Positions 1 through 64,000 of a stretch of DNA of 64,000 bases are shown here, piece after piece. The DNA comes from Pectinatus cerevisiiphilus (lineage in GTDB: Bacteria; Bacillota; Negativicutes; Selenomonadales; Selenomonadaceae). The DNA lies in assembly GCF_004341685.1 (NCBI RefSeq), contig NZ_SMAA01000001.1:1-64000 (forward strand), given 5' to 3'. The first letter of the stretch is position 1; every line of letters begins with the position of its first letter. Both the position numbers and the translations under genes were made by a program. A model generated the notes under the pieces. The model was not told the DNA's origin, ran no database searches, and saw only the letters and a program-made list of their open reading frames with translations.

Positions 1-95
1 AATTATTGGGATATAAAACTCCTCAAGAAGTATTTTTAGAAGAAGTTAGGCAGTTAGTGGATTTACAAACTGTTCAATTTGATATTGCAATTTAA
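1..95 (+). CDS. IS30-type transposase, C-terminal end (partial)
   Basis: The open frame entering from the left edge (frame beginning at base 3) encodes about 30 residues and stops at 93-95. It reads LLGYKTPQEVFLEE near its start, which matches the end of IS30-family DDE transposases, where the segment after the catalytic core ends in GYKTPxEVF. Only the tail is in the window, so completeness cannot be judged. The next gene lies 420 bp away and is unrelated. The family call rests on this short motif alone. Confidence 0.7.
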   Translation, partial: LLGYKTPQEVFLEEVRQLVDLQTVQFDIAI

Positions 96-121
96 AAAAA
101 ATTTTTGTTATTAAATTTGAA

Positions 122-147
122 CGGCCCCTGTCAATTGACAGGGGCCG
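122..147. terminator. 26-bp perfect palindrome after the IS30 transposase
   Basis: Bases 122-134 and 135-147 are exact reverse complements, with GGCCCCTGTC in the left arm and CAATTG at the centre. It is much more GC-rich than its surroundings, lies 27 bp after the transposase stop and is followed by a T/A-rich run. It could be a bidirectional terminator or part of the element end or target; IS30 elements favour long palindromic targets. The other end of the element is outside the window. Confidence 0.5.
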
Positions 148-303
148 CATTTATATTATCTCGTCAGTCTATAATTATTTTATATCTAGACACTGGTTGG
201 GGGAAGCATCAAAGTAATTATACTGACGATGATAGAAAATATAAATGCACTGGCTATAACAAATATACAGTGAGCCATTCATTATAACTAGTGACTGTTC
301 GGG

Positions 304-327
304 ATTAGTAAGTCTTTACTTACTAAT
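304..327. promoter_or_regulatory. 10-bp inverted repeat upstream of the MFS gene
   Basis: ATTAGTAAGT (304-313) and ACTTACTAAT (318-327) form a perfect inverted repeat with a 4-base spacer. It is about 190 bp upstream of the MFS exporter start. A possible -10 (TATAAT, 434-439) lies between. The size and symmetry suit a TetR- or MarR-type operator, but no regulator gene is adjacent. The rest of 96-517 holds no convincing gene. Confidence 0.35.
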
Positions 328-517
328 TGAATAGATTATATCACTCTAAAAATAAAAAGTAAATATTTATTTACATTTTATGCCTTCAAGAGACAATAGA
401 TTTCCCAAAATAAAAATCTACCTAATTTTGTGATATAATATATACATTCCTTACGTTATGTATGTAAATCATTAAAATGCAGTATCTTTTAATTAGTGTT
501 ACGGAGTATAAAATTTT

Positions 518-1675
518 ATGCAGCAGCGATTATGGTCACAAGCGTTTTTAGGTATGAGTTTCAGCAGTTTATTTCAATATATGACACATTATTCTTTAAT
601 TACGGTCTTACCTATTTTAGTAATCAACCAATTTTCAGGAAGTGTTTTTCAAGCCGGTCTGGCGATGACTTTTTTTCAAATTGGCGCTATTGCTTCACGC
701 CCTCTGGCCGGCAGGTTGATAGACTCCTGTAATAAAAGGAAAATATTGTTGCTGTTTTTAGGTGCCTTCTTCGTCATAAATGTCCTCTATTTTTTCATAA
801 CAAATATTAACTTTCTATTGGGATTACGCGTTTTCCACGGAATAGCCTTTGCCGTAGGAACGACTTCAACAGCTACTGTAGCGGCATTAGTACTACCAAA
901 CAGTCGCAAAGGGGAAGGTATTGGCTATTTTGCCGCATTCTCTAATTTGGCAATGGTTATTGGCCCGTTTATGGGATTATTTTGTCTATCAAATTTTGGT
1001 CCTACACCGTTCTTTATTTTTATAATTATATTAGGCTTTTTAATATTTTTCGCAGGAACATACCAAAAATTAGATAAGAATATTATTTTACCCCATGAAA
1101 AAGAAAAGAAAGCATTGTCCCTGGCTGATTTTCTTGAACCAAAAGTTTTTTCGATCGCTTTTATCGGCGGGCTGGTTTTTTTCGCATATTCAGGCATATT
1201 GGTATTTATTCCCTTATACTTAAAATCTTTGAATTTAGTAAACTATTCCAGTCTTTTCTTCGCTGCGTTTGCTCTGGTAATTATCCTTACCCGCCCTATT
1301 ATCGGCAAGCTTTTTGATAAATTTAGTGCAAAATACATTATCTATCCAGGCTTATTTTTATTTTTCTGCGGTTTTATTTACTTGAGCACTGCGCAGACTC
1401 CACCTGCTTTACTAGTAAGCGCCGTTATAATAGGTCTTGGTTTCGGTGCGCTCGGTCCTTCCTTTCAGACAATGGCCGTCCAAAGTGTTCCGCTGGAAAG
1501 GGCAGGTGTAGCCACAGCCACCTATTTTTTAGCACTTGATATAAGTGTAGGGCTAGGCTCTTTTTTCCTTGGGTTAGTAATTAATTATATGGATTATAGC
1601 GGTATGTATCAATTTGCCGCGGCTGTTATCGCCGTGACAGCCATTATATTTTTTATTGTTTTTAAAAATAAATAA
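518..1675 (+). CDS. MFS transporter (12-TM drug/metabolite exporter type)
   Basis: A 385-residue, highly hydrophobic protein with the usual twelve-helix major facilitator pattern. The loop after helix 2 carries RPLAGRLID, the conserved MFS GRLxD-type motif, and its counterpart RPIIGKLFDKF recurs at the start of the second half. Proton-driven export of a drug or metabolite across the inner membrane is the usual role of such proteins; the substrate cannot be read from sequence. The ATG at 518 follows a GGAG at about 503-506 with a longish spacer. It is monocistronic: the next gene starts 285 bp later behind its own promoter. Confidence 0.85.
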   Translation: MQQRLWSQAFLGMSFSSLFQYMTHYSLITVLPILVINQFSGSVFQAGLAMTFFQIGAIASRPLAGRLIDSCNKRKILLLFLGAFFVINVLYFFITNINFLLGLRVFHGIAFAVGTTSTATVAALVLPNSRKGEGIGYFAAFSNLAMVIGPFMGLFCLSNFGPTPFFIFIIILGFLIFFAGTYQKLDKNIILPHEKEKKALSLADFLEPKVFSIAFIGGLVFFAYSGILVFIPLYLKSLNLVNYSSLFFAAFALVIILTRPIIGKLFDKFSAKYIIYPGLFLFFCGFIYLSTAQTPPALLVSAVIIGLGFGALGPSFQTMAVQSVPLERAGVATATYFLALDISVGLGSFFLGLVINYMDYSGMYQFAAAVIAVTAIIFFIVFKNK

Positions 1676-1768
1676 GGTATTGCTATTATTATATTTTATA
1701 AAACGCCCTTGTTGCCAAAGTACCAAAACGTCCATTCCCAGAATTTCATTCACTATATATAGCAGCTA

Positions 1769-1797
1769 TTGACAGAGAAAAGTTATTCGAGTAATAT
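1769..1797 (+). promoter_or_regulatory. Sigma-A-type promoter for the M20-metNIQ operon
   Basis: TTGACA (1769-1774), a 17-bp spacer and TAATAT (1792-1797) lie about 160 bp upstream of the amidohydrolase start. A second TATAAT at 1935-1940 has no good -35. The leader shows no S-box, T-box or other methionine riboswitch consensus, so any methionine or cysteine control probably uses a protein. Only the match to the consensus supports this. Confidence 0.5.
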
Positions 1798-1960
1798 TAT
1801 ATATAGTTTATATGGACAGTTGATCATAAAAATGAAGACTGGGTTGTTAAAAAAACTCTTTGCGGCATTCACATACAATGCCTTTCAATGATGCTTTTTT
1901 ACGGCTCAGTTTTTTTTATTACAAAAAAACCGTTTATAATAGAAAGGTCGCATATTAATT

Positions 1961-3100
1961 ATGAACAATAAAGATATAGAAAAAAAGATCCATGAAGAAT
2001 TTTATTGGTTCCACAAACATCCCGAACTGTCCTATGCAGAAGTTAATACAACAAAACGAATAAAGAAAAACCTACAGGAAGCAGCTATTGATGTTTTGGA
2101 TCTGCCGCTGCAAACAGGTCTTGTAGCGCAAATAGGCTCAGGGAAACCACCGATTGCGGCAATACGCTGTGATATTGATGCTCTGCCAATACAGGAAGAA
2201 ACAGATTTAGCATATAAGTCTCAGACAGAAGGAAAAATGCATGCCTGCGGACATGATTTTCATATTTCCACCATCTTAGGTGCAGCCTATATTTTAAAAC
2301 AAAAAGAAAAAAACTTAAAAGGCACAATACGCATCATCTTCCAACCGGCAGAAGAAGCTCCGGGCGGAGCACTTGATGTGCTTAAAACCGGAGTATTAGA
2401 CGATGTACAAGTGATTTTCGGTCTGCATAGCTCCCCACTATTTCCCGTTGGTGTCGTTGGCATCAGGGAAGGCGCCGTCACAGCTGCCGTAGATCGCTTT
2501 GAAATCAACTTTATCGGTAAAGGAACACATGCGGCCCATCCCCAAAATGGTATCGATCCCATCGTGGCAGCATCTACCTTTATTTCTTCCTTGCAAACAG
2601 TTGTCAGCCGCAATGCCGATCCGTTTGCAACAGACCTTATAAGTATAACGCATTTTCAGAGCGGCAATACCTGGAATGTCATTCCGGAAAAAGCCTACTT
2701 GGAAGGAACCACACGCACACTACAACCTGAAGATCGCAAGCTTGTACGGCAAAGAGTATACGACTTAGCAGAAAACATAGCCAAAGCATACGGAGCCAAA
2801 GCAGAAATCATCTGGCATGCCGGCCCACCGGCAACAAACAATGATGCAGCTTGGACAGCCTTTGCCAGAGAACAGGCTCCCAAAGCTGGTCTTCGCGTAG
2901 AACCATCACCCTATTCACTGGGTGGCGAAGATTTCGCCTTTTACCAAGAAAAAATAAAAGGTGCCTTTGTGCAGATTGGTACAGGAAAATCCTATTCAAA
3001 CCACAATCCGCATTTTCAAGTCGATCCGGCAGCACTCCTACCAGCCGCTGAATATATGTCGCAGCTGGCCTTTAACGCATTGGCGCGCATTGGGAAATAA
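1961..3100 (+). CDS. M20-family metal-dependent amidohydrolase (N-acyl amino acid deacylase type)
   Basis: 379 residues, the normal length for the HipO/AbgA-like M20D amidohydrolases, which remove acyl groups from amino acids or related amides using two metal ions. Visible motifs are RCDIDALP (69-76), MHACGHD (93-99, with metal ligands Cys96 and His98) and QPAEE (128-132, acidic catalytic residues), plus a late NHNPHF histidine pair. A good SD (AGAAAGG) precedes the ATG. The gene is followed 12-21 bp later by metNIQ, so it probably acts on an imported N-acylated methionine or sulfur compound, as the SndA/YtnL-type enzymes do in B. subtilis sulfur operons. That substrate is inferred from context. 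Confidence 0.85.
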   Translation: MNNKDIEKKIHEEFYWFHKHPELSYAEVNTTKRIKKNLQEAAIDVLDLPLQTGLVAQIGSGKPPIAAIRCDIDALPIQEETDLAYKSQTEGKMHACGHDFHISTILGAAYILKQKEKNLKGTIRIIFQPAEEAPGGALDVLKTGVLDDVQVIFGLHSSPLFPVGVVGIREGAVTAAVDRFEINFIGKGTHAAHPQNGIDPIVAASTFISSLQTVVSRNADPFATDLISITHFQSGNTWNVIPEKAYLEGTTRTLQPEDRKLVRQRVYDLAENIAKAYGAKAEIIWHAGPPATNNDAAWTAFAREQAPKAGLRVEPSPYSLGGEDFAFYQEKIKGAFVQIGTGKSYSNHNPHFQVDPAALLPAAEYMSQLAFNALARIGK

Positions 3101-3121
3101 CAAAGTCTGGAGATGCTAAAT

Positions 3122-4144
3122 ATGATAAAATTTACCGATATCAGTAAAACTTTTATAGTAAAAAAACAAGAAATACATGCATTACAACATATATCATTAG
3201 AAATACAAGATGGTGACATATTTGGTGTTATCGGCTTTAGCGGCGCGGGAAAATCCACCCTGCTCCGGATGGTCAATGCCTTAGAATCACCGACAGAAGG
3301 AACCGTAGAAATAAACGGCAGGGACATAAATAAGTTATCTTTTAACGAACTAAGAAAAGTGCGTAAAGATATAGGCATGATATTTCAACAGTTCAACCTT
3401 CTCGAGTCTAAAACAGTTTATGACAATATTGCCATTCCATTAGTATTAAAACGCATGAACAAAGCGGATATAGAAAAACGCGTTTCCCAGCTGCTGGATT
3501 TTGTAGAACTAGCCGATAAACGAAATGCTTATCCTGCACAGCTGTCTGGCGGCCAGAAACAACGTGTTGGTATTGCCCGCGCTTTATCTACCGATCCTTC
3601 TATTTTACTGTGCGATGAAGCGACAAGCGCACTTGATCCCGAAACGACAGATTCTATTCTGCGTTTACTGGAAAAGATCAACAAAACACTTAACATAACG
3701 ATCTTGGTAGTAACACACGAAATAAATGTCATTCAACATCTCTGCAACCAGGTAGCCGTGATGGAACGGGGACACATTGTCGAAACTGGCTCTGTCTTAG
3801 ATGTATTCAGCAACCCCCAGCAAAATATCACAAAGAGATTTGTCAGGAATGTGCTGCCGGATACAATACCAGCTAGTGTTGCAGCAAAATTAAAAGAAGA
3901 TACGCGGCATTATAAAATTATTAAACTGCGCTTTTTAGGTGATAATGTTGAAGAAAACATACTTTATTACATTAATAAACATTTTTCGGCAGAAACTAAT
4001 ATGCTTTTTGCCTCTGTCAACGAATTACAAAAGACAGTAGTAGGTATTTTTATTCTTCAAATAATAGGTGATAATACGGAATTTGATAAAATCACAGCCT
4101 ATATAAGCGAACACAATATTCAATGGCAGGAGGTAACATTATGA
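3122..4144 (+). CDS. metN: Methionine ABC transporter, ATP-binding protein
   Basis: ATPase of a methionine-type (MetNIQ) importer, 340 residues. Walker A is GFSGAGKST (38-46), the signature is LSGGQKQR (141-148) and Walker B is ILLCDE (161-166). The C-terminal ~80 residues form the ACT-like NIL domain, which binds methionine and inhibits transport in known MetN proteins. An ATG at 3113 is also in frame, but it abuts the GGAG at 3109-3112; the ATG at 3122 has a 9-base spacing and is preferred. The stop overlaps the metI start (ATGA). Confidence 0.92.
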   Translation: MIKFTDISKTFIVKKQEIHALQHISLEIQDGDIFGVIGFSGAGKSTLLRMVNALESPTEGTVEINGRDINKLSFNELRKVRKDIGMIFQQFNLLESKTVYDNIAIPLVLKRMNKADIEKRVSQLLDFVELADKRNAYPAQLSGGQKQRVGIARALSTDPSILLCDEATSALDPETTDSILRLLEKINKTLNITILVVTHEINVIQHLCNQVAVMERGHIVETGSVLDVFSNPQQNITKRFVRNVLPDTIPASVAAKLKEDTRHYKIIKLRFLGDNVEENILYYINKHFSAETNMLFASVNELQKTVVGIFILQIIGDNTEFDKITAYISEHNIQWQEVTL

Positions 4145-4800
4145 TTGACTTGGGTGTACCTTATTCACAAATAATACTTGCTGCGGAACAAACACTTTAT
4201 ATGGTCTTTATCTCTTTGGCAATAGGAACGGTTATCGCCCTTATCCTATCCGTCGTACTGGTATTGACAAATCCCAGCGGAATACTAAAAAACAACATTA
4301 TTTATAGTCTTGTAAATACCGTAGTAAATATCATTCGCAGTATACCATTCATTATTTTGATGGTATTTATTCTACCTCTGACCAAAATGATTGTAGGAAC
4401 CCGCGTTGGTACGACAGCAGCTCTGGTGCCGTTGGTAATCTTTATTGCCCCTTATCTGACAAGACTATTTGAAAATTCTATTCTGGAAGTTAATAAAGGG
4501 ATTATTGAAGCAGCCCAGGCTATGGGAGCATCACATTTTGAAATTGTCTGGTACTTTATCCTGCCAGAAGCACGTGGTTCTTTGATTTTATCTGTCACTA
4601 CAGGTACTATCGGCCTGATCGGGGCAACAGCTATGGCTGGTGCCATAGGCGCCGGCGGTGTCGGCGATCTGGCTTTAACATATGGTTATGAACGATTAAA
4701 CTTTCCTCTAATGCTTTTTACTGTAATCGTCTTAATTATTTTTGTGCAAATAATACAATCAGTAGGAAATTATTTCTCTGCAAAGGTACGTGGACATTGA
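4141..4800 (+). CDS. metI: Methionine ABC transporter, permease
   Basis: 219-residue inner-membrane permease with about five to six hydrophobic helices. The cytoplasmic EAA loop (EAAQAMGASHFEIVWYFILP) docks on the ATPase. The ATG at 4141 overlaps the metN stop and sits 7 bases after AGGAGG (4128-4133); the longer in-frame alternative at 4123 lacks a comparable site. The family transports D- and L-methionine and some derivatives. The 46-bp gap to metQ fits one transcript. Confidence 0.92.
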   Translation: MIDLGVPYSQIILAAEQTLYMVFISLAIGTVIALILSVVLVLTNPSGILKNNIIYSLVNTVVNIIRSIPFIILMVFILPLTKMIVGTRVGTTAALVPLVIFIAPYLTRLFENSILEVNKGIIEAAQAMGASHFEIVWYFILPEARGSLILSVTTGTIGLIGATAMAGAIGAGGVGDLALTYGYERLNFPLMLFTVIVLIIFVQIIQSVGNYFSAKVRGH

Positions 4801-4846
4801 GCGTATAGTAGCCATCATTTTATATATTAGAAAGAAGGAAAACCAA

Positions 4847-5668
4847 ATGAAACTAAAAAAATTAGGCATTGCACTACTAACATTAATCATGGGAGCGTCA
4901 TTACTCGCAGGCTGCGGCAACGACACCGCTTCCAACAATAACAAAAAAGAACTCGTCTACAGTAAATCCCAAGGCCCTTACTCAGAACTATTTGAACAGG
5001 GAATCAAACCTATTCTGGAAAAGAAAGGCTATAAAGTAACCGGTAAAGATATGTCAGACTTACTCCAAGCTGATGTGGCTCTAAATGAAGGAGAAGTAGA
5101 CTTTAACGTAGAACAGCATACGGCTTATATGGAAAATTTCAACGAAAAACAAGATGGTCATTTAGTGGCACTCACACCGATACCTACTGTTCCGGCAGGT
5201 ATTTATGCCGGTTCCAAAACCTCGCTTGACCAGATTGCTGATGGTGACCGCATCGCCGTACCAAATGATGCTTCCAATACGGCACGGGCTTACGCCTTAC
5301 TGCAAAAAGCAGGCTGGATAAAATTAGACCCTAACAAAGATCTGACAGATGTTACACAGCAGGATATTGTCGAAAATCCGCACAATCTTCAATTTGTAGA
5401 AATGAAATCCTTAAATATCCCCGCAGTTCGCAGTGACTTCGCTTATATTGTCATCACGGGTTCAATTGTCTATAATGCCAAGATTGATCCATCAACAGCA
5501 CTTTTAAAAGAAGATATTTTACCGCATCTGCTTTTACAGTTGGTTGTCAATGAAAAGAACAAGGATGCCCAGTGGGCTAAAGATATCGTCGCTGCCTACC
5601 ATTCTGACGAATTCAAAGATTACATCAGTAAAAACAACAACGGTTTATGGTTCGTTCCGGAACAATAA
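4847..5668 (+). CDS. metQ: Methionine ABC transporter, substrate-binding lipoprotein
   Basis: 273 residues. The N-terminus is a lipoprotein signal peptide ending in the lipobox LLAGC, so the mature protein is probably lipid-anchored. The rest matches NlpA/MetQ binding proteins, including VPNDASNTARAYALL and the C-terminal half around DFAYIVITGSIVYNA. The start at 4847 follows AGAAGG; an in-frame upstream start at 4790 would put an unlikely sequence before the signal peptide. It binds methionine or an analogue for MetNI, and with the amidohydrolase completes a salvage operon. Confidence 0.9.
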   Translation: MKLKKLGIALLTLIMGASLLAGCGNDTASNNNKKELVYSKSQGPYSELFEQGIKPILEKKGYKVTGKDMSDLLQADVALNEGEVDFNVEQHTAYMENFNEKQDGHLVALTPIPTVPAGIYAGSKTSLDQIADGDRIAVPNDASNTARAYALLQKAGWIKLDPNKDLTDVTQQDIVENPHNLQFVEMKSLNIPAVRSDFAYIVITGSIVYNAKIDPSTALLKEDILPHLLLQLVVNEKNKDAQWAKDIVAAYHSDEFKDYISKNNNGLWFVPEQ

Positions 5669-5700
5669 TAGTATATATACTCTTTAAAATTAACATTATA

Positions 5701-5784
5701 AAAACTACCATTGATATACGATATTTCCGTAATTAGGACAAAATCTAATTTACAGGGAAAATCCACAATATCAATGGTAGTTTT
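5701..5784 (+). terminator. Long two-tier hairpin terminator after metQ
   Basis: Bases 5701-5717 and 5768-5784 are perfect 17-bp reverse complements, and the right arm runs into a T tract. The 50-nt spacer contains further pairing (TTCC with GGGAA, and a TTAG/CTAA stem). It closes the M20-metNIQ operon. The long outer stem plus inner hairpin recurs at other terminators in this window. Confidence 0.8.
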
Positions 5785-5888
5785 TTTATAAAATTTTATG
5801 CAGTCGTTATTATTACTATAAATTACTACAAAAAGAAAATTACTGTAAAAGAAAAGTAAATAAGAAAAAGCTTTCTTTATAATGTCAT

Positions 5889-5933
5889 TTAGTATATACT
5901 AATATTGTTGTTTATATAATTAGCATATACTAA
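5889..5933 (+). promoter_or_regulatory. Paired operator-like palindromes in front of ppsA
   Basis: TTAGTATATACTAA (5889-5902, perfect palindrome) and TTAGCATATACTAA (5920-5933) are spaced exactly 31 bp start to start, about three helical turns. The second ends one base before the GGAGGG Shine-Dalgarno. A TATAAT at 5878-5883 or 5915-5920 could be the -10. The arrangement suits repression of ppsA. The CcpN-like repressor encoded just downstream is the obvious candidate, although the sites match the published B. subtilis CcpN motif only in part. Confidence 0.5.
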
Positions 5934-5946
5934 TGGAGGGATATAC

Positions 5947-8304
5947 ATGAATAAAGAAAAGGCTCTAATTCTCTGGTTCGAAGCTATCGGCAAACAGGAT
6001 ACCGCCATTGTCGGCGGAAAAACAGCATCCTTGGGTGAACTTACCGTAAAAACAGCAGTTCCCGTCCCCTACGGTTTTGCCACTACAGCCAATGCTTACC
6101 GGTACTTTATGGAAAAAAGCGGTGTAAATGAGAAAATAGCTGCATTGCTGAAGACATTGACCGATGTGGAAAATAATTTACTGCTGCGCCGGATCAGCGC
6201 CCAAATCCGCAAAGAAATTATCGAAGCGAAAATGCCAGAAAAATTAGCGGAAGCTATAAGGGAGGCTTATAACGAACTGGGTCAAAAGATGAAGCAGCCT
6301 TCTCCTTATGTAGCGGTGCGTTCCAGTGCCACCGCAGAAGATTTACCAGATGCAAGTTTTGCGGGGCAGCAGGAAACTTATTTAAATATAACTGGTGCCG
6401 ACGCTGTAATTGCTATGGTAAAAGAATGTTATGCCTCTACATATACAGACCGTGCTGTTTACTACCGCACTAAACAAGGTTATGACCATCTTGCTGTAGC
6501 ACTTAGCGCAGTCATTCAAATGATGGTATTTTCCAAAGCCGCAGGCGTAATGTTCACCGTAAATGTAGCAACCGGTGATGACTCACATATAATGATAGAA
6601 GGTGCCTGGGGGCTCGGTGAATACATAGTACAGGGAACCGTAACACCGGACAGTTACCTGATAGATAAAAAAACCTTAGCTGTAGACAGTAAAATAATCC
6701 ATGAAAAGAAAATAAAATTTGTGCGTATGCCATCAGGCGGGTGCGAAGAAAAAACTGTGCCTGCTGATATGGTAAAGACTTCTGTTTTAACACAACAGCA
6801 ATTATGCGAACTGGCAAAATATGCATTGGCAATAGAAAAACATTACGGTTGCTATATGGATATAGAATGGGGTATAGACGAAAGAGACGATAAAATCTGG
6901 ATCTTGCAAGCTCGTCCGGAAACTGTATGGTCAAACCGTAAAACTACCATACCAAAGGTAGAAAAGACAATCCATAACCATAACGCACTGGTAAAGGGGA
7001 TGCCGGCAAGCCCCGGCATTGTCACCGGCAAAGTCAGGGTCATAAACGATCCAGCAAAAATAGATACTTTTCAGACAGGTGAAATATTGGTGACTGAAAT
7101 GACCGCCCCTGACTGGGTTCCTGTAATGAAAAAAGCAAAGGGCATTGTCACCGATGCCGGCGGTATGACCTGCCACGCTTCCATTGTCAGCAGAGAACTG
7201 GGTATTCCCTGTATTGTAGGTACTAAAAGCTGTGGCTGTGCGGGAACTGCCGCTATGAAAAATGACATGATCGTCACCTTAGATGCAGCCCATGGTGTAG
7301 TGTATGCAGGTGATTTATCTAGCGAAGAAAATAAAAACGGGGAAAAAGAAAATCCAGCATATTATGTACAGGAAAGTTTCCCTGTTACCGGCACTAAAAT
7401 TTACATGAATCTAGGTGACCCCGACCTGGCGAAAAAATACGGCAAATTGCCATGTGACGGTGTAGGTTTGATGCGTGAAGAATTTATCTGGACGACATAT
7501 ATCCACGAACATCCCCTTTACATGATAGCTGAAGGCAGGGCACAGGAAGCTGTAGATAAACTTGCCGAAGGTATCAATAAAGTATGCAGTGCTATGGCTC
7601 CACGCCCAGTCACCCTGCGCTTCAGTGATTTTAAATCAAGTGAATACAGATCACTCAAAGGCGGCAGCAATTACGAACCGCATGAACCGAGTGCGCTTTT
7701 GGGCTGGCGCGGTGCCTCCCGCTATTATGACCCCAAATATATTGAAGCCTTTAAGCTGGAAATAAAAGCCGTACGGAAAGTACGCGAAGAATACGGCCTA
7801 AAAAACCTGCATGTAATGATCCCCTTTTGCCGTTCAGTCGAAGAAGCACGTAAAGTGACCGAGATAATGGCTGCTGGTGGTTTGCGCCGCAGTGCTGATT
7901 TCAAAATATGGTTAATGGCTGAAATCCCAGCCAATATTATTCTCGCTGACCAATTTAACCAATTTGTCGATGGTTATTCCATTGGTTCAAATGACCTCAC
8001 AATGCTTATTTTAGGCTGTGATCGGGATAATGATACCATATCGCACATCTTTGATGAAAGGAACCAGGCCGTAAAACGGGCAATACAGCACTTACTGCAA
8101 ACAGCCCATCAGGACGGAAAAACAGTTTCCATATGTGGCCAAGCACCAAGTGTATATCCTGATTTTACGCAATTTCTCATTGAAAACGGCATAGATTCCA
8201 TCTCAGTAAATCCCGATATGGTTGCCCAGACCAAAAGGAATGCAGCGCAGATAGAACAGCGCATTATATTAAATAACGCCCTTAAAATGAGTAAAATAAA
8301 ATAA
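5947..8304 (+). CDS. ppsA: Phosphoenolpyruvate synthase
   Basis: 785 residues, the usual length of PEP synthase (about 790) and shorter than pyruvate phosphate dikinase. It makes PEP from pyruvate and ATP, giving AMP and phosphate. The order is an N-terminal ATP-grasp domain (VGGKTASLGEL near 22-32), the mobile phosphohistidine domain with GGMTCHAS (Thr408, catalytic His410), and the C-terminal PEP-binding barrel with GSNDLT and SVNPD. Thr408 is the residue type that the PpsR kinase phosphorylates to switch the enzyme off, and a ppsR gene lies two genes downstream. GGAGGG precedes the ATG. Confidence 0.93.
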   Translation: MNKEKALILWFEAIGKQDTAIVGGKTASLGELTVKTAVPVPYGFATTANAYRYFMEKSGVNEKIAALLKTLTDVENNLLLRRISAQIRKEIIEAKMPEKLAEAIREAYNELGQKMKQPSPYVAVRSSATAEDLPDASFAGQQETYLNITGADAVIAMVKECYASTYTDRAVYYRTKQGYDHLAVALSAVIQMMVFSKAAGVMFTVNVATGDDSHIMIEGAWGLGEYIVQGTVTPDSYLIDKKTLAVDSKIIHEKKIKFVRMPSGGCEEKTVPADMVKTSVLTQQQLCELAKYALAIEKHYGCYMDIEWGIDERDDKIWILQARPETVWSNRKTTIPKVEKTIHNHNALVKGMPASPGIVTGKVRVINDPAKIDTFQTGEILVTEMTAPDWVPVMKKAKGIVTDAGGMTCHASIVSRELGIPCIVGTKSCGCAGTAAMKNDMIVTLDAAHGVVYAGDLSSEENKNGEKENPAYYVQESFPVTGTKIYMNLGDPDLAKKYGKLPCDGVGLMREEFIWTTYIHEHPLYMIAEGRAQEAVDKLAEGINKVCSAMAPRPVTLRFSDFKSSEYRSLKGGSNYEPHEPSALLGWRGASRYYDPKYIEAFKLEIKAVRKVREEYGLKNLHVMIPFCRSVEEARKVTEIMAAGGLRRSADFKIWLMAEIPANIILADQFNQFVDGYSIGSNDLTMLILGCDRDNDTISHIFDERNQAVKRAIQHLLQTAHQDGKTVSICGQAPSVYPDFTQFLIENGIDSISVNPDMVAQTKRNAAQIEQRIILNNALKMSKIK

Positions 8305-8421
8305 TCACAGCTAAAAATACAAATGTAGTTTCAAGCAGTATTTAAAATATGCTATCATAAGAATAGTGCTAAAATATAGTAGATATTGCAAACACTGTTT
8401 GAGGGGGAGATAATTATTGCA

Positions 8422-9066
8422 TTGACAAAAAGGCAGCAGGCAATCGTTGATATAGTGCAGCAAGAAGGGCCTATCACGGGCGGTCAATTAGCTGTGCGGA
8501 TGCATGTCACCCGAGCAGCTCTCAGAGCTGATTTGGCAGTTTTGGTCATGAGCGGTTTATTGGGCTCACGCTCCAAAGTCGGTTATTTCTATACCGGTAA
8601 AAGTCTGCTGTCATTTTTTACTGAAGAACTTGATTCTGTCCGAGTGCGTGATATACAATCCGTACCGGCAGTCCTGCCTATAGGAGCCACAGCTTATGAC
8701 GCTATGGTAGCGCTTTTTCTGGAAGATGTAGGCAGCGTGTTTATCGTTGAAGGACAAGGCCTGTTAAAAGGTGTAGTGTCACGCAAGGATTTGCTCAAAG
8801 CTTCATTATCCGCAGGTGGTAATCTGGCGAAAATTCCTGTCCAGATGGTTATGACCCCGCTGGCAAAATTAATAGTTACTGAACCCAGTGAATCAGTCGT
8901 TGCCGCCGCCCAAAAAATTATTGATAACGAAATCGATGCCTTGCCGGTTGTGAAAGTCCTGCCAAAGGGAAAGCGCTCCTACGAAATTGTCGGCCGCCTT
9001 ACCAAAACCAATTTAGCGCGGCTGATAGTGGATTTGGCAAAAGGCAAAAGGGGGTATTCAGCATAG
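8422..9066 (+). CDS. ccpN: CcpN-like transcriptional repressor (HTH plus two CBS domains)
   Basis: About 214 residues from a TTG at 8422. The N-terminal winged helix carries PITGGQLAVRMHVTRAALR, and two CBS domains follow (around FLEDVGSVFIVE and DALPVVKV). This is the architecture and sequence style of B. subtilis CcpN, a nucleotide-sensing repressor of gluconeogenic genes. The start is uncertain: a strong GAGGGGGAG at 8401-8409 leaves spacings of 6 to an ATT (8416) or 12 to this TTG, and a TTG at 8386 lies upstream of the SD. The stop overlaps the next start by one base. The ccpN-ppsR pairing is known in Firmicutes (ccpN-yqfL). Confidence 0.85.
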   Translation: MTKRQQAIVDIVQQEGPITGGQLAVRMHVTRAALRADLAVLVMSGLLGSRSKVGYFYTGKSLLSFFTEELDSVRVRDIQSVPAVLPIGATAYDAMVALFLEDVGSVFIVEGQGLLKGVVSRKDLLKASLSAGGNLAKIPVQMVMTPLAKLIVTEPSESVVAAAQKIIDNEIDALPVVKVLPKGKRSYEIVGRLTKTNLARLIVDLAKGKRGYSA

Positions 9067-9887
9067 TGAATTTGCCAATTATTTATATGATCAGTGAATC
9101 GTTGGGTGAAACCGCCGAAGCAGTTATCAGGGCTACTGCCAGTCAGTTTGAACCGGAAAATTTTGAGATTGTCCGCATCCCGTATGTAGACTCAGTCAAG
9201 CTGCTCGAAGATACCTTGCAGGAAGCCAGCGGGCAAAACGCCTTTGTCTGCCATACACTCATTTCACCTAAACTGCGTGCAGCTTTTACCAAACTAGCTG
9301 CTAAATACAGTGTAATCGCGGTCGACATCCTAGGTCCCATGCTGGCGACTGTCCAAAAATTGTCTGGCGTTGAACCTAAGAATCAGCCAGGCCTTACACA
9401 TCTTTTGACAAAAGACTATTTCAGGCGGATTGAAGCCATTGAATTTGCCGTAAAATACGATGACGGGAAAAGTCCTGCTGGCCTATTAAAAGCAGACATA
9501 ATTCTTATCGGTGTGTCGCGGACATCAAAAACACCGCTGAGCATGTATCTTGCCCATAAGGGTTTAAAAGTAGCAAATGTCCCGCTTATTCCCGGAATAG
9601 CACCACCGGAAGAATTATTCAATATATCACCCCAAAAAATCATAGGCCTTATCGTTGACCCCGGCAAGCTCAATGAAATCCGTGCCGAAAGACTGAAAGC
9701 AATCGGCCTTATGCCAGGTGCCAGCTACGCCAAACTAGCATGTATTGCCGAAGAAATCGAATATTCAAAAGCTATCATGCGGCGTTTAAGCTGTCGAGTA
9801 ATAGATGTATCCAACAGTGCCATAGAAGAAACTGCACATATGATATTGGAACACCATGGTAAATACTTGGAAATGAATAATTATTGA
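9066..9887 (+). CDS. ppsR: PEP synthase/PPDK regulatory protein (bifunctional kinase and phosphorylase)
   Basis: 273 residues of the DUF299/PpsR family (B. subtilis YqfL). It inactivates PEP synthase or pyruvate phosphate dikinase by ADP-dependent phosphorylation of the Thr next to the catalytic His, and reactivates it with phosphate. The nucleotide-binding loop GVSRTSKTP is at 149-157. The GTG start at 9066 overlaps the upstream TAG stop, with AGGGGG just before it, so it is translationally coupled to ccpN. With ppsA in the same cluster, PEP synthase is the likely target. Confidence 0.88.
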   Translation: MNLPIIYMISESLGETAEAVIRATASQFEPENFEIVRIPYVDSVKLLEDTLQEASGQNAFVCHTLISPKLRAAFTKLAAKYSVIAVDILGPMLATVQKLSGVEPKNQPGLTHLLTKDYFRRIEAIEFAVKYDDGKSPAGLLKADIILIGVSRTSKTPLSMYLAHKGLKVANVPLIPGIAPPEELFNISPQKIIGLIVDPGKLNEIRAERLKAIGLMPGASYAKLACIAEEIEYSKAIMRRLSCRVIDVSNSAIEETAHMILEHHGKYLEMNNY

Positions 9888-9929
9888 CGTCTATATGCCC
9901 TTATCTACGGTATATTTATTTAAATTATA

Positions 9930-10009
9930 AAAAATCCATAGCGAAGTTTCCTATAGTGAATGTAACCACTAAACTATGCACTAAAGGAAAACAATCGCTA
10001 TGGATTTTT
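9930..10009. terminator. Two-tier hairpin between ppsR and the symporter (bidirectional)
   Basis: AAAAATCCATAGCGA (9930-9944) pairs perfectly with 9995-10009, with A and T runs at the two ends, so it can end transcription from both convergent genes. Inside it are GTTTCC/GGAAAAC and TAGTG/CACTA pairings, the same nested layout as after metQ. Confidence 0.75.
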
Positions 10010-10073
10010 CGTGTCCAGACTTTCGTCAAATTTTTCAATCTGACAATAGAAAAAGTAATTATTATAAACATCT

Positions 10074-11495
10074 TTATACTTGTTTCCGCGGATAAAATCC
10101 TACAAAAACAAGCATAACAAATATGCTAAAAATTATAGCAACCGATTGGGCATTAAATATACCAAATCCATTCCCCGCATTGAAAATTTGCAGGATAATC
10201 GTGATTACTACACCACTGCCTGCCGAAGAAAAAGCTGCCGTAGTAGATGTTCTCCTACAAAACAAGCCAAAAATAAGCGGTGCTGTCAATGATACCGACA
10301 TCAAAGAATAAAATATAGACAACGCTGAAATAACATTAGGTAACACACTCGCAAGGAAAATACCAATCAGTCCGGCAACCACAGCGGCAAGTCGGCTCAT
10401 ACGCAAAAGTTTTTTATCTGTTGCCAACGGATTAATAAAGGACTTATACAAATCTTTGCTGAACGATCCTGTAATCATATACAAGACGGCATCCGCTGCA
10501 CTGATTTCCGCGGAAAAAATGGCGGCCAGCGCAATCGCCGATGCCCAAAACGGCATACATTCCTTCATTATATAAGGCAACGCTAAATCCCTCTGCGGCA
10601 AATCCGGAAATAACGCAAAAGCAGCCATGCCGAGAAATACAGGAACAATAGCAAAAACCAGCATAACCAGTCCACAAAGGAAAGTGCTCAGCCGAGCTGT
10701 CTTTTTATCCTTTGCTGCATATACCTTACCGATTAATGCCGGAGATAAAAAGAATGAAGGCGTCAGCATCAAGAAGAAACCAATTATAGCACCAATTCCT
10801 ATACCGCTAAGGCTGAAATAATCAGTTGCTGTCGTCGCTGTCCCCACCATGTTGGCTGCTGCCTTTGCCTGCAATCCGTCTAAGCCGCCCACGAAGCTAA
10901 ATACAAAAGGAACAGCTATAAAAAAGCCAATGAGCTTAACACATGCTTCTACAATATTTACATAAGCCGCCGAAAGCAGTCCACCTGTACAAAAATAAAG
11001 CACTATGACCACGGCTCCAATCAGGACGCCCGTGCCTTTATCTATATTGGCAATAACAGAAAGAATCCAAGCTATTCCCATGAGTTGCCCCGCAAAAATA
11101 GCGACAGTACCGATGAGCATAAAAGAAGAAATAAGACCGCGAAAATTTTTATTATATCTGTATTCGAAATAATCTCCCAGCGTATAAAAATTATGCTTTT
11201 TGGCCAATTCCCATATATAAGGACCTATTATAAAGGCCAAGATAAATGTGCCCACTGCTGAAGCAGTAATCCACCACACAGCAGAAAGCCCGGTTTTAAA
11301 ACTAAGACCTGCAACCCCGACAGTAGAACCAGCCCCAATATTTGGTGCAACTAAGGTAATAAACAACAGCGCCGGTCCCAGCTTGCGCCCACCCACGAAA
11401 AAATCGTCGGCTGTTTTTACCCGCTTTGACATAATAAAACCTACGCCTATAAGAAATAATGCGTAAAGCACGATAACGACGATATAGCTGATCAT
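10074..11495 (-). CDS. Sodium:solute symporter (SSF family)
   Basis: 473 residues with about 13 hydrophobic helices. The N-terminal DDFFVGGRKLGPALL and the following GAGSTVGVAG segment are typical of the SSS/SSF family (PutP, PanF and related), which couples uptake of organic solutes to sodium. The substrate is not evident and no metabolic partner gene is adjacent. A strong SD (AAAGGAG) precedes the ATG at 11495. It converges on ppsR across a shared terminator and lies downstream of transketolase but beyond that gene's terminator. Confidence 0.88.
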   Translation of the reverse strand: MISYIVVIVLYALFLIGVGFIMSKRVKTADDFFVGGRKLGPALLFITLVAPNIGAGSTVGVAGLSFKTGLSAVWWITASAVGTFILAFIIGPYIWELAKKHNFYTLGDYFEYRYNKNFRGLISSFMLIGTVAIFAGQLMGIAWILSVIANIDKGTGVLIGAVVIVLYFCTGGLLSAAYVNIVEACVKLIGFFIAVPFVFSFVGGLDGLQAKAAANMVGTATTATDYFSLSGIGIGAIIGFFLMLTPSFFLSPALIGKVYAAKDKKTARLSTFLCGLVMLVFAIVPVFLGMAAFALFPDLPQRDLALPYIMKECMPFWASAIALAAIFSAEISAADAVLYMITGSFSKDLYKSFINPLATDKKLLRMSRLAAVVAGLIGIFLASVLPNVISALSIFYSLMSVSLTAPLIFGLFCRRTSTTAAFSSAGSGVVITIILQIFNAGNGFGIFNAQSVAIIFSIFVMLVFVGFYPRKQV

Positions 11496-11599
11496 GATAA
11501 TCTCCTTTCAGAAAATTAAACTCAGCTAATAATACATGTATTATTGGTAAATGTAAAGCTTTACAAAAAATTGCAAAATTTAGGACAAGACAAAAGCAA

Positions 11600-11640
11600 A
11601 AGGGTAGTAAACTATAATTCCAGCATAGTTTACTACCCTT
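11600..11640 (-). terminator. Terminator after transketolase
   Basis: A perfect 16-bp stem (11600-11615 with 11625-11640) and 9-base loop, followed on the minus strand by TTTTGCTTTTG. It lies 75 bp past the tkt stop and isolates it from the symporter gene. Confidence 0.85.
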
Positions 11641-11715
11641 CTATTGTAGTTGTCTTTATCTCGTTTAGAATAGAAACTTCCTAATTAAAAGCAACCATTT
11701 ATTGAAGCTATTTTA

Positions 11716-13707
11716 TTATTTTTTCAAAACATTTTTCATAGCTGCTGCTACATTTTCTTTTGTAAAACCAAACTTCACAAACAATTTACTTGCCGGTGCC
11801 GATGCGCCAAACCCTTTCATCGTAACAGTGGCACCATTAAGCCCTACATATCTGCCCCAGCCAAAATCTACGGCAGCTTCTACGGCAACACGCGCGCAAA
11901 CATTTTTAGGTAAAATACTTTCTTTATATGCATCGCTTTGCTGTTCAAAAAGATCCATACAAGGCATGCTGACAACACGTACGTCAATTCCTTCTGCTGC
12001 CAATGTTTCTTTTGCTTCTATGGCAAGGGAAACTTCCGAGCCGCTGGCAATGAGAATGCCATCCGGTGTAGCTTTCTTCGACGGAGCAATAACATAAGCA
12101 CCCTTTAGTGCATCCTTACTGCTGCCTGCAAGTTGCGGCAGGTTTTGGCGGGTAAGGACAAGTGCTGTCGGTGTTGCTTTGCTGGTGATAGCAAGATACC
12201 AGCCGGCGGCTGTTTCAGTAGCATCCGCAGGACGGAACACATTGACATTAGGCATAGCTCTAAGCATAGCAAGCTGTTCAACAGGTTCATGGGTCGGCCC
12301 ATCTTCCCCTACACCGATACTGTCATGCGTAAGCACATAGGTTGTCGGCAATTTCATTAATGCTGCTAAACGCATCATTGGTTTCATATAATCACTAAAG
12401 ACAAAGAATGTGGCTACATACGGTTTCAGCCCGCCATGTAAGGCAAGTCCGTTCGCGATACCTGCCATTGCCAATTCCCTTACACCAAAATGGAGGTTAC
12501 GTCCGCTATAATTGGTTTTACTGAAATCGCCTTCGTCGTCCATATGTGTTTTGTTGGAAGGAGCCAGATCGGCACTGCCGCCGATAAGCTGAGGAAGAAT
12601 ATCTTTAATGCGGTTTATCATAACATGGGAAAGATTTCTTGTTGCCTGCGGTTTATTTTCATAAGCCCAGAAAGCTTCATTATGCAAAAGTGCTTCACTA
12701 TCAGCATCCTTATGCATCGTATCCCATAATTTCTTTTCCTGCGGGAATTTTGCAGCATATTCAGCAAAGAGTTTTTGCCATGCAGCTTCAACAGGTTCAC
12801 CCTTTGCGGAAAGTTCACGGTAATGTGCATAAACATCATCAGGTACCGCAAAAGCTTCTTGGGTCGGCCATTTAAGGTTTTCTTTTAATGCCCTTACATT
12901 ATCTTCACCCAATGGTTCACCATGGGCACTGGCCTTGCCTTGTTTAGCAGGACAGCCATAACCGATCTGTGTTCTTATCGTAATAAAGGAAGGATGTTCC
13001 TTGTCAGCCTTAGCAGTTTCGATAGCAGCGCCAATAGCAGCCAGATCATTACCATCTTCAACTGTAATTGTCTGGAATCCAAATGCTTCCATACGCTTTT
13101 GTACATTTTCGGTAAAGGCGATATCAGTACTGCCTTCAATAGAAATCTTGTTGCTGTCATATAAAACAATCAATTTGGACAATCCCAATGTGCCGGCGAG
13201 AGAAAAAGCTTCAGAAGAAATGCCTTCCATCATACAACCGTCACCACCAAGGGCAAATGTATAATGGTCAACTAACGGAAATCCCGGCTTATTGAAAATA
13301 GCTGCCAAATGGGCTTCCGCCATTGCCATGCCGACCGCCATAGACATGCCTGCACCAAGCGGTCCAGTGGTTGCTTCAACGCCAACCGTATGTCCATATT
13401 CTGGATGTCCCGGAGTAAGCGAATTATCCTGACGGAAATTTTTCAAGTCATCAATGGTCAATCCGTAGGAAAATAAATGCAAAAGTGAATACAAAAGCGC
13501 TGAACCATGTCCTGCTGAAAGGATAAAACGGTCACGATCAGCCCATTTCGGATCTTTAGGATTATGTTTCATATGGTTTGCCCATAATTCATAAGCCATA
13601 GCAGCAGCATCAAGCGGCAGTCCCGGATGTCCGGATTTAGCCTTTTGTACTGCATCTGCTGATAATACACGGATAGCATTCACACATTTTACATCGATAT
13701 TACTCAT
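11716..13707 (-). CDS. tkt: Transketolase
   Basis: 663 residues, full length for the thiamin diphosphate enzyme that moves two-carbon units between sugar phosphates in the pentose phosphate pathway. Visible features are the N-terminal SGHPGLPLD, the ThDP/metal motif GDGCMMEGISSEA, the middle-domain EDGPTHEP with the catalytic-region glutamate, and FRPADATET. The ATG at 13707 follows GGGAGAG with good spacing; an in-frame codon 16 residues upstream has no SD. It is transcribed alone. Confidence 0.95.
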   Translation of the reverse strand: MSNIDVKCVNAIRVLSADAVQKAKSGHPGLPLDAAAMAYELWANHMKHNPKDPKWADRDRFILSAGHGSALLYSLLHLFSYGLTIDDLKNFRQDNSLTPGHPEYGHTVGVEATTGPLGAGMSMAVGMAMAEAHLAAIFNKPGFPLVDHYTFALGGDGCMMEGISSEAFSLAGTLGLSKLIVLYDSNKISIEGSTDIAFTENVQKRMEAFGFQTITVEDGNDLAAIGAAIETAKADKEHPSFITIRTQIGYGCPAKQGKASAHGEPLGEDNVRALKENLKWPTQEAFAVPDDVYAHYRELSAKGEPVEAAWQKLFAEYAAKFPQEKKLWDTMHKDADSEALLHNEAFWAYENKPQATRNLSHVMINRIKDILPQLIGGSADLAPSNKTHMDDEGDFSKTNYSGRNLHFGVRELAMAGIANGLALHGGLKPYVATFFVFSDYMKPMMRLAALMKLPTTYVLTHDSIGVGEDGPTHEPVEQLAMLRAMPNVNVFRPADATETAAGWYLAITSKATPTALVLTRQNLPQLAGSSKDALKGAYVIAPSKKATPDGILIASGSEVSLAIEAKETLAAEGIDVRVVSMPCMDLFEQQSDAYKESILPKNVCARVAVEAAVDFGWGRYVGLNGATVTMKGFGASAPASKLFVKFGFTKENVAAAMKNVLKK

Positions 13708-13913
13708 AATATCTCTCCCTTTTAATAATTCTATAAAAAATATCCATACTGCCATAATATTATAAAATCTTCCATTTATTAGTATAGGACATATATCTGT
13801 GTTTTATCAATACATATTTGTATCTTCTTGCCCAAAAGTTATATGACATTTTAATTATGTAGAATATTTTCTCAAGATATCGTCCGATTTGCATTATATG
13901 CATAGCAATTAAC

Positions 13914-13942
13914 TTGAAAATTATGTATCTTTATGTTACAAT
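13914..13942 (+). promoter_or_regulatory. Strong promoter of the small RNA gene
   Basis: TTGAAA (13914-13919), 17 bp, then TACAAT (13937-13942). It points away from tkt toward a non-coding stretch that ends in a canonical terminator. Confidence 0.55.
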
Positions 13943-13948
13943 ATGCGG

Positions 13949-14156
13949 TATATTGATGGATTTTAAATGCGGAGGTTTGTCTTTTTGCAGACACGGTCTG
14001 TTGGGAAGCAAATTGCGCGAATAGATGATATTTAGTAAGTGACCAACTGAATAAGAGTTGTTTGATAGATAGATTTTGGAAAGTCAAATAGTGGGCTGAT
14101 TTTCGCTTGGGCTATATAGACACCTATATCTTTTTTGATATAGATGTCTTTTTTTT
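13949..14156 (+). ncRNA. Putative small structured RNA gene (about 208 nt; class unknown, 6S-like size)
   Basis: A consensus promoter, no plausible open frame and a canonical terminator (stem 14119-14130/14137-14148, loop TTTTTT, then eight T) define a free-standing transcript of about 208 nt. Possible pairings are GTATAT near the 5' end with ATATAG near the 3' end, GCGGA with TTCGC, and an internal CAACT/AGTTG hairpin. Size and end pairing resemble 6S RNA, but I cannot match its conserved sequence, nor any riboswitch consensus I know. A terminated leader of the 14323 gene is the alternative, but that gene has its own promoter. Confidence 0.45.
14119..14156 (+). terminator. Terminator of the small RNA gene
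   Basis: A 12-bp stem with one mismatched pair region (GACACCTATATC with GATATAGATGTC), T6 loop and T8 tail. It is a textbook intrinsic terminator. Confidence 0.85.
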
Positions 14157-14185
14157 GTTAAATTAACGCACATAACCAAATAATT

Positions 14186-14277
14186 TTGACAGCAGACAGC
14201 ATTAAAAATTAAAATAGGGTGCGGTTGATTTTCACCAGCAGATACATTGTATTTCAGGCGAACCAATATCTTCTGGT
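14186..14277 (+). promoter_or_regulatory. Promoter and structured leader of the MpsC-like gene
   Basis: TTGACA (14186-14191), an 18-bp spacer and TAAAAT (14210-14215) give a leader of about 100 nt. In it ACCAGCAGATA (14234-14244) pairs with TATCTTCTGGT (14267-14277) with one mismatch, and the loop contains AGGCGAACC. No known riboswitch consensus is recognised. Confidence 0.35.
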
Positions 14278-14322
14278 AAAGGAAATCTGTTAATAAAACT
14301 AATTACATTAAAGGAGACATAT

Positions 14323-15081
14323 TTGTGGTTAAAAAAAAATCTTTATCTGCAATCTATTCAGTCGATACTGGACTATCAGAAAAATTTAAGGCGTAAAATA
14401 TACGAACACTATCAATTTCCTGAGCTTACACAGATAAAGCACATAACAGTTGGCAGACAAGTAGAACTCATTGTTTATGTGGAATATTTTTCAAAATGGG
14501 AACGGGCTTTGCTTGATTATGGAGGAGAGCATGATAATTTCAAAAAATATTATCCTCTAATCCTCAATATCATCCAAAAACATATCCTGCCCCAAAAAGA
14601 AAAGGATTATGCGGCCCATATCCGTTATTTTCATTTATTTAAACCATGCAGCCGCCAAATATTATCATACAGTATTTCTTTAACGGTATACGATGATAAT
14701 ATATTCAAACATTTGACCAAAGGACAAGGTAGCAGTGACGATTCTCTTGCGGCTGATATATCAAGGTATTATAGGGAACAAAACCAACGCGGTCCAGAAT
14801 GGGTAACGGTAGTAAGTCTTGATAAAACTTTCATAGCAATCATAATAAGTGGCGTTACCTCTCCATTCTGGTACCGCTATCAGCAAATTTCTCCGGAATC
14901 AAAAATTTTCTTTAAAAATGCAATAAAGCAATTATCTAGAGAAGCTATTGACATAGCTTTTAAAAATCATAATCTTGCAGGAACCCGCATTCTATTCTCA
15001 GATTTTCAATGGGAAAAAGATGCCATATTTATTGTCGCTATCCGCGATATGGAAAGTTGGGAAAAATTATTGAGCATATAA
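14323..15081 (+). CDS. MpsC/DUF2294-like protein
   Basis: 252 residues, no signal peptide or membrane segment. The C-terminal ~110 residues (from DISRYYREQNQRGPEWV, followed by ISGVTSPF) resemble the DUF2294/MpsC-like fold, whose members start with a helix ending in GRGP and then a G-V-T segment. The first half has the same rough plan and may be a degenerate second copy. Biochemical function is not established here. The start is a TTG 6 bases after AAGGAGA. It lies 58 bp upstream of a chemoreceptor gene and is probably cotranscribed, which hints at a signalling role. The family match is moderate. Confidence 0.55.
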   Translation: MWLKKNLYLQSIQSILDYQKNLRRKIYEHYQFPELTQIKHITVGRQVELIVYVEYFSKWERALLDYGGEHDNFKKYYPLILNIIQKHILPQKEKDYAAHIRYFHLFKPCSRQILSYSISLTVYDDNIFKHLTKGQGSSDDSLAADISRYYREQNQRGPEWVTVVSLDKTFIAIIISGVTSPFWYRYQQISPESKIFFKNAIKQLSREAIDIAFKNHNLAGTRILFSDFQWEKDAIFIVAIRDMESWEKLLSI

Positions 15082-15139
15082 TTTAGAAATTATTAAACAG
15101 GATGTTGATAATCTATAATTTTAAAGGAGAGATTTTTTC

Positions 15140-16861
15140 GTGCAATGGTTAAACGACCTAAAGGTCGGAACAAAAATAAGCCTTCTGGGCGTAGGGACAA
15201 TTATCGTATTAATAATTGTCGGTGGGATAGGCTATTATTATTTACAGGCAATCAGTAATGATATGCGCAAAATGTACAGCGAGAAACTTATGGCAGTTGA
15301 CTTCATCAATGATTCCCGGGTGCAGAACCGGATGGTAGAAGCAAACGTTTTTGCTTCTATCGCCGCGAACCAAATCTCTGACAAAAATGCCTTCATTGAT
15401 AATTTAAAAGCACGTATGGACGACTTCAATAAAGACTCGGAAGAATTTCAAAAAATACCAATGACTGCTGCAGAAAAAGCAAAATACCAGGAGTTACTAT
15501 CTCAACTTACACAATATCGCTCTCTGCGTGACAAAGTAATTGACCTGTCATTACAAAATAAAAATGATGATGCATTTGCCCTATATATGTCGCAAGTAAA
15601 ACCATTGGCCGATAAATTTAACGATTCCTTAAAAGACTTCTCCGATGATATGAAAAAATCAGCTGATACCATGAATGAAGAAAGTAAAAGAAGAGCTGAT
15701 TTTGCCGGAATGTTATTTGTCGGCATAATTTTATTATCCATATTAGCTATGGTCGGCCTAAGCTGGCTGATTATCAAACAAATAACAGGCAGATTAAATG
15801 ATTTCACCAACTATTTAGAGATATTAGCCGGTGGTGATTTTTCCCAGTCCATAAGCCAGAAAAGCCTGGATGATAAGAGCGAGTTCGGCAATGTTTCAAG
15901 AATGGTCGACAAAATGAAAACTAATATCCATGCATTAGTCAAAGAACTGCTGAATATAGCCGAACAATTAGCCGCCTCTTCCGAAGAATTGACTGCCAAT
16001 GCCGAAGAATCGGCACAGGCCTCCGACCAAATTGCTGGAGCAATTTCTCAGGTCGCTGAAGGCTCTGAAAAACAACTGGCCGCTGCCAATAACACTGCCA
16101 ATATCGTTGAACAAATATCTACCGCGATTGGCCAAGTTGCCGTTAATACAGAAACAGCAGCTAATTCAGCTGAAGATACGGCAAATGCTGCCAACAATGG
16201 TGAAGATTCTATAAAACAAGCTGTCAACCAGATGAAAACTATTGAAACAAAGACCAATGCTACATCAGATGTCATCCTTGATCTTGAAGAAAAATCCAAG
16301 CAAATCGGCCAAATAGTCGATGTTATTTCCAGTATTGCCGGACAAACCAACCTGTTGGCACTCAATGCCGCTATAGAAGCAGCAAGAGCAGGTGAAGCCG
16401 GTAAGGGATTTGCCGTAGTAGCAGAGGAAGTAAGGAAGCTGGCTGAACAGTCACAGGAAGCAGCTAAACAGATCACTGAACTTATCGGTGATGTACAGAC
16501 TAAAACAGATAATGCCGTTGCCTACATGAGCGACGGTAAAAAAGAAGTAGACCGCGGAGCGAAGGTTGTATCTGGTGCCGGTGAAAGTTTCGGCCAAATT
16601 TTGAAAATGGTGCGCAATATCACTAACCAAATACATGAAATATCAGCCGCAGTAGAAGAAATAACCAGCAGCACGCAAGATGTCGTTACCGCTGTAAAGA
16701 GTGTTGATGAAGAAAGCCAAAAAGCTTCAGAACATACACAGACGATATCGGCAACAACACAGGAACAATCTTCCTCTGTCGAAGAAATAGCTACAGCCAG
16801 TGAACATCTGGCCCAAATGGCAGAAAGACTGCAACAATCTGTCCGTCAGTTTAAAATTTAA
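15140..16861 (+). CDS. Methyl-accepting chemotaxis protein (4HB-type sensor)
   Basis: 573 residues: an N-terminal membrane helix (about 13-35), a ~155-residue extracytoplasmic helical region typical of four-helix-bundle ligand domains, a second membrane helix (about 190-212), a HAMP domain, then a long coiled-coil signalling domain. The hairpin tip is in the stretch ending [22 protein letters not shown], the invariant CheA/CheW contact region. It senses an unknown ligand and controls the flagellar motor through CheA. The start is a GTG with AAAGGAGAG upstream. It follows the MpsC-like gene and ends at a strong terminator. Confidence 0.92.
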
Positions 16862-16873
16862 GGTTCTATACTA

Positions 16874-16921
16874 AATGTTGGGGTAAGCAAAAATTCAAGC
16901 TTACTCCAACATTATTTTTTT
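16874..16921 (+). terminator. Terminator after the 4HB chemoreceptor
   Basis: A 15-bp stem (16874-16888 with 16899-16913, one G-T pair) followed by a run of T. It lies 13 bp past the stop. Confidence 0.85.
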
Positions 16922-16995
16922 ACAAAAAAAGAACATAAAACAAAAAATCCGTTACAATTAAAGTTCCGCAACTTAAAAGAAAGGATTGATGTTTT

Positions 16996-17115
16996 ATGCT
17001 CAAAGAAAATTATACTATAGAATTATTAAATTTAAAAGGATTTAACGTAATAAGGACAGTTAACAATGTAATGTTTATATCCACATGTTTATTTTTTACT
17101 TTATATTTTGGCTGA
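16996..17115 (+). pseudogene. Short ORF resembling the N-terminus of an ISL3-type transposase (remnant)
   Basis: 39 codons from an ATG preceded by AAAGGATTG. The first 14 residues (MLKENYTIELLNLK) resemble the start of ISL3-family transposases, which commonly begin with a TKKLLNLK-like helix. The frame then runs into unrelated hydrophobic sequence and stops, overlapping the 3' end of the minus-strand epimerase gene. It is most likely a scar of an insertion sequence. The family resemblance is from memory and short, so it is tentative. Confidence 0.35.
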
Positions 17116-17887
17116 TATAACTTACATCTGCTGCGATACCGTCAATATCCTGTGCACACTGCTGACCATATTCAACAACTATATCCGCATTTGGCGTATA
17201 CGTCTTATACCAATCTATAAAATTTGCGAACTTAAACTTCCCGTTAAAGATTCTGTCATGCTTATCCTCATGACCATCATTATTATGTACATGATATGCG
17301 GTTATTCTATCTGCCAATTTTTCCATGACATATTTTATATCCCATCCATTAGCATATGCATGTCCTATATCCAGTAATATTTTTTCTTCTATATTTCCTG
17401 CCATTTCAATAAATTCATCCTGATCGAAAAGCATATTTTTACGCGCCAACACACCCGCATTTTCCACAACAATCCTTGCCCCAAAAGCTGCTGCCGAATG
17501 CCTCAGCTTTAATAAATTTTCGGTGCTTATAGCAATCATTTCCTGCTTATGTGCAGCATCCACCGGACAATTATTATGATGAAATACTATATGTCCAGCG
17601 TGAAGTGATTGGGATAATTCTAATGTTTTTGCAAAATATGCTGTTGCCTGCGCAAATTCCTTTGTTCCTTCAGGCTTGCTATGTTCCGTCCCGTAATAGG
17701 GACCATGTAATGTTATGGGATATTGCCGAAATGCATCACGGTATTTTTTAATTGCCGTACAAAAATCCTCACTCTGCCATTCGGGGAAGATTTCTATTCC
17801 TACTGGTACAGCGACTTTATCGACTAACGTAAAAATTTCTTGCAGCTGCTGTGGTTTATACAGATTGGTACTGATATACATTGTCAT
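17096..17887 (-). CDS. Sugar phosphate isomerase/epimerase family protein (TIM barrel)
   Basis: 263 residues of the xylose isomerase-like TIM-barrel superfamily. Metal-ligand-type positions are visible: VVENAG (Glu), LLDIGHAYANG (Asp/His), YHVHNNDGHEDKHD (His cluster) and VVEYG (Glu). These proteins isomerise or epimerise sugars or cleave phosphoester/DNA-like substrates; which one applies here is unknown. GGAGGT precedes the ATG. It is last in the ABC operon and overlaps the ATPase gene by 32 bp, so it probably processes the imported compound, taking the place that ugpQ phosphodiesterase has in enteric ugp operons. Confidence 0.8.
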   Translation of the reverse strand: MTMYISTNLYKPQQLQEIFTLVDKVAVPVGIEIFPEWQSEDFCTAIKKYRDAFRQYPITLHGPYYGTEHSKPEGTKEFAQATAYFAKTLELSQSLHAGHIVFHHNNCPVDAAHKQEMIAISTENLLKLRHSAAAFGARIVVENAGVLARKNMLFDQDEFIEMAGNIEEKILLDIGHAYANGWDIKYVMEKLADRITAYHVHNNDGHEDKHDRIFNGKFKFANFIDWYKTYTPNADIVVEYGQQCAQDIDGIAADVSYISQNIK

Positions 17888-18974
17888 AGCATACCTCCGG
17901 ATACCCTATATTTTTTTTGCTTTCCTTATCAAATACATGCATTCTGGCACTATCCAACGTGAAATATATATTAGTGCCCGGTTTTAAAGCCGTATTAGTC
18001 CCGCTTGCCACTACTTCATGTCCTTCCAAGTCAAAATATATTCCACAATGGCTGCCATATTCTTCAACGTATTTGACTACGCCGACAAAACTATTTTTGC
18101 GTTTTTCATTTTGTAAAAAAATATGCTCCGGCCTAATACCCAAATAAAATTCCCGACAATTCCTTTTGCCAATGTAAGCACTCCAAAATTCAGGTAATTT
18201 TACGGACTGTTTACCTATTTTCAAAAAATGGTCTGCATAGGCCGCTGCAAAAATATTCATTCCCGGTGAACCGATAAATTTAGCCGTAAAAATATTTGCC
18301 GGTTTATTATAAACATTGCTAGGTGTATCTATTACCTGTAACCGCCCTTTATCCAATATTGCCACCCGATCACCGATTGTCATCGCTTCTACCTGATCAT
18401 GCGTAACATAGATAAAGGTCTGCTTATATGTCTGATGAATCTTTACAAGCTCTTTTCTAGCATGTACCCTAAGCTGCGCATCAAGATTCGACAACGGTTC
18501 ATCAAGTAAAAGTAATTCGCTGCGTTTCACTACAGCCCGCGCCAAAGCGACTCTCTGTCTTTGCCCACCTGATAAATCCTTTGGTTTCCTATTCTCCAAG
18601 CCGCCCAGTTCCAGCATTTCTACTGCTGCCTTAAGCCTGCTGCTGATTTCTGCTTTTGCTATGTTCTGCACTTTTAATCCGTAAATTATATTATCCGCAA
18701 CTGTCATATGCGGATAAAGGGCATAATTTTGGAAAACCATACTTATATTGCGTTTACCGCTGCTTATATCATTGACACGTTTGCCATTCATATATAAATT
18801 ACCCGAAGTAATATCTTCCAGCCCTGCTATCATTCGCAGTGTGGTAGATTTACCACAGCCAGATGCACCCAAAAGGATCAAACGTTCACCACTTTTTATC
18901 GTAAAATTCAAATTATCTATTATAAGATTTTTACCATACTTTTTGCATACATTTTCAAACACGATTTCTTTCAA
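17856..18974 (-). CDS. Carbohydrate ABC transporter ATPase (UgpC/MalK/MsmK type)
   Basis: 372 residues: Walker A GASGCGKST, signature LSGGQRQR, Walker B LLLLDEP, switch VTHDQVEAM, then a C-terminal regulatory TOBE/OB domain containing FYLGIRPEHI, as in MalK/UgpC. It hydrolyses ATP for the two permeases encoded upstream. The start is a TTG 8 bases after AAAGGAT; no ATG fits the frame. It overlaps the next gene. Such ATPases are sometimes shared between sugar importers. Confidence 0.9.
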   Translation of the reverse strand: MKEIVFENVCKKYGKNLIIDNLNFTIKSGERLILLGASGCGKSTTLRMIAGLEDITSGNLYMNGKRVNDISSGKRNISMVFQNYALYPHMTVADNIIYGLKVQNIAKAEISSRLKAAVEMLELGGLENRKPKDLSGGQRQRVALARAVVKRSELLLLDEPLSNLDAQLRVHARKELVKIHQTYKQTFIYVTHDQVEAMTIGDRVAILDKGRLQVIDTPSNVYNKPANIFTAKFIGSPGMNIFAAAYADHFLKIGKQSVKLPEFWSAYIGKRNCREFYLGIRPEHIFLQNEKRKNSFVGVVKYVEEYGSHCGIYFDLEGHEVVASGTNTALKPGTNIYFTLDSARMHVFDKESKKNIGYPEVCYDNVYQYQSV

Positions 18975-18993
18975 CGCATACCATCCTTTCCTA

Positions 18994-19815
18994 TCAGCCT
19001 TTTACCCCTGAAGAAGTGAACGTATTAATAATGTATTTCTGGAAAATCAAATACAACCCCAACGGAATAATCATTGTGACAACTGATACCGCCATAGCCA
19101 GACAAAAATCTGTTCCGCCTTCAGAGCTGACAAACAATTGCAGGGCAAGCGGCAAGGTATAATTTGTCGTATCCTTTAAGATCAGCACTGGCCATACATA
19201 CTCATTCCACGAATTTATAAAAAACATTATGCCGGTAGAAATCACTGCCGGCTTGACCAGTGGCAGCACTATATTGGCCATTATTTGAAAATTCCCCGCC
19301 GCTTCCAAGCGCGCCGCTTCTATTAAAGGCATTGGTATACTTCGCATCGCCTGGCGAATGAGGAATATACCGGTAGCATCGCTTAACTGTGGTAAAATGA
19401 CACCCATTATATTATTTCTTAAACCAATTTGGGAAATAATAAGATAATTAGGTATCATCGTCATCGTAAACGGAATAAAGATGGTACTTATCAATATAAA
19501 ATACAGCAAATTTTTCCCTTTAAAATCAAAATAAACAAAGGCATATGCAGCCATAACACTTGTTATTACCTTAAAAATGGTCACTGTTGCCGCTACTACA
19601 AGAGTATTAAATGTTATCTTATTCAGCGGCAGTTCTTGAAATATACGCAAATAATTACTTAGCGTCGGCTTATCTGGTATAATTCCCAAAACATTACTAT
19701 AAGCCTCACTGAGTTCCTTAAAGGATGTAGAGACAGCAAAAACGATAGGCATTAATGAAATAAAAAGCGCTAAAATAAGTAATATATGCCATTTTAAATT
19801 ACTTTCAATTCTCAT
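18994..19815 (-). CDS. Carbohydrate ABC transporter permease (UgpE/MalG type)
   Basis: 273 residues with six predicted membrane helices and the EAA loop EAARLEAAGNFQIMANIVLP. It belongs to the binding-protein-dependent permease family that pairs with an UgpA/MalF partner. It overlaps the end of the partner gene by 11 bp and lies 19 bp before the ATPase gene. It forms half of the membrane channel of the Ugp-like importer. Confidence 0.9.
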   Translation of the reverse strand: MRIESNLKWHILLILALFISLMPIVFAVSTSFKELSEAYSNVLGIIPDKPTLSNYLRIFQELPLNKITFNTLVVAATVTIFKVITSVMAAYAFVYFDFKGKNLLYFILISTIFIPFTMTMIPNYLIISQIGLRNNIMGVILPQLSDATGIFLIRQAMRSIPMPLIEAARLEAAGNFQIMANIVLPLVKPAVISTGIMFFINSWNEYVWPVLILKDTTNYTLPLALQLFVSSEGGTDFCLAMAVSVVTMIIPLGLYLIFQKYIINTFTSSGVKG

Positions 19816-20698
19816 AATATATACCTTTTTCTACATACCTAAATTCAATAACCAGCAACACGATAAATAAAACCATCGCTACAATAGACATGGCAGAAGC
19901 ATATCCCGTATGATAGAATACAAATCCTTCCTGATAGATGTTATAGATAATATTGGAACTTGCATTATCCGGGCCGCCCTGTGTAACCACCTTCACAGGT
20001 GTAAACACATATTGCAGTCCCTGTACAATCGTCATTATAAAAATATATACTCCCGTAGCACTGCTCATTGGCAATACTATATCAAAAAATATCTTATACA
20101 AGGGCACGTTATCTATTTTGGCAGCTTCTATTATTTCCTGGGGGACCCCTGATACACCGCCAAAAATAACAATGAAATTATATCCAAAAATTTTCCATGT
20201 AGTTATTATACTTAATACCACTATAACCAAACCTTGTGTCTTGCTCCAAATTGGTATATTTATCCCCAAAAATTCAGCCAGTATAGCTGCCGGTCCCGAT
20301 ACCGGATTCAATACCCATAGATACAAGATTGAACCGACAACCAGAGAAATAACACTTGGTAAAAAAAATGCCCCCTTATAAAAGCCTCGCCCCCTTTTTA
20401 TGACAAATGATAAAACAAATGCCAAAACATATGGCGCGACACAATTGAGTACAAGCAAAATCAATATATATTCCACCGTATTTTTTATTACCAACGGCAT
20501 CAATGGATCTGCAAAGAGAGCCTTATAATTGGCCAGACCGATAAACTCCTTCACCGGCTTTATCATATTCCAGTCAAAAAAGCTCAAATATACTGTGTAA
20601 AAAAATGGATAAAACATAAATATGGCAAATACCAAAAGTGCTGGTAATATAAGCCCATACGCTATCCATACATCTTTGTTGCCAAATTTTTTCTTCAT
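19805..20698 (-). CDS. Carbohydrate ABC transporter permease (UgpA/MalF type)
   Basis: 297 residues with six membrane helices and the EAA loop EAAKIDNVPLYKIFFDIVLP. The start chosen is the ATG at 20698 (MKKKFG); a GTG three codons upstream is also in frame, but the weak AAAGAG site then sits too close. It is separated from the binding-protein gene by a 131-bp gap holding a hairpin, which may lower its expression relative to the binding protein. Confidence 0.9.
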   Translation of the reverse strand: MKKKFGNKDVWIAYGLILPALLVFAIFMFYPFFYTVYLSFFDWNMIKPVKEFIGLANYKALFADPLMPLVIKNTVEYILILLVLNCVAPYVLAFVLSFVIKRGRGFYKGAFFLPSVISLVVGSILYLWVLNPVSGPAAILAEFLGINIPIWSKTQGLVIVVLSIITTWKIFGYNFIVIFGGVSGVPQEIIEAAKIDNVPLYKIFFDIVLPMSSATGVYIFIMTIVQGLQYVFTPVKVVTQGGPDNASSNIIYNIYQEGFVFYHTGYASAMSIVAMVLFIVLLVIEFRYVEKGIYYEN

Positions 20699-20766
20699 AC
20701 TGCACACTCTTTTATAATATATAAGTTTTATTATTATTTTTTATCAACATCATCCACATGTAATAA

Positions 20767-20813
20767 AAAACGATGGCTTTAGAGAATGTTTTTTCTCCAA
20801 GCCATATCGTTTT
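20767..20813 (-). terminator. Intercistronic hairpin/attenuator between binding protein and permeases
   Basis: AAAACGAT and GGCTT (20767-20779) pair with AAGCC and ATCGTTTT (799-803 and 806-813 of the 20 kb block), with GAGAA/TTCTC inside. On the minus strand it ends in a T6 run. Partial termination here would give more binding protein than permease. Confidence 0.7.
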
Positions 20814-20829
20814 CCATACAATCGCCTAA

Positions 20830-22131
20830 TTATTTAAGCAATGCATTAATTTGATTTTGTGTCTGCGTTAAAGCATCATGTGCTGAAACATCGCCACTGA
20901 GGATCTTATCCCGAGCATCGAGCAGCATCTGTTCAGCCTGAAGCCCCGCGTCACCGGGGAAAGAAGCCCACGGCACTACACTATCCATTTGGGAAGTCGC
21001 AGCCTTCATCATTTGATTTTCTTCCAAAAAGCTCTTGAGTCCATTTTCTGCATCAGCTACATCCTTACGTGGTGGCACATAGCCGGTCCCCTTAGTCCAC
21101 GCAGCCATAGATTCGACACTATAAAGATATTTCAAAAATTCCCATGCAGCTTTTTGCTGCTTTTCATCTTGGGCAGTTATAGCCAGGAAGCAACCGCCTG
21201 CCGGTAATCTTTTCGGTTTACCCGCCCATGCCGGTGAACTGATCGCCGCGACATCAAACTTAGCTCCTTTTTGTACATTTGCCCTCTGCGCAATCGTTGT
21301 ATAAAGCATGCCTACATCACCGTTTACAAAAGACTGCACGCCTTGATCCCAAGAAATATGCAATGCGGATTTTGTCTTTGTGACCATATCGGCATATGCC
21401 TGATATGCTTTGATCCCATCTTCAGAAGCAAAACTAGCCTTACCATCGCTTATCATTCTGGCGCCATTGCTTTCTAGCAAAGCCTGCTGCGCCCAATTAT
21501 CAGCCGGTTCCTGCATATAAAACCCATACTTGCCTGTCTTTTCTTTTATCGTATCAGAAAACTTTATCAAGTCTTCCCATGTTTTAGGCCCATTTTCATC
21601 AAGCCCGGCTTGCCGCAGCAAGTCTTTATTAATATATAGTACCGGCGTACTCAGGGAATACGGTATACCAACCTGTTCGCCCTTATTGTTCTTCGCCAAA
21701 TCCATAACATTGGGCAAAAAATTATCCTGTAGAAAAGCTTTATCCTGCGGAAAATAATCGTCAACGACTTTCTGTGGCGGCACATAACTGAAATTATTAG
21801 AAAAATAGTCCAAAAAAGCCCATCCTACCTGCACCACGGCAGGTGATTTACCTGCAGCCGCTTCAGCCTGTAAGTTTTGCATAAGTCCTTTATACATATC
21901 TGGATTATAGCGGGCCACAACTTCCACATCTTTGCTCTGCGCATTAAAATTATCAACAAGTTCCTGTACAGTTTTCCCACCTTGGGTTTCCGCATTGACA
22001 TGCCAGTATTCTATTTTTACTTTTTCTCCTTGCCCAGCCTGCTCATTTCCCGTATCGCTTTTACCGCACCCTGTTAGCAGCACTGCACTCATAAGACCGA
22101 CAGCCACTGCTTTCAGAATATTTTTTTTCAT
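20830..22131 (-). CDS. Extracellular solute-binding lipoprotein, UgpB-like (family 1)
   Basis: 433 residues. A lipoprotein signal peptide ends at LLTGC. The body is a type 1 carbohydrate-binding protein: EYWHV near the start, VLYINKDLLRQAGLDENGPKTWEDL, and W/G-rich late segments (VPWASFPGD). The closest recognisable relatives are sn-glycerol-3-phosphate or glycerophosphodiester binding proteins (UgpB), but sugar binders of the same fold cannot be excluded. GGGGGT precedes the ATG. It is first in the operon, behind direct repeats that look like a Pho box, which favours a phosphorylated substrate. Confidence 0.82.
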   Translation of the reverse strand: MKKNILKAVAVGLMSAVLLTGCGKSDTGNEQAGQGEKVKIEYWHVNAETQGGKTVQELVDNFNAQSKDVEVVARYNPDMYKGLMQNLQAEAAAGKSPAVVQVGWAFLDYFSNNFSYVPPQKVVDDYFPQDKAFLQDNFLPNVMDLAKNNKGEQVGIPYSLSTPVLYINKDLLRQAGLDENGPKTWEDLIKFSDTIKEKTGKYGFYMQEPADNWAQQALLESNGARMISDGKASFASEDGIKAYQAYADMVTKTKSALHISWDQGVQSFVNGDVGMLYTTIAQRANVQKGAKFDVAAISSPAWAGKPKRLPAGGCFLAITAQDEKQQKAAWEFLKYLYSVESMAAWTKGTGYVPPRKDVADAENGLKSFLEENQMMKAATSQMDSVVPWASFPGDAGLQAEQMLLDARDKILSGDVSAHDALTQTQNQINALLK

Positions 22132-22194
22132 ATATTTTTTACCCCCTTATTGTTGAGTGAAGTATAACATTAAACTAAATTATTATAGTTATCT

Positions 22195-22214
22195 TTATGT
22201 AAACCTTATGTAAA
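22195..22214 (-). promoter_or_regulatory. Pho-box-like direct repeat upstream of the Ugp-like operon
   Basis: On the minus strand TTTACA-N5-TTTACA is repeated with an 11-bp period (plus strand TTATGTAAA at 22195-22203 and 22206-22214). A TATAAT follows 10 bp downstream and no -35 hexamer is visible. This is the layout of PhoP/PhoB-activated promoters (TTxACA repeats every 11 bp, 10 bp before the -10). It suggests induction at low phosphate. Confidence 0.55.
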
Positions 22215-22219
22215 AATAG

Positions 22220-22269
22220 AAAATGCTCCGTAGCAGAATTTATTTTCAAATTCTACCACGGAGCATTTT
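22220..22269 (-). terminator. Terminator after the nitroreductase gene at 22.3 kb
   Basis: AAAATGCTCCG (22220-22230) pairs with 22259-22269, with more pairing inside (AGAATTT/AAATTCT), followed on the minus strand by a T-rich run. It separates the nitroreductase gene from the ABC operon promoter, which begins only a few bases away. Confidence 0.8.
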
Positions 22270-22306
22270 CTTCAATATTTATAAGCTAAAAGACTTTATA
22301 CAATTT

Positions 22307-22978
22307 TTAATCTATCCACTTTACAACATCTTCTATTTTTCTGCGTGTCTTGGCACGAGGAGTTTCTGCCCGATAACCAAATCCCGCCATTACAGAGACA
22401 CCAAAATGCGCTGCATCCATAACACCTTCGTCAGCCAATATCTTATTCACCTTGTCTTGCACAAACCCTTCAATAGGACAGGAATCTATTCCTAACATTG
22501 CCGCTGTAGTAAGCATATTAGCCAATGCTATATAGGTCTGCTTGGAAGCCCAATCAAAAATAGCCCTATCGCTTTCAAGCAAGTTAAAATCTTTCTTCTG
22601 AAAATTTTCAAAAGCTGCTTTGTAATGTTCAATTATATCCGATGGCAGTTTTTGCACATCTTTCATTATTTTTTCTATATATGATGCTGTATAAATCGTA
22701 TCAATCTTTTTTCTCGCCAATATAATGACAAAATGGCTCGCACCTTTAAGGCTGTTCTGCGCACCCCATGCCGAATCCCATAATTTTTTCTTCAAAGCTG
22801 AATTTCTTATCACAAGAAATTCCCATGGTTCAAAACCAAATGAACTAGGTGACAATCTGCCTGCTTCTAAAATAACCTTAAATTCTTCTTCAGAAATCTT
22901 CTTATTGGCATCAAAATGCTTACATGCATAGCGAAAATTAAATGCATCTAAGATAGGTTGTCTGTCTACAAATTTCAT
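22307..22978 (-). CDS. Nitroreductase-family NAD(P)H:FMN oxidoreductase (NfsB-like)
   Basis: 223 residues. It has the FMN-binding start FRYACKHFD, SPSSFGFEPWEFLVI, an interdomain segment with GIDSCPIEGF, and the C-terminal GFGYRAETPRAKTRR, all typical of the NfsB/oxygen-insensitive nitroreductase group. The family reduces quinones, nitro compounds or other electron-poor substrates with bound FMN; the physiological substrate is unknown. The SD is weak (AAAGAAG). It is probably monocistronic and starts the redox-related stretch. Confidence 0.88.
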   Translation of the reverse strand: MKFVDRQPILDAFNFRYACKHFDANKKISEEEFKVILEAGRLSPSSFGFEPWEFLVIRNSALKKKLWDSAWGAQNSLKGASHFVIILARKKIDTIYTASYIEKIMKDVQKLPSDIIEHYKAAFENFQKKDFNLLESDRAIFDWASKQTYIALANMLTTAAMLGIDSCPIEGFVQDKVNKILADEGVMDAAHFGVSVMAGFGYRAETPRAKTRRKIEDVVKWID

Positions 22979-23135
22979 CTAATATTCTTCTTTCAACCAT
23001 TATCAGGTTTTGTATTTTCATTATTTAATAATATATTATAACAAATATATTTATTTAATTATAGTACGCACATTTTTGTACCTGTATAGAATTCAGATAA
23101 ACAGTATAAAAATCATATCGAAAATTATCAATATA

Positions 23136-23516
23136 CTATCTAGTATGATGAGATCTGCTACATCTTCTTTTGCCAATAGAAAAAAATCGATAAACAAACA
23201 GTTCTTTCAATTTATTAAGTATCCCATGACGACCATGAACCCGCATTTTTCTCTTCCTATGCAAACTTTTACCGCCTGTCCTTTGCCTATTATTCACATA
23301 CACATTATCCGGTAGTAATCTATCCTTGCTTGGCACATTACTGCCATCAACTGCTGCAATAGCATTAAAGGGGCAAATAGCTGCGCATTCACCACAGCCA
23401 ATACATATCGTCAGGTCAATTGCATAAATGTTGCCAGATTTTTTAATCGCTTGTACCGGGCATCTCCGGCAGCATTTTCCACAAGCATGGCATGTTTCTG
23501 TTATTTTATATGACAT
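23136..23516 (-). CDS. 2[4Fe-4S] ferredoxin with a basic C-terminal extension
   Basis: 126 residues. The first ~57 form a bacterial dicluster ferredoxin: Cys9, Cys12, Cys15 and Cys19, then Cys38, Cys41, Cys44 and Cys48, each set as CxxCxxCxxxC(P). The remaining ~65 residues are rich in Arg, Lys and His (for example KSLHRKRKMRVHGRHG) and have no domain I recognise. Normal ferredoxins of this type end near residue 60. The tail could be genuine, for partner or nucleic-acid binding, or read-through after a lost stop. It is divergent from the MarR gene and shares its operator region. Confidence 0.8.
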   Translation of the reverse strand: MSYKITETCHACGKCCRRCPVQAIKKSGNIYAIDLTICIGCGECAAICPFNAIAAVDGSNVPSKDRLLPDNVYVNNRQRTGGKSLHRKRKMRVHGRHGILNKLKELFVYRFFSIGKRRCSRSHHTR

Positions 23517-23568
23517 AACCGTTATCTCCTTTTACTTAAACTCCAAAATATAGCATAGTGTATTATAA

Positions 23569-23700
23569 GTTAGGTTCCTAACTATTATCTAAATCTTAGC
23601 ACCACTATTTAAGTAAGTCAACAATATTATTTAGGTTCCTAATGTTTTTGTTGATTTACATAAATATTTTTGTTATACTAAAAACATATTAGGTTCCTAA
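23569..23700. promoter_or_regulatory. Three MarR-type operators and divergent promoters (ferredoxin/marR)
   Basis: TTAGGTTCCTAA occurs three times: 23570-23581 (extended to GTTAGGTTCCTAAC at 23569-23582), 23631-23642 and 23689-23700. A promoter for the MarR gene, TTGATT (23651-23656), 17 bp, TATACT (23674-23679), sits exactly between copies 2 and 3. On the minus strand TTGACT-N17-TAAGAT lies just upstream of copy 1 for the ferredoxin. The MarR product is the natural ligand of these sites; this arrangement predicts coupled autorepression and repression of the ferredoxin. Confidence 0.65.
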
Positions 23701-23750
23701 TTGTTTCATCAATATATAGAAAATACACTCTATCCGTGGAGGTTAGCAAT

Positions 23751-24257
23751 ATGGAAAACAAAGCATACACATTATTAACTGCCTTACATCGATTGGGAAG
23801 ACAGTTGCACAGAGCTTATCACCACCATGGGCACAATAATAATCATTACCGCGAACAATCACATCTACTTTTCCTCATTGCTGCTAATAATGGTATAATA
23901 CAACGTGATTTAGCTGAAAAAATGGATGTACGCCCATCATCGATGACAGAAATGCTGATAAAATTTGAACATGCCGGTTTAATAAAACGCTGCCAAGATG
24001 AAAAAGACCAGAGGATTATGCATATATTTCTCACAATAAACGGTTGGGCTTCCGTCAAACAATCACAAAATGATGATGAGATATTAGCTTCTTCTTTACT
24101 ACATGGCCTTACAGAAAACGATATCGGCACTATGCTGCATCTTACTGAGAAACTTTCTGCACACTTAAATACAATTGAAAAGATTGCACCAGAAAACGCC
24201 CATCACCCACATATACGCAGAGCAAATTGTATCAACCAACCATCCCATCATAAATGA
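23751..24257 (+). CDS. MarR-family transcriptional regulator, histidine-rich
   Basis: 168 residues from the ATG at 23751, which has GTGGAGG upstream (that GTG is in frame but is part of the SD). The winged helix contains IIQRDLAEKMDVRPSSMTEMLIKFE and the wing KDQRIMHIFLT. The N-terminal helix is unusually His-rich (His20, 24, 25, 26, 28, 32, 38) and the C-terminus ends HHPHIRR...PSHHK, suggesting metal or haem sensing, which is inference. The divergent ferredoxin and the downstream Fur gene suggest a redox or metal response. Confidence 0.85.
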   Translation: MENKAYTLLTALHRLGRQLHRAYHHHGHNNNHYREQSHLLFLIAANNGIIQRDLAEKMDVRPSSMTEMLIKFEHAGLIKRCQDEKDQRIMHIFLTINGWASVKQSQNDDEILASSLLHGLTENDIGTMLHLTEKLSAHLNTIEKIAPENAHHPHIRRANCINQPSHHK

Positions 24258-24304
24258 TTGCTCCATTACGAATTCACACCTTATGTTAAAGAAATGGATA
24301 TACT

Positions 24305-24799
24305 ATGATAAAAAATATTTTTAAAAATATTTCCCAAACCTTTATAAAAAATGGTCATCGGCTAACAAACCAAAGACGCATTGTCATAGAAGTAATTTTA
24401 AACCATAAAACTGACCATATGACGGTTGAGGACATTTATGAAAGCACCAAGACAATCTCACCAAATATTTCGCTTTCTACTGTATATAGAATCGTAGATT
24501 TTTTAAAACAAAACAATATCATACATAAATTACAAGTTGACGACGACCATTACTTTTATGAATTAATTAATACTGAAGGTTCAGCCATACATCCCCATTT
24601 TATATGTAAAAAATGCGGGAAAACCATTGATATTTTAAATGAAGATATATTAAATCATGCTGCCGCATGCCAAAAAAATATAACTTCTACCTATGATTTT
24701 AAAATAGTATCTTCAACCATACTTTATTACGGAATATGCTCTAACTGCCTTGAAAAATTAAAACCAAACGCCTTACCCAAAAAAAATAAGAAAAAATAA
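24305..24799 (+). CDS. Fur-family metal/peroxide regulator
   Basis: 164 residues. N-terminal winged helix (RLTNQRRIVIEVIL, then ISLSTVYRIVDFL), followed by the dimerisation domain with HPHF (His96, His98) and two structural-zinc motifs CKKCGK (Cys101, Cys104) and CSNC (Cys145, Cys148). This fits Fur, Zur or PerR; sequence alone does not decide which metal is sensed. It lies 47 bp after the MarR gene and may be cotranscribed. Iron storage (encapsulin) and peroxidase genes nearby make Fur or PerR the likeliest. The C-terminus is lysine-rich. Confidence 0.85.
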   Translation: MIKNIFKNISQTFIKNGHRLTNQRRIVIEVILNHKTDHMTVEDIYESTKTISPNISLSTVYRIVDFLKQNNIIHKLQVDDDHYFYELINTEGSAIHPHFICKKCGKTIDILNEDILNHAAACQKNITSTYDFKIVSSTILYYGICSNCLEKLKPNALPKKNKKK

Positions 24800-24860
24800 T
24801 GCTGAAATAAGCCTGAATTTTCGGTTACTCCAATATTGTAGGAAACTTATTTCAATACAT

Positions 24861-24947
24861 AAAAATGACTTCTGTCTGAAACGCCTCCATAAGTTAACCT
24901 TAAAAGCTAACTCATGAGGGCAATTCAAATTGACAGAAGTCATTTTT
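24861..24947. terminator. Two-tier hairpin between the Fur gene and the Cache chemoreceptor
   Basis: AAAAATGACTTCTGTC (24861-24876) pairs perfectly with 24932-24947. Inside, GCCTC/GAGGGC, CAT/ATG and AGTTA/TAACT pair in order. A and T runs on both sides allow termination from both convergent genes. Confidence 0.75.
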
Positions 24948-24972
24948 TATACAACATAGTGAACATTACTTG

Positions 24973-26757
24973 CTATACTTTAAACTTGCTGATAGCACCC
25001 TGTAAATCCTGTGCCATTTTTGCCAAAGTACGGCTGGAATCGGCAATTTCATTCATTGAAGCAGTTTGTTCTTCAGTGGCGGCGGAAACAGTCTCAGCTT
25101 CAGAAGCTACGCTGCGGCTCATACTATCCATCTTGCCGACAGCTGCCGATATATCTTCTGACCCTTTAGCCAAGCCGGTAACAATTTCCTCCATCTTTCC
25201 CGAACGTTCAGCAATTTGTTCTACCATACTGACAATATCATTAAAGGTATTACCAGCATTATCGACTACCTGCGTTCCTTCTTTTACCTGTCCAACACCT
25301 GACTGCATAGCACTAACGGCATTTTGCGTTTCATTTTGTATCGAACTTATCAGCTCAGCGATTTCACTGGCAGCTTTTTGGGACTGCTCTGCTAATTTGC
25401 GCACTTCTTCAGCAACAACAGCAAAACCTTTACCATGTTCCCCTGCCCTTGCTGCTTCAATAGCGGCATTCAAGGCCAAAAGATTAGTCTGTCCCGCAAT
25501 GTTGCCAATAGTGTCTACTATTGTACCTATTTTTTCTGATTGTTGACCCAGGCCGCTGATAACTTCAGCGGATTGACTGACGGAATGCTCGATATCTTTC
25601 ATCTTCGCAACGGCAGCCGACACTTCTTTACTTCCCTGGTCAGCAGTCTTACTAGCTGTTTGTATTTTTTGTCCTGACTCTTCAATAGCACTCATAAAAT
25701 TTTGCATGTGTGCAGAAAGGTCACTTGTGCGTTTACCGGCTCCATCCACAGCAGAAAATTGGTCATTGCATAAATTGGCCACATTCACCATAGAATTGGC
25801 CACCTGGTTACTTGCCGTGGCGGATTGCTCTGCACTTGAAGTCAACTCCTGCGCTGACGCAGACAGATATTCAGCCGACTCAGCAATTTTTACCAACAAG
25901 GCCTTTACATTTTCATGCAAGGATTGCAGGGCACGTCCCATGACGCCAATTTCATCTTTTCGGTCTAAAATTTTTCCTTTTAAAGATACACTAAAATCAC
26001 CTGTTGCCAAAACATTCATCTTTTCTGTAACAAATATTATAGGATCTGCTAATACTTTTCCCATGTATATAGCAATACCTATGAATACCAGCTGCAATAC
26101 AAGCATATAAAGGATAACCCGCACTATACTACTCCGTAAGGTTTCACTTTCAACAGTTTCCTTTTGTGCTACTTTATTATCTATGTAATCAACCCAGCCG
26201 CCTGTTCCCAAAACCCATTTATACGGTTCAAAAGCAATAGAATAGTTTCTCTTGGGTAATGGTGTAGTTTCATTGGGTTTTGCAAACATCAGGTCAGTAT
26301 AACCACCGCCAGGTTTACGCCCATTTTCTATTATTTCTTTTATATAATATTTGCCATTAGGATCAACTGAATTAATACGCGATTTACCTTCTATATCTCT
26401 GCCTTCAAGTGCAACGTTTACACCATCATATGTATCAATCCAAAAGTACCCTGCTCCATCATCATAGCGCATTTGGCGGACAAGATCCGCTGCCTGTGCC
26501 TTAGCCTGGTCTTCTGTCAACAATCCGGCTTGCTGCTTATTATATTGATCTTTAACCACACTCAAAGCAATCTCCGTCTGCACCTTTAATTCATTGTCTA
26601 CGTTTTCTGTAAGTGTACGACGATAATCAGCAATCTGGATTTCCTTATTTTCTACCATATTATAAATAAAAAAACCACCAACACAAATTACTGTTCCTAT
26701 TGAGACCATAACGATTGTCAATATTAATCTAACTTTAATGGAATGTAGATTTTTCAT
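24973..26757 (-). CDS. Methyl-accepting chemotaxis protein with a Cache sensor domain
   Basis: 594 residues: signal-anchor helix (about 11-31), a single Cache (sCache_2-type) extracytoplasmic domain recognisable by [18 protein letters not shown] and the later [14 protein letters not shown], a second membrane helix, HAMP and a cytoplasmic signalling domain with [20 protein letters not shown] at the tip. sCache_2 domains often bind small organic acids. The ATG at 26757 has AAAGAGG upstream; an in-frame start 14 codons earlier has none. It is transcribed alone. Confidence 0.92.
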
Positions 26758-26886
26758 ATATTCACAGCCTCTTTCCTTGTATAAGTACTCCACAATCATT
26801 GTTATATTATATTATTCAATATAATCGGATTTTTTCCTTTATTATATTTTTGTAATCTACTATGCAATCGCAAAAAAAGCCCTGTA

Positions 26887-26934
26887 AAAAGTAATATATC
26901 AATAAAAACAGGTAAATTTAGATATATTACTTTT
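26887..26934 (-). terminator. Terminator after the glutathione peroxidase gene
   Basis: A 14-bp perfect stem (26887-26900 with 26921-26934) followed on the minus strand by T-rich sequence. An outer CTGT/ACAG pair extends it. Confidence 0.75.
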
Positions 26935-26973
26935 ATACAGCAGCATTTTCCATTAAAGCATTATCGCACTATA

Positions 26974-27522
26974 TTAACCAAGTAATTTTTCGATTTCAGG
27001 TTCCATCTGTTTTGGTGTAGTCGTAGGTTCACAACGTTTTACAACATTGCCTTCTTTATCAATAAGGAATTTTGTGAAATTCCATTTTATTGAATCGCCC
27101 TTCATGAAATCAGGGAACTTGGTATTAATTGCATTCTGCAATGCCTGTGCATTAGGATGATTGTTGTCAAATCCCTTAAAACCTGCTTGTGCAGTCAGAT
27201 ATTTAAAAAGTGGCTGTGCCGTTTCGCCACGTACATCGCCTTTTTCAAATATAGGGAATGTAACGCCATAGTTCACCTTACAAAAATGTTCTATTTCCGC
27301 GGCGTTACCAGGTTCTTGTTCTGCAAACTGGTTGCTAGGAAAAGCCAAGACAGCAAACCCCTTGTCTTTATATTTCAAATAAACCTGCTGCAATTCTTCA
27401 TACTGGGGCGTAAATCCGCACTTGCTGGCCGTATTGGCTATAATAAGGACCTTTCCCTTATAATCTGCAAGCGATACTTCTTTTCCGTGATTAGTTTTTA
27501 CCTTAAAATCATAAATAGACAT
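26974..27522 (-). CDS. Glutathione peroxidase family protein (thioredoxin-fold peroxidase)
   Basis: 182 residues. Conserved segments: [12 protein letters not shown] with the peroxidatic Cys (residue 35 from this start; cysteine, not selenocysteine), AFPSNQF with the catalytic Gln, and [11 protein letters not shown] with the catalytic Trp/Asn. Family members reduce hydroperoxides, usually with thioredoxin rather than glutathione in bacteria. Two ATGs follow AGGAGG; the second (27522) has the better 7-base spacing, but 27525 is possible. It belongs to the oxidative-stress stretch. Confidence 0.92.
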
Positions 27523-27637
27523 CATTAATCCTCCTTAACAATTTAAAATAACCATTTACACAAAAGATTGTTGAACGTTCTATTCTCATTGTATACTCCA
27601 AAATAAATCAACAATCCTTTCTTTTTTCAATAAAATC

Positions 27638-28234
27638 TTATCTAAAAATCTTGACTCTTTCGTCTACATTCATTTTTTCTATAGGTGCAGGATCTTGCAA
27701 AGGCTGTCCAAAAGGCATTTGTGCGATCAATTTCCAGCTTGCTGGTACATTAAAGGCACTCTTCACCTGATCATCAATCAAAGGATTATAATGCTGCAGG
27801 TTAACACCAAGGCCAAGACCAGTAAGTGCTGTCCAAATAGCAAATTGCAACATGCCGTTTGCCTGTTGCGCCCATACTGGGAAATTATCCGCATAAAGGG
27901 CATATTGCTTCTGCATCGCTTCTACTGTAGTCGTTTCATCAAAATATAGAATTGTCCCATAAGCTGCAGCAAAGCTGTTTATCTTTTCTTCTGTAGCCGC
28001 AAAATTCTTTTCTGGTACAATTTTTTGCAAAGCATCCTTTGTTATCTGCCAAATCTTGTCATGATCGCTGCCGAATGCGACAACAACCCTGGCAGACTGC
28101 ATATTAAAGGCTGATGGTACCTCCTTCGTTAATTGTTTTATTTCTGCAATTATTTGCTCTGGAGCCACCTTAACATCTTTACCCAACGCATAATTAGTCC
28201 GCCGCTTACTTACTGCTTCCTGAAACTGTCCCAT
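27638..28234 (-). CDS. Nitroreductase family protein (oxidoreductase related to fatty acid repression mutant protein)
   Basis: 198 residues from the ATG at 28234 (AAGGGG upstream; earlier in-frame TTG codons overlap that SD). It has the FMN-binding SKRRTNYAL start, VPSAFNMQSARVVV, and the late GLGLGVNLQHYNPLID characteristic of the Frm2/YdgI-like nitroreductase subgroup. It is distinct from the NfsB-like enzyme at 22.3 kb. Substrate unknown. It stands alone between the peroxidase and desulfoferrodoxin genes. Confidence 0.85.
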   Translation of the reverse strand: MGQFQEAVSKRRTNYALGKDVKVAPEQIIAEIKQLTKEVPSAFNMQSARVVVAFGSDHDKIWQITKDALQKIVPEKNFAATEEKINSFAAAYGTILYFDETTTVEAMQKQYALYADNFPVWAQQANGMLQFAIWTALTGLGLGVNLQHYNPLIDDQVKSAFNVPASWKLIAQMPFGQPLQDPAPIEKMNVDERVKIFR

Positions 28235-28400
28235 CGTCAACAACCCCTTTTTACTTGAATTTATTATATAACTACTAAAAAAATGTTTTCGAGTAACTAA
28301 TTATTATTATATTACTATACTATATAATTTTCAATAGTTTTAAATATTTTTTGTAATTTATTTTGTTATATATATATACTTACCATAAGTTATTTGCTAT

Positions 28401-28541
28401 AAAAAGAGACTATCACACAGCATTGTTTCAAATAAATATGCAACAGCGACAATCAATAAGCGTCCTGCTCCCTTGACCGTAAATAATACTGTAAATTCGC
28501 ATACCCATTTAAACTGTGCATTAATGCGACAGTCCCTTTTT
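28401..28541 (-). terminator. About 140-nt long imperfect hairpin downstream of desulfoferrodoxin
   Basis: The arms at about 28401-28442 and 28499-28541 begin AAAAAGAGACT and match the reverse complement of the other end (AAAAAGGGACT), then again around GTTTCAAAT...TATGC. Most differences are A/G changes that become G-U pairs only if the minus strand is transcribed, which supports an RNA structure in the dfx transcript. It ends in a T5 run on that strand. Unusually long for a plain terminator. Confidence 0.55.
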
Positions 28542-28553
28542 CATAACATTAAA

Positions 28554-28928
28554 TTAAAAATCTGTTTTCCACAGACCGTGCAAGTTGCAATATTCATAAA
28601 CAGAACCGCTTTCTGCTCCGCAGAATTCAGCCTTAGGTTCTTCTCCCGGTTTTAAGAACTGGATGCGTACCCGTGAATCAGCAACAAGTGCTATCCACTG
28701 AATATAATGTTCCGCTTGCATAGGATGTAAAGTAGAACCAACAGCAACTTCGATCTTACCATCCTTTTTAGCTACTACAGGTACATGTTTTTCCTGTGCA
28801 GCATCAGTGGTATTAGCTTCGAGCTTTGTCATCGGCTGTCCACAGCAAGAAAGAGTTCCTCCCCCGTTATTGATCAGAGCCACTATGTTTCCACATCTTT
28901 CACAACGATAAAAAACTACCTTTTCCAT
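28554..28928 (-). CDS. dfx: Desulfoferrodoxin (two-centre superoxide reductase)
   Basis: 124 residues. Centre I is a desulforedoxin-like FeCys4 site (Cys9, Cys12, Cys28, Cys29). Centre II is the catalytic Fe(His4Cys) site (His48, His68, His74, Cys114, His117) with Glu47 in EKHVP. It reduces superoxide to peroxide without making oxygen, a typical defence of anaerobes. GGAGGT precedes the ATG. It is the third gene of an apparent operon encFtn-encapsulin-dfx, 50 bp after the shell gene, linking superoxide removal with iron sequestration. Confidence 0.95.
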   Translation of the reverse strand: MEKVVFYRCERCGNIVALINNGGGTLSCCGQPMTKLEANTTDAAQEKHVPVVAKKDGKIEVAVGSTLHPMQAEHYIQWIALVADSRVRIQFLKPGEEPKAEFCGAESGSVYEYCNLHGLWKTDF

Positions 28929-28978
28929 TCTAAATTACCTCCATATATAATATATTTACCCACTTATAGGTTATCTAC

Positions 28979-29794
28979 TCATTCAAATACAACAATAGAC
29001 TGTGCTCTTTTTATTCTTAACAGCATCGTTTCCAAAATACGGAACTTATGGTTCAATTCGGTTTGTTCAAGATACGCTGTTTTTATATCCTGACCGATTA
29101 CTAAATCTATATTCCGACTGTCTGAACATACTAATACAGCCTTATTTTTCCCTAAAACCGGAGTAGAATATATTCTCTTTTCAAGCAGTTTCTTCACTCT
29201 ATCTATTTCGAGTAAACCCGTGCCTGGCTGCAATCTTTGCATCTGCAAATATAAATCAGGGCTGACTGCCAGTGAATAAGCTCCATATATGCCTTTTTCA
29301 ACCAATAAGTTTATCGCGGCTGCTATATTAGTAAAAGCATTTTCCCCTACAGTCCAATCAGTTTTCTTGATCTTGCTTGTACCGGAAACACTAAATAGAC
29401 CGTCTATGCCGAAATCTGTATCACCAAAAAATATTAACTTATCTTCTTTTAAGGCGCAATTTTCTGCTGCAGTAACAACCCTTGTCAAATCTATTGGATA
29501 TCCTGCATGGACAGCACTTTCCAAATCCCTTGCCGATAAAACAAAATCTTCATATAAGGTAGGAATTTCTAAGAACCTGCGTCCAGAAGTCATCATCAGA
29601 CCATGCTTTGAAACCTCCGCCAATTTATCAGTATCATCAACGGTAATAGTATTAACACCTATGCCCAAAGGACCAAATAAAGGAATAAACCTGCGTCCAT
29701 GCAGAACCTTACCGGCTGTATCTACAACGGTCTTATCGATTTGTTCCCATAATTCATTACTAAGTGGTGCACTGTCTCTTGATAAATAATCCAT
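28979..29794 (-). CDS. Encapsulin shell protein (family 1)
   Basis: 271 residues, the normal size of family 1 encapsulins (HK97 phage capsid fold). The N-terminus MDYLSRDSAPLSNELWEQID matches the helix that binds cargo peptides in T. maritima encapsulin (SFAPLTEKQWQEID). The later PLIELRATF-like segment appears as FLEIPTLYEDFVLSARDLE, and GIYGAYSLAVSPDLY and DLVIGQDIKTAYLE are also conserved. The protein self-assembles into a 24-nm-class cage. GGAGGG precedes the ATG. It lies 62 bp after its ferritin cargo gene; no phage genes are nearby. Confidence 0.94.
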   Translation of the reverse strand: MDYLSRDSAPLSNELWEQIDKTVVDTAGKVLHGRRFIPLFGPLGIGVNTITVDDTDKLAEVSKHGLMMTSGRRFLEIPTLYEDFVLSARDLESAVHAGYPIDLTRVVTAAENCALKEDKLIFFGDTDFGIDGLFSVSGTSKIKKTDWTVGENAFTNIAAAINLLVEKGIYGAYSLAVSPDLYLQMQRLQPGTGLLEIDRVKKLLEKRIYSTPVLGKNKAVLVCSDSRNIDLVIGQDIKTAYLEQTELNHKFRILETMLLRIKRAQSIVVFE

Positions 29795-29856
29795 AAAAAC
29801 TATCCCTCCTATTACATTTCGTATCTATTAAATGCTTAATTATTATTAAAACTATT

Positions 29857-30222
29857 TTACTTAATGAGACTTCCTACTGTAGCTCCAGAATCATCTTTTT
29901 TAGAAGGACTTTCTTTTTTTTCGTTTTCCAGTTCTTCCAGTAATTCTTTTACTTCAGCTTCCCCAGAAGCGAAGTGGTCAGCTTCTTCGGGATCAAGAAT
30001 GCGCAGCAGTGCCATCAATTCTCCTACATGTGCTTTTTCTTCATCACGTATATCAGCAATAATTTTTTTAGCAATTTCATTATCTGTAGCTTGTACATGT
30101 GCATCATAAAGATAAATTGCTTCAAGCTCACCAGAAATATCTAAGCGAACTGCTTGTATCAATTCTTCCTTCGTTAATTTACGGTCAACATTTCCTTGAA
30201 ACGGATTTGCAAACTCTGCCAT
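29857..30222 (-). CDS. Encapsulated ferritin (EncFtn) cargo with targeting peptide
   Basis: 121 residues. The ferroxidase helix pair carries Glu32, Tyr39, Glu62 and His65 (GELEAIYLYD and RDEEKAHVGEL), the positions known in Rhodospirillum rubrum EncFtn. An acidic/lysine linker follows, ending in GATVGSLIK, a clear encapsulation peptide of the GSL type. It oxidises Fe(II) inside the shell for mineral storage. GGGAGG precedes the ATG. First gene of the encFtn-encapsulin-dfx operon. Confidence 0.94.
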   Translation of the reverse strand: MAEFANPFQGNVDRKLTKEELIQAVRLDISGELEAIYLYDAHVQATDNEIAKKIIADIRDEEKAHVGELMALLRILDPEEADHFASGEAEVKELLEELENEKKESPSKKDDSGATVGSLIK

Positions 30223-30307
30223 ACTTTCATCCTCCCTTAATATAAGAAATTATATTCATAAACATACTATTAAACACATAAGCACTAATACTATCTTACT
30301 ATAGAAA

Positions 30308-30463
30308 GTAGAACTTTATTATTTTTTATTATTTAATAACAAATTTTCTACTACATACTAGGATTTATTCTCTAATAATTGACTAAATCCTTCTTTAAAT
30401 ATCTACTTATATGTATATATTTTATTTAATGGATACTTGATAGTTTAAAGTTATTAAGTATCC
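30308..30463 (-). repeat. Inverted repeats between the small coiled-coil ORF and EncFtn
   Basis: Two hairpin-forming repeats occur: GTAGAA...TTATTA/TAATAA...TTCTAC (30308-30351) and GGATACTT/AAGTATCC (30431-30438 with 30456-30463). Neither has a strong T tract on the minus strand, so they may be weak terminators of the small ORF or leader structures of the encapsulin operon. No clear Fur or PerR box was found. Confidence 0.35.
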
Positions 30464-30505
30464 AAATATGTATAGTTATTATTTATACTTATGAAATAAT
30501 AACTG

Positions 30506-30694
30506 TTATTTAAGTTCCATTGCATCATTCAAACTTTTTATTGCGATGTCCAATTGTTTTTCTAATAATTTAAGGCGGTTAGCAATTTTTATTTCGTTCT
30601 TCTGCCTATATATAATTTCATCAGTACGCACATGCAACAGTATATCTTCTAATTCATTCTTTTGTTTTTCTACATCGGCAAATAACTTTAAAAT
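30506..30694 (-). CDS. Small coiled-coil protein, probable ATT start (unknown function)
   Basis: 62 codons reading (M)LKLFADVEKQKNELEDILL... and ending NDAMELK. The product is strongly helical with heptad-like Leu/Ile spacing (ELEDILLHV, NRLKLLEKQLDIAIKSL), so a coiled coil. No ATG, GTG or TTG fits: an in-frame TAG lies just upstream, and an AGGGGG SD (30703-30708) sits exactly 8 bases before an ATT codon, a rare but real bacterial start. It lies 283 bp upstream of the encapsulin operon on the same strand. I do not recognise a family. Confidence 0.55.
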   Translation of the reverse strand: MLKLFADVEKQKNELEDILLHVRTDEIIYRQKNEIKIANRLKLLEKQLDIAIKSLNDAMELK

Positions 30695-30843
30695 GAGAAG
30701 TTCCCCCTATATATATTTCATATAAAATTATTATTATAAATAAATTTTGTTTATGCCTTGCACTTTTATAATAAATAAATTTCCTTAATTTGTCAAGAGT
30801 TATTATTATTAACTACATAATATTTCCAAATAAATTCCAAAAA

Positions 30844-30886
30844 AAAATGGCTGGCAGCGATATATTTCATCACTGTCAGCCATTTT
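30844..30886 (-). terminator. Terminator after cfa
   Basis: AAAATGGCTG (30844-30853) pairs with CAGCCATTTT (30877-30886), extended inward by CAG/CTG. A long A run on the plus strand gives a T tract after the minus-strand hairpin. Confidence 0.85.
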
Positions 30887-30925
30887 AAACCTTAGAAAAA
30901 AAGGGGAATAACTTTATTACAATTT

Positions 30926-32116
30926 TTATTTTTTATACATATATTCATTTGTCATCGGCAAATTATTATTTATACCTTTACTCATCAAATACTGTACAAC
31001 GTCAATATTACCTGTTCTAAATGCAGCTGCACATCCCGATAAATACAATCCCCACATTCTTTTAAACTGTTCATCGTATTTTTCTGGCAACGTATCTTTA
31101 CAGGCCTCAAAATTCTTATACCATTCATCAAGAGTACGTGCATAATGGCGGCGTAAGCTTTCCATGTGTAACAAATAGAAATTAAAATCAGGGAAAAGAC
31201 TTACTGTTTCACGTACGGTAGGCACATATCCGCCTGGGAAAATATATTTTTTTATCCAGCCATTGGTAGGTGCTTCATTATAACCCATTATTGAATGGAG
31301 TAAAAATAAACCACCATCCTTTAATAAAGTATTTACTTTATTAAGGTAAAGAGGTAAAAATTCCTTACCGACATGTTCAAACATACCAATGCTAACTATT
31401 TTATCAAATTGATATTCTGCCGGGTCCAAATCCATATAATTCAAAAGTAAAACTTTTACTTTATCTTGAAGACCAAGTTTTATTATTCTTTCTGTAGCTC
31501 CTGCATATTGTTCATCACTCAATGTTATCCCTACAGCCTTAACTCCGTACTGCTGTGCTGCCCTTATTATAAGCCAGCCCCAGCCGCAGCCTATGTCAAG
31601 AAGGGTTTCATTATCTTTCAATAGTAACTTCTGCAAAGAATGATCTATTTTATTTAACTGTGCTTCATCTAATGTATCAGTTGGCTTCTTAAAATAGGCG
31701 CAAGAATAAGACATTGTCTTATCGAGCCATTTTGCATAAAAGTCATTACCTAAATCATAATGGCTATGGATATTTTTCCGTTCCTGTTCTTCAATGCCGG
31801 AAAACATTTTTTTTCTAAGATCATCAAGTGCATATTTTTTTACATCGCCATTTTGGTTTTTAAACATAACAGCTATAACGTCATCAAGGGAGCCTTCAAA
31901 ATCTATACTTCCATCCATATACGCCTGGCCAAGAGTCAATACTAAATCATTATTCATGTCTTTAATATCGCTTAATTTAGGTTCACGATGAAAGATTATC
32001 TTAAATTTAGGTTCTTCTTCACCGTAGCTTTTTTCCTCGCCATCCCAAAACTGGACAGAAAAACCACCCTTATTCCACAATTTCAGTGCAGCTTTCAACG
32101 CCGCTTTTTTTAACAT
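30926..32116 (-). CDS. cfa: Cyclopropane-fatty-acyl-phospholipid synthase
   Basis: 396 residues, the usual Cfa length. It transfers a methylene group from S-adenosylmethionine to double bonds of membrane phospholipid acyl chains. Visible: HYDLGNDFYAKWLDKTMSYSCAYF, the SAM-binding LLDIGCGWGWLIIRAA, IVSIGMFEHVG, and the C-terminal GGYVPT/RRHYARTL region. GAGGCGA precedes the ATG. Cyclopropanation stiffens and protects membranes under acid, solvent or oxygen stress. The gene stands alone. Confidence 0.95.
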   Translation of the reverse strand: MLKKAALKAALKLWNKGGFSVQFWDGEEKSYGEEEPKFKIIFHREPKLSDIKDMNNDLVLTLGQAYMDGSIDFEGSLDDVIAVMFKNQNGDVKKYALDDLRKKMFSGIEEQERKNIHSHYDLGNDFYAKWLDKTMSYSCAYFKKPTDTLDEAQLNKIDHSLQKLLLKDNETLLDIGCGWGWLIIRAAQQYGVKAVGITLSDEQYAGATERIIKLGLQDKVKVLLLNYMDLDPAEYQFDKIVSIGMFEHVGKEFLPLYLNKVNTLLKDGGLFLLHSIMGYNEAPTNGWIKKYIFPGGYVPTVRETVSLFPDFNFYLLHMESLRRHYARTLDEWYKNFEACKDTLPEKYDEQFKRMWGLYLSGCAAAFRTGNIDVVQYLMSKGINNNLPMTNEYMYKK

Positions 32117-32688
32117 AAAAATCGCCTCACGGATTACTTCTCATTTCTAAAATCACAATTCAACAGCCCGCTCATTTAATCAGCAGCGGTAAATACATAC
32201 ATAAAAATACACCATATTTAATAATATATGGCAGTAAATACAACTAAAGTGTAACGAGGAAATATAATCTTATCTTTTATTGTAATTAGTACGCTTGTCG
32301 CTGTCCATCGATAATCATAATTTTATTGCTATTTTCTCGCTTACAACTTTTAACTTTACATAGATGGTCACTAGCAAAATGGAATTTATCTTTATTCCAC
32401 ATAAATAAACTTCTAAGTTCAAATGAATACGCTATCATCTAAGCCTAGAAGCAAAGGATGAATAAAACTTTATTTTTACAATAAAAACATTTTCTTCAAG
32501 CGACAAAAGCCACTATATCAGTGGTTAACAGCACTGTGGTCATTTTTAGTCTATCACTATTTTACCGGCATTACAAGTATATGTCATCATCAAATATATT
32601 TGTAATCATTGTAATTTTTTTTATATCATATGTATTTTTAAATGCACCGCACTTTAATAATTTAAATAATAAACCCAGACAAAAAAAA
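32117..32688. other. Gene-free stretch between cfa and the DUF4446 gene
   Basis: About 570 bp of AT-rich DNA. The only candidate coding sequence is a 42-codon plus-strand frame at 32581-32709 with one hydrophobic helix (NIFVIIVIFFISYVFL) and a basic tail; it has no Shine-Dalgarno and its end overlaps the terminator at 32689, so I do not call it a gene. No repeats or recognisable regulatory RNA were seen. Confidence 0.4.
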
Positions 32689-32727
32689 TATAACCTAAGG
32701 CAAAATTAAATAATGCCTTAGGTTATA
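32689..32727 (-). terminator. Terminator after the DUF4446 gene
   Basis: A perfect 14-bp stem (32689-32702 with 32714-32727), 15 bp past the stop, followed on the minus strand by a long T tract. Confidence 0.85.
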
Positions 32728-32741
32728 GTATTACTGCTTAT

Positions 32742-33245
32742 TTATCCTTTTGCAATTGCTTTTTCCAAAGCTTCATTTTCTTCAGCAGAAAGTTTATATA
32801 CGGAATGTCCTTGGTCGACGGGTTTCATATATGTAATAGAACTATTCCGACTGAATATTCCAGATAATATTATTCCCGTATTTGTCCTGTCAAGAAGGGC
32901 AACTGCATAACTAAGATCACCACCGACATCATCAAAAGCAGAAAAACGTACAACCCCCACCTTTTGTACCACATTTTGCAAAATATCACGAATCTGCTTA
33001 TTTTCTTCTTTTATCTCAGCATTTTGCTCTGTTATATCCTTTACTTTATGCATGTGTTCCAACAGCATCTGTTCTAAATTTTCAGTGTTGGAACCTCTCA
33101 TCATTTCCTTATAACGGCTTTTCATATTTCCTAATTTGACCATTAATACTACCGCAATTATATAGGCTATTAAGATCAATACTGCCATCGCAGCTATAAC
33201 ATATATTATGGCGTCATTCAATGTTCCTATAGAACCATTTGTCAT
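32742..33245 (-). CDS. DUF4446 family membrane-anchored coiled-coil protein
   Basis: 167 residues: one N-terminal membrane helix (about 15-38), a charged coiled-coil stretch (about 40-90), then the conserved domain beginning VGVVRFSAFDDVGGDLSYAVALLD, characteristic of DUF4446. Its function is unknown. The family is repeatedly found beside parAB near Firmicute origins, as here, 180 bp downstream of parB. GGGGAG precedes the ATG. A role near chromosome segregation or the cell envelope is only inferred from position. Confidence 0.85.
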   Translation of the reverse strand: MTNGSIGTLNDAIIYVIAAMAVLILIAYIIAVVLMVKLGNMKSRYKEMMRGSNTENLEQMLLEHMHKVKDITEQNAEIKEENKQIRDILQNVVQKVGVVRFSAFDDVGGDLSYAVALLDRTNTGIILSGIFSRNSSITYMKPVDQGHSVYKLSAEENEALEKAIAKG

Positions 33246-33425
33246 CTCTATATACTCCCCTTTATGTGCATCATAGCACTATCTTTCCACAGAAAAATAT
33301 CTGTTAGAAATTTAGAGCTTTATTATATAGTATTCGTTTAAAATATCCATTAATGAAGCACAGACCACCAGCTATTTTTCGAATACAAAATATTATACCA
33401 TAAAAATAATTTTCTTATTTAAGAT

Positions 33426-34331
33426 TTACACAAAAAATTCACGTTCTCCAGTTTCTTTTTTATCAGTTTTATTCATTACAGCCTCAATTATTCTGTCAAG
33501 ATCTTCGGTTGAAGTAAATTCAATCTCTATTTTACTCTTTTTATTTCCTTTTTTTATATTTACTTTTGTTCCCAATAAAAGTGTCAGTTTTTCTTCAACA
33601 TCAGCCATATATATATCATCTGAAAAATGAATATGTTTTCTTTTTACATCAAGATAAGCAGGGTCTTGTAATATTTTTTTAACTATATTTTCCGCTTTCC
33701 GCGCTGAAAGATCATTGGCTATTATATATAAAGCAGTTTTTTCCTGCAATTTTTCGTCATCAATCGCTATAAGCGGTTTTGCCTGCCCCATGTTAAGGCT
33801 GCCGTCAATTATGAGTTCTTGTATGGACTTTGCCAAATGCAATAAACGCAAAAAATTGGCTATATGGCTACGGCTTTTTCCCACATATTGGGCAAGTTCA
33901 TTCTGCGTAAGGTTTGTTTCTGAAAGAAGGCGGGCATATGCAGCAGCCTCTTCCATCGCATTGAGATCTTCTCTTTGCAGATTTTCAATGAGTGCAATTT
34001 GTGCGATCTCCTTATCAGAACAATCTCGTACAATTGCTGGAATTACACTCATTTTTGCTTTTTTGCAAGCACGCCACCGACGTTCTCCACTTATCAATTG
34101 ATAGCCGTCTACTATTTTTTTCACCAAAATAGGTTGTAATATGCCATATTTTTCAATTGACTGCGCTAACTCAACGATCGTTGTTTCATCAAAATTTGAA
34201 CGCGGTTGAAAAGGATTTGCCTTTATAGCAGTTACATTTATCTGTTCTATTTTTTCTTTATTCTCGGTCTCAATATTTTTTAATAATGCACCGAGACCTT
34301 TTCCTAAACCTGTATGTGTATTTCTAGCCAC
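33426..34331 (-). CDS. parB: Chromosome partitioning protein ParB (Spo0J)
   Basis: 301 residues. N-terminal GLGKGLGALL tail, the CTPase/ParB domain with NPFQPRSNFDE and ISGERRWRACKKA, a helix-turn-helix (LTQNELAQYVGKSRSHIANFLRLL) that reads parS, and a C-terminal dimerisation domain. It loads on parS sites and organises the origin with ParA and SMC. The GTG start lies within the last codons of parA, 7 bases after GAGGTGA, so the two are translationally coupled. Two parS-like sites lie nearby. Confidence 0.95.
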   Translation of the reverse strand: MARNTHTGLGKGLGALLKNIETENKEKIEQINVTAIKANPFQPRSNFDETTIVELAQSIEKYGILQPILVKKIVDGYQLISGERRWRACKKAKMSVIPAIVRDCSDKEIAQIALIENLQREDLNAMEEAAAYARLLSETNLTQNELAQYVGKSRSHIANFLRLLHLAKSIQELIIDGSLNMGQAKPLIAIDDEKLQEKTALYIIANDLSARKAENIVKKILQDPAYLDVKRKHIHFSDDIYMADVEEKLTLLLGTKVNIKKGNKKSKIEIEFTSTEDLDRIIEAVMNKTDKKETGEREFFV

Positions 34332-35082
34332 GCGCCATCACCTCATCTGCCAATGCCCTATAGGCAAATGCACCTTTCGATGACGGTGCATATTCATTTA
34401 TCGGACAACCATAAGATGGTGCTTCACTCAATTTTACGTTACGTGGAATTACTGTCTTATATAATTTATCGGGAAAATGCTTTTGTACCTCTTTCGCCAC
34501 TTGCTCGGACAAATTCGTTCTGGCATCATACATAGTCAATACTACTCCCTCTAATAACAATTCTTCATTAAGATTTTTCTTTACTAAATTTATGGTATTT
34601 AAAATTTGTGTCATTCCTTCCAAAGCATAATACTCGCATTGCAGTGGCAAAATTACTGAATCGGCCGCAGTGAGGGCATTTATCGTCAAAAGTCCCAACG
34701 ATGGCGGACAATCAATAATAATATAATCATAAGCATTTTTCACTTTTGCTAAAGCTTTTTTTAATTTTGTTTCACGTGAAAACGCCGAAACAAGTTCTAC
34801 TTCCGCACCGGCAAGATCGATTGTTCCCGGCAAAACCATCATATCATTTTTAGCTTTCAATAAGATGTTTTCCAGCTTCTCATCCCTGAGTAACAGATCA
34901 TATAAGGAGTTTTTTATTTGTTCTTTATCAATGCCGCAACCGCTAGTAGCATTACCCTGCGGGTCAGCATCCACCAATATAACTTTTTTCCCTGCTTCTG
35001 AAAATGCGGCACTCAAATTTATGGCTGTTGTTGTTTTTCCTACGCCGCCCTTTTGATTTGCTATAGCAATTATCTTTGCCAT
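34324..35082 (-). CDS. parA: Chromosome partitioning ATPase ParA (Soj)
   Basis: 252 residues. Deviant Walker A KGGVGKTT near the N-terminus, Walker B-type IIIDCPPSLGLLT, and the C-terminal half typical of Soj. It forms DNA-bound dimers that interact with ParB for origin segregation and, in B. subtilis, modulates DnaA. The ATG at 35082 follows GGAGAGGG; the longer in-frame version starting at 35151 has no support. The gene contains a near-perfect parS at 34768-34783. Overlaps parB by 8 bp. Confidence 0.95.
   Translation of the reverse strand: MAKIIAIANQKGGVGKTTTAINLSAAFSEAGKKVILVDADPQGNATSGCGIDKEQIKNSLYDLLLRDEKLENILLKAKNDMMVLPGTIDLAGAEVELVSAFSRETKLKKALAKVKNAYDYIIIDCPPSLGLLTINALTAADSVILPLQCEYYALEGMTQILNTINLVKKNLNEELLLEGVVLTMYDARTNLSEQVAKEVQKHFPDKLYKTVIPRNVKLSEAPSYGCPINEYAPSSKGAFAYRALADEVMARG
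34768..34783. promoter_or_regulatory. parS: parS site inside parA
   Basis: The 16-mer at 34768-34783 begins TGTTTCACGTGAA and matches the consensus TGTTTCACGTGAAACA at 14 of 16 positions, keeping the central TTTCACGTGAAA core. Such sites load ParB. Location inside parA is common (as in B. subtilis spo0J). Confidence 0.8.
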
Positions 35083-35542
35083 CTGTCCACCCTCTCCTGT
35101 TTTTAATCTATACTGCCAGCTTTTCCTCAATTTATCATGCCAAGAAGACAATCATCCCTACAATAAATCGTTCTACCTTGGAAAATAATTTCATGCTTCT
35201 TCCCGTAGATAAAGCATATATATTATATCCAGCTAAACTTTTTCCATATTACCGTAAAAGATTATTTTGTGCTAAAATATATTATACTTTTTCGGTATAG
35301 TTATTACTTACGTTTAGCGGACTTTCTTTAACGATTTTATTTATCCCATTTCGCTCCCGCATATACTTATACTATTGATAATTTATTCGCTGTTATCCTT
35401 ATTTTAACCTGCTTTATCCCTTATCTAGCGCCTAACCTTAAAGAGGATTTTTTCATTATGCCTTTTACGGGCTTTATCGTCCCAATTTTACACTAAAATT
35501 ATTTAATTATTATTCCGTATTATGATGAGGTGATATGAGTTT
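35083..35542. other. Divergent intergenic region between parA and the metH activation gene
   Basis: 460 bp, pyrimidine-rich on the plus strand with recurrent CTTTATC/TTATCC words that are not DnaA boxes. No cobalamin or SAM riboswitch consensus precedes the methionine synthase genes. Nothing else recognisable. Confidence 0.4.
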
Positions 35543-36214
35543 ATGCCGATATACAATGCTCCTTTAAAAAACGTTGACCCCAAGGAAACACGCCGCTATG
35601 CAGGCCTTGCTAATGCTGATTTCAATGAGCAGGCAATTGTCGATGCTTGCAATGAAATGACATATATCGCGGAACCCCGCGGAAGTTGGGAAATATATGA
35701 CTATGACAATGAACAGGGAATTGTTTTAGCCTCTCCCCTTTTTAAGATTCAAGGCAGTAAAATTCTAAAACACTTGAGCCATTCTAAGAAAGTGGTTTTA
35801 TTAGCTGTGACAATAGGCGGTAATGTCGAAAATTTCATAGCAAAAACCTTTCACAATGGCAATTATTCCCAAGGCATGTTACTGGATGCGGCAGCTACAA
35901 CAGCAGTTGAACAAACTGCTGACAGCCTTGAAAAAAATATTGATGCTTTCACCAGACCTCTTGGTTACAAACGAATTTGGCGGTTTAGTCCCGGTTACGG
36001 TGATTGGGACATAAATTGTCAACCCCAAATGCTTCGCCTATCCAATGCTGCAATGATAGGCATCCATCATACCGACTCAATGATGCTGGACCCACGAAAA
36101 TCTGTCACTGCTATTATAGGACTTGTTCCTGAGATGGACCCATTTTCGCCCCAAAAACCATCATGCGCCACATGCCAACAGAAAAATTGTCACTCACGCG
36201 TAAAAAAGAAATAA
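35543..36214 (+). CDS. Methionine synthase reactivation (AdoMet-binding) domain protein
   Basis: 223 residues forming just the activation domain that normally ends MetH. The recognisable RFSPGYGDW motif (about residues 147-155) binds S-adenosylmethionine, followed by TDSMMLDPRKSVTAIIGL. It reductively methylates oxidised cob(II)alamin. A Cys-rich tail (CATCQQKNC) is typical of the free-standing version. GAGGTG precedes the ATG. The catalytic MetH follows 44 bp downstream, so the two polypeptides together make one functional enzyme. Confidence 0.85.
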   Translation: MPIYNAPLKNVDPKETRRYAGLANADFNEQAIVDACNEMTYIAEPRGSWEIYDYDNEQGIVLASPLFKIQGSKILKHLSHSKKVVLLAVTIGGNVENFIAKTFHNGNYSQGMLLDAAATTAVEQTADSLEKNIDAFTRPLGYKRIWRFSPGYGDWDINCQPQMLRLSNAAMIGIHHTDSMMLDPRKSVTAIIGLVPEMDPFSPQKPSCATCQQKNCHSRVKKK

Positions 36215-36226
36215 TAATCTGTTGTA

Positions 36227-36242
36227 TGTTTCACGTGCAACA
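36227..36242. promoter_or_regulatory. parS: parS site between the two methionine synthase genes
   Basis: TGTTTCACGTGCAACA matches the parS consensus at 15 of 16 positions. It is placed between two cotranscribed genes, 17 bp before the metH start, and is the closer of the two to consensus. Confidence 0.85.
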
Positions 36243-36258
36243 ATAAAGAGGTATATCT

Positions 36259-38658
36259 ATGATAAATATATTCGACGGTGCTATGGGCACCATTTTACAG
36301 GCTGATGGTATTTTAAAACCCGGAGTTTGTCCAGAACTACTTAATATACAATCTGCCCAAGCTATTATTAATGTCCACAAACAGTACATTTCTGCTGGCG
36401 CTACTATCATCGAAACAAATACTTTTGGCGGCAGTTCCTTAAAACTCGCCCAATATGGCCTAACTGATAAGGTGCGGGCAATAAATATAGCAGGTGTTAA
36501 AAATGCTAAAGCTGCTATGCAGCATAACGGCAAAGTTGCCGGTTCAATGGGACCTATCGGTAGATTTATTGAACCGCTAGGTGATATTAGTTTTGACACT
36601 GTATATAAAGCATATTTTGAGCAGGCTTCCGCTTTAGCAGAAGGTGGTGCAGATTATATACTGATTGAAACCTGTATAGACCTGCAAGAAATGCGGGCAG
36701 CCCTTTTAGCTGCCAAGGACGCCGCCCCCGGTATTCCTGTCATATGCCAAATGTCTTATTCGGAAGATGCCAGGACAGTTACCGGTACTGACCCACAGAC
36801 AGCTGCTATTACGCTGGAGGCAATGGGTGCTGACATCATCGGTGCCAACTGTTCTACAGGCCCGGAAGAACTTCTGCCAATAGTAAAAATACTTGCGCAA
36901 AATTGCAAATGCCCTATAAGTGTCCAACCAAATGCAGGAATGCCCCATTTAATAAATGGAAAAACCATATTCCCCATGCATCCTGCCGATATGGGTAAAT
37001 GGGCACCAAAACTAATAGAAGCAGGTGCTACTTTTATCGGTGGCTGCTGCGGAACTACGCCAGCACATATAGCTGCCATAAAAGAAGCGGTCAGTGGTCT
37101 TGCCGATCCGGTACGTTCCCCGCTGCCCCATAGACTTGCCCTGACAAGCCGCACTAAAACAATTTTTATTGGCACTGACCTGCCCACGAGGCTTATCGGT
37201 GAACGTATAAATCCAACCGGCCGCAAAAAACTTGCCGCAGAAATAAAAGCTGGTTCCTTTATTTCTGTAAAAAAAGAAGCTGTAGAACAGACAAATGCCG
37301 GTGCTGATATTCTTGATGTCAACATGGGCGTTGGCGGAATAGACCAAACTGCCGCAATGGAAAAAGCCATAAAGGAAATCGCCCAAATAGTATCTACTCC
37401 GCTATCCATAGATACAAGCGATCCCAAGGCTTTAGAAGCGGGACTAAAAGTCTATCCTGGACGTGCCCTCATAAATTCTGTTTCAGCAGAACCCGATCGC
37501 CTAAAATATTTTTTACCTTTAGCTAAAAGATATGGTGCAGCCGTTTTGTGCCTGCCGCTTTCTGATAAAGGCCTTCCCAAAACCGGTAGCGAACGCGTTG
37601 CCATTATAGAAAAGATTATTGCAGCAGCAAAACAAGCCGGCCTGCAAGACAATGATTTCATTCTTGATTGTCTTGTCATGACCGTTGCCGCAGATAAGAC
37701 CGCCGCTCTGGAAGTATTACAGGCCTTATCCTTATATCATAGTAAATTTGGTTACCCTTCGACAATGGGGCTGTCAAATATATCATTTGGTCTTCCTGAC
37801 AGGCCGCTTATCAACAGTACCTTTTTCGCAATGTGCCTGGCATACGGTCTCAATGCCCCTATCATGAATCCCTATGACAGCTTAATGAAAAATACCTTAT
37901 TAGCCGCTTCTGCTTTAAATGGCAATGACCCACACGGCCAACATTACAGTCTTACTATTGCAAAGCAACCGCACAGTGAGACTGCTGCCGCAGCTGAGGT
38001 TACCCCCAGAAATATTATTGAAGCCATTAAGCATTCTATCATAGTTGGTGAAAAGGAAAATATTGCCCAAATGGTAGAACACGCCTTAAAAGAAGGCCAC
38101 ACATCAAATGAAATAACTGAAAACGCCCTGACCACCGCCATGAACGCTGTCGGCAAAGATTTTGGTGCCAAAAAGATATTTCTGCCGCAGGTTATGCTCT
38201 CAGCAGAAGCCATGCGTGAAGCCTTCCTAAAAATAAAAGAAATCCTTCCTTCCCAGGCATCAGCAAATAAAGGCACCGTGGTAATCGCCACCGTAAAAGG
38301 CGACATACATGACCTTGGTAAAAATATAGTATCTGCCTTGCTCGAAAATAACGGATTTAAATTAATTGATCTTGGTAAGGACGTTGACAGCGAAAAAATC
38401 GTACGGACTGCCATCGAAAACGACGCTGATATTGTGGGTTTATGCTCATTAATGACTACAACAATGACCCAAATTGACAAGGTTATCGCTTCTTTAAAAA
38501 AAGCTGGCTCAACAGCGCAGGTAATCGTAGGTGGCGCTGTACTCACACAAGAATATGCGGACAGTGCCGGTGCTGATGCCTATGCTGAAGATGGCGTTAT
38601 CGCCGTTGAAATAGCGAAAAAATTAACAGCAAAAAGAAAGGGTAGTCAGGCTCTTTAA
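36259..38658 (+). CDS. metH: Cobalamin-dependent methionine synthase (without activation domain)
   Basis: 799 residues in the order homocysteine-binding barrel with zinc ligands Cys198, Cys263 and Cys264 (GANCSTGP, GGCCGTTP), pterin-binding barrel (from GERINPTGRKKL), cap domain and cobalamin domain with DIHDLGKN (His684 is the lower cobalt ligand). It moves the methyl group of methyltetrahydrofolate to homocysteine. E. coli MetH is about 1,230 residues; the missing C-terminal activation domain is the gene just upstream. AGAGGT precedes the ATG. A metNIQ importer elsewhere in the window serves the same amino acid. Confidence 0.94.
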   Translation: MINIFDGAMGTILQADGILKPGVCPELLNIQSAQAIINVHKQYISAGATIIETNTFGGSSLKLAQYGLTDKVRAINIAGVKNAKAAMQHNGKVAGSMGPIGRFIEPLGDISFDTVYKAYFEQASALAEGGADYILIETCIDLQEMRAALLAAKDAAPGIPVICQMSYSEDARTVTGTDPQTAAITLEAMGADIIGANCSTGPEELLPIVKILAQNCKCPISVQPNAGMPHLINGKTIFPMHPADMGKWAPKLIEAGATFIGGCCGTTPAHIAAIKEAVSGLADPVRSPLPHRLALTSRTKTIFIGTDLPTRLIGERINPTGRKKLAAEIKAGSFISVKKEAVEQTNAGADILDVNMGVGGIDQTAAMEKAIKEIAQIVSTPLSIDTSDPKALEAGLKVYPGRALINSVSAEPDRLKYFLPLAKRYGAAVLCLPLSDKGLPKTGSERVAIIEKIIAAAKQAGLQDNDFILDCLVMTVAADKTAALEVLQALSLYHSKFGYPSTMGLSNISFGLPDRPLINSTFFAMCLAYGLNAPIMNPYDSLMKNTLLAASALNGNDPHGQHYSLTIAKQPHSETAAAAEVTPRNIIEAIKHSIIVGEKENIAQMVEHALKEGHTSNEITENALTTAMNAVGKDFGAKKIFLPQVMLSAEAMREAFLKIKEILPSQASANKGTVVIATVKGDIHDLGKNIVSALLENNGFKLIDLGKDVDSEKIVRTAIENDADIVGLCSLMTTTMTQIDKVIASLKKAGSTAQVIVGGAVLTQEYADSAGADAYAEDGVIAVEIAKKLTAKRKGSQAL

Positions 38659-38724
38659 GCTAAACATTTATCCATAGGCGATCACCATAGTACCTCTTGG
38701 AGACTATCTGACCTATAAATATAC

Positions 38725-38765
38725 ACAAAAATAAGGACCATTACTACTCTGGTCCTTATTTTTGT
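38725..38765. terminator. Bidirectional terminator between metH and the PfkA-like gene
   Basis: A perfect 16-bp stem (38725-38740 with 38750-38765) flanked by A5 and T5 inside the arms. It serves both convergent genes. Confidence 0.9.
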
Positions 38766-38861
38766 ATCCAATATTCTTCAATTATTATTTAATCCACCAT
38801 ATATGATTTGATAAACTATCATTAAAATCTATTAATCAATAATATTTCAGTAAAATAACAA

Positions 38862-39824
38862 TCAGGTTAAAATTTTGGAAAGACGCACATATTCTCTGTC
38901 CAAATCTTTTTTGTCATTTACAGCATCATTCAGGGCAATTGTCACAATATCATTTTTCTTATAACCAACTACCATATTATATAACCCTGATAACAATGCC
39001 AATGCTGCCTTTTCTCCTAAGCGGCTGGCTTTTACCCTATCTTCTACTGACGGTGAACCACCACGCAGAATAAGTCCCAATACGGATATACGTGTGTCAA
39101 GCTTTGTCTTATCAGCAATTTCCTTGCCGATTTTCATAATATCGCCACAACCGTCAGCAACAACAATCAAACTGTATGTTTTGCCACAGGAATGGCGTTT
39201 TTTTAATTCTTCAACTAATTCATCTATATCAACTTTATATTCAGGAACTAAAATATATGCTGCACCGCTGGCTATGCCAGATACCATAGGCAGCCATCCA
39301 CATTTCTTCCCTGCTACTTCTACTACAATAACCCGACGATGGGACAGCGCTGTATCACGCAATTTATTAAGTGCTTCGACGACTGTATTTGCTGCCGTAT
39401 CGCAACCTATAGTATAATCTGTACCCCATATGTCATTTTCAATCGTTGCCGGTATACCTACTATGGGGAAGTCAAATTCATCATTAAAAATTTTTGCGCC
39501 CCGCATAGTGCCGTCGCCACCAATTACAATCATTCCATCAATTTCATGTTTCTTTAAATTGTCAAAAGCTTTTTTCCTACCAGCGCTCGTTTCAAACTCA
39601 GGGCAGAAACTAGTTCCCAAAAAAGTGCCGCCTCGTTGAATAATATCACTGACTGATGTCGATTTTAAAGGCTCTATCTGATCATGTACCAAGCCATAAT
39701 ACCCATCGGTCACACCCCATACAATACTTTTTTCAAATAAAGCCGTCCTCGTCACAGCCCTTATCGCTGCGTTCATTCCCGGGCTGTCAGTACCACTCGT
39801 CAAAACAGCAATGCTCTTTATCAT
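38862..39824 (-). CDS. PfkA-like protein with altered active site (phosphofructokinase family)
   Basis: 320 residues, full length and clearly homologous to ATP-type 6-phosphofructokinase (SVSDIINRGGTFLG-like, IGGDGT, GTDYTIG, RGGSP are kept). Several key positions differ from E. coli PfkA: the GGD nucleotide loop reads GTD (Thr12), TIDND reads TIEND (Glu129 at the catalytic Asp127 position), the Arg72 position is Phe73, MGR reads AGK (Arg171 to Lys), and the substrate-site His249 is Leu in GLILRGG. It may be inactive, regulatory or act on another substrate. GGAGG precedes the ATG. Confidence 0.85.
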   Translation of the reverse strand: MIKSIAVLTSGTDSPGMNAAIRAVTRTALFEKSIVWGVTDGYYGLVHDQIEPLKSTSVSDIIQRGGTFLGTSFCPEFETSAGRKKAFDNLKKHEIDGMIVIGGDGTMRGAKIFNDEFDFPIVGIPATIENDIWGTDYTIGCDTAANTVVEALNKLRDTALSHRRVIVVEVAGKKCGWLPMVSGIASGAAYILVPEYKVDIDELVEELKKRHSCGKTYSLIVVADGCGDIMKIGKEIADKTKLDTRISVLGLILRGGSPSVEDRVKASRLGEKAALALLSGLYNMVVGYKKNDIVTIALNDAVNDKKDLDREYVRLSKILT

Positions 39825-40101
39825 TTATAAAGCCTCCTCTCAAAACCAGCATGATGCCTACACCATATTATACATACAAAAAATATATACGTCTAATCTT
39901 ATTATTAATTTGTAACAATATCTTGTTACTTACATCTGAAAACTTACTCCCTTTCTTGACAAAATATCACGTAAAATGATAAAGTGAATTCGTAAATAAA
40001 TTTTCTACCTTTTACAATTGCATTCATCAGTTAAATACAAATGTACACAAACCTCTATATAGTTTGTGCATTTTATTATTTTAGAATAAGGGAGTGCCAA
40101 T

Positions 40102-41274
40102 ATGAACTCAATGGAACTAAAATATGGCTGTAATCCTAATCAAAAACCAGCCAGAGTATTTATGAAGGAAGGAGAACTTCCTTTCAATATTCTTAACGGA
40201 CGTCCTGGTTATATAAACTTACTGGATGCCTTCAATAGTTGGCAGTTAGTACGCGAATTACGCGAAGCCACCGGACTGCCGTCAGCCGCTTCCTTCAAGC
40301 ATGTCAGTCCTGCCGGTGCAGCTGTCGGTCTGCCGCTTTCTGATTTATTGAAGAAAGTATATTTTGTAGAAGGTATAGAATTGACCCCGCTAGCAACAGC
40401 TTATATCCGGGCACGCGGAGCAGACCGTATGTCTTCGTATGGAGATTTTGCAGCCTTATCTGATGAATGTGATGCAGCCACTGCCTCTTTCCTGGCTCGT
40501 GAAGTTTCTGACGGAATAATAGCCCCATCTTATTCTCCCGAAGCACTTGCCATCCTGAAAAAAAAGCGTAAAGGCAACTATCTTATAATCCAGATGGACA
40601 AAGCTTACCATGCCCCTGAATTAGAAAGAAAAGAAGTTTTTGGCATAACCTTTGAACAAAAAAGAAATAACATCAAAATTACGGAAGATCTTTTACAGCA
40701 ACTCCCTACGGTCAACAAGGACTTACCCGCTGCTGCAAAACGTGATCTCATTATTGCGCTTATAGCTCTCAAATACACCCAATCCAATTCTGTATGCTAT
40801 GCCAAAGACGGCCAAGCTATCGGCATCGGTGCAGGCCAGCAGTCACGTGTCCATTGTACCCGACTTGCCGGCAATAAAGCTGATATCTGGCATTTACGCC
40901 AACATCCTAAAGTGCTTGCCCTTCCTTTTAAGAAAGATGTTCGCCGTCCTGATAGGGATAATGCCATAGATCTATACATTTCTGATGAATATATGGATCT
41001 ATTTACAAATGATGCCTGGAAAAATGTATTTACGGAAAAACCACCTATTTTAAGCAAAGAAGAAAAAATAAACTGGCTCGCCTCCGTAACCAATACCGCT
41101 CTTGCCTCGGATGCCTTTTTCCCTTTTGGTGACAACATTGAACGTGCACATAAAAGCGGCGTAAAATACATAGCTCAAAGCGGCGGCTCTATCCGTGATG
41201 ATAATGTTATCGAAACCTGTGATAAATATGGTATAGCCATGGCTATGACCGGTGTCCGTCTCTTCCATCATTAA
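40102..41274 (+). CDS. Stand-alone AICAR transformylase (phosphoribosylaminoimidazolecarboxamide formyltransferase)
   Basis: 390 residues matching only the C-terminal transformylase half of PurH; the IMP cyclohydrolase domain is absent. It adds a formyl group from 10-formyltetrahydrofolate to AICAR in purine synthesis. The catalytic Lys-His pair is at 66-67 in FKHVSPAG; bifunctional PurH has KHxNPCG here, so the motif differs as in the short clostridial-type enzymes. GGGAG precedes the ATG. It is transcribed alone toward the DnaA-box region. A separate cyclohydrolase must be encoded elsewhere. Confidence 0.88.
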   Translation: MNSMELKYGCNPNQKPARVFMKEGELPFNILNGRPGYINLLDAFNSWQLVRELREATGLPSAASFKHVSPAGAAVGLPLSDLLKKVYFVEGIELTPLATAYIRARGADRMSSYGDFAALSDECDAATASFLAREVSDGIIAPSYSPEALAILKKKRKGNYLIIQMDKAYHAPELERKEVFGITFEQKRNNIKITEDLLQQLPTVNKDLPAAAKRDLIIALIALKYTQSNSVCYAKDGQAIGIGAGQQSRVHCTRLAGNKADIWHLRQHPKVLALPFKKDVRRPDRDNAIDLYISDEYMDLFTNDAWKNVFTEKPPILSKEEKINWLASVTNTALASDAFFPFGDNIERAHKSGVKYIAQSGGSIRDDNVIETCDKYGIAMAMTGVRLFHH

Positions 41275-41319
41275 CAAATAATATCTTGTGGTTTCACTAT
41301 AGATATTTCCTTCACTATA

Positions 41320-41375
41320 AAAAAGAAGAATTATCCACAGTTTTTTTTACAAGCTTGTGGATAATTCTTCTTTTT
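41320..41375. terminator. 20-bp-stem terminator built from two DnaA boxes
   Basis: AAAAAGAAGAATTATCCACA (41320-41339) is perfectly complementary to 41356-41375, ending in T5. Each arm contains one perfect DnaA box (41331-41339 and 41356-41364). It terminates the AICAR transformylase gene and could also present paired boxes to DnaA. Confidence 0.8.
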
Positions 41376-41591
41376 ATATTTTAGTGTAAATTATTTATAT
41401 TTCCTAAATCCTAGAAAATCCTTATAGATCAACGATCAGCAAATTATTACCAAAAAATTTTTGTTATTTTTTATTTATATATGTACTTGTGGATAACTTT
41501 GAAAGTTACCTACAAATTATCAACAGCTTTCTTCCCTTATTCAGAGTTTATCCACAATTTTTGAACATTTCCCTGTGGACATTGTGGATAA
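41331..41591. other. DnaA-box cluster in a convergent gene-free gap (possible origin part or DnaA-titration site)
   Basis: Five perfect TTATCCACA boxes in 261 bp: 41331-41339 (+), 41356-41364 (-), 41488-41496 (-), 41548-41556 (+), 41583-41591 (-), plus TTATCAACA at 41517-41525 and a weak one at 41574-41582. An AT-rich block (41441-41486) sits beside box 3. Genes on both sides point into the gap, so no promoter is needed here. About 8 kb from dnaA. Confidence 0.75.
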
Positions 41592-41703
41592 CTGAATATA
41601 ACATTTCAGTTTTCTAAAATATCATACCCGAAATTTTCCATAAGAATACGTTAAACACGACCTACATTATATTCTGTCCAACGCTAAGCTGATAATAATT
41701 TTT

Positions 41704-42411
41704 TCATAAACTTACATTAAATACCCGATCCAGAAAGTCTCTGGCTTGTACATCCATGCCACTGGATTTAGTATCAATTCCCACCAAATTTTCTTTTGTG
41801 GCCATCACCGCATTAAATATTGTTTCTTCGACACTGCCGGGAATAATATCTTCCCAATTTTTCACGGAGTACAAATTTTGCGTCACATTGTTAGATGGCT
41901 GACCCACAACATCTAGCTCACATAAGAATTGAATTTGGCGTAATTCTGGACGTATGTAATAATGGTCCAACAAATAAGACTGATCAGGAGAAACATTTGA
42001 GTATTTTTCAGCGGGTGCATTTACTTTATTCGCATCTATCAGCTGAATCCATACATCCATTATTTTTCTATTACTATTCGGTTCAAAAATCCAGCGGGCT
42101 GAACGGCGATCAAGATAATAAAAAAACCGGCTGTCTTTCGCAATAAGGACAAATCGCTTTTGGTCAGCTTCACTAGCCTGATCTATTTTTTTAAATACTT
42201 TATCATCCTTTCCATTTGTTGTAGTCGTTTTTTCCGCCTCGTCCTTTACCGGTTCCTGTGGTTCTTGCAACTCCTGTGTATTCTGAGCTACCTGGGGCTG
42301 CGTACTTATCACTGGTTCTGAATCTATTGCCGCTGACGGAAGAGCTGCAAAACAAAGTCCTGAGCTAAATAAAAAACTGATGCATACTGCCATTAAAATA
42401 TATTTGCCCAT
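41704..42411 (-). CDS. Secreted or envelope protein of unknown function
   Basis: 235 residues from the ATG at 42411 (GGGAGGGG upstream; a longer in-frame start at 42453 is unlikely). An N-terminal signal peptide ends near LCFAALP, followed by a low-complexity Gln/Glu/Pro/Thr linker (about 25-70) and a folded domain with DSRFFYYLDRRSARWIFEP and a late EETIFNAVMA. Surface-protein domains of this shape are common in Negativicutes, but I do not recognise a named family. The gene follows rsmG at 100 bp on the same strand. Confidence 0.7.
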   Translation of the reverse strand: MGKYILMAVCISFLFSSGLCFAALPSAAIDSEPVISTQPQVAQNTQELQEPQEPVKDEAEKTTTTNGKDDKVFKKIDQASEADQKRFVLIAKDSRFFYYLDRRSARWIFEPNSNRKIMDVWIQLIDANKVNAPAEKYSNVSPDQSYLLDHYYIRPELRQIQFLCELDVVGQPSNNVTQNLYSVKNWEDIIPGSVEETIFNAVMATKENLVGIDTKSSGMDVQARDFLDRVFNVSL

Positions 42412-42517
42412 ATATTCCCCTCCCATATACATTAATTTATAATTATTTATCATATATAATAAATATTATTCTAAAGTAATTATTCAATGCAGCTCATTAG
42501 CCATTAGCAATTGTTCT

Positions 42518-43237
42518 TTATAATAAAGGTTTTCTTTCCGGAGTACCCGCTTTACGTGGATATACCGCTGGTGTCTTACTTACCTTCTGTACATAAATGA
42601 CAGCTCTCACATCATCAAGCCCTGGTAGCTTTACAGGTTTTACTTCTGCCAGCACTCCCCCCAGCACCTTAATGGCATTGTGCGCTTCACCAGCTTCTGC
42701 TTCATACTGCCTGCCCTTTAAGGCTGTAAAATACCCTTCCTTTTTAACCAAAGGCAGTGCGTATTCACATAAGACCGGCATTCTGGCAACTGCCCGCGAA
42801 AAAACTATATCAAATTTTTCTCTGTACGGTTTCCTTCTACCTATCTCTTCGGCACGCCCATGCAAAAACTCAATATCTGTAATATTTAATTTAGCAGCCA
42901 CAGTCTGAAGAAATTTTATGCGCTTAGCGAGAGAATCCAGTAATGTCAGCTGCAAACCTGGATGCATTATTTTTAAAGGAATTCCGGGAAAACCAGCACC
43001 TGTTCCCACATCAATAATTTTTGCCGTGGGTGAAAATCTTTTTTCATCCCATGCGCTTAGTGAATCCACTATATGCTTAATTGCGACCTCATCAGGAGCA
43101 GTTATCGCTGTCAAATTAATTTTACTATTCCATTCTAGCAAAAGTTCATAATAAGCATTAAATTTTTCATACTGTTCTTTGCTTAGCTGAATACCATATT
43201 CCTTCGCACGTTGCAGCAAATAATCACCAAAAACCAT
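42518..43237 (-). CDS. rsmG: 16S rRNA (guanine527-N7)-methyltransferase RsmG (GidB)
   Basis: 239 residues. SAM-binding IDVGTGAGFPGIPLKI, FSRAVARMPVLCEYALPLVKKEG and the N-terminal YELLLEWNSKINLTAI are diagnostic. It methylates G527 of 16S rRNA; loss gives low-level streptomycin resistance in other bacteria. The ATG at 43237 overlaps the mnmG stop (TGATG), with GGAGG inside the mnmG end, so it is translationally coupled. Confidence 0.95.
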   Translation of the reverse strand: MVFGDYLLQRAKEYGIQLSKEQYEKFNAYYELLLEWNSKINLTAITAPDEVAIKHIVDSLSAWDEKRFSPTAKIIDVGTGAGFPGIPLKIMHPGLQLTLLDSLAKRIKFLQTVAAKLNITDIEFLHGRAEEIGRRKPYREKFDIVFSRAVARMPVLCEYALPLVKKEGYFTALKGRQYEAEAGEAHNAIKVLGGVLAEVKPVKLPGLDDVRAVIYVQKVSKTPAVYPRKAGTPERKPLL

Positions 43238-45111
43238 CAAACAGTCCTCCGCCCATATTGTTCCAGATAGATTAAAAGTATCGAGATATCAGCTGGTGAA
43301 ACACCTGATATTCTGGCTGCCTGTCCCAATGATATCGGCCTTATTTTATTCAATTTTTCTATGGATTCATCACGCAGATTGGAAATTTTTGTGTAATCAA
43401 TATCTGCCGGCATCCTTCTATTTTCCAGCTTTTCCATTCTTTGAACTTGTTCTTCCTGTTTATTGATATATCCTTCATAAACAGCATCTGTTTCTATCTG
43501 TTTCACAACTTCATTTGTTATATTTGGCAGCGAAAACGCCCTTGCCAATTCCCTATAACCTATATCTTTTCTTTTCAATAAATCATATAATGTCGTACTT
43601 GACTTAATTTCCTCTAAGCCATTTTCCTTCAGTAATTCATTTATTTCTCTGCTCGGATTTATTTTCTTGTCCTTCAATAAGGCCTTGATTTCGTTTATTT
43701 TACCTTTTTTAGCCAAATATCTATCGTAGCGCGCGTCAGAAACCAGTCCTACCTGTCTGCCTTTTTCCGTAAGGCGCATATCCGCATTATCCTGCCGTAA
43801 AAGCAGCCTGTATTCTGCCCGGGAGGTCATCATACGATATGGTTCCTGTGTTCCCTTTGTTACCAAATCATCTATAAGGACACCTATATAAGCTTCTGAT
43901 CTTTTTAATATAAGCGGTTCGTGTCCTTTTACTTTCATCGCCGCATTAATCCCCGCCATAAGTCCCTGTGCCGCCGCTTCTTCATAGCCTGAAGTACCGT
44001 TTGACTGGCCGGCAGAAAAAAATCCTTCTATATTTTTATGTTCCAATGAAGGCTGCAATTGCAACGGATCCAAGCAATCATATTCAATAGCATAGCCCGG
44101 CCGCATTATTTTTACATTTTCCATACCGGGAATAGTTTTCAAAAATTCAAATTGGACATCTACTGGCATACTCGTAGACATGCCCTGAACATACATTTCA
44201 TTCGTATGCAAACCTTCCGGTTCTATAAACAACTGATGCCTATCCTTATCGGGGAAACGTATAATTTTCGTTTCTATTGAAGGGCAGTAACGCGGTCCTA
44301 CTCCTTCGATGATACCGTTGGCCATTGGCGCCCTATCTATATTATCCCGCAATATTTTATGTGTTCTTTCATTCGTATAAGTAAGCCAACAGGGAACTTG
44401 GTCACGTGTACGTTCATCACTCATAAAGGAAAAATTACGGGCTTCATCATCACCAGGCTGAATCTGCATCTTTGTAAAATCCAGTGTCCTTTTATCTACA
44501 CGGGCTGGCGTACCCGTTTTAAAACGCATAAGTTTCACACCGATTTCTTTAAGTGATTGCGATAATGCCACAGCAGCACGCTGCCCTATCGGCCCGCCTT
44601 CGTATGTCTTTTCCCCTATGATTATTCTTCCCCGTAAATATGTACCGGAGGCCAGAACAACACAACGGCATGTATATATTTCTCCTGTTTCGATCTGTAC
44701 ACCTGTGACTTTTCCGTTTTCTACCAATATTTTTTCTACGAGCAATTGTTTTACATCCAGATTGTCCTGATTTTCACAGGTTTCCTTCATCGAAAATTGA
44801 TAGACCTTTTTATCTGCTTGTGCCCGCAAAGCCTGTACAGCCGGTCCTTTACTGGTATTGAGCATACGAAACTGGATACAGGTTTTATCTGCATTCACAC
44901 CCATTTCACCACCCAAGGCATCAAGTTCCCGCACCAAATGGCCTTTAGCTGGTCCTCCTACTGACGGATTACATGGCATCAAGGCTATATTATCCATATT
45001 TAAAGTAGTAAGCATAGTTTTACAACCAATACGCGCAGCAGCAAGACCTGCTTCTACACCGGCATGCCCTGCCCCAATAATAATAATATCATAATCTCCG
45101 GCAATAAACAC
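43237..45111 (-). CDS. mnmG: tRNA uridine-5-carboxymethylaminomethyl modification enzyme MnmG (GidA)
   Basis: 624 residues. N-terminal FAD dinucleotide fold [18 protein letters not shown], the conserved [21 protein letters not shown] segment, and the C-terminal helical domain ([18 protein letters not shown]) that binds tRNA and MnmE. With MnmE it modifies U34 of tRNAs. It starts with GTG 7 bases after GGGGG. It follows mnmE by about 70 bp on the same strand. Confidence 0.95.
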
Positions 45112-45180
45112 TTTAGTTCCCCCAGTTTACATATATCTATAATTGCAGGCATATTTTCATAACAACAATTTTTACCTGTA

Positions 45181-46575
45181 TTATTTGCCAATACAAAAAC
45201 GGCTAAAAATCTCGTCAATTATATCCTCATTAACCGTATCACCTATAATATCCCCTAGCTTTTCCCATGCAGAACGCAGGTCTATCACCACAAGGTCTTC
45301 TGGAATATCATTATCAAGACTCTTCATGGCATCCTCAAGATGCTGACCTGCTTTCTTCAATGCCTCCAGCTGATAAATATTATTAACGAACTCACCTTCA
45401 TTATAGACTACATTTCCTGCATAAACCTTCTCTTTTATAGTCTCTACCAACTCTTTAATGCCCTCTTCTTGGATTGTAGATATATGTATTATTTTACTAT
45501 CAGAACACTGTTTTCTTATATAGGATTCATCCAGATTCTGCACCAAATCACTTTTATTTATAACGACAACGGCATTCTTTTTCCTTATTAACTCTATTAT
45601 CTTTGTATCCTCAGCCGTCATTGCCTTTGCCCCATCGAACAAGGCTAAAACGAGGTCGGCCCGTTCTATATATGAGCGTGCTTTATCCACACCGATTTTT
45701 TCTACTTCATCATCTGTCTGCCGTATGCCAGCTGTATCAATTATTCGCAACGGTATGCCGTCTACATCAACATACTCCTCTATGCTGTCGCGTGTGGTTC
45801 CCGGTACATCTGTAACAATAGCCCGGTCAGAGTGCAAAAGCCTGTTCAAAAGGCTGGACTTTCCCACATTAGGTTTCCCAACTATTGCCGTAACAAGTCC
45901 TTCATTTAAAATACGGCCCGTTTTTGCGCTTGAAATCATCGTATTTATTTTAACTTTTAATTCTTCGATTCTTTCCATAACCTGAATGTTATCTATATTA
46001 TCGACTTCTTCTTCAGGAAAATCTATGGCAGCCTCATAATGGGCAATCATTTCCAATAGCGCATCCCTTATTTGGCGTATATTAGAAGAAAAATAACCTG
46101 ATAAGTGCCCAGTTGCGACCCGCAGCGAGGCATCTGTTTTGGCCTTTATTATATCCATCACAGCCTGTGCTTGTGCCAAATCTATTCTGCCATTCAAAAA
46201 AGCCCTTTTCGTAAATTCACCAGGTTCTGCCAGCCTTGCGCCCCATTCAAGCAGAAGCGACAATATTTTACGCAAAGGCATTATACCACCATGGCACTGT
46301 ATCTCTACCACATTTTCTTTCGTATAAGAATGCGGTTCCCTCATCAGGATGCAAATAACTTCATCAATTATATTTTTAGTTTTGGGATCACTTATTTTAC
46401 CATATACAGCACGATAAGAACGCCTGTCTGCCAAAGCCCTTTTATTGGCAGCAAGAAAAATTTTATCCACCATCTGAATTGAATCAGCCCCACTGACGCG
46501 AATAACCCCTATTCCACCTTCGCCAAGCGGCGTGGCAATAGCAGCAATCGTATCATTTTTTTCCTTATATACCAA
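45181..46575 (-). CDS. mnmE: tRNA modification GTPase MnmE (TrmE)
   Basis: 464 residues. Folate-binding N-terminal domain (IAAIATPLGEGGIGVIRVSG), helical domain, an inserted G domain (VGKPNVGKSSLLN, DVPGTTRDS, DTAGIR, NKSD) and the C-terminal FCIGK with the conserved Cys. It is the GTP-driven partner of MnmG. The start is TTG, 6 bases after GGAGG. The gene has 300 bp of upstream space with the jag terminator, so it probably has its own promoter. Confidence 0.95.
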   Translation of the reverse strand: MVYKEKNDTIAAIATPLGEGGIGVIRVSGADSIQMVDKIFLAANKRALADRRSYRAVYGKISDPKTKNIIDEVICILMREPHSYTKENVVEIQCHGGIMPLRKILSLLLEWGARLAEPGEFTKRAFLNGRIDLAQAQAVMDIIKAKTDASLRVATGHLSGYFSSNIRQIRDALLEMIAHYEAAIDFPEEEVDNIDNIQVMERIEELKVKINTMISSAKTGRILNEGLVTAIVGKPNVGKSSLLNRLLHSDRAIVTDVPGTTRDSIEEYVDVDGIPLRIIDTAGIRQTDDEVEKIGVDKARSYIERADLVLALFDGAKAMTAEDTKIIELIRKKNAVVVINKSDLVQNLDESYIRKQCSDSKIIHISTIQEEGIKELVETIKEKVYAGNVVYNEGEFVNNIYQLEALKKAGQHLEDAMKSLDNDIPEDLVVIDLRSAWEKLGDIIGDTVNEDIIDEIFSRFCIGK

Positions 46576-46762
46576 TTTCTTCCTCCATCATATAAAATCC
46601 CAATAAATAAATTATTTACTTAATAAAATGCAATTTATTTTTCTATATTTGAATAAGCAATGGCTGTCCATAATAACACCAAAGTTTACTTTTTTGTAGA
46701 TTTACTTAAAATTTTCCATTCTGGATAACCAACCGTATTATTTTATATTATAGCAGATAATT

Positions 46763-46794
46763 AAAAAAGCCGCCCCTCATTTTGGACAGCTTTT
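46763..46794 (-). terminator. Terminator after jag
   Basis: On the minus strand AAAAGCTGTCC pairs, with two G-U pairs, with the segment ending GGGCGGCTTTTTT. It lies 84 bp past the jag stop and closes the rpmH-to-jag transcript. The rest of 46576-46877 is AT-rich without recognisable features. Confidence 0.65.
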
Positions 46795-46877
46795 ATGTAA
46801 AACTTCATAATGCAATTAAAGCAAATCTAAACTATGTTAAATACAGCCTATTAAATAAAATAGACCAACACCTAATA

Positions 46878-47516
46878 TTATTTACTTCTCTTTATGTCAA
46901 TAACAACTTTGCGATGCGGTTCTTCACCATCACTATAAGTGATAACATCCGCTTCTTCCTGTAAAGCCATATGGATTATCTTCCGTTCATGTCTGTTCAT
47001 CGGTTCCAAAGACATTTTTCTTTTAGAAGCCCTAACTTTATCGGCAATACGCCATGCCAGATGTTTTAAAGTATCTTCCCGCCGGCTTCTGTAATCTTCT
47101 ACATCAAGGATAATATGCTTTCTATTTTCATCAGCGCCCTTATTTGCTGCCATGTTAGTCAGATACTGAAGGGCATCAAGCGTTTGACCATGCTTGCCGA
47201 TCATTATCCCCATGTCCTGGTCACTGTTTAAATCAAATATACATCCATATTCCGATTCTTTTTTATTTATAGTTACATCCATATTCATAGCTGCAAATAT
47301 TTTTTCTAGAAAATCATATGCTTTTTCTTCAGGAGCGATTTCTTTCACGCTTGCACGTATCTTTGCTCCCTTGTTGCCTATAATACCAAAAAACCCCTTC
47401 GAAGGTTCTTCCAGTATTTCAAACGACACTCTGCTTTCGGGCAAACCCAAATCCCTGAGTGCGTTCTGTTTTGCTTCTTCTATACCTCGTCCTGATACTT
47501 CAATAACTTTCGCCAT
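46878..47516 (-). CDS. jag: RNA-binding protein Jag (KhpB)
   Basis: 212 residues with an N-terminal Jag-N domain (KVIEVSGRGIEEAKQNALRDLG), a KH domain containing GIMIGKHGQTLDALQYL and an R3H domain ending with RKIIHMALQ. In other Firmicutes it partners with KhpA to bind many mRNAs and affects cell elongation. It directly follows yidC (19 bp), the conserved arrangement. Confidence 0.93.
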   Translation of the reverse strand: MAKVIEVSGRGIEEAKQNALRDLGLPESRVSFEILEEPSKGFFGIIGNKGAKIRASVKEIAPEEKAYDFLEKIFAAMNMDVTINKKESEYGCIFDLNSDQDMGIMIGKHGQTLDALQYLTNMAANKGADENRKHIILDVEDYRSRREDTLKHLAWRIADKVRASKRKMSLEPMNRHERKIIHMALQEEADVITYSDGEEPHRKVVIDIKRSK

Positions 47517-47534
47517 ATTAGTAAGAAGCCTCCT

Positions 47535-48203
47535 CTACTTAGTTGGCTGTCCTTCTTCATTACGGTACATCCACCATTGCTGTATTACCTGCATAATATT
47601 CATTACTACCCAGTATAAAACCAATCCTGCCGCAAATTTAATACTTATCCAGCCAATAAATATTGGCATCGCAACCATCATAACCTTCATCTGCGCTGCC
47701 TGCGCCGACGATTTGGATGTCTGCCACTGTGTAATAAGAGTAGTCAATGCCGATAAAACGGGCAATATATATAAAGGATCTGGTAAAGCCAGATTCGGCA
47801 CCCACAAAAACGCTGGGTTATTATCAAAATGAACGCTTTGCAAAGCATAAAACATCGCCATCAAAATAGGCATTTGCGCTATAAGCGGTAAACAGCCTGC
47901 TAAAGGATTAACGCCTGCTTCCTTATATATCTGTCCCATCTTTTGCTGAAGCTCTTGGGGTTTACCTTTATATTTTGCCTGCAACTCTTTTATCTTCGGC
48001 TGCAGATCCTGCATAGCCTTCATTGATCTTACTTGTTTTACCGTAAGCGGATATAACAGCATTTTTATAACTATCGTCATCAATATTATGGCTAATCCAT
48101 AATTGTCCAAACCTATAAGTTGTGTCAGAGAATAAAAAAAACCCAACACAATTTCCAATATCTGTACTATCGGGTGAAATAGCGAATCAAAAAATCCACT
48201 CAA
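47535..48203 (-). CDS. yidC: Membrane protein insertase YidC (SpoIIIJ/OxaA1 type)
   Basis: 222 residues with about five membrane helices and the core YidC/Oxa1 domain: LAIILMTIVIKMLLYPLTVKQVRSMKAM, then NPLAGCLPLIAQMPILMAMFYAL. It is shorter than SpoIIIJ (about 260) and lacks the lipoprotein signal peptide; the first helix starts near residue 12. It inserts membrane proteins alone or with SecYEG. The start is TTG with a weak GGATG site. Confidence 0.93.
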   Translation of the reverse strand: MSGFFDSLFHPIVQILEIVLGFFYSLTQLIGLDNYGLAIILMTIVIKMLLYPLTVKQVRSMKAMQDLQPKIKELQAKYKGKPQELQQKMGQIYKEAGVNPLAGCLPLIAQMPILMAMFYALQSVHFDNNPAFLWVPNLALPDPLYILPVLSALTTLITQWQTSKSSAQAAQMKVMMVAMPIFIGWISIKFAAGLVLYWVVMNIMQVIQQWWMYRNEEGQPTK

Positions 48204-48229
48204 TTCATCACATCCTAAATTAAATTTTA

Positions 48230-48442
48230 TTATTTAACGGGATCATAACCGCCCTTATGGAATGGATGACAGCGTAATATACGCTTTATCGCCATAAAGC
48301 CGCCCTTTCTTACCCCATATTTTTCAATTGCAATAACAGCATATTCCGAACAAGTAGGAATATATCTGCAGGAAGGAGCCGTTAACGGAGAAATATAGTT
48401 ACGGTAAAAATATATCATATTAAGCACTATTTTTTTAACCAT
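48230..48442 (-). CDS. yidD: Membrane protein insertion efficiency factor YidD
   Basis: 70 residues. [26 protein letters not shown] and [12 protein letters not shown] are the family signature, with the conserved Cys pair. A small membrane-associated helper of YidC. It overlaps the end of rnpA by 8 bp, the standard order rnpA-yidD-yidC. Confidence 0.95.
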
Positions 48443-48803
48443 TCTTTACCGGCACAACTTTCCATATCTTTGCCTTTTTACACAATCTACAAAAAGATTT
48501 TTCGATAATTTTATAATCGGCAGTTACTGCCGCTCTACGTCCAACTATTAGAATACAACAGCCAAATTGAATATTTTTTTTATTTTTCCGATAAATTTCC
48601 CTTAAAATCCTTTTTATATGATTCCTAATAACGGCATTGCCCAGCTTTTTACCAGCAGCAAAGCCAACCTCATGATTATATTTGTTGTTTTTTGCAATAT
48701 GTATCACTATATAGCGGTCAGAAAAAGTCTTCGCCTTCTGATAGATATATTGGAATTCCTCATTATATTGCATTACTATTTTTTTCGATAATTTTTGATT
48801 CAT
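48435..48803 (-). CDS. rnpA: Ribonuclease P protein component
   Basis: 122 residues from the ATG at 48803 (GGAG just upstream; a start at 48830 is less likely). A small basic protein with [46 protein letters not shown] (the RNR signature, here RNH) and [16 protein letters not shown]. It helps the RNase P RNA mature tRNA 5' ends; the RNA itself is not in this window. Confidence 0.93.
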
Positions 48804-48829
48804 ACAGCTCCATATAAATAGGGCCAACA

Positions 48830-48854
48830 ATCCCCGCAGCGTTTGCCCGGGGAT
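48830..48854 (-). other. GC-rich hairpin in the rpmH-rnpA spacer
   Basis: ATCCCCG (48830-48836) and CGGGGAT (48848-48854) form a stable stem with an 11-base loop, 27 bases upstream of the rnpA start. There is no T tract, so it is more likely a processing site or partial attenuator than a full terminator, giving more rpmH than rnpA message. Confidence 0.4.
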
Positions 48855-48925
48855 GCTTCCCTGCGCACGATCAGTTCTATTAAAGACTACACAAATTCTC
48901 AGATAATCTATGTTATGTTTCGTGC

Positions 48926-49060
48926 TTATGCAGACAATTTCTTTCTGCCACGGGCGCGTCTTCTTTTCAGAACTAACTGTCCACCCTTTGTTTTCATACG
49001 TTCACGAAATCCATGCGTCTGTTTTTTCCAATGAGTATTGGGTTGAAAAGTCATTTTCAT
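48926..49060 (-). CDS. rpmH: Ribosomal protein L34
   Basis: 44 residues starting [20 protein letters not shown] and ending [12 protein letters not shown], the universal L34 sequence. AGGAGG precedes the ATG. First gene of the minus-strand block leading away from the origin, the classic neighbour of dnaA. Confidence 0.97.
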
Positions 49061-49189
49061 TTTACACACCTCCTTAAACTGATAAAATGACAATTTGCTA
49101 TATGAAATTATAGACTACGCGGCTTATAGTGTCAACAATACAAAATAATTATTGATAACTTTATCTGCTTTTGTTAATATGATATATAC

Positions 49190-49485
49190 ATATCCACATA
49201 TTTATCCACATATTTTAAAATTATCCACATAACTTATCAACAACCTTATAAATACCTAACTAATCAGTATTTTTTCCTTTAAAATATTTCTCTAGCCCCC
49301 AAATACAGGACTTTAGAAAATTTAAAGTTATCAACAACTGTGCATAACTTTGTGGATAACTTTTTTTATTCAATAAAAGCTGCTTAATCAATATTTATTA
49401 CAAGGCTTAAATATTTCCTCATTTTTATATGCGCACCACGCGTCATTTTCTTATATATATTTATTAATAATTATTACATAGCCAG
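49190..49485. other. oriC: oriC, part 1: DnaA boxes upstream of dnaA
   Basis: Between rpmH and dnaA. Perfect TTATCCACA at 49202-49210 (+), 49221-49229 (+) and TGTGGATAA at 49351-49359 (-). Variants are at 49190-49198, TTATCAACA at 49234-49242 and 49328-49336, and TGTGCATAA at 49339-49347. An AT-only stretch lies at 49450-49485. This corresponds to the upstream half of bipartite Firmicute origins and probably also autoregulates dnaA. Confidence 0.9.
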
Positions 49486-49565
49486 ATTAAGCAGGTTCAG
49501 TTTAAGCAGTTTATACATAAAATTGCCATCTGCTTCAACTCTTATAGACAGAAAGGATCTTTTTA

Positions 49566-50975
49566 ATGGAGAACGCACAACTACATGCTACTTGGGAAGA
49601 AATACTAAAAAAATTAGAAAACTCCCTTTCAAAAATGGTATGTGACACATGGCTTAAACCCATAAAACCAATCGTATTGACTACTACCTCACTGGAGCTC
49701 GGAACGCCAACTGATTTTTCCAAAGATTGGATTGAAAAACATTACATGCAGCTCATTCTCGACGCAAGCTATGAAGTTACAAAAGCTAAACTTGACATAA
49801 TTATAACAAGCTTTCATTTACAGGATAATTCACAAGAAGAACAAACACAAATTCCTTTGATTTACACAACACCAACAGCCAATAAAACTGAAGAACCGCC
49901 TGCCGCGCCACCAAGAACAACTTCGCCCTTACCAATAACTCCCGGCGATTCTTCATCACTTAACCCCAAATACACTTTTGAAACATTTGTAACAGGTAAT
50001 TCCAATCGTTTTGCCCATGCAGCAGCCTTAGCCGTGGCAGAATCTCCTGCCAAAGTCTATAATCCTTTTTTTATGTACGGCGGTGTCGGCCTTGGCAAAA
50101 CACATTTAATGCACGCAATAGGCCATAAAATACTGCAAAATAACCCTGATATGCGTGTTTTATATATATCGAGCGAAAAATTCACAAACGAACTCATAAA
50201 TTCTATACGCGATGGGAAACCAGAAGCGTTTAGACAAAAATACAGGAATATTGATGTCTTACTTGTAGATGATATTCAATTTCTCTCAAAAAAAGAACAT
50301 ACGCAGGAAGAATTCTTCCATACTTTTAATACACTGCATGATGCCAATAAACAAATAATTATTTCCAGTGACCGCCATCCAAGAGAAATCCAAACTTTAG
50401 AAGACCGCTTGCGCTCACGTTTTGAATGGGGCCTGATAACTGATATACAGGCACCTGACCTTGAAACACGTATAGCGATTCTACGGAAAAAAGCATTACT
50501 CGAAAATTTAACCGTACCAAATGACGTAATGGTCTATATAGCCAGCCGTATAGATAATAATATCCGTGAACTAGAAGGCGCGCTGACAAGGGTAATGGCC
50601 TTTTCTTCCCTGAATAAGCAGATAATCACAAAAGAATTGGCTGCCGAAGCACTAAAAAATGTATTCACAAACAACGAAAGCCGCACAGTAACCCTCGAAC
50701 TCGTACAAGAAATAGTTTCATCTTATTTTAAAATAGATATTTCTGAACTGGTTGCCAAAAAAAGGACAAGGAACTTGGCATTTCCTCGGCAAATAGCCAT
50801 GTACCTATGTAGAGAATTAACCGACTCATCATTGCCGCGTATTGGTGAAATTTTTGGCGGCCGTGACCATACTACAGTTATCCACGCTTATGATAAAATC
50901 AGCCAAGAGCGTAAAACTGACAAGAAATTAGACACAACAATTAAAGAGTTAACAAAACGCATTAAAAATATCTAA
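49566..50975 (+). CDS. dnaA: Chromosomal replication initiator DnaA
   Basis: 469 residues. Domain I at the N-terminus (WEEILKKLE), a Pro/Thr-rich linker (about 95-135), the AAA+ domain with Walker A GGVGLGKT (172-179) and Walker [10 protein letters not shown], and the DNA-binding domain with [15 protein letters not shown] near the C-terminus. It binds the DnaA boxes on both sides of its gene and melts the origin. AAAGGAT precedes the ATG. Transcription runs away from the rpmH block, marking the bidirectional start point. Confidence 0.97.
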
Positions 50976-50983
50976 AACCAGAC

Positions 50984-51215
50984 TTATCCACAAAATGTGT
51001 ATTATATATGTATAATATGTTAATTATCTGTGCATAAAAACGAATAATTTCTTTTAATGTGCACTTGTGGATTAAAAAGGTGAACTTATCAACAAGTTAC
51101 TAACACCAAAGAACCTTACCCACAACGATAAAAACATACTTATCAACATGTTCACAGCCCCTACGACTACGACGACTAACTTTATATAAATATATATTAA
51201 TAATAAATAAGGAGA
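50984..51215. other. oriC: oriC, part 2: dnaA-dnaN gap with DnaA boxes and unwinding region
   Basis: Boxes: TTATCCACA 50984-50992, TGTGCATAA 51029-51037, TGTGGATTA 51066-51074, TTATCAACA 51086-51094 and 51140-51148, TTACCCACA 51116-51124. After a GC patch (GCCCC) comes CTACGACTACGACGACTA (51161-51178), a triplet-repeat stretch like the DnaA-trio, then an AT-only tract to the dnaN SD. This is the B. subtilis order of boxes, GC patch, trios and unwinding element. Confidence 0.85.
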
Positions 51216-51220
51216 ACAAA

Positions 51221-52339
51221 ATGAATTTTATATGCACCAAAAGTGACCTTTTACAAGCCATTCAGATAAATATAAAAGCCATATCAAGTAAGCCACAAAT
51301 GCCTATTTTATCAGGCATTTACATACATGCAGAAGATAATACATTAGACATTGAAACAACAGATTATGACATAGGCATAATTTGTAAAATACAAGCTGAC
51401 GTGAAAGAACCAGGAACAATAGTTTTACCGGGAAGATATTTTGCCGATGTTATAAAGACATTACCTGGGGATAACATCGAAATTTCTTCAGACACTGAAC
51501 AAAACACTATTAATATAAAATCAAACACAGCTAAATTTAATTTACTAAGCATGTCTGCTAATGAATTCCCTAAAATAAAGAAACTTGAAAGCGAAAACAA
51601 TTTATCGATCAGGAGTAATATCTTAATTGACCTCATCAAGAAAACCTCCTTCGCCTGTGCAACTGAAATGATCAGGCCAGTATTTACAGGTTGTCTGCTT
51701 GAATTAAACAATGCGGAACTTACCATGGCAGCAACAAATACACATCGCCTTGCCATAAAAAAAGAAATCATGGATGATAACAATATAGACCTTTCGGCAA
51801 AATTCATCATCCCTGCTAAAATACTAAATGATTTGGCAGCATTACTAGTAGCCGATATCCCAATTGATGTAAATATAAGTTATTCACATAACCAAATAAG
51901 CTTTACTTACGAAAATATATACATCGTTTCCAGACTGATAGAAGGACAATTCCCCAATTACAATACGGTTATCCCGCCAAGTTTTTCCTCATCTGTACTG
52001 ATCAAGACAAAAGAATTACAAGGAGCTATCGACCGTGTATCCCTTATATCGCGTTCGAACCAATACAATATAATCACACTTGCCTTTGATACGGACAACC
52101 TGCTTTTATCCTCAAACAACCCAGAAATAGGTAAAGCCGAAGAAAATATAGATATAAAACTCAATGGCCAGCCGATGAATATTTCCTTTAATGCTAAATA
52201 TATATTGGACATATTAAAATACATCGATTCAGAAAACATTACCTTTTCCTTTAACACAGAGGTAAGCCCAGCTGCCATAAAAGCGGTCGGTGATGATATG
52301 TTTATTTATGTGGTTACTCCTGTACGAAAAGCTGTTTAA
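51221..52339 (+). CDS. dnaN: DNA polymerase III beta subunit (sliding clamp)
   Basis: 372 residues with three repeated clamp folds; GIYIHAEDNTLDIETTDYDIGI, FTGCLLELNNAELTMAATNTHRLA and the C-terminal VSPAAIKAVGDDMFIYVVTPVR are the expected landmarks (the C-terminus ends in the usual (M/V)TPVR). It encircles DNA and tethers the polymerase. AAGGAGA precedes the ATG. It is followed by its own terminator, so recF is at least partly separate. Confidence 0.96.
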   Translation: MNFICTKSDLLQAIQINIKAISSKPQMPILSGIYIHAEDNTLDIETTDYDIGIICKIQADVKEPGTIVLPGRYFADVIKTLPGDNIEISSDTEQNTINIKSNTAKFNLLSMSANEFPKIKKLESENNLSIRSNILIDLIKKTSFACATEMIRPVFTGCLLELNNAELTMAATNTHRLAIKKEIMDDNNIDLSAKFIIPAKILNDLAALLVADIPIDVNISYSHNQISFTYENIYIVSRLIEGQFPNYNTVIPPSFSSSVLIKTKELQGAIDRVSLISRSNQYNIITLAFDTDNLLLSSNNPEIGKAEENIDIKLNGQPMNISFNAKYILDILKYIDSENITFSFNTEVSPAAIKAVGDDMFIYVVTPVRKAV

Positions 52340-52348
52340 CAAAATAAA

Positions 52349-52397
52349 ACTTCTTATGCGCTAATCTCTTTTGAGAAAAAACAACCGCATAAGAAGT
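52349..52397 (+). terminator. Terminator after dnaN
   Basis: ACTTCTTATGCG (52349-52360) pairs with 52386-52397, with an inner TCTC/GAGA hairpin, then a T7 run. Another two-tier hairpin. It lies 10 bp past the stop and 44 bp before recF. Confidence 0.8.
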
Positions 52398-52440
52398 ATT
52401 TTTTTCTATTATTATTAAAAGTAAATTGTAGGATATAGCT

Positions 52441-53556
52441 ATGAATATAAAAAATATGCTTTTAAAAAACTTTCGCAGTTATAAAGGACTGCAGCTGGAA
52501 TTTTCACCATCCTTAAATATATTTACAGGAGATAACGCACAGGGTAAGACAAATATAATAGAGGCTATATATTATGCGGCATTAGGCACATCATATCGAA
52601 TAAAAAATGACGCAGACCTAATAGCCTGGCAAGAAAACGAAGCAGTTATAAATATTAAGTTTTTAAGAATGGATATCGAAAATAATGTTAAATTTTATTT
52701 AAACAAAATAAAACGGCGGCAGATAATATTAAATGGTGAAAATATAAGACAAAGGGAACTGCCGGGAAATATAAAAATAGTAATGTTTTCTCCTGAAGAT
52801 CTGCTATTGGTAAAAGGCGCACCTAGTTTACGGCGCAGATTTCTAAATATAGAATTATCTCAAACTGATATTTTTTATTATGATAATTTAGTAAAATATA
52901 ATAAAATAGTAATTCAAAGGAATAACCTTTTAAAAAAAATACGCGAAAAAAAGCAAAGTATTAATTTACTGGATGTATGGGATGAGCAGCTTTTTGACGT
53001 AGCTGTTTTCATATGGAAAAAAAGATATGAAGCTGTAAAAAAATTATCAGATTTTGCTGCTGTCATGCAGAAAAATATTTCTGATAATAAAGAAATACTG
53101 ACAATGAATTATAAAATACATAATATAGATCTTTTAAATAATGATATTGCTGATCTAAAATCTTTGTATAAGGATAAAATACGACAAAATCGTATGGAAG
53201 ATATCAGACGAGGTTCCACAGGTATAGGGCCGCACCATGATGATATAGAACTTTTTATAAATGAAATTAATTTGAAAAATTTTGGTTCACAGGGACAGCA
53301 GAGGACTGCTGTTTTAGCATTAAAATTGGCAGAATTGGAATATATTAAAAATACCTCCGGCCAATATCCTATCCTTTTATTGGATGATGTAATGAGTGAG
53401 CTTGACGAAAAGCGCAGGAAAAAAATGGTATTATTTTTTAAAGATAAAAAAATACAGACATTTATCACTGCTACGGATATTTCTATGTTTGATGACATAA
53501 AAGATGCTAGAATTTATAGTGTATCGTTAGGACATGCAGAGGTAATAAAATGTTAA
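52441..53556 (+). CDS. recF: DNA replication/repair protein RecF
   Basis: 371 residues. An SMC-like ATPase with Walker A GDNAQGKTN (30-38), signature GSQGQQRTAVLALKLAE and Walker B ILLLDDVMSELD. It loads RecA at gaps with RecO and RecR. The S4-domain gene often found between dnaN and recF in Firmicutes is absent. The 3' end overlaps the next gene by 7 bp. Confidence 0.95.
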   Translation: MNIKNMLLKNFRSYKGLQLEFSPSLNIFTGDNAQGKTNIIEAIYYAALGTSYRIKNDADLIAWQENEAVINIKFLRMDIENNVKFYLNKIKRRQIILNGENIRQRELPGNIKIVMFSPEDLLLVKGAPSLRRRFLNIELSQTDIFYYDNLVKYNKIVIQRNNLLKKIREKKQSINLLDVWDEQLFDVAVFIWKKRYEAVKKLSDFAAVMQKNISDNKEILTMNYKIHNIDLLNNDIADLKSLYKDKIRQNRMEDIRRGSTGIGPHHDDIELFINEINLKNFGSQGQQRTAVLALKLAELEYIKNTSGQYPILLLDDVMSELDEKRRKKMVLFFKDKKIQTFITATDISMFDDIKDARIYSVSLGHAEVIKC

Positions 53557-54461
53557 AAAGAAAATGGAAAAATACTAATTTTGCTACTGTCGGCGAAATA
53601 ATGCCGAGAGCTTTAAAGCATCTGACGAAATCTCCTGAATATAAGCTTTATCTTATAAAATTTTATTGGGAATCGATTGTGGGAAAAGAAATAGCTGAAC
53701 ATGCAATACCTAAAAATTTTGCGTTTGGCGTTCTTTATATAGGGACTTCAAGCAGTGTCTGGGCGAATAATCTTCTTTATATGAAATTTGATATCATAGA
53801 TAAAATAAATAATGCTTTAAAATATAAATTAATAAAAGATATACATTTTACTTATGGTAAAAAGGGTAGTAATAAAATTATTCCAACCAGAATAAAGGAT
53901 AAAAGAGATATAAAGAGAATATTAGCCAATACAGAGTTATTACCGCAGGAAATTTCTGCTATCGAATCGTCATGCGGCAAATTGGAAGATAAAGATTTGG
54001 CTGCCAGTATGAAAAAGATTTTAATTATAAATGAAAAAATAAATAAAGTTAAGAAAAAAAATAAATGGCATAATTGTAAAAACTGCAATACCTTATGTCC
54101 AGAAGATGAGATCTATTGTGATATCTGTAAACGAAAATTAAAAAATGGAAGATATGCCCAAATACGAAAAATACTTTTAACGAAACCATGGGCTAGATAT
54201 GGGGAAATAAAAGAATATATAGAAGGCTGCTCGGCAGAAATGGTAAATGCAGCGAGAACGGATTTAGTCCAACGTATGACAGCTAATTTACAGATAACCT
54301 CCTATGATGATATTCAGCTGCAAACGCTCGTAATGTTATATAGGGCACTGCCGCCTGAACAGATAAACCGCAAGACCGTAAAAGAAAATATAAATCGTTT
54401 GAAATACGATTTAATATATAATGAGATGAAAAAATTAATGAAAAAAGAGGAGGAAAATTAA
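53550..54461 (+). CDS. DciA-like (DUF721) protein with an internal zinc ribbon
   Basis: 303 residues. Residues about 10-105 match the DUF721/DciA fold (WESIVGKEIAEHAIPKNFAFGVLYIGTSSSVWANNL), the family of replicative-helicase loaders. A linker of about 60 residues precedes a zinc-ribbon motif (Cys176, Cys179, Cys190, Cys193; Cys183 extra), then a ~100-residue helical domain of unknown type. Classical DciA proteins end near 150-180 residues. It overlaps recF and is followed at once by remB, so it belongs to the replication operon. Assignment as a helicase loader is inference. Confidence 0.7.
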   Translation: MLKRKWKNTNFATVGEIMPRALKHLTKSPEYKLYLIKFYWESIVGKEIAEHAIPKNFAFGVLYIGTSSSVWANNLLYMKFDIIDKINNALKYKLIKDIHFTYGKKGSNKIIPTRIKDKRDIKRILANTELLPQEISAIESSCGKLEDKDLAASMKKILIINEKINKVKKKNKWHNCKNCNTLCPEDEIYCDICKRKLKNGRYAQIRKILLTKPWARYGEIKEYIEGCSAEMVNAARTDLVQRMTANLQITSYDDIQLQTLVMLYRALPPEQINRKTVKENINRLKYDLIYNEMKKLMKKEEEN

Positions 54462-54701
54462 TTGTTTCTCCATATAGGGCAAAATATAGCTATTCCTTTA
54501 AAAGATATAATTGTTATTTATGATATTAAGAATAAGCATGACGATAATTTTCTTTCAAGTGCGAAAAATAATATTAAAGACATATCTAAAAGTTCTCCTA
54601 AATCATGTATAGTAACAGATAATAAAATTTATATATCATCAATATCCGCAGCAACTTTATATAACCGCTCGATCGGGAAAAATTTTTATGGTGATGAATA
54701 A
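54462..54701 (+). CDS. remB: DUF370 protein, RemB/YaaB-like
   Basis: 79 residues. It resembles B. subtilis YaaB/RemB, which sits in the same place after recF: MFLHIGQNIAIPLKDIIVIYD at the start, and SPKSCIVTDNKIYISSISAATLYNR later. RemA, a relative, is a DNA-binding matrix regulator. The TTG start lies 9 bases after GAGGAGG, immediately after the previous stop, and its own stop abuts the next ATG. Confidence 0.8.
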   Translation: MFLHIGQNIAIPLKDIIVIYDIKNKHDDNFLSSAKNNIKDISKSSPKSCIVTDNKIYISSISAATLYNRSIGKNFYGDE

Positions 54702-55661
54702 ATGGGCGAAAAGAATATTATAAATATAGCATTGGGGGTCGATAATAAATATTTTCCTTATGCTGGTATTTTAATGACTTCTATTTTGTTAAATTCATTG
54801 GGCAATAAGATAGTATTCCATGTAGCCATGAATGAAAAAATATCTGTTGCCAATGAAAAGAAAAAAGATTTTTTTAATAATTTGTATAAAAATGCACAGA
54901 TTAAAATATATGATCTAACGGCTGTTGTCGATGCGTTGCCCGAATTGTCCTTATATACGGATAAACGTTTTAATAAGGCGATATTGCTAAGAATTTTACT
55001 TCCAGAGGTCTTAGCCGATGATATAGAAAAGTTAATTTATCTGGATGCTGATATATTGTGCATTGGTGATATTAAAAAGTTATGGGATATGCAAATACCA
55101 AAAAAGTATATAATAGCCGCCAGTCAATACAAAAAAAGACATGGCCCTGAGCAGGTAAAAAGATTGGGTTTAAAAACTGATAAATATTTTAATTCCGGTG
55201 TTTTAGTAATAAATATGGCATTATGGAAAAGAAAAAATATAACAAAATTGATTACAGCCTGCTATAGTGAGTTTTATGAATTCTTTTTATTACCTGACCA
55301 GGATGCCATAAATGTAGTATTGCAGAATAATATATATGATCTTCCTTATAAATTTAATAGAATGCTGGCACCAAATGATCCAACTTTAGATTTTAGGGAG
55401 AAGGATGACATATTATTACATTTTGTAAATGAAGCTAAGCCTTGGTTAAAAGGAAATACGCCTGTAATGGAAAAATTGTATGAATTTTATGTTAATCAGT
55501 CAATATGGAATGATATGCAGTTTTTAGAACCGCAAACACCTGAACTGATGCTTCTCGCAGGAAGAAATTATGAGGAAAAGGGCGATTACGAAAATGCTGC
55601 CTATTATTACGGAAATGCGGCTAAGGAGTTAATGAAATTTTACATAAAAATGAATAAATAA
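54702..55661 (+). CDS. Glycosyltransferase family 8 protein
   Basis: 319 residues. GT8 fold: NIALGVDNKYFPYAGILMTSIL at the N-terminus, LIYLDADILCIGDI with the metal-binding DxD, NSGVLVINMALW, and DQDAINVVL. It transfers a sugar (usually glucose or galactose) from a nucleotide donor; in Gram-negative-type envelopes such enzymes often build LPS core. A TPR-like helix pair ends the protein (NYEEKGDYENAAYYYGNAA). It directly abuts remB, so it appears cotranscribed with recF-dciA-remB. Confidence 0.88.
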   Translation: MGEKNIINIALGVDNKYFPYAGILMTSILLNSLGNKIVFHVAMNEKISVANEKKKDFFNNLYKNAQIKIYDLTAVVDALPELSLYTDKRFNKAILLRILLPEVLADDIEKLIYLDADILCIGDIKKLWDMQIPKKYIIAASQYKKRHGPEQVKRLGLKTDKYFNSGVLVINMALWKRKNITKLITACYSEFYEFFLLPDQDAINVVLQNNIYDLPYKFNRMLAPNDPTLDFREKDDILLHFVNEAKPWLKGNTPVMEKLYEFYVNQSIWNDMQFLEPQTPELMLLAGRNYEEKGDYENAAYYYGNAAKELMKFYIKMNK

Positions 55662-55773
55662 AATTGATGTAAGAGAATATTCATATAGTCATTATTTATT
55701 TTTATATGAGGCTAAATTATTTTCTAATTTTATTTAATTGTGGTATAATAATAAAAAATAAGGCGGTGTAGAA

Positions 55774-56124
55774 ATGAAATATGCATTTGTGGTTGTATCC
55801 GTTGGTGAAAATGTGTTAAGTCTTTTAAAAACAAGCAAATGTGTGACTATTGTAAATGAAGGGTGCAGCGATGGGTTGGCCGCAATGTCTATTGTGCATA
55901 CAAAGGAAAAACTTGAAGAAAATATCACCCCAGGAGATACTCTTGAATGGGGTTCATTAAAGTTCAAGATAACCGACGTAGGCGCGGACGTTAATAAAAA
56001 TTTGGCGGATATTGGACACTGTACTATTTTATTCAATAGTAAAGCTTTTTTACCAGGGCAGATAACTGTCGAAGGATCGTATTTTCCCAGTTTTAATAAG
56101 GGTGAAACTGTGAAGATATACTGA
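55774..56124 (+). CDS. Glucitol/sorbitol-type PTS EIIA domain protein (orphan)
   Basis: 116 residues matching the EIIA-Gut family (SrlB): the phosphorylatable His is in SIVHTKEKL (His42), followed by GDTLEWGSLKFKITDVG and NLADIGHCTILF, with LPGQITVEGS near the end. It would normally accept phosphate from HPr for sorbitol uptake. No EIIB/EIIC partners are nearby, so it may be a regulatory or repurposed copy. GGCGGTG precedes the ATG. Confidence 0.85.
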   Translation: MKYAFVVVSVGENVLSLLKTSKCVTIVNEGCSDGLAAMSIVHTKEKLEENITPGDTLEWGSLKFKITDVGADVNKNLADIGHCTILFNSKAFLPGQITVEGSYFPSFNKGETVKIY

Positions 56125-56329
56125 TTGCTGTTTCATTTTTAGTCTTGGGCAAAGAATATTTTATTGTTTGCTGTGAAGCATTGTACAGCGGCAAATAATA
56201 AAGTATAATTTGATAAAGATTAAATATTTTAAGGCCGTTTTTATTTTTTTTGTGAAAATTTACAATATATTATATCTTGTAATTTTTTGCAGCGATACAG
56301 CATAAATTTTAATGGATTGGGGTGTTTAA

Positions 56330-57499
56330 ATGAATATTCATGAGTATCAAGGTAAAGAAATTCTTCGTTCCTATGGCGTATCTGTTCCTGAAGGTAAACC
56401 TGTATTTTCTGCCGAAGAAGCAGTAAAAGCTGCTAAGGACCTCGGAAAAGATGTAGTTGTTGTAAAAGCACAGATTCATGCTGGAGGACGAGGAAAAGCC
56501 GGTGGTGTAAAAATCGCCAAATCTATTGCAGAAGTAGAAAAATATGCAAAAGAACTTTTAGGAAAAGTTTTAGTAACTAAGCAGACAGGTCCTGAAGGTA
56601 AGAAAGTAAATCGCCTCTTAATAGAAGCTGGCTGCAAAATAGGCAGAGAATTATATTTAAGTTTCACAACTGACCGTAATACAGCTCAGACAGTTATGAT
56701 CGGTTCTGAAGCAGGCGGTATGGAAATAGAAGAAGTAGCCTCATCTACTCCAGATAAAATAATAAAAGAATATATAGATCCGTTTATTGGCCTTGCACCT
56801 TTCCAGGCACGTCGCATGGCTTTTAAATTAAACATTGAACCTGCTGTTGTCAATAAAGCAGCTGCTTTGATGATGGGATTGTATAAAGTATATGTAGATA
56901 AAGATTGTTCTCTTGCTGAAATAAATCCTTTGGTTATAACAGAAGATAAAAATGTAATGGCACTTGACGTAAAACTCAATTTTGATGACAGTGCTCTTTT
57001 CCGTCATCCTGATATCTCTGCATTACGTGATGAATCTGAAGAAGATCCAAAAGAAAGAGAAGCTGCTGCGTTAGGGCTCAATTATGTAAATTTAGGCGGC
57101 AATGTTGCATGCATGGTTAATGGTGCAGGACTTGCTATGGCTACAGTGGACATAATTAAACATTATGGCGGAGAACCAGCTAACTTCCTTGATGTAGGCG
57201 GACAGGGATCAGCAGAAGATGATGCCAAAGCATTTAAGATAATGACAGAAGATGGCCAGGCAAAAGGAATTTTTGTTAATATTTTCGGCGGCATAAACAA
57301 GTGCGATATAATTGCTGAAGGTATTATTGAAGCTAATAAAATGCTTAGTCTGAAAATTCCTATCGTCGTACGTTTGGATGGTACAAATGTAAAAGAAGGT
57401 CGGGAAATCTTAAAGAAAGCTAATATTCCTAATGTCATCATGGTCGAATCAATGACAGAAGGCGCGGAAAAAGTCGTCGAATTAGTTAAAAAAGCTTAA
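56330..57499 (+). CDS. sucC: Succinyl-CoA synthetase, beta subunit (ADP-forming)
   Basis: 389 residues. ATP-grasp N-terminal region ([37 protein letters not shown]), then the CoA-ligase domain ([44 protein letters not shown]). With SucD it interconverts succinyl-CoA and succinate with nucleotide synthesis; in propionate- or succinate-forming anaerobes it can run either way. GGGGTG precedes the ATG. sucD follows at 23 bp. Confidence 0.95.
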
Positions 57500-57522
57500 T
57501 TGACAGAGGGGGGAATTTTTTA

Positions 57523-58425
57523 ATGGGAATTTTTATAAATAAAAATACTAAAGTTATAGTTCAAGGGATTACCGGAAAACAGGCTCTTTTTCATACGAAG
57601 AATATGCTCGCCTATGGAACTAAAATAGTAGGCGGTGTAACACCGGGAAAAGGTGGACAAACTGTAGAAGGTGTACCAGTATTTAATACTGTTGCAGAAG
57701 CAAAAGAAAAGACGGGAGTAAATGCTTCGGTTATTTTTGTGCCTGCTAAATTCGCATCAGATAGTATTCTGGAAGCTATAAACGCAGAATTAGACGTTGT
57801 AGTTTGTATAACAGAACATATTCCTGTTGCTGATATGGTAAAAGTTCGTCGTTATTTAAAAGGCAAAAAGACACGTATGATCGGACCTAACTGCCCAGGA
57901 ATAATGACTACTGATGAATGCAACATCGGTATTATCCCAGGTTCAATACACAAAAAAGGTCATGTTGGCATAATCTCCCGTTCAGGAACTTTGACTTATG
58001 AAGCTATGTATCAGATGAGCAATGCCGGTATCGGCCAGACTACTATTATTGGTATAGGCGGAGACCCTGTAAAAGGAACTGACTTCATCGATGTTTTGGA
58101 ATCCTTTAATAAAGATGACGAAACAGAAGCTGTACTGATGATCGGTGAAATCGGCGGAACTGCAGAAGAAGATGCTGCTAAATGGATAAAAGCCAATATG
58201 AAGAAACCTGTAGCTGCTTTCATAAGCGGTCGTCAGGCGCCTCCGGGCAAACGTATGGGCCATGCTGGAGCTATTATTTCAGGCGGTAAAGGTTCTGCTG
58301 CCGATAAAATAAAAGCTTTGAATGCTGCTGGAATTGAAGTTGCGGACACTGTTGCCCATATGGGTGAAACAATGGTCAAGACTTTGAAAAAAGCAGGAAT
58401 ATATGATAAATGTCACAATTGCTGA
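57523..58425 (+). CDS. sucD: Succinyl-CoA synthetase, alpha subunit
   Basis: 300 residues. CoA-binding Rossmann domain ([20 protein letters not shown]), [20 protein letters not shown], and the active-site His247 in [12 protein letters not shown], which carries phosphate during catalysis. GAGGGGGG precedes the ATG. Ends the sucCD operon, with a terminator 90 bp downstream. Confidence 0.96.
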
Positions 58426-58513
58426 TAGAAATATTTTTGTCAGTAGATAAATTTTAAATTAAAGAATTAGCACCTATGGTATACAGCGAATAGAAATAAC
58501 ATAATAACATACG

Positions 58514-58550
58514 AGACACGGTAGATAATTGCTTATTATTTATCGTGTCT
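58514..58550 (+). terminator. Terminator after sucD
   Basis: AGACACG (58514-58520) pairs with CGTGTCT (58544-58550), extended inward by GATAAT/ATTATT, then TTTTATTTT. Confidence 0.75.
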
Positions 58551-58720
58551 TTTATTTTATGGCTATATTATGATTTTGCAGCTCATTTATGATAAAATAG
58601 TAAAGTGAGTTTTTAGTTCAACGGATTTTCCGGTGAACTTTTAATTATGTTTAACCATATGGCTATAAAATATAGATTAGATACTTATTACAATAAGGGT
58701 TATATAAAAGGGAGATATTG

Positions 58721-60334
58721 ATGGAGCAACTGCATAATGAAATAAAAAAAAGGCGCACATTTGCTATAATATCACATCCAGATGCTGGTAAAACGACACT
58801 TACAGAAAAATTGCTTTTATATGGTGGGGCCATACATTTGGCTGGTTCTATAAAATCAAGAAAAGCACAAAGACATGCTGTGTCAGATTGGATGGAAATA
58901 GAAAAGCAGCGTGGTATATCTGTAACATCAAGTGTGCTGCAGTTTGACTATGCGGACTGTCGTATAAATATCTTAGATACTCCCGGGCATCAGGACTTCA
59001 GTGAAGATACTTATCGTACATTGATGGCAGTAGACAGCGCTGTAATGGTCATTGATGCTGCAAAAGGAATAGAAGCGCAGACGAAAAAGCTTTTTAAGGT
59101 ATGTAAACAGAGGAATATTCCTATATTTACTTTTGTCAACAAATTGGACAGATTTGGCAAGGCGCCGCTTGATTTAATGGCAGAAATTGAAAGTGTTTTG
59201 GGAATACGCGCTTATCCGATGAATTGGCCTATTGGTATAGATGGTCAATACCATGGTGTATATGACAGAAGAAAAAAACATGTAGAGCTTTTTTCGGCGG
59301 ATGATTCACATGGGCAAAAAGAACGTGAGTCTGCTATTTATTCTATGGACGATAAAGAAATAATAAATAGAATTGGCGAAAATGAATACCAAACGCTTTT
59401 AGGTGATATAGATCTTTTGGATGAAGCCGGGGAAGAATGGAATGATGAAAAAGTCTTTCATGGTGAATTGACGCCGATGTTTTTTGGTAGTGCTATGACG
59501 AATTTTGGCGTGAGAAATTTTTTGGAAGAATATCTGCGTCTGGCGCCGGCACCTCAACCACATGAATCGACAGCAGGCACTATAATGCCGGAGGATGAAA
59601 AGTTTTCGGCATTTGTCTTTAAAATCCAGGCAAATATGAATCCTGCGCATCATGATCGGTTAGCTTTTATTCGTATTTGTTCCGGTAAATTTGCACGTAA
59701 TATGCAGGTTTTCCATGTACAGGGAGATAAAATCATAAAACTTTCCCAACCGCAGCAGTTTTTAGCGCAGGACAGGCAGATAATAGACGAGGCTTATCCT
59801 GGAGATATAGTGGGACTGTTTGATCCGGGCATATTTGGTATAGGTGACACTATTTGCGATATTAAGAAGAAATTTAAGTTTGCTGATTTTCCAGTATTTC
59901 CACCGGAACGTTTTGCGCGGGTCGAAGCTAAGGATACAATGAAGCGTAAGCAATTTATAAAAGGAATAACGCAATTGACGCAAGAAGGGGCAGTCCAATT
60001 GTTTGAACAGCCCGGTACCGGTATGGAAAGTTACATAGTTGGCACAGTTGGCCAATTGCAGTTTGAGGTTTTGGAGTATCGTTTAAAAAATGAATACAAT
60101 GTTGATATAGTGATAACTATGCAGCCTTTTGAAGTGGCAAGATGGCTGGAATTTAGCAATGGGGCACCTGTAACTCCTGAGTCCTTGCATGGGGCAGATA
60201 GAGGCATGTTCGTTAAGGATATGAAGGGCAGGCCTGTCTTGTTAGTGAATAATGAATGGGCACTTGGCTGGATAACAGAAAATAATCCCGGACTGGTGCT
60301 GCATAATGTACCACCTGATAAAAAAGAAGCATAA
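58721..60334 (+). CDS. prfC: Peptide chain release factor 3
   Basis: 537 residues, close to E. coli RF3. GTPase domain with AIISHPDAGKTTLTEKLLLYGG, RGISVTSSVLQF, LDTPGHQDF and NKLDR, followed by the EF-G-like domains II and III (QLQFEVLEYRLKNEYNVD). It recycles RF1/RF2 after termination. The ATG at 58721 follows GGGAG; a TTG one codon upstream is less likely. Monocistronic. Confidence 0.95.
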   Translation: MEQLHNEIKKRRTFAIISHPDAGKTTLTEKLLLYGGAIHLAGSIKSRKAQRHAVSDWMEIEKQRGISVTSSVLQFDYADCRINILDTPGHQDFSEDTYRTLMAVDSAVMVIDAAKGIEAQTKKLFKVCKQRNIPIFTFVNKLDRFGKAPLDLMAEIESVLGIRAYPMNWPIGIDGQYHGVYDRRKKHVELFSADDSHGQKERESAIYSMDDKEIINRIGENEYQTLLGDIDLLDEAGEEWNDEKVFHGELTPMFFGSAMTNFGVRNFLEEYLRLAPAPQPHESTAGTIMPEDEKFSAFVFKIQANMNPAHHDRLAFIRICSGKFARNMQVFHVQGDKIIKLSQPQQFLAQDRQIIDEAYPGDIVGLFDPGIFGIGDTICDIKKKFKFADFPVFPPERFARVEAKDTMKRKQFIKGITQLTQEGAVQLFEQPGTGMESYIVGTVGQLQFEVLEYRLKNEYNVDIVITMQPFEVARWLEFSNGAPVTPESLHGADRGMFVKDMKGRPVLLVNNEWALGWITENNPGLVLHNVPPDKKEA

Positions 60335-60359
60335 ATACTATATCATTATATAAAACTTA

Positions 60360-60402
60360 AAAGAAGTCACTGCACATTGACGAAATGCGCAGTGACTTCT
60401 TT
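60360..60402. terminator. Bidirectional terminator between prfC and the ThrE-like gene
   Basis: A perfect 14-bp stem (60360-60373 with 60389-60402), extended by CAT/ATG, with A and T runs on either side. Confidence 0.9.
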
Positions 60403-60445
60403 AGGTTTTTGTAGAAAGATATTAATAAATTGCGTACCATACTTT

Positions 60446-61786
60446 TTATAGTAAATTGGTGTCAAAAGTAGTATTATTCCTTTTTTGTAAAAGAACCATA
60501 TATTTTTTCTTTTTTCTGCGGGCAAGGTATTTTCTGGCAAAGATATGGGGAATAGCTACGCCTATCGCTATTGCCAATATAGTAAGGCTGGCAATGACAC
60601 CGCTTTGGAATACTTGAATGAGCGATGTTGTATCGAGGTCATTTATATTTATTAAGCCGAACATTAGTCGGTACATGAATACACCAGGTATCATGGGAAT
60701 AACAGAGGGGAGTGTTATGACATGCATTGGTGTATGGACATAGTGCACAGCTTTTATAGCTATGAAACTAACCACCATGGCACCGGCGAAGGAACCGGCA
60801 GCCAACCCCATATTTAAATCGAAATTTATAAAGTTTCTGGTGCATACGGAGATCACACCGCCCAATGCAACCACCCATAAAAGGCGGCGGGGAACATTAA
60901 AAATAGTAGAAAAACCGATTGAAGCGATCGCGGCAGCTATGCTGTAAATAAAATAAGAGCTGTCAGGGCGAGTACTCAATGTTGTGAAGTCCTTTACCTG
61001 GCAAAGTTTTATGGCGAGTACGATACCAAAGCTCATACTGCCTACCATCAGTATAGTGTTTACCGCCCGTGTTATGCCAGAAACAATGTAGTTGTCCAGC
61101 AGGTCATCAACAGAATTGATTAAGGGGATACCAGGCACGATGAATAGGGCACAGGCTAAAAGGGGATGCCACGGGGTGGCTGAACCGGGAATAAAATGAG
61201 TCATATAGGCTAAAATAGTTGCTGCAAAGGAAGAAATAGCTATAGATGCATAAGCATTTATGTCTAATTTGTTGCAGTAAGTGCGGATTATAAAACCTAT
61301 GGAAGCGCATATAGCAGTATAAAAAAAGGCGAGCCAGTCACAGCCAAATAATTTGCAGAAGCCGCCGCAGGCAAGTCCGGCACCTATAGCAATGAAGCAG
61401 CTTGTATATTGTTTTTTTAAGGTAAGGATTTTATTTAGTTTATTTTCATATTGGTCTAAAGTATAATCTTTTTCTATTGCCCGCCAGGAAAGTTTGCTTA
61501 TGGCGGAAATCTTAGACATATTAATGCCATGCCTGATACATTTTTGGAACTTCGTTATTGAATGGTTGCCGTCACTTATATTAATCATAATAGTGGTGTA
61601 GGTGATGTGAATATGCAGCATTTCAGCTGTTATGCCCATGAAAGCAGCTACTCTTTTCATCGTCCTTGTTATGCGGTTTGTGTCAGCAGCATTTTCCATA
61701 AGTATTTGACCCGTTTTTAAAATGAGGAGAAGTTTTCTGCCAATTTCAAAATACGGATCTTTCATATATACTTGATTATTATCCAT
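60446..61786 (-). CDS. ThrE-type threonine/serine exporter (fused two-domain)
   Basis: 446 residues from an ATG at 61786 (AAAGGA upstream). The first part is the DUF1212 (ThrE) domain: a soluble stretch with AAFMGITAEMLHIHITYTTIMI, then five helices. The second is the ThrE_2/DUF3815 domain with IPMIPGVFMYRLMFGL. Many bacteria keep these as two genes; here they are one protein, as in Corynebacterium ThrE. It probably exports threonine or serine. Divergent from a LysR gene, which is the likely regulator. Confidence 0.85.
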   Translation of the reverse strand: MDNNQVYMKDPYFEIGRKLLLILKTGQILMENAADTNRITRTMKRVAAFMGITAEMLHIHITYTTIMINISDGNHSITKFQKCIRHGINMSKISAISKLSWRAIEKDYTLDQYENKLNKILTLKKQYTSCFIAIGAGLACGGFCKLFGCDWLAFFYTAICASIGFIIRTYCNKLDINAYASIAISSFAATILAYMTHFIPGSATPWHPLLACALFIVPGIPLINSVDDLLDNYIVSGITRAVNTILMVGSMSFGIVLAIKLCQVKDFTTLSTRPDSSYFIYSIAAAIASIGFSTIFNVPRRLLWVVALGGVISVCTRNFINFDLNMGLAAGSFAGAMVVSFIAIKAVHYVHTPMHVITLPSVIPMIPGVFMYRLMFGLININDLDTTSLIQVFQSGVIASLTILAIAIGVAIPHIFARKYLARRKKKKYMVLLQKRNNTTFDTNLL

Positions 61787-61805
61787 AAATATCATATCCT
61801 TTAAT

Positions 61806-62018
61806 ATGTATAGTGTATACATAATGTAAAGCTGAATTAAAAAAGTGTCAAATGTTAATAGAAAATCTTATCTATTCCATAAAGTAATAAATAAAATTTT
61901 CTGGAAAAATAAACATAAAAAAGCTATAATTTATATATAATATAAATTTTTAGCATATTTACTTAGCTGAGGTTATTACTATGTAAGGATTAATCTATGC
62001 AAAAATATCATAGATTAA
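61806..62018. promoter_or_regulatory. Inverted repeats in the divergent ThrE-like/LysR region
   Basis: ATGTATA/TATACAT (61806-61822, 3-base centre) lies just upstream of the exporter start. TTAATCTATG/CATAGATTAA (61990-61999 with 62009-62018) lies just before the LysR Shine-Dalgarno. LysR regulators commonly bind such sites in divergent promoters; neither has the exact T-N11-A core. Confidence 0.4.
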
Positions 62019-62035
62019 ATAATAAGGAGATATAA

Positions 62036-62911
62036 ATGGAGCTTCAACAATTGGAATATTTTTTATCAATAGCGCATATTGGAAATTTTACAAAGGCTGC
62101 TAAGGCTGTATCGATAACCCAATCAGCATTGAGCCGGTCGATAATACGCTTAGAAAAAGAATTAGGTGTGCAGTTACTAAACCGTAATACTAAAGAAGTG
62201 ACACTTACCAGGTATGGAGAAATGCTTTTAACACACGCTGAACGCATCGTAAAGGAAGAAACGGCAGCGAAGATGGAAATAGATAAACCTGATAAGCAGA
62301 TAATAAACCTGTCTTTTCTCCATTCTTTAGGAAGTTATATAGTACCGCGCCTTATTAGTAGTTTTCGGCAAACGCATCCAAGCTGCAAATTTAAACTAAA
62401 CCAAGATAACTCCACTGTCCTTACAGAACTGCTCGTAAAGGGAAAGACTGATCTATGTATATGCTCAAATCTTTTGATGAATGAAACGATTGGCTGGCTC
62501 CCCTTATGCTCGGAAGAATTATTTGTGATAGTGCCCCTTAACCATCCTCTTGCTAAAAAAGACAGCGTAAATCTGCAGGACATTGCCGATGAGTCTTTTA
62601 TAACTTTAAAACCCTTTTATGGTTTGCGCCTTTTGGCAAACCAGCTTTTTGATATGACTGGTGTCACACCGCATATTGAATTTGAGGGAGATGAGATAGT
62701 TACCGTAGCCAATTTAGTTGCTGCTGACCTTGGTGTGTCGCTCATACCGAAAATTCCGGGAATGGATCGCTTGAATTTAAAATTTTTACACTTATCGTCA
62801 CCGCATTGCCGCAGAACTATTGGCATAGCATGGGATACAAGTAAAATGCTTTCTCCTTTGGTTTATGAATTCCAGAAGTTTGCACTTGACAGTTTTGCTG
62901 ATGAACGGTAA
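62036..62911 (+). CDS. LysR-family transcriptional regulator
   Basis: 291 residues. N-terminal winged helix (MELQQLEYFLSIAHIGNFTKAAKAV, SITQSALSRSIIRLEKELG), then a periplasmic-binding-protein-like effector domain (PRLISSFRQTHP). AAGGAGA precedes the ATG. Its effector is unknown. Divergent from the ThrE-like exporter gene and upstream of an EamA transporter, either of which could be its target. Confidence 0.92.
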   Translation: MELQQLEYFLSIAHIGNFTKAAKAVSITQSALSRSIIRLEKELGVQLLNRNTKEVTLTRYGEMLLTHAERIVKEETAAKMEIDKPDKQIINLSFLHSLGSYIVPRLISSFRQTHPSCKFKLNQDNSTVLTELLVKGKTDLCICSNLLMNETIGWLPLCSEELFVIVPLNHPLAKKDSVNLQDIADESFITLKPFYGLRLLANQLFDMTGVTPHIEFEGDEIVTVANLVAADLGVSLIPKIPGMDRLNLKFLHLSSPHCRRTIGIAWDTSKMLSPLVYEFQKFALDSFADER

Positions 62912-62972
62912 AATTCGAGTTTATTGATTTTATATATCTGGTATGTTAAAATTTTGTTTATAGTAGATAATC

Positions 62973-63002
62973 AAGGTCGCAGTTATGATATACTGCGACC
63001 TT
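62973..63002 (+). terminator. Terminator after the LysR gene
   Basis: AAGGTCGCAGT (62973-62983) pairs with ACTGCGACCTT (62992-63002), followed by TGTTATTG. It separates the LysR and EamA genes. Confidence 0.75.
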
Positions 63003-63038
63003 TGTTATTGGCGTGAATGTTTTTTATAGTTAAGTGAG

Positions 63039-63929
63039 ATGAACAAATTGTTTAATAGAGGACTAGTTTTTGCCATGGGAGCTGCTCTGGCATTCAGTAT
63101 AATGAATATGCTAGTAAAAGAGCTTAGCTTTTCAATGGGCAGTGGGGAAATTGTTTTCGGTAGAAGTATTATTGGTATAATAATATTATTACTAATAATG
63201 AAGAAGTTCAATATAAAGTTTTCTAATAGGGATATTTCGGCTTTGGTTTTTCGTGGCGCGGCTGGTGGCCTTAGTATGTTTTTGATTTTTATAGCTATTT
63301 CCGGTATGCATTTGGGAGATGTGGCTATACTTCAGCAGTTATCAGCAATTTTTGTTCTTTTTTTATCAGCAGTTTGGCTTAAGGAAAAAATACCTGCAAA
63401 AGCGATTCCACCGCTTGTGGTAATAATACTAGGAACGGTTTTACTACTTCGGCCGTGGGAATACAATTCTTTTTCAATATATGCAGTGTTCGCTATTATG
63501 GCAGCATTTTTAGCGGCAATGGCATACGTTACGATTAATAGGCTGTTTAAAAATGGTGGACATAATTCATGGGAAATTGTTTTTTATTTTCTCCTTTGCA
63601 GTACGTTTATAGGTATGGCTGCCATGCTGAAAAATTTCCATTATCCTAATAACCATGAAATGATTTTACTAGTGGCAATAGGTCTATTTTCTCTTTTAGC
63701 GCAAGCTTTGATGACACAGGCATATGGTCTGACAAGTGCCGTATTCGTAAGTTTTGTGCTATATCTTGGTGTCTTTTTCAATGCTTTGTGGGGATATTTG
63801 TTCTTTGATGAAATCATGCATGCATTGTCAATAACAGGAGGGGTATTGATAATAGGTGGTTCAATACTTCTAACGATAACAAAGAATAAGCTTCGTAAAA
63901 AAAGAATAGATGTTATAAAGAAAGAATGA
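63039..63929 (+). CDS. EamA/DMT-family transporter
   Basis: 296 residues with ten hydrophobic helices in two EamA repeats (first repeat about 5-130, second 145-285). Conserved patterns include GAALAFSIMNMLVKEL, ALSFSA-like GDVAILQQLSAIFVLFLSAVWLKEKI and the repeat LYLGVFFNALWGYLFFDEIM. DMT proteins export amino acids, nucleotides or other metabolites; the substrate is unknown. The SD is weak (AGTGAG close to the ATG). The last residues are Lys/Arg-rich, ending in the cytoplasm. Confidence 0.88.
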   Translation: MNKLFNRGLVFAMGAALAFSIMNMLVKELSFSMGSGEIVFGRSIIGIIILLLIMKKFNIKFSNRDISALVFRGAAGGLSMFLIFIAISGMHLGDVAILQQLSAIFVLFLSAVWLKEKIPAKAIPPLVVIILGTVLLLRPWEYNSFSIYAVFAIMAAFLAAMAYVTINRLFKNGGHNSWEIVFYFLLCSTFIGMAAMLKNFHYPNNHEMILLVAIGLFSLLAQALMTQAYGLTSAVFVSFVLYLGVFFNALWGYLFFDEIMHALSITGGVLIIGGSILLTITKNKLRKKRIDVIKKE

Positions 63930-63968
63930 ATTTCGTAAAGAAAGTAGCACTTGAGAAAGGCTGTTTTT

Positions 63969-64000
63969 ATGAATAAGGGAAAAAATAAAATTTTAGCGGG
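63969..64000 (+). CDS. Start of a further gene (partial)
   Basis: ATG at 63969 preceded by GAGAAAGG at a normal spacing, open to the window edge, beginning MNKGKNKILA. Too short to identify. It follows the EamA gene by 39 bp on the same strand. Confidence 0.5.
   Translation, partial: MNKGKNKILA

Follow-up and report, generated by a model that had tools for sequence, protein, structure and literature searches.

An element of opposed DnaA boxes outside the replication origin of Pectinatus, a candidate DnaA sink that recurs in the Selenomonadaceae

The gap between two convergent genes of Pectinatus cerevisiiphilus holds a real, conserved DnaA-box element that is not an origin of replication. 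It lies in the window, by which we mean the whole 64,000-nucleotide stretch analyzed (assembly GCF_004341685.1, contig NZ_SMAA01000001.1, positions 1 to 64,000), where five perfect TTATCCACA boxes and two variants fall within 261 bp at positions 41331–41591. We put the probability at roughly 0.6 that this is an oriC-proximal, geometry-constrained predicted DnaA-binding locus that would limit the availability of DnaA in the way of the extra-origin clusters of Bacillus subtilis; more broadly, the element probably serves as a genuine DnaA sink or switch and not as a second origin. The features are as follows.

40102..41274, + strand: purH-like AICAR formyltransferase (NF005492, PRK07106), the upstream convergent neighbour
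41275..41703, no strand: convergent intergenic gap holding the element, 429 bp, 27% GC
41320..41375, no strand: 20-bp perfect inverted repeat with a 16-nt loop and one DnaA box per arm
41331..41339, + strand: perfect DnaA box 1, a TTATCCACA match
41356..41364, - strand: perfect DnaA box 2, opposed to box 1 at a start-to-start distance of 25 bp
41380..41487, no strand: AT-rich block, 19% GC, its sequence poorly conserved among Pectinatus
41488..41496, - strand: perfect DnaA box 3, also present in G005, G034 and G067 but not in G054
41517..41525, + strand: variant box TTATCAACA, which is TTATCAACA or TTATTAACA in other Pectinatus genomes
41548..41556, + strand: perfect DnaA box 4, core box A
41574..41582, - strand: degenerate box TGTGGACAT (ATGTCCACA on the - strand) with two mismatches, at core position C (+26)
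41583..41591, - strand: perfect DnaA box 5, core box D (+35)
41704..42453, - strand: putative secreted protein ("SP gene"), secretion being read from the N-terminus
49190..49359, no strand: origin part 1, the rpmH-dnaA box cluster (for comparison)
50984..51182, no strand: origin part 2, dnaA-dnaN boxes and a DnaA-trio-like CTACGACTACGACGACTA run (from 51161) beside an AT-rich stretch (for comparison)

An earlier note on this DNA had described the boxes, the variants and the AT-rich block in a convergent gap about 8 kb from dnaA, and all of these were located: the purH-like gene on the + strand ends at 41274, the SP gene on the - strand ends at 41704, and the last box is 7,975 bp from the dnaA start. 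No Pfam or NCBIfam family matched the SP gene product. Chance would give 0.0064 perfect boxes per 261 bp, in line with the note's estimate of far below one, and the Poisson probability of at least five is 9e-14, or 9e-10 once multiplied by the number of windows. The draft genome (2.63 Mb, 47 contigs) contains 65 perfect boxes as opposed to 40 for the reversed word, and in the genome-wide list 41331–41591 is its densest perfect-box cluster, with five perfect boxes against three and one in the two origin halves.

The comparison with close relatives that the note had proposed showed that boxes, perfect or variant, are kept in the same gap in all four other Pectinatus genomes examined. The five main boxes are perfect in G005, G034 and G067, while in G054 the core pair is retained, the hairpin boxes are of the TTATCAACA type and box 3 is lost; the box at core position C has one mismatch in all four. 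When the five Pectinatus genomes are aligned, 50 of 72 columns in boxes are invariant vs. 38 of 214 elsewhere, and many of those 38 belong to the hairpin arms. The hairpin had been read correctly from the window alone, its arms at 41320–41339 and 41356–41375 being perfect complements, and it occurs in 5/5 genomes, the RNA folding at −24.9 to −27.9 kcal/mol. In G054 both arms have undergone a paired change to TTATCAACA/TGTTGATAA, itself a box variant.

Position relative to the origin was examined using GC skew, as the note had also suggested. The cumulative skew in the window drops to a minimum at 51–52 kb and then climbs, placing the switch at dnaA-dnaN and not in the gap 41275–41703. A DnaA-trio beside an unwinding element is a mark of an origin. 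Using a regular expression of our own for the trio pattern, we found an 18-base CTACGACTACGACGACTA run at 51161, and in the gap 41275–41703 the same scan gave 9-base runs only. The gap element is not the origin. A subtler possibility, raised in the note as the remote arm of a tripartite origin, is that DnaA-mediated looping brings the element to dnaA-dnaN, where it would serve as a third arm of oriC on which full origin activity depends. It lies only 8 kb from dnaA, its opposed and phased boxes could bridge, and looping is known for the bipartite oriC of B. subtilis (PMC5295017, in the part of the text available). We nevertheless consider this arm improbable, given where the skew minimum and the trio lie and given the relatives in which element and origin are separated. 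In G053 (g3), contig C7 carries dnaA (145.6–147.1 kb) while C8 carries the SP-gene element at 2056 kb, with 85 kb or more between it and the end of that contig; the element of G017 is likewise on another contig than oriC. Conversely, G103 and G043 have box groups on both sides of dnaA, yet none 3′ of the SP gene. Since the G053 element sits on a contig without oriC, it follows the SP gene and has no obligatory close oriC neighbour, and the element is probably not an obligatory origin arm. G053 also has box clusters about 22 kb to either side of oriC, at C7:122873–123146 and C7:168830–168926, the latter about 2.5 kb from a displaced mnmG.

Across the Selenomonadaceae, the element is found 3′ of the SP-gene stop codon in 13 genera. 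The SP gene was matched in 109 of 121 family genomes, and 91 of these were examined (93 rows, G020 and G072 appearing twice), the 18 others being 6 of g8, 10 of g12, G026 and G065. An opposed pair, defined as two boxes with at most 1 mismatch in all, no more than 60 bp apart and within the first 450 bp past the SP stop, is present in 39/91 genomes and 13/24 genera, and at least two boxes in any arrangement in 46/91. Perfect boxes fall away steeply with distance from the stop: 103 in 23.0 kb at 0–250 bp (4.5/kb), 10 in 22.9 kb at 250–500 bp, 6 in 44.7 kb at 500–1000 bp and 2 in 68.4 kb at 1000–1800 bp (0.03/kb), with the reversed-word control giving 0 in every bin. The opposed pair is absent from this place in 52 of the 91 genomes, among them every examined g4, g5, g6, g8, g9, g12, g18, g19, g24, g28 and g29 genome, so it is not essential at the SP-gene 3′ end across the family. 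G004, G009, G038 and two g18 genomes have no pair, but do have boxes otherwise arranged or further out, and in G026, outside the 91, a pair lies 92 bp beyond the matched part of the SP gene.

This attachment to one gene raises the possibility of a role in transcription, with DnaA bound between the convergent genes blocking or terminating transcription and tying SP expression to the DnaA level. In each of the 13 genera no more than 450 bp separate the pair from the SP stop, even where the purH-like gene lies over 2 kb away (four g16 genomes and G015), and two of the Pectinatus boxes sit in the hairpin, which has a T-run, folds stably in all five genomes and shows the paired change in G054. Against it, a separate and ordinary terminator-like hairpin can be seen by eye in the same gap of other genera (e.g., L060), SP genes lacking the element are common (the 52 above), and a scan of the gap returned no terminator, although its loop limit excludes the hairpin, and 5 promoter-like sites compared with 3.5 in shuffles. 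On balance such a role seems quite unlikely. No canonical promoter or terminator in the gap was convincing in the scan. The gap was also searched for RNA families, and the 12 Rfam matches (E ≤ 1), mostly to microRNA models at the hairpin, all scored below the gathering scores and were attributed to chance.

The boxes are arranged in two recurring geometries. Type I has boxes at 0(+), 12(+), 25/26(-) and 45–47(-) and is found 3′ of the SP gene in g3, g16, g17, g21, g30 and others, one position often being degenerate or missing. Type II is a palindrome, 0(+), 9(+), 26(-), 35(-); three Pectinatus genomes (G034, G054, G067) have it complete, with no box exceeding 1 mismatch. In the window its outer boxes are perfect, the box at +26 carries two mismatches and a box at +9 is absent. 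The 35-bp outer pair also lies 3′ of the SP gene in Mitsuokella G017. In a hand-picked profile set of one to four sequences per genus, among the long pairs a + box at +12 is present in 18/28 and a - box at +25/26 in 17/28 (at most 2 mismatches, either reading), and 11/18 of the shorter pairs have the +9 box. Opposed 35-bp pairs with inner box-like words also occur at G103:447310, G010:C3:60182, G053:C2:906803 and G017:C17:26487; these four come from different genera and have the outer spacing of the Pectinatus core, and no shared flanking protein was found for them.

The spacing is helically phased. In 20 genomes, one per genus, we collected 93 opposed perfect pairs (TTATCCACA...TGTGGATAA, 1–62 bases between), a set that includes origin pairs and pairs sharing a box and is therefore not fully independent. 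Their lengths are solely 20–25, 31–35, 42–46, 53–56, 62–67 and 74 bp, and the best period is 11.17 bp with R 0.745, where the maximum of 300 uniform random sets was 0.327. Collapsing to one pair per length per genome left 80 pairs with R 0.722, and the backward-read control pattern gave 0 in the same 20 genomes. Pairs with 4–34 bases between are present in at least 97 of the 121 family genomes; the backward control for these is found in 3 genomes (G007, G038, G082) among the matches listed.

Outside the family the picture is different. Of 80 loci, 50 had parA placed on the expected side of rsmG and were not labelled Selenomonadaceae, and in 47 of these 50 there is no perfect box between rsmG and parA, including Anaerospora (L080), Lucifera (L082), Phascolarctobacterium (L086) and Veillonella parvula (L109). 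The exceptions are L092 with one box, L152 with two and L125 with five in 7.6 kb. In L125, a Lachnospiraceae MAG, the boxes are 343–2785 bp past rsmG, and in L152, Clostridium thermobutyricum, they are 592–637 bp past it. The box-free loci, together with the lack of anything longer than 9-base trio-like runs in the gap, speak against the note's suggestion of a moved ancestral origin segment. The box-free loci also weigh against the least favoured explanation, that the boxes are a neutral or selfish repeat or have hitch-hiked from an old origin. Clusters do adjoin different genes in different genera, as a repeat of this kind would. However, boxes are retained while the intervening sequence diverges and a common phase is held across 20 genera, and we regard neutrality as very improbable.

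The element is not alone in the genome. The note had called it the third DnaA-box cluster, which is right as to a cluster being there but not as to the count, for at least three further non-origin clusters are on the same contig (contig 1), near 88, 218 and 258 kb (L003, L001, L002), some 38, 168 and 208 kb from dnaA. The complete Pectinatus genome G067 has clusters at about +53, +161 and +192 kb that adjoin the same genes as these three, a correspondence between the Pectinatus cerevisiiphilus genome (G000) and G067 established by BLAST with one flanking protein each. From sequence resemblance we take the adjoining genes to be a rubredoxin-like gene, a DAK2/YloV-like gene and an Nramp-like/MgtC-like pair. 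The three G000–G067 Pectinatus pairs were the only cross-locus links among the flanking proteins, and the type II palindromes of other genera had no common neighbours among the flanking proteins compared. In five complete genomes, the distance from oriC to 13 non-origin opposed-pair sites averages 0.11 of the half-chromosome, with a maximum of 0.34. In a separate observation, isolated TTATCCACA words in G103 and G101 look replichore-polarized, being mostly - on one arm and + on the other; all 8 words between 74 and 1062 kb in G101 are - among the matches listed, and in G103 the word is about 10 times as frequent as the reversed control (90 vs. 9, among the matches listed to 2.33 Mb).

Opposed boxes in a fixed non-coding array are also what is seen in E. 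coli DARS1 and DARS2, and the element could be a catalytic site of the DARS or datA kind, where a head-to-head DnaA complex would alter the nucleotide state of DnaA through ADP release or ATP hydrolysis. According to the available text of PMC5742627, DARS has three core boxes, with I opposed to II and III and the same spacing in DARS1 and DARS2, and head-to-head boxes I and II are a hallmark of these sites (see also PMC8682772, in part). Reading MG1655 by the published description, we placed the boxes at 813107+, 813121-, 813133- and at 2969135+, 2969149-, 2969161-, both giving 0+, 14-, 26-. The recurrence of spacing between genera is what a specific complex would give, and three of six g3 genomes (G053, G066, G075) carry exactly this arrangement on the other strand, sharing the 14/12-bp core spacing. 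Pectinatus has 0+, (9+), 26-, 35- instead, and the window, with 0+, 26-, 35- and 0+, 25-, does not contain the DARS core. At no more than 1 mismatch per box the exact core is limited to the three g3 genomes out of 91, with three more (G032, G082, G092) 1 bp off at 13 and 25, making 6/91; the triple occurs in only 6 of 28 type I sequences (hand-made set, at most 2 mismatches), and opposed triples (0+, 11-, 23-) are also found in family origins. DARS1 and DARS2 are far from oriC (PMC5295017, in the portion available), as opposed to 8 kb for the Pectinatus element. E. coli datA is closer in this respect, being a box cluster near oriC that lowers active DnaA, a comparison of how the sites would work; its essential boxes share one direction (PMC5742627, as far as the accessible text goes), whereas the window has boxes in both. 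In the E. coli datA stretch itself, at no more than 1 mismatch, three of four boxes are + (4392677, 4392744, 4392906) and one is - (4392918). What survives of the note's datA/DARS-like proposal is thus the titration or regulatory kind of site, and not the single direction of datA or, in Pectinatus, the DARS spacing, which some g3 genomes do have. A catalytic site appears rather unlikely; the DARS-likeness is only a lead, and we do not claim that the element is a DARS.

The closest match is with the DnaA-box clusters (DBCs) of B. subtilis (Okumura 2012, via the available parts of PMC5295017 and PMC13220808). As there, several boxes occupy a non-coding region outside oriC, there are several such clusters, and both sets likely lower free DnaA, which for Pectinatus we infer. 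The gcp/ydiF cluster is likewise downstream of both its neighbours (PMC4447404, in part). The neighbouring genes differ from those of the Pectinatus element. The two are likened by description, and the B. subtilis clusters are known from deletions while the Pectinatus element is known from its sequence. The Selenomonadaceae boxes differ further in being largely opposed, helically phased and kept over the family. In B. subtilis, removing six extra-origin clusters leads to early initiation, an effect that becomes strong only with the loss of all six (PMC5295017 and PMC13220808, available sections), and about 10-fold overproduction of DnaA occurs without over-initiation (PMC13220808, same limitation). 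A Streptomyces cluster outside oriC that represses untimely initiation (Smulczyk-Krawczyszyn 2006, as described in the accessible portion of PMC5742627) can also be likened to the element by description.

If the element is a DnaA sink, as we favour, it might operate as follows. DnaA would bind the consensus boxes, as the motif predicts, and opposed, phased boxes would set DnaA molecules head to head on one face of the helix, which may form a compact closed complex on duplex DNA that does not unwind it, instead of a filament extending to a trio. Because the site is 8 kb from oriC it would be duplicated right after initiation, offering extra high-affinity sites; the doubled sites would draw DnaA off the new origins and delay re-initiation, and the three other clusters, no more than about 210 kb from oriC, would strengthen this retention. 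Against a sink, plain titration would not require a fixed geometry, and oriC-proximal dosage does not predict that the element stays with the SP gene even off the oriC contig (G053). YabA was not found in the Pectinatus genome by a search that does find it in B. subtilis and Lactococcus. For Hda, no match in the Pectinatus genome exceeded the cut-off, the search returning a 31.8-bit AAA+ match besides DnaA, and this result carries little weight as only 1 of 14 control genomes passes the cut-off. The usual protein inhibitors of DnaA may thus be absent from the Pectinatus genome, with the same reservation for Hda.

A literature search found nothing joining Selenomonas with a DnaA box or Pectinatus with a replication origin, and among the titles and abstract openings seen (in part the top matches) on extra-origin boxes, Firmicutes DARS and helical phasing, the element was unreported. 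The element, its geometry recurring across the family, offers a short DNA sequence that can be tested directly with purified DnaA, and the natural spacing variants (22/23, 35/36 and 45/46 bp) provide a ready test series for helical phasing. According to the available part of a 2026 review (PMC13220808), B. subtilis lacks datA and DARS, and whether any regulator balances DnaA-ATP and DnaA-ADP there is not known. A bolder and doubtful proposal is that the Selenomonadaceae control initiation largely via cis-acting sites, in which head-to-head, phased boxes would build a complex that switches DnaA activity or nucleotide state. These would be a Bacillota counterpart of DARS and datA that evolved independently, in two interchangeable architectures (0, 12, 25, 45 and 0, 9, 26, 35) about one helical turn apart. 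The element bears on whether bacteria of the Gram-positive lineage possess DnaA-handling DNA sites other than passive sinks.
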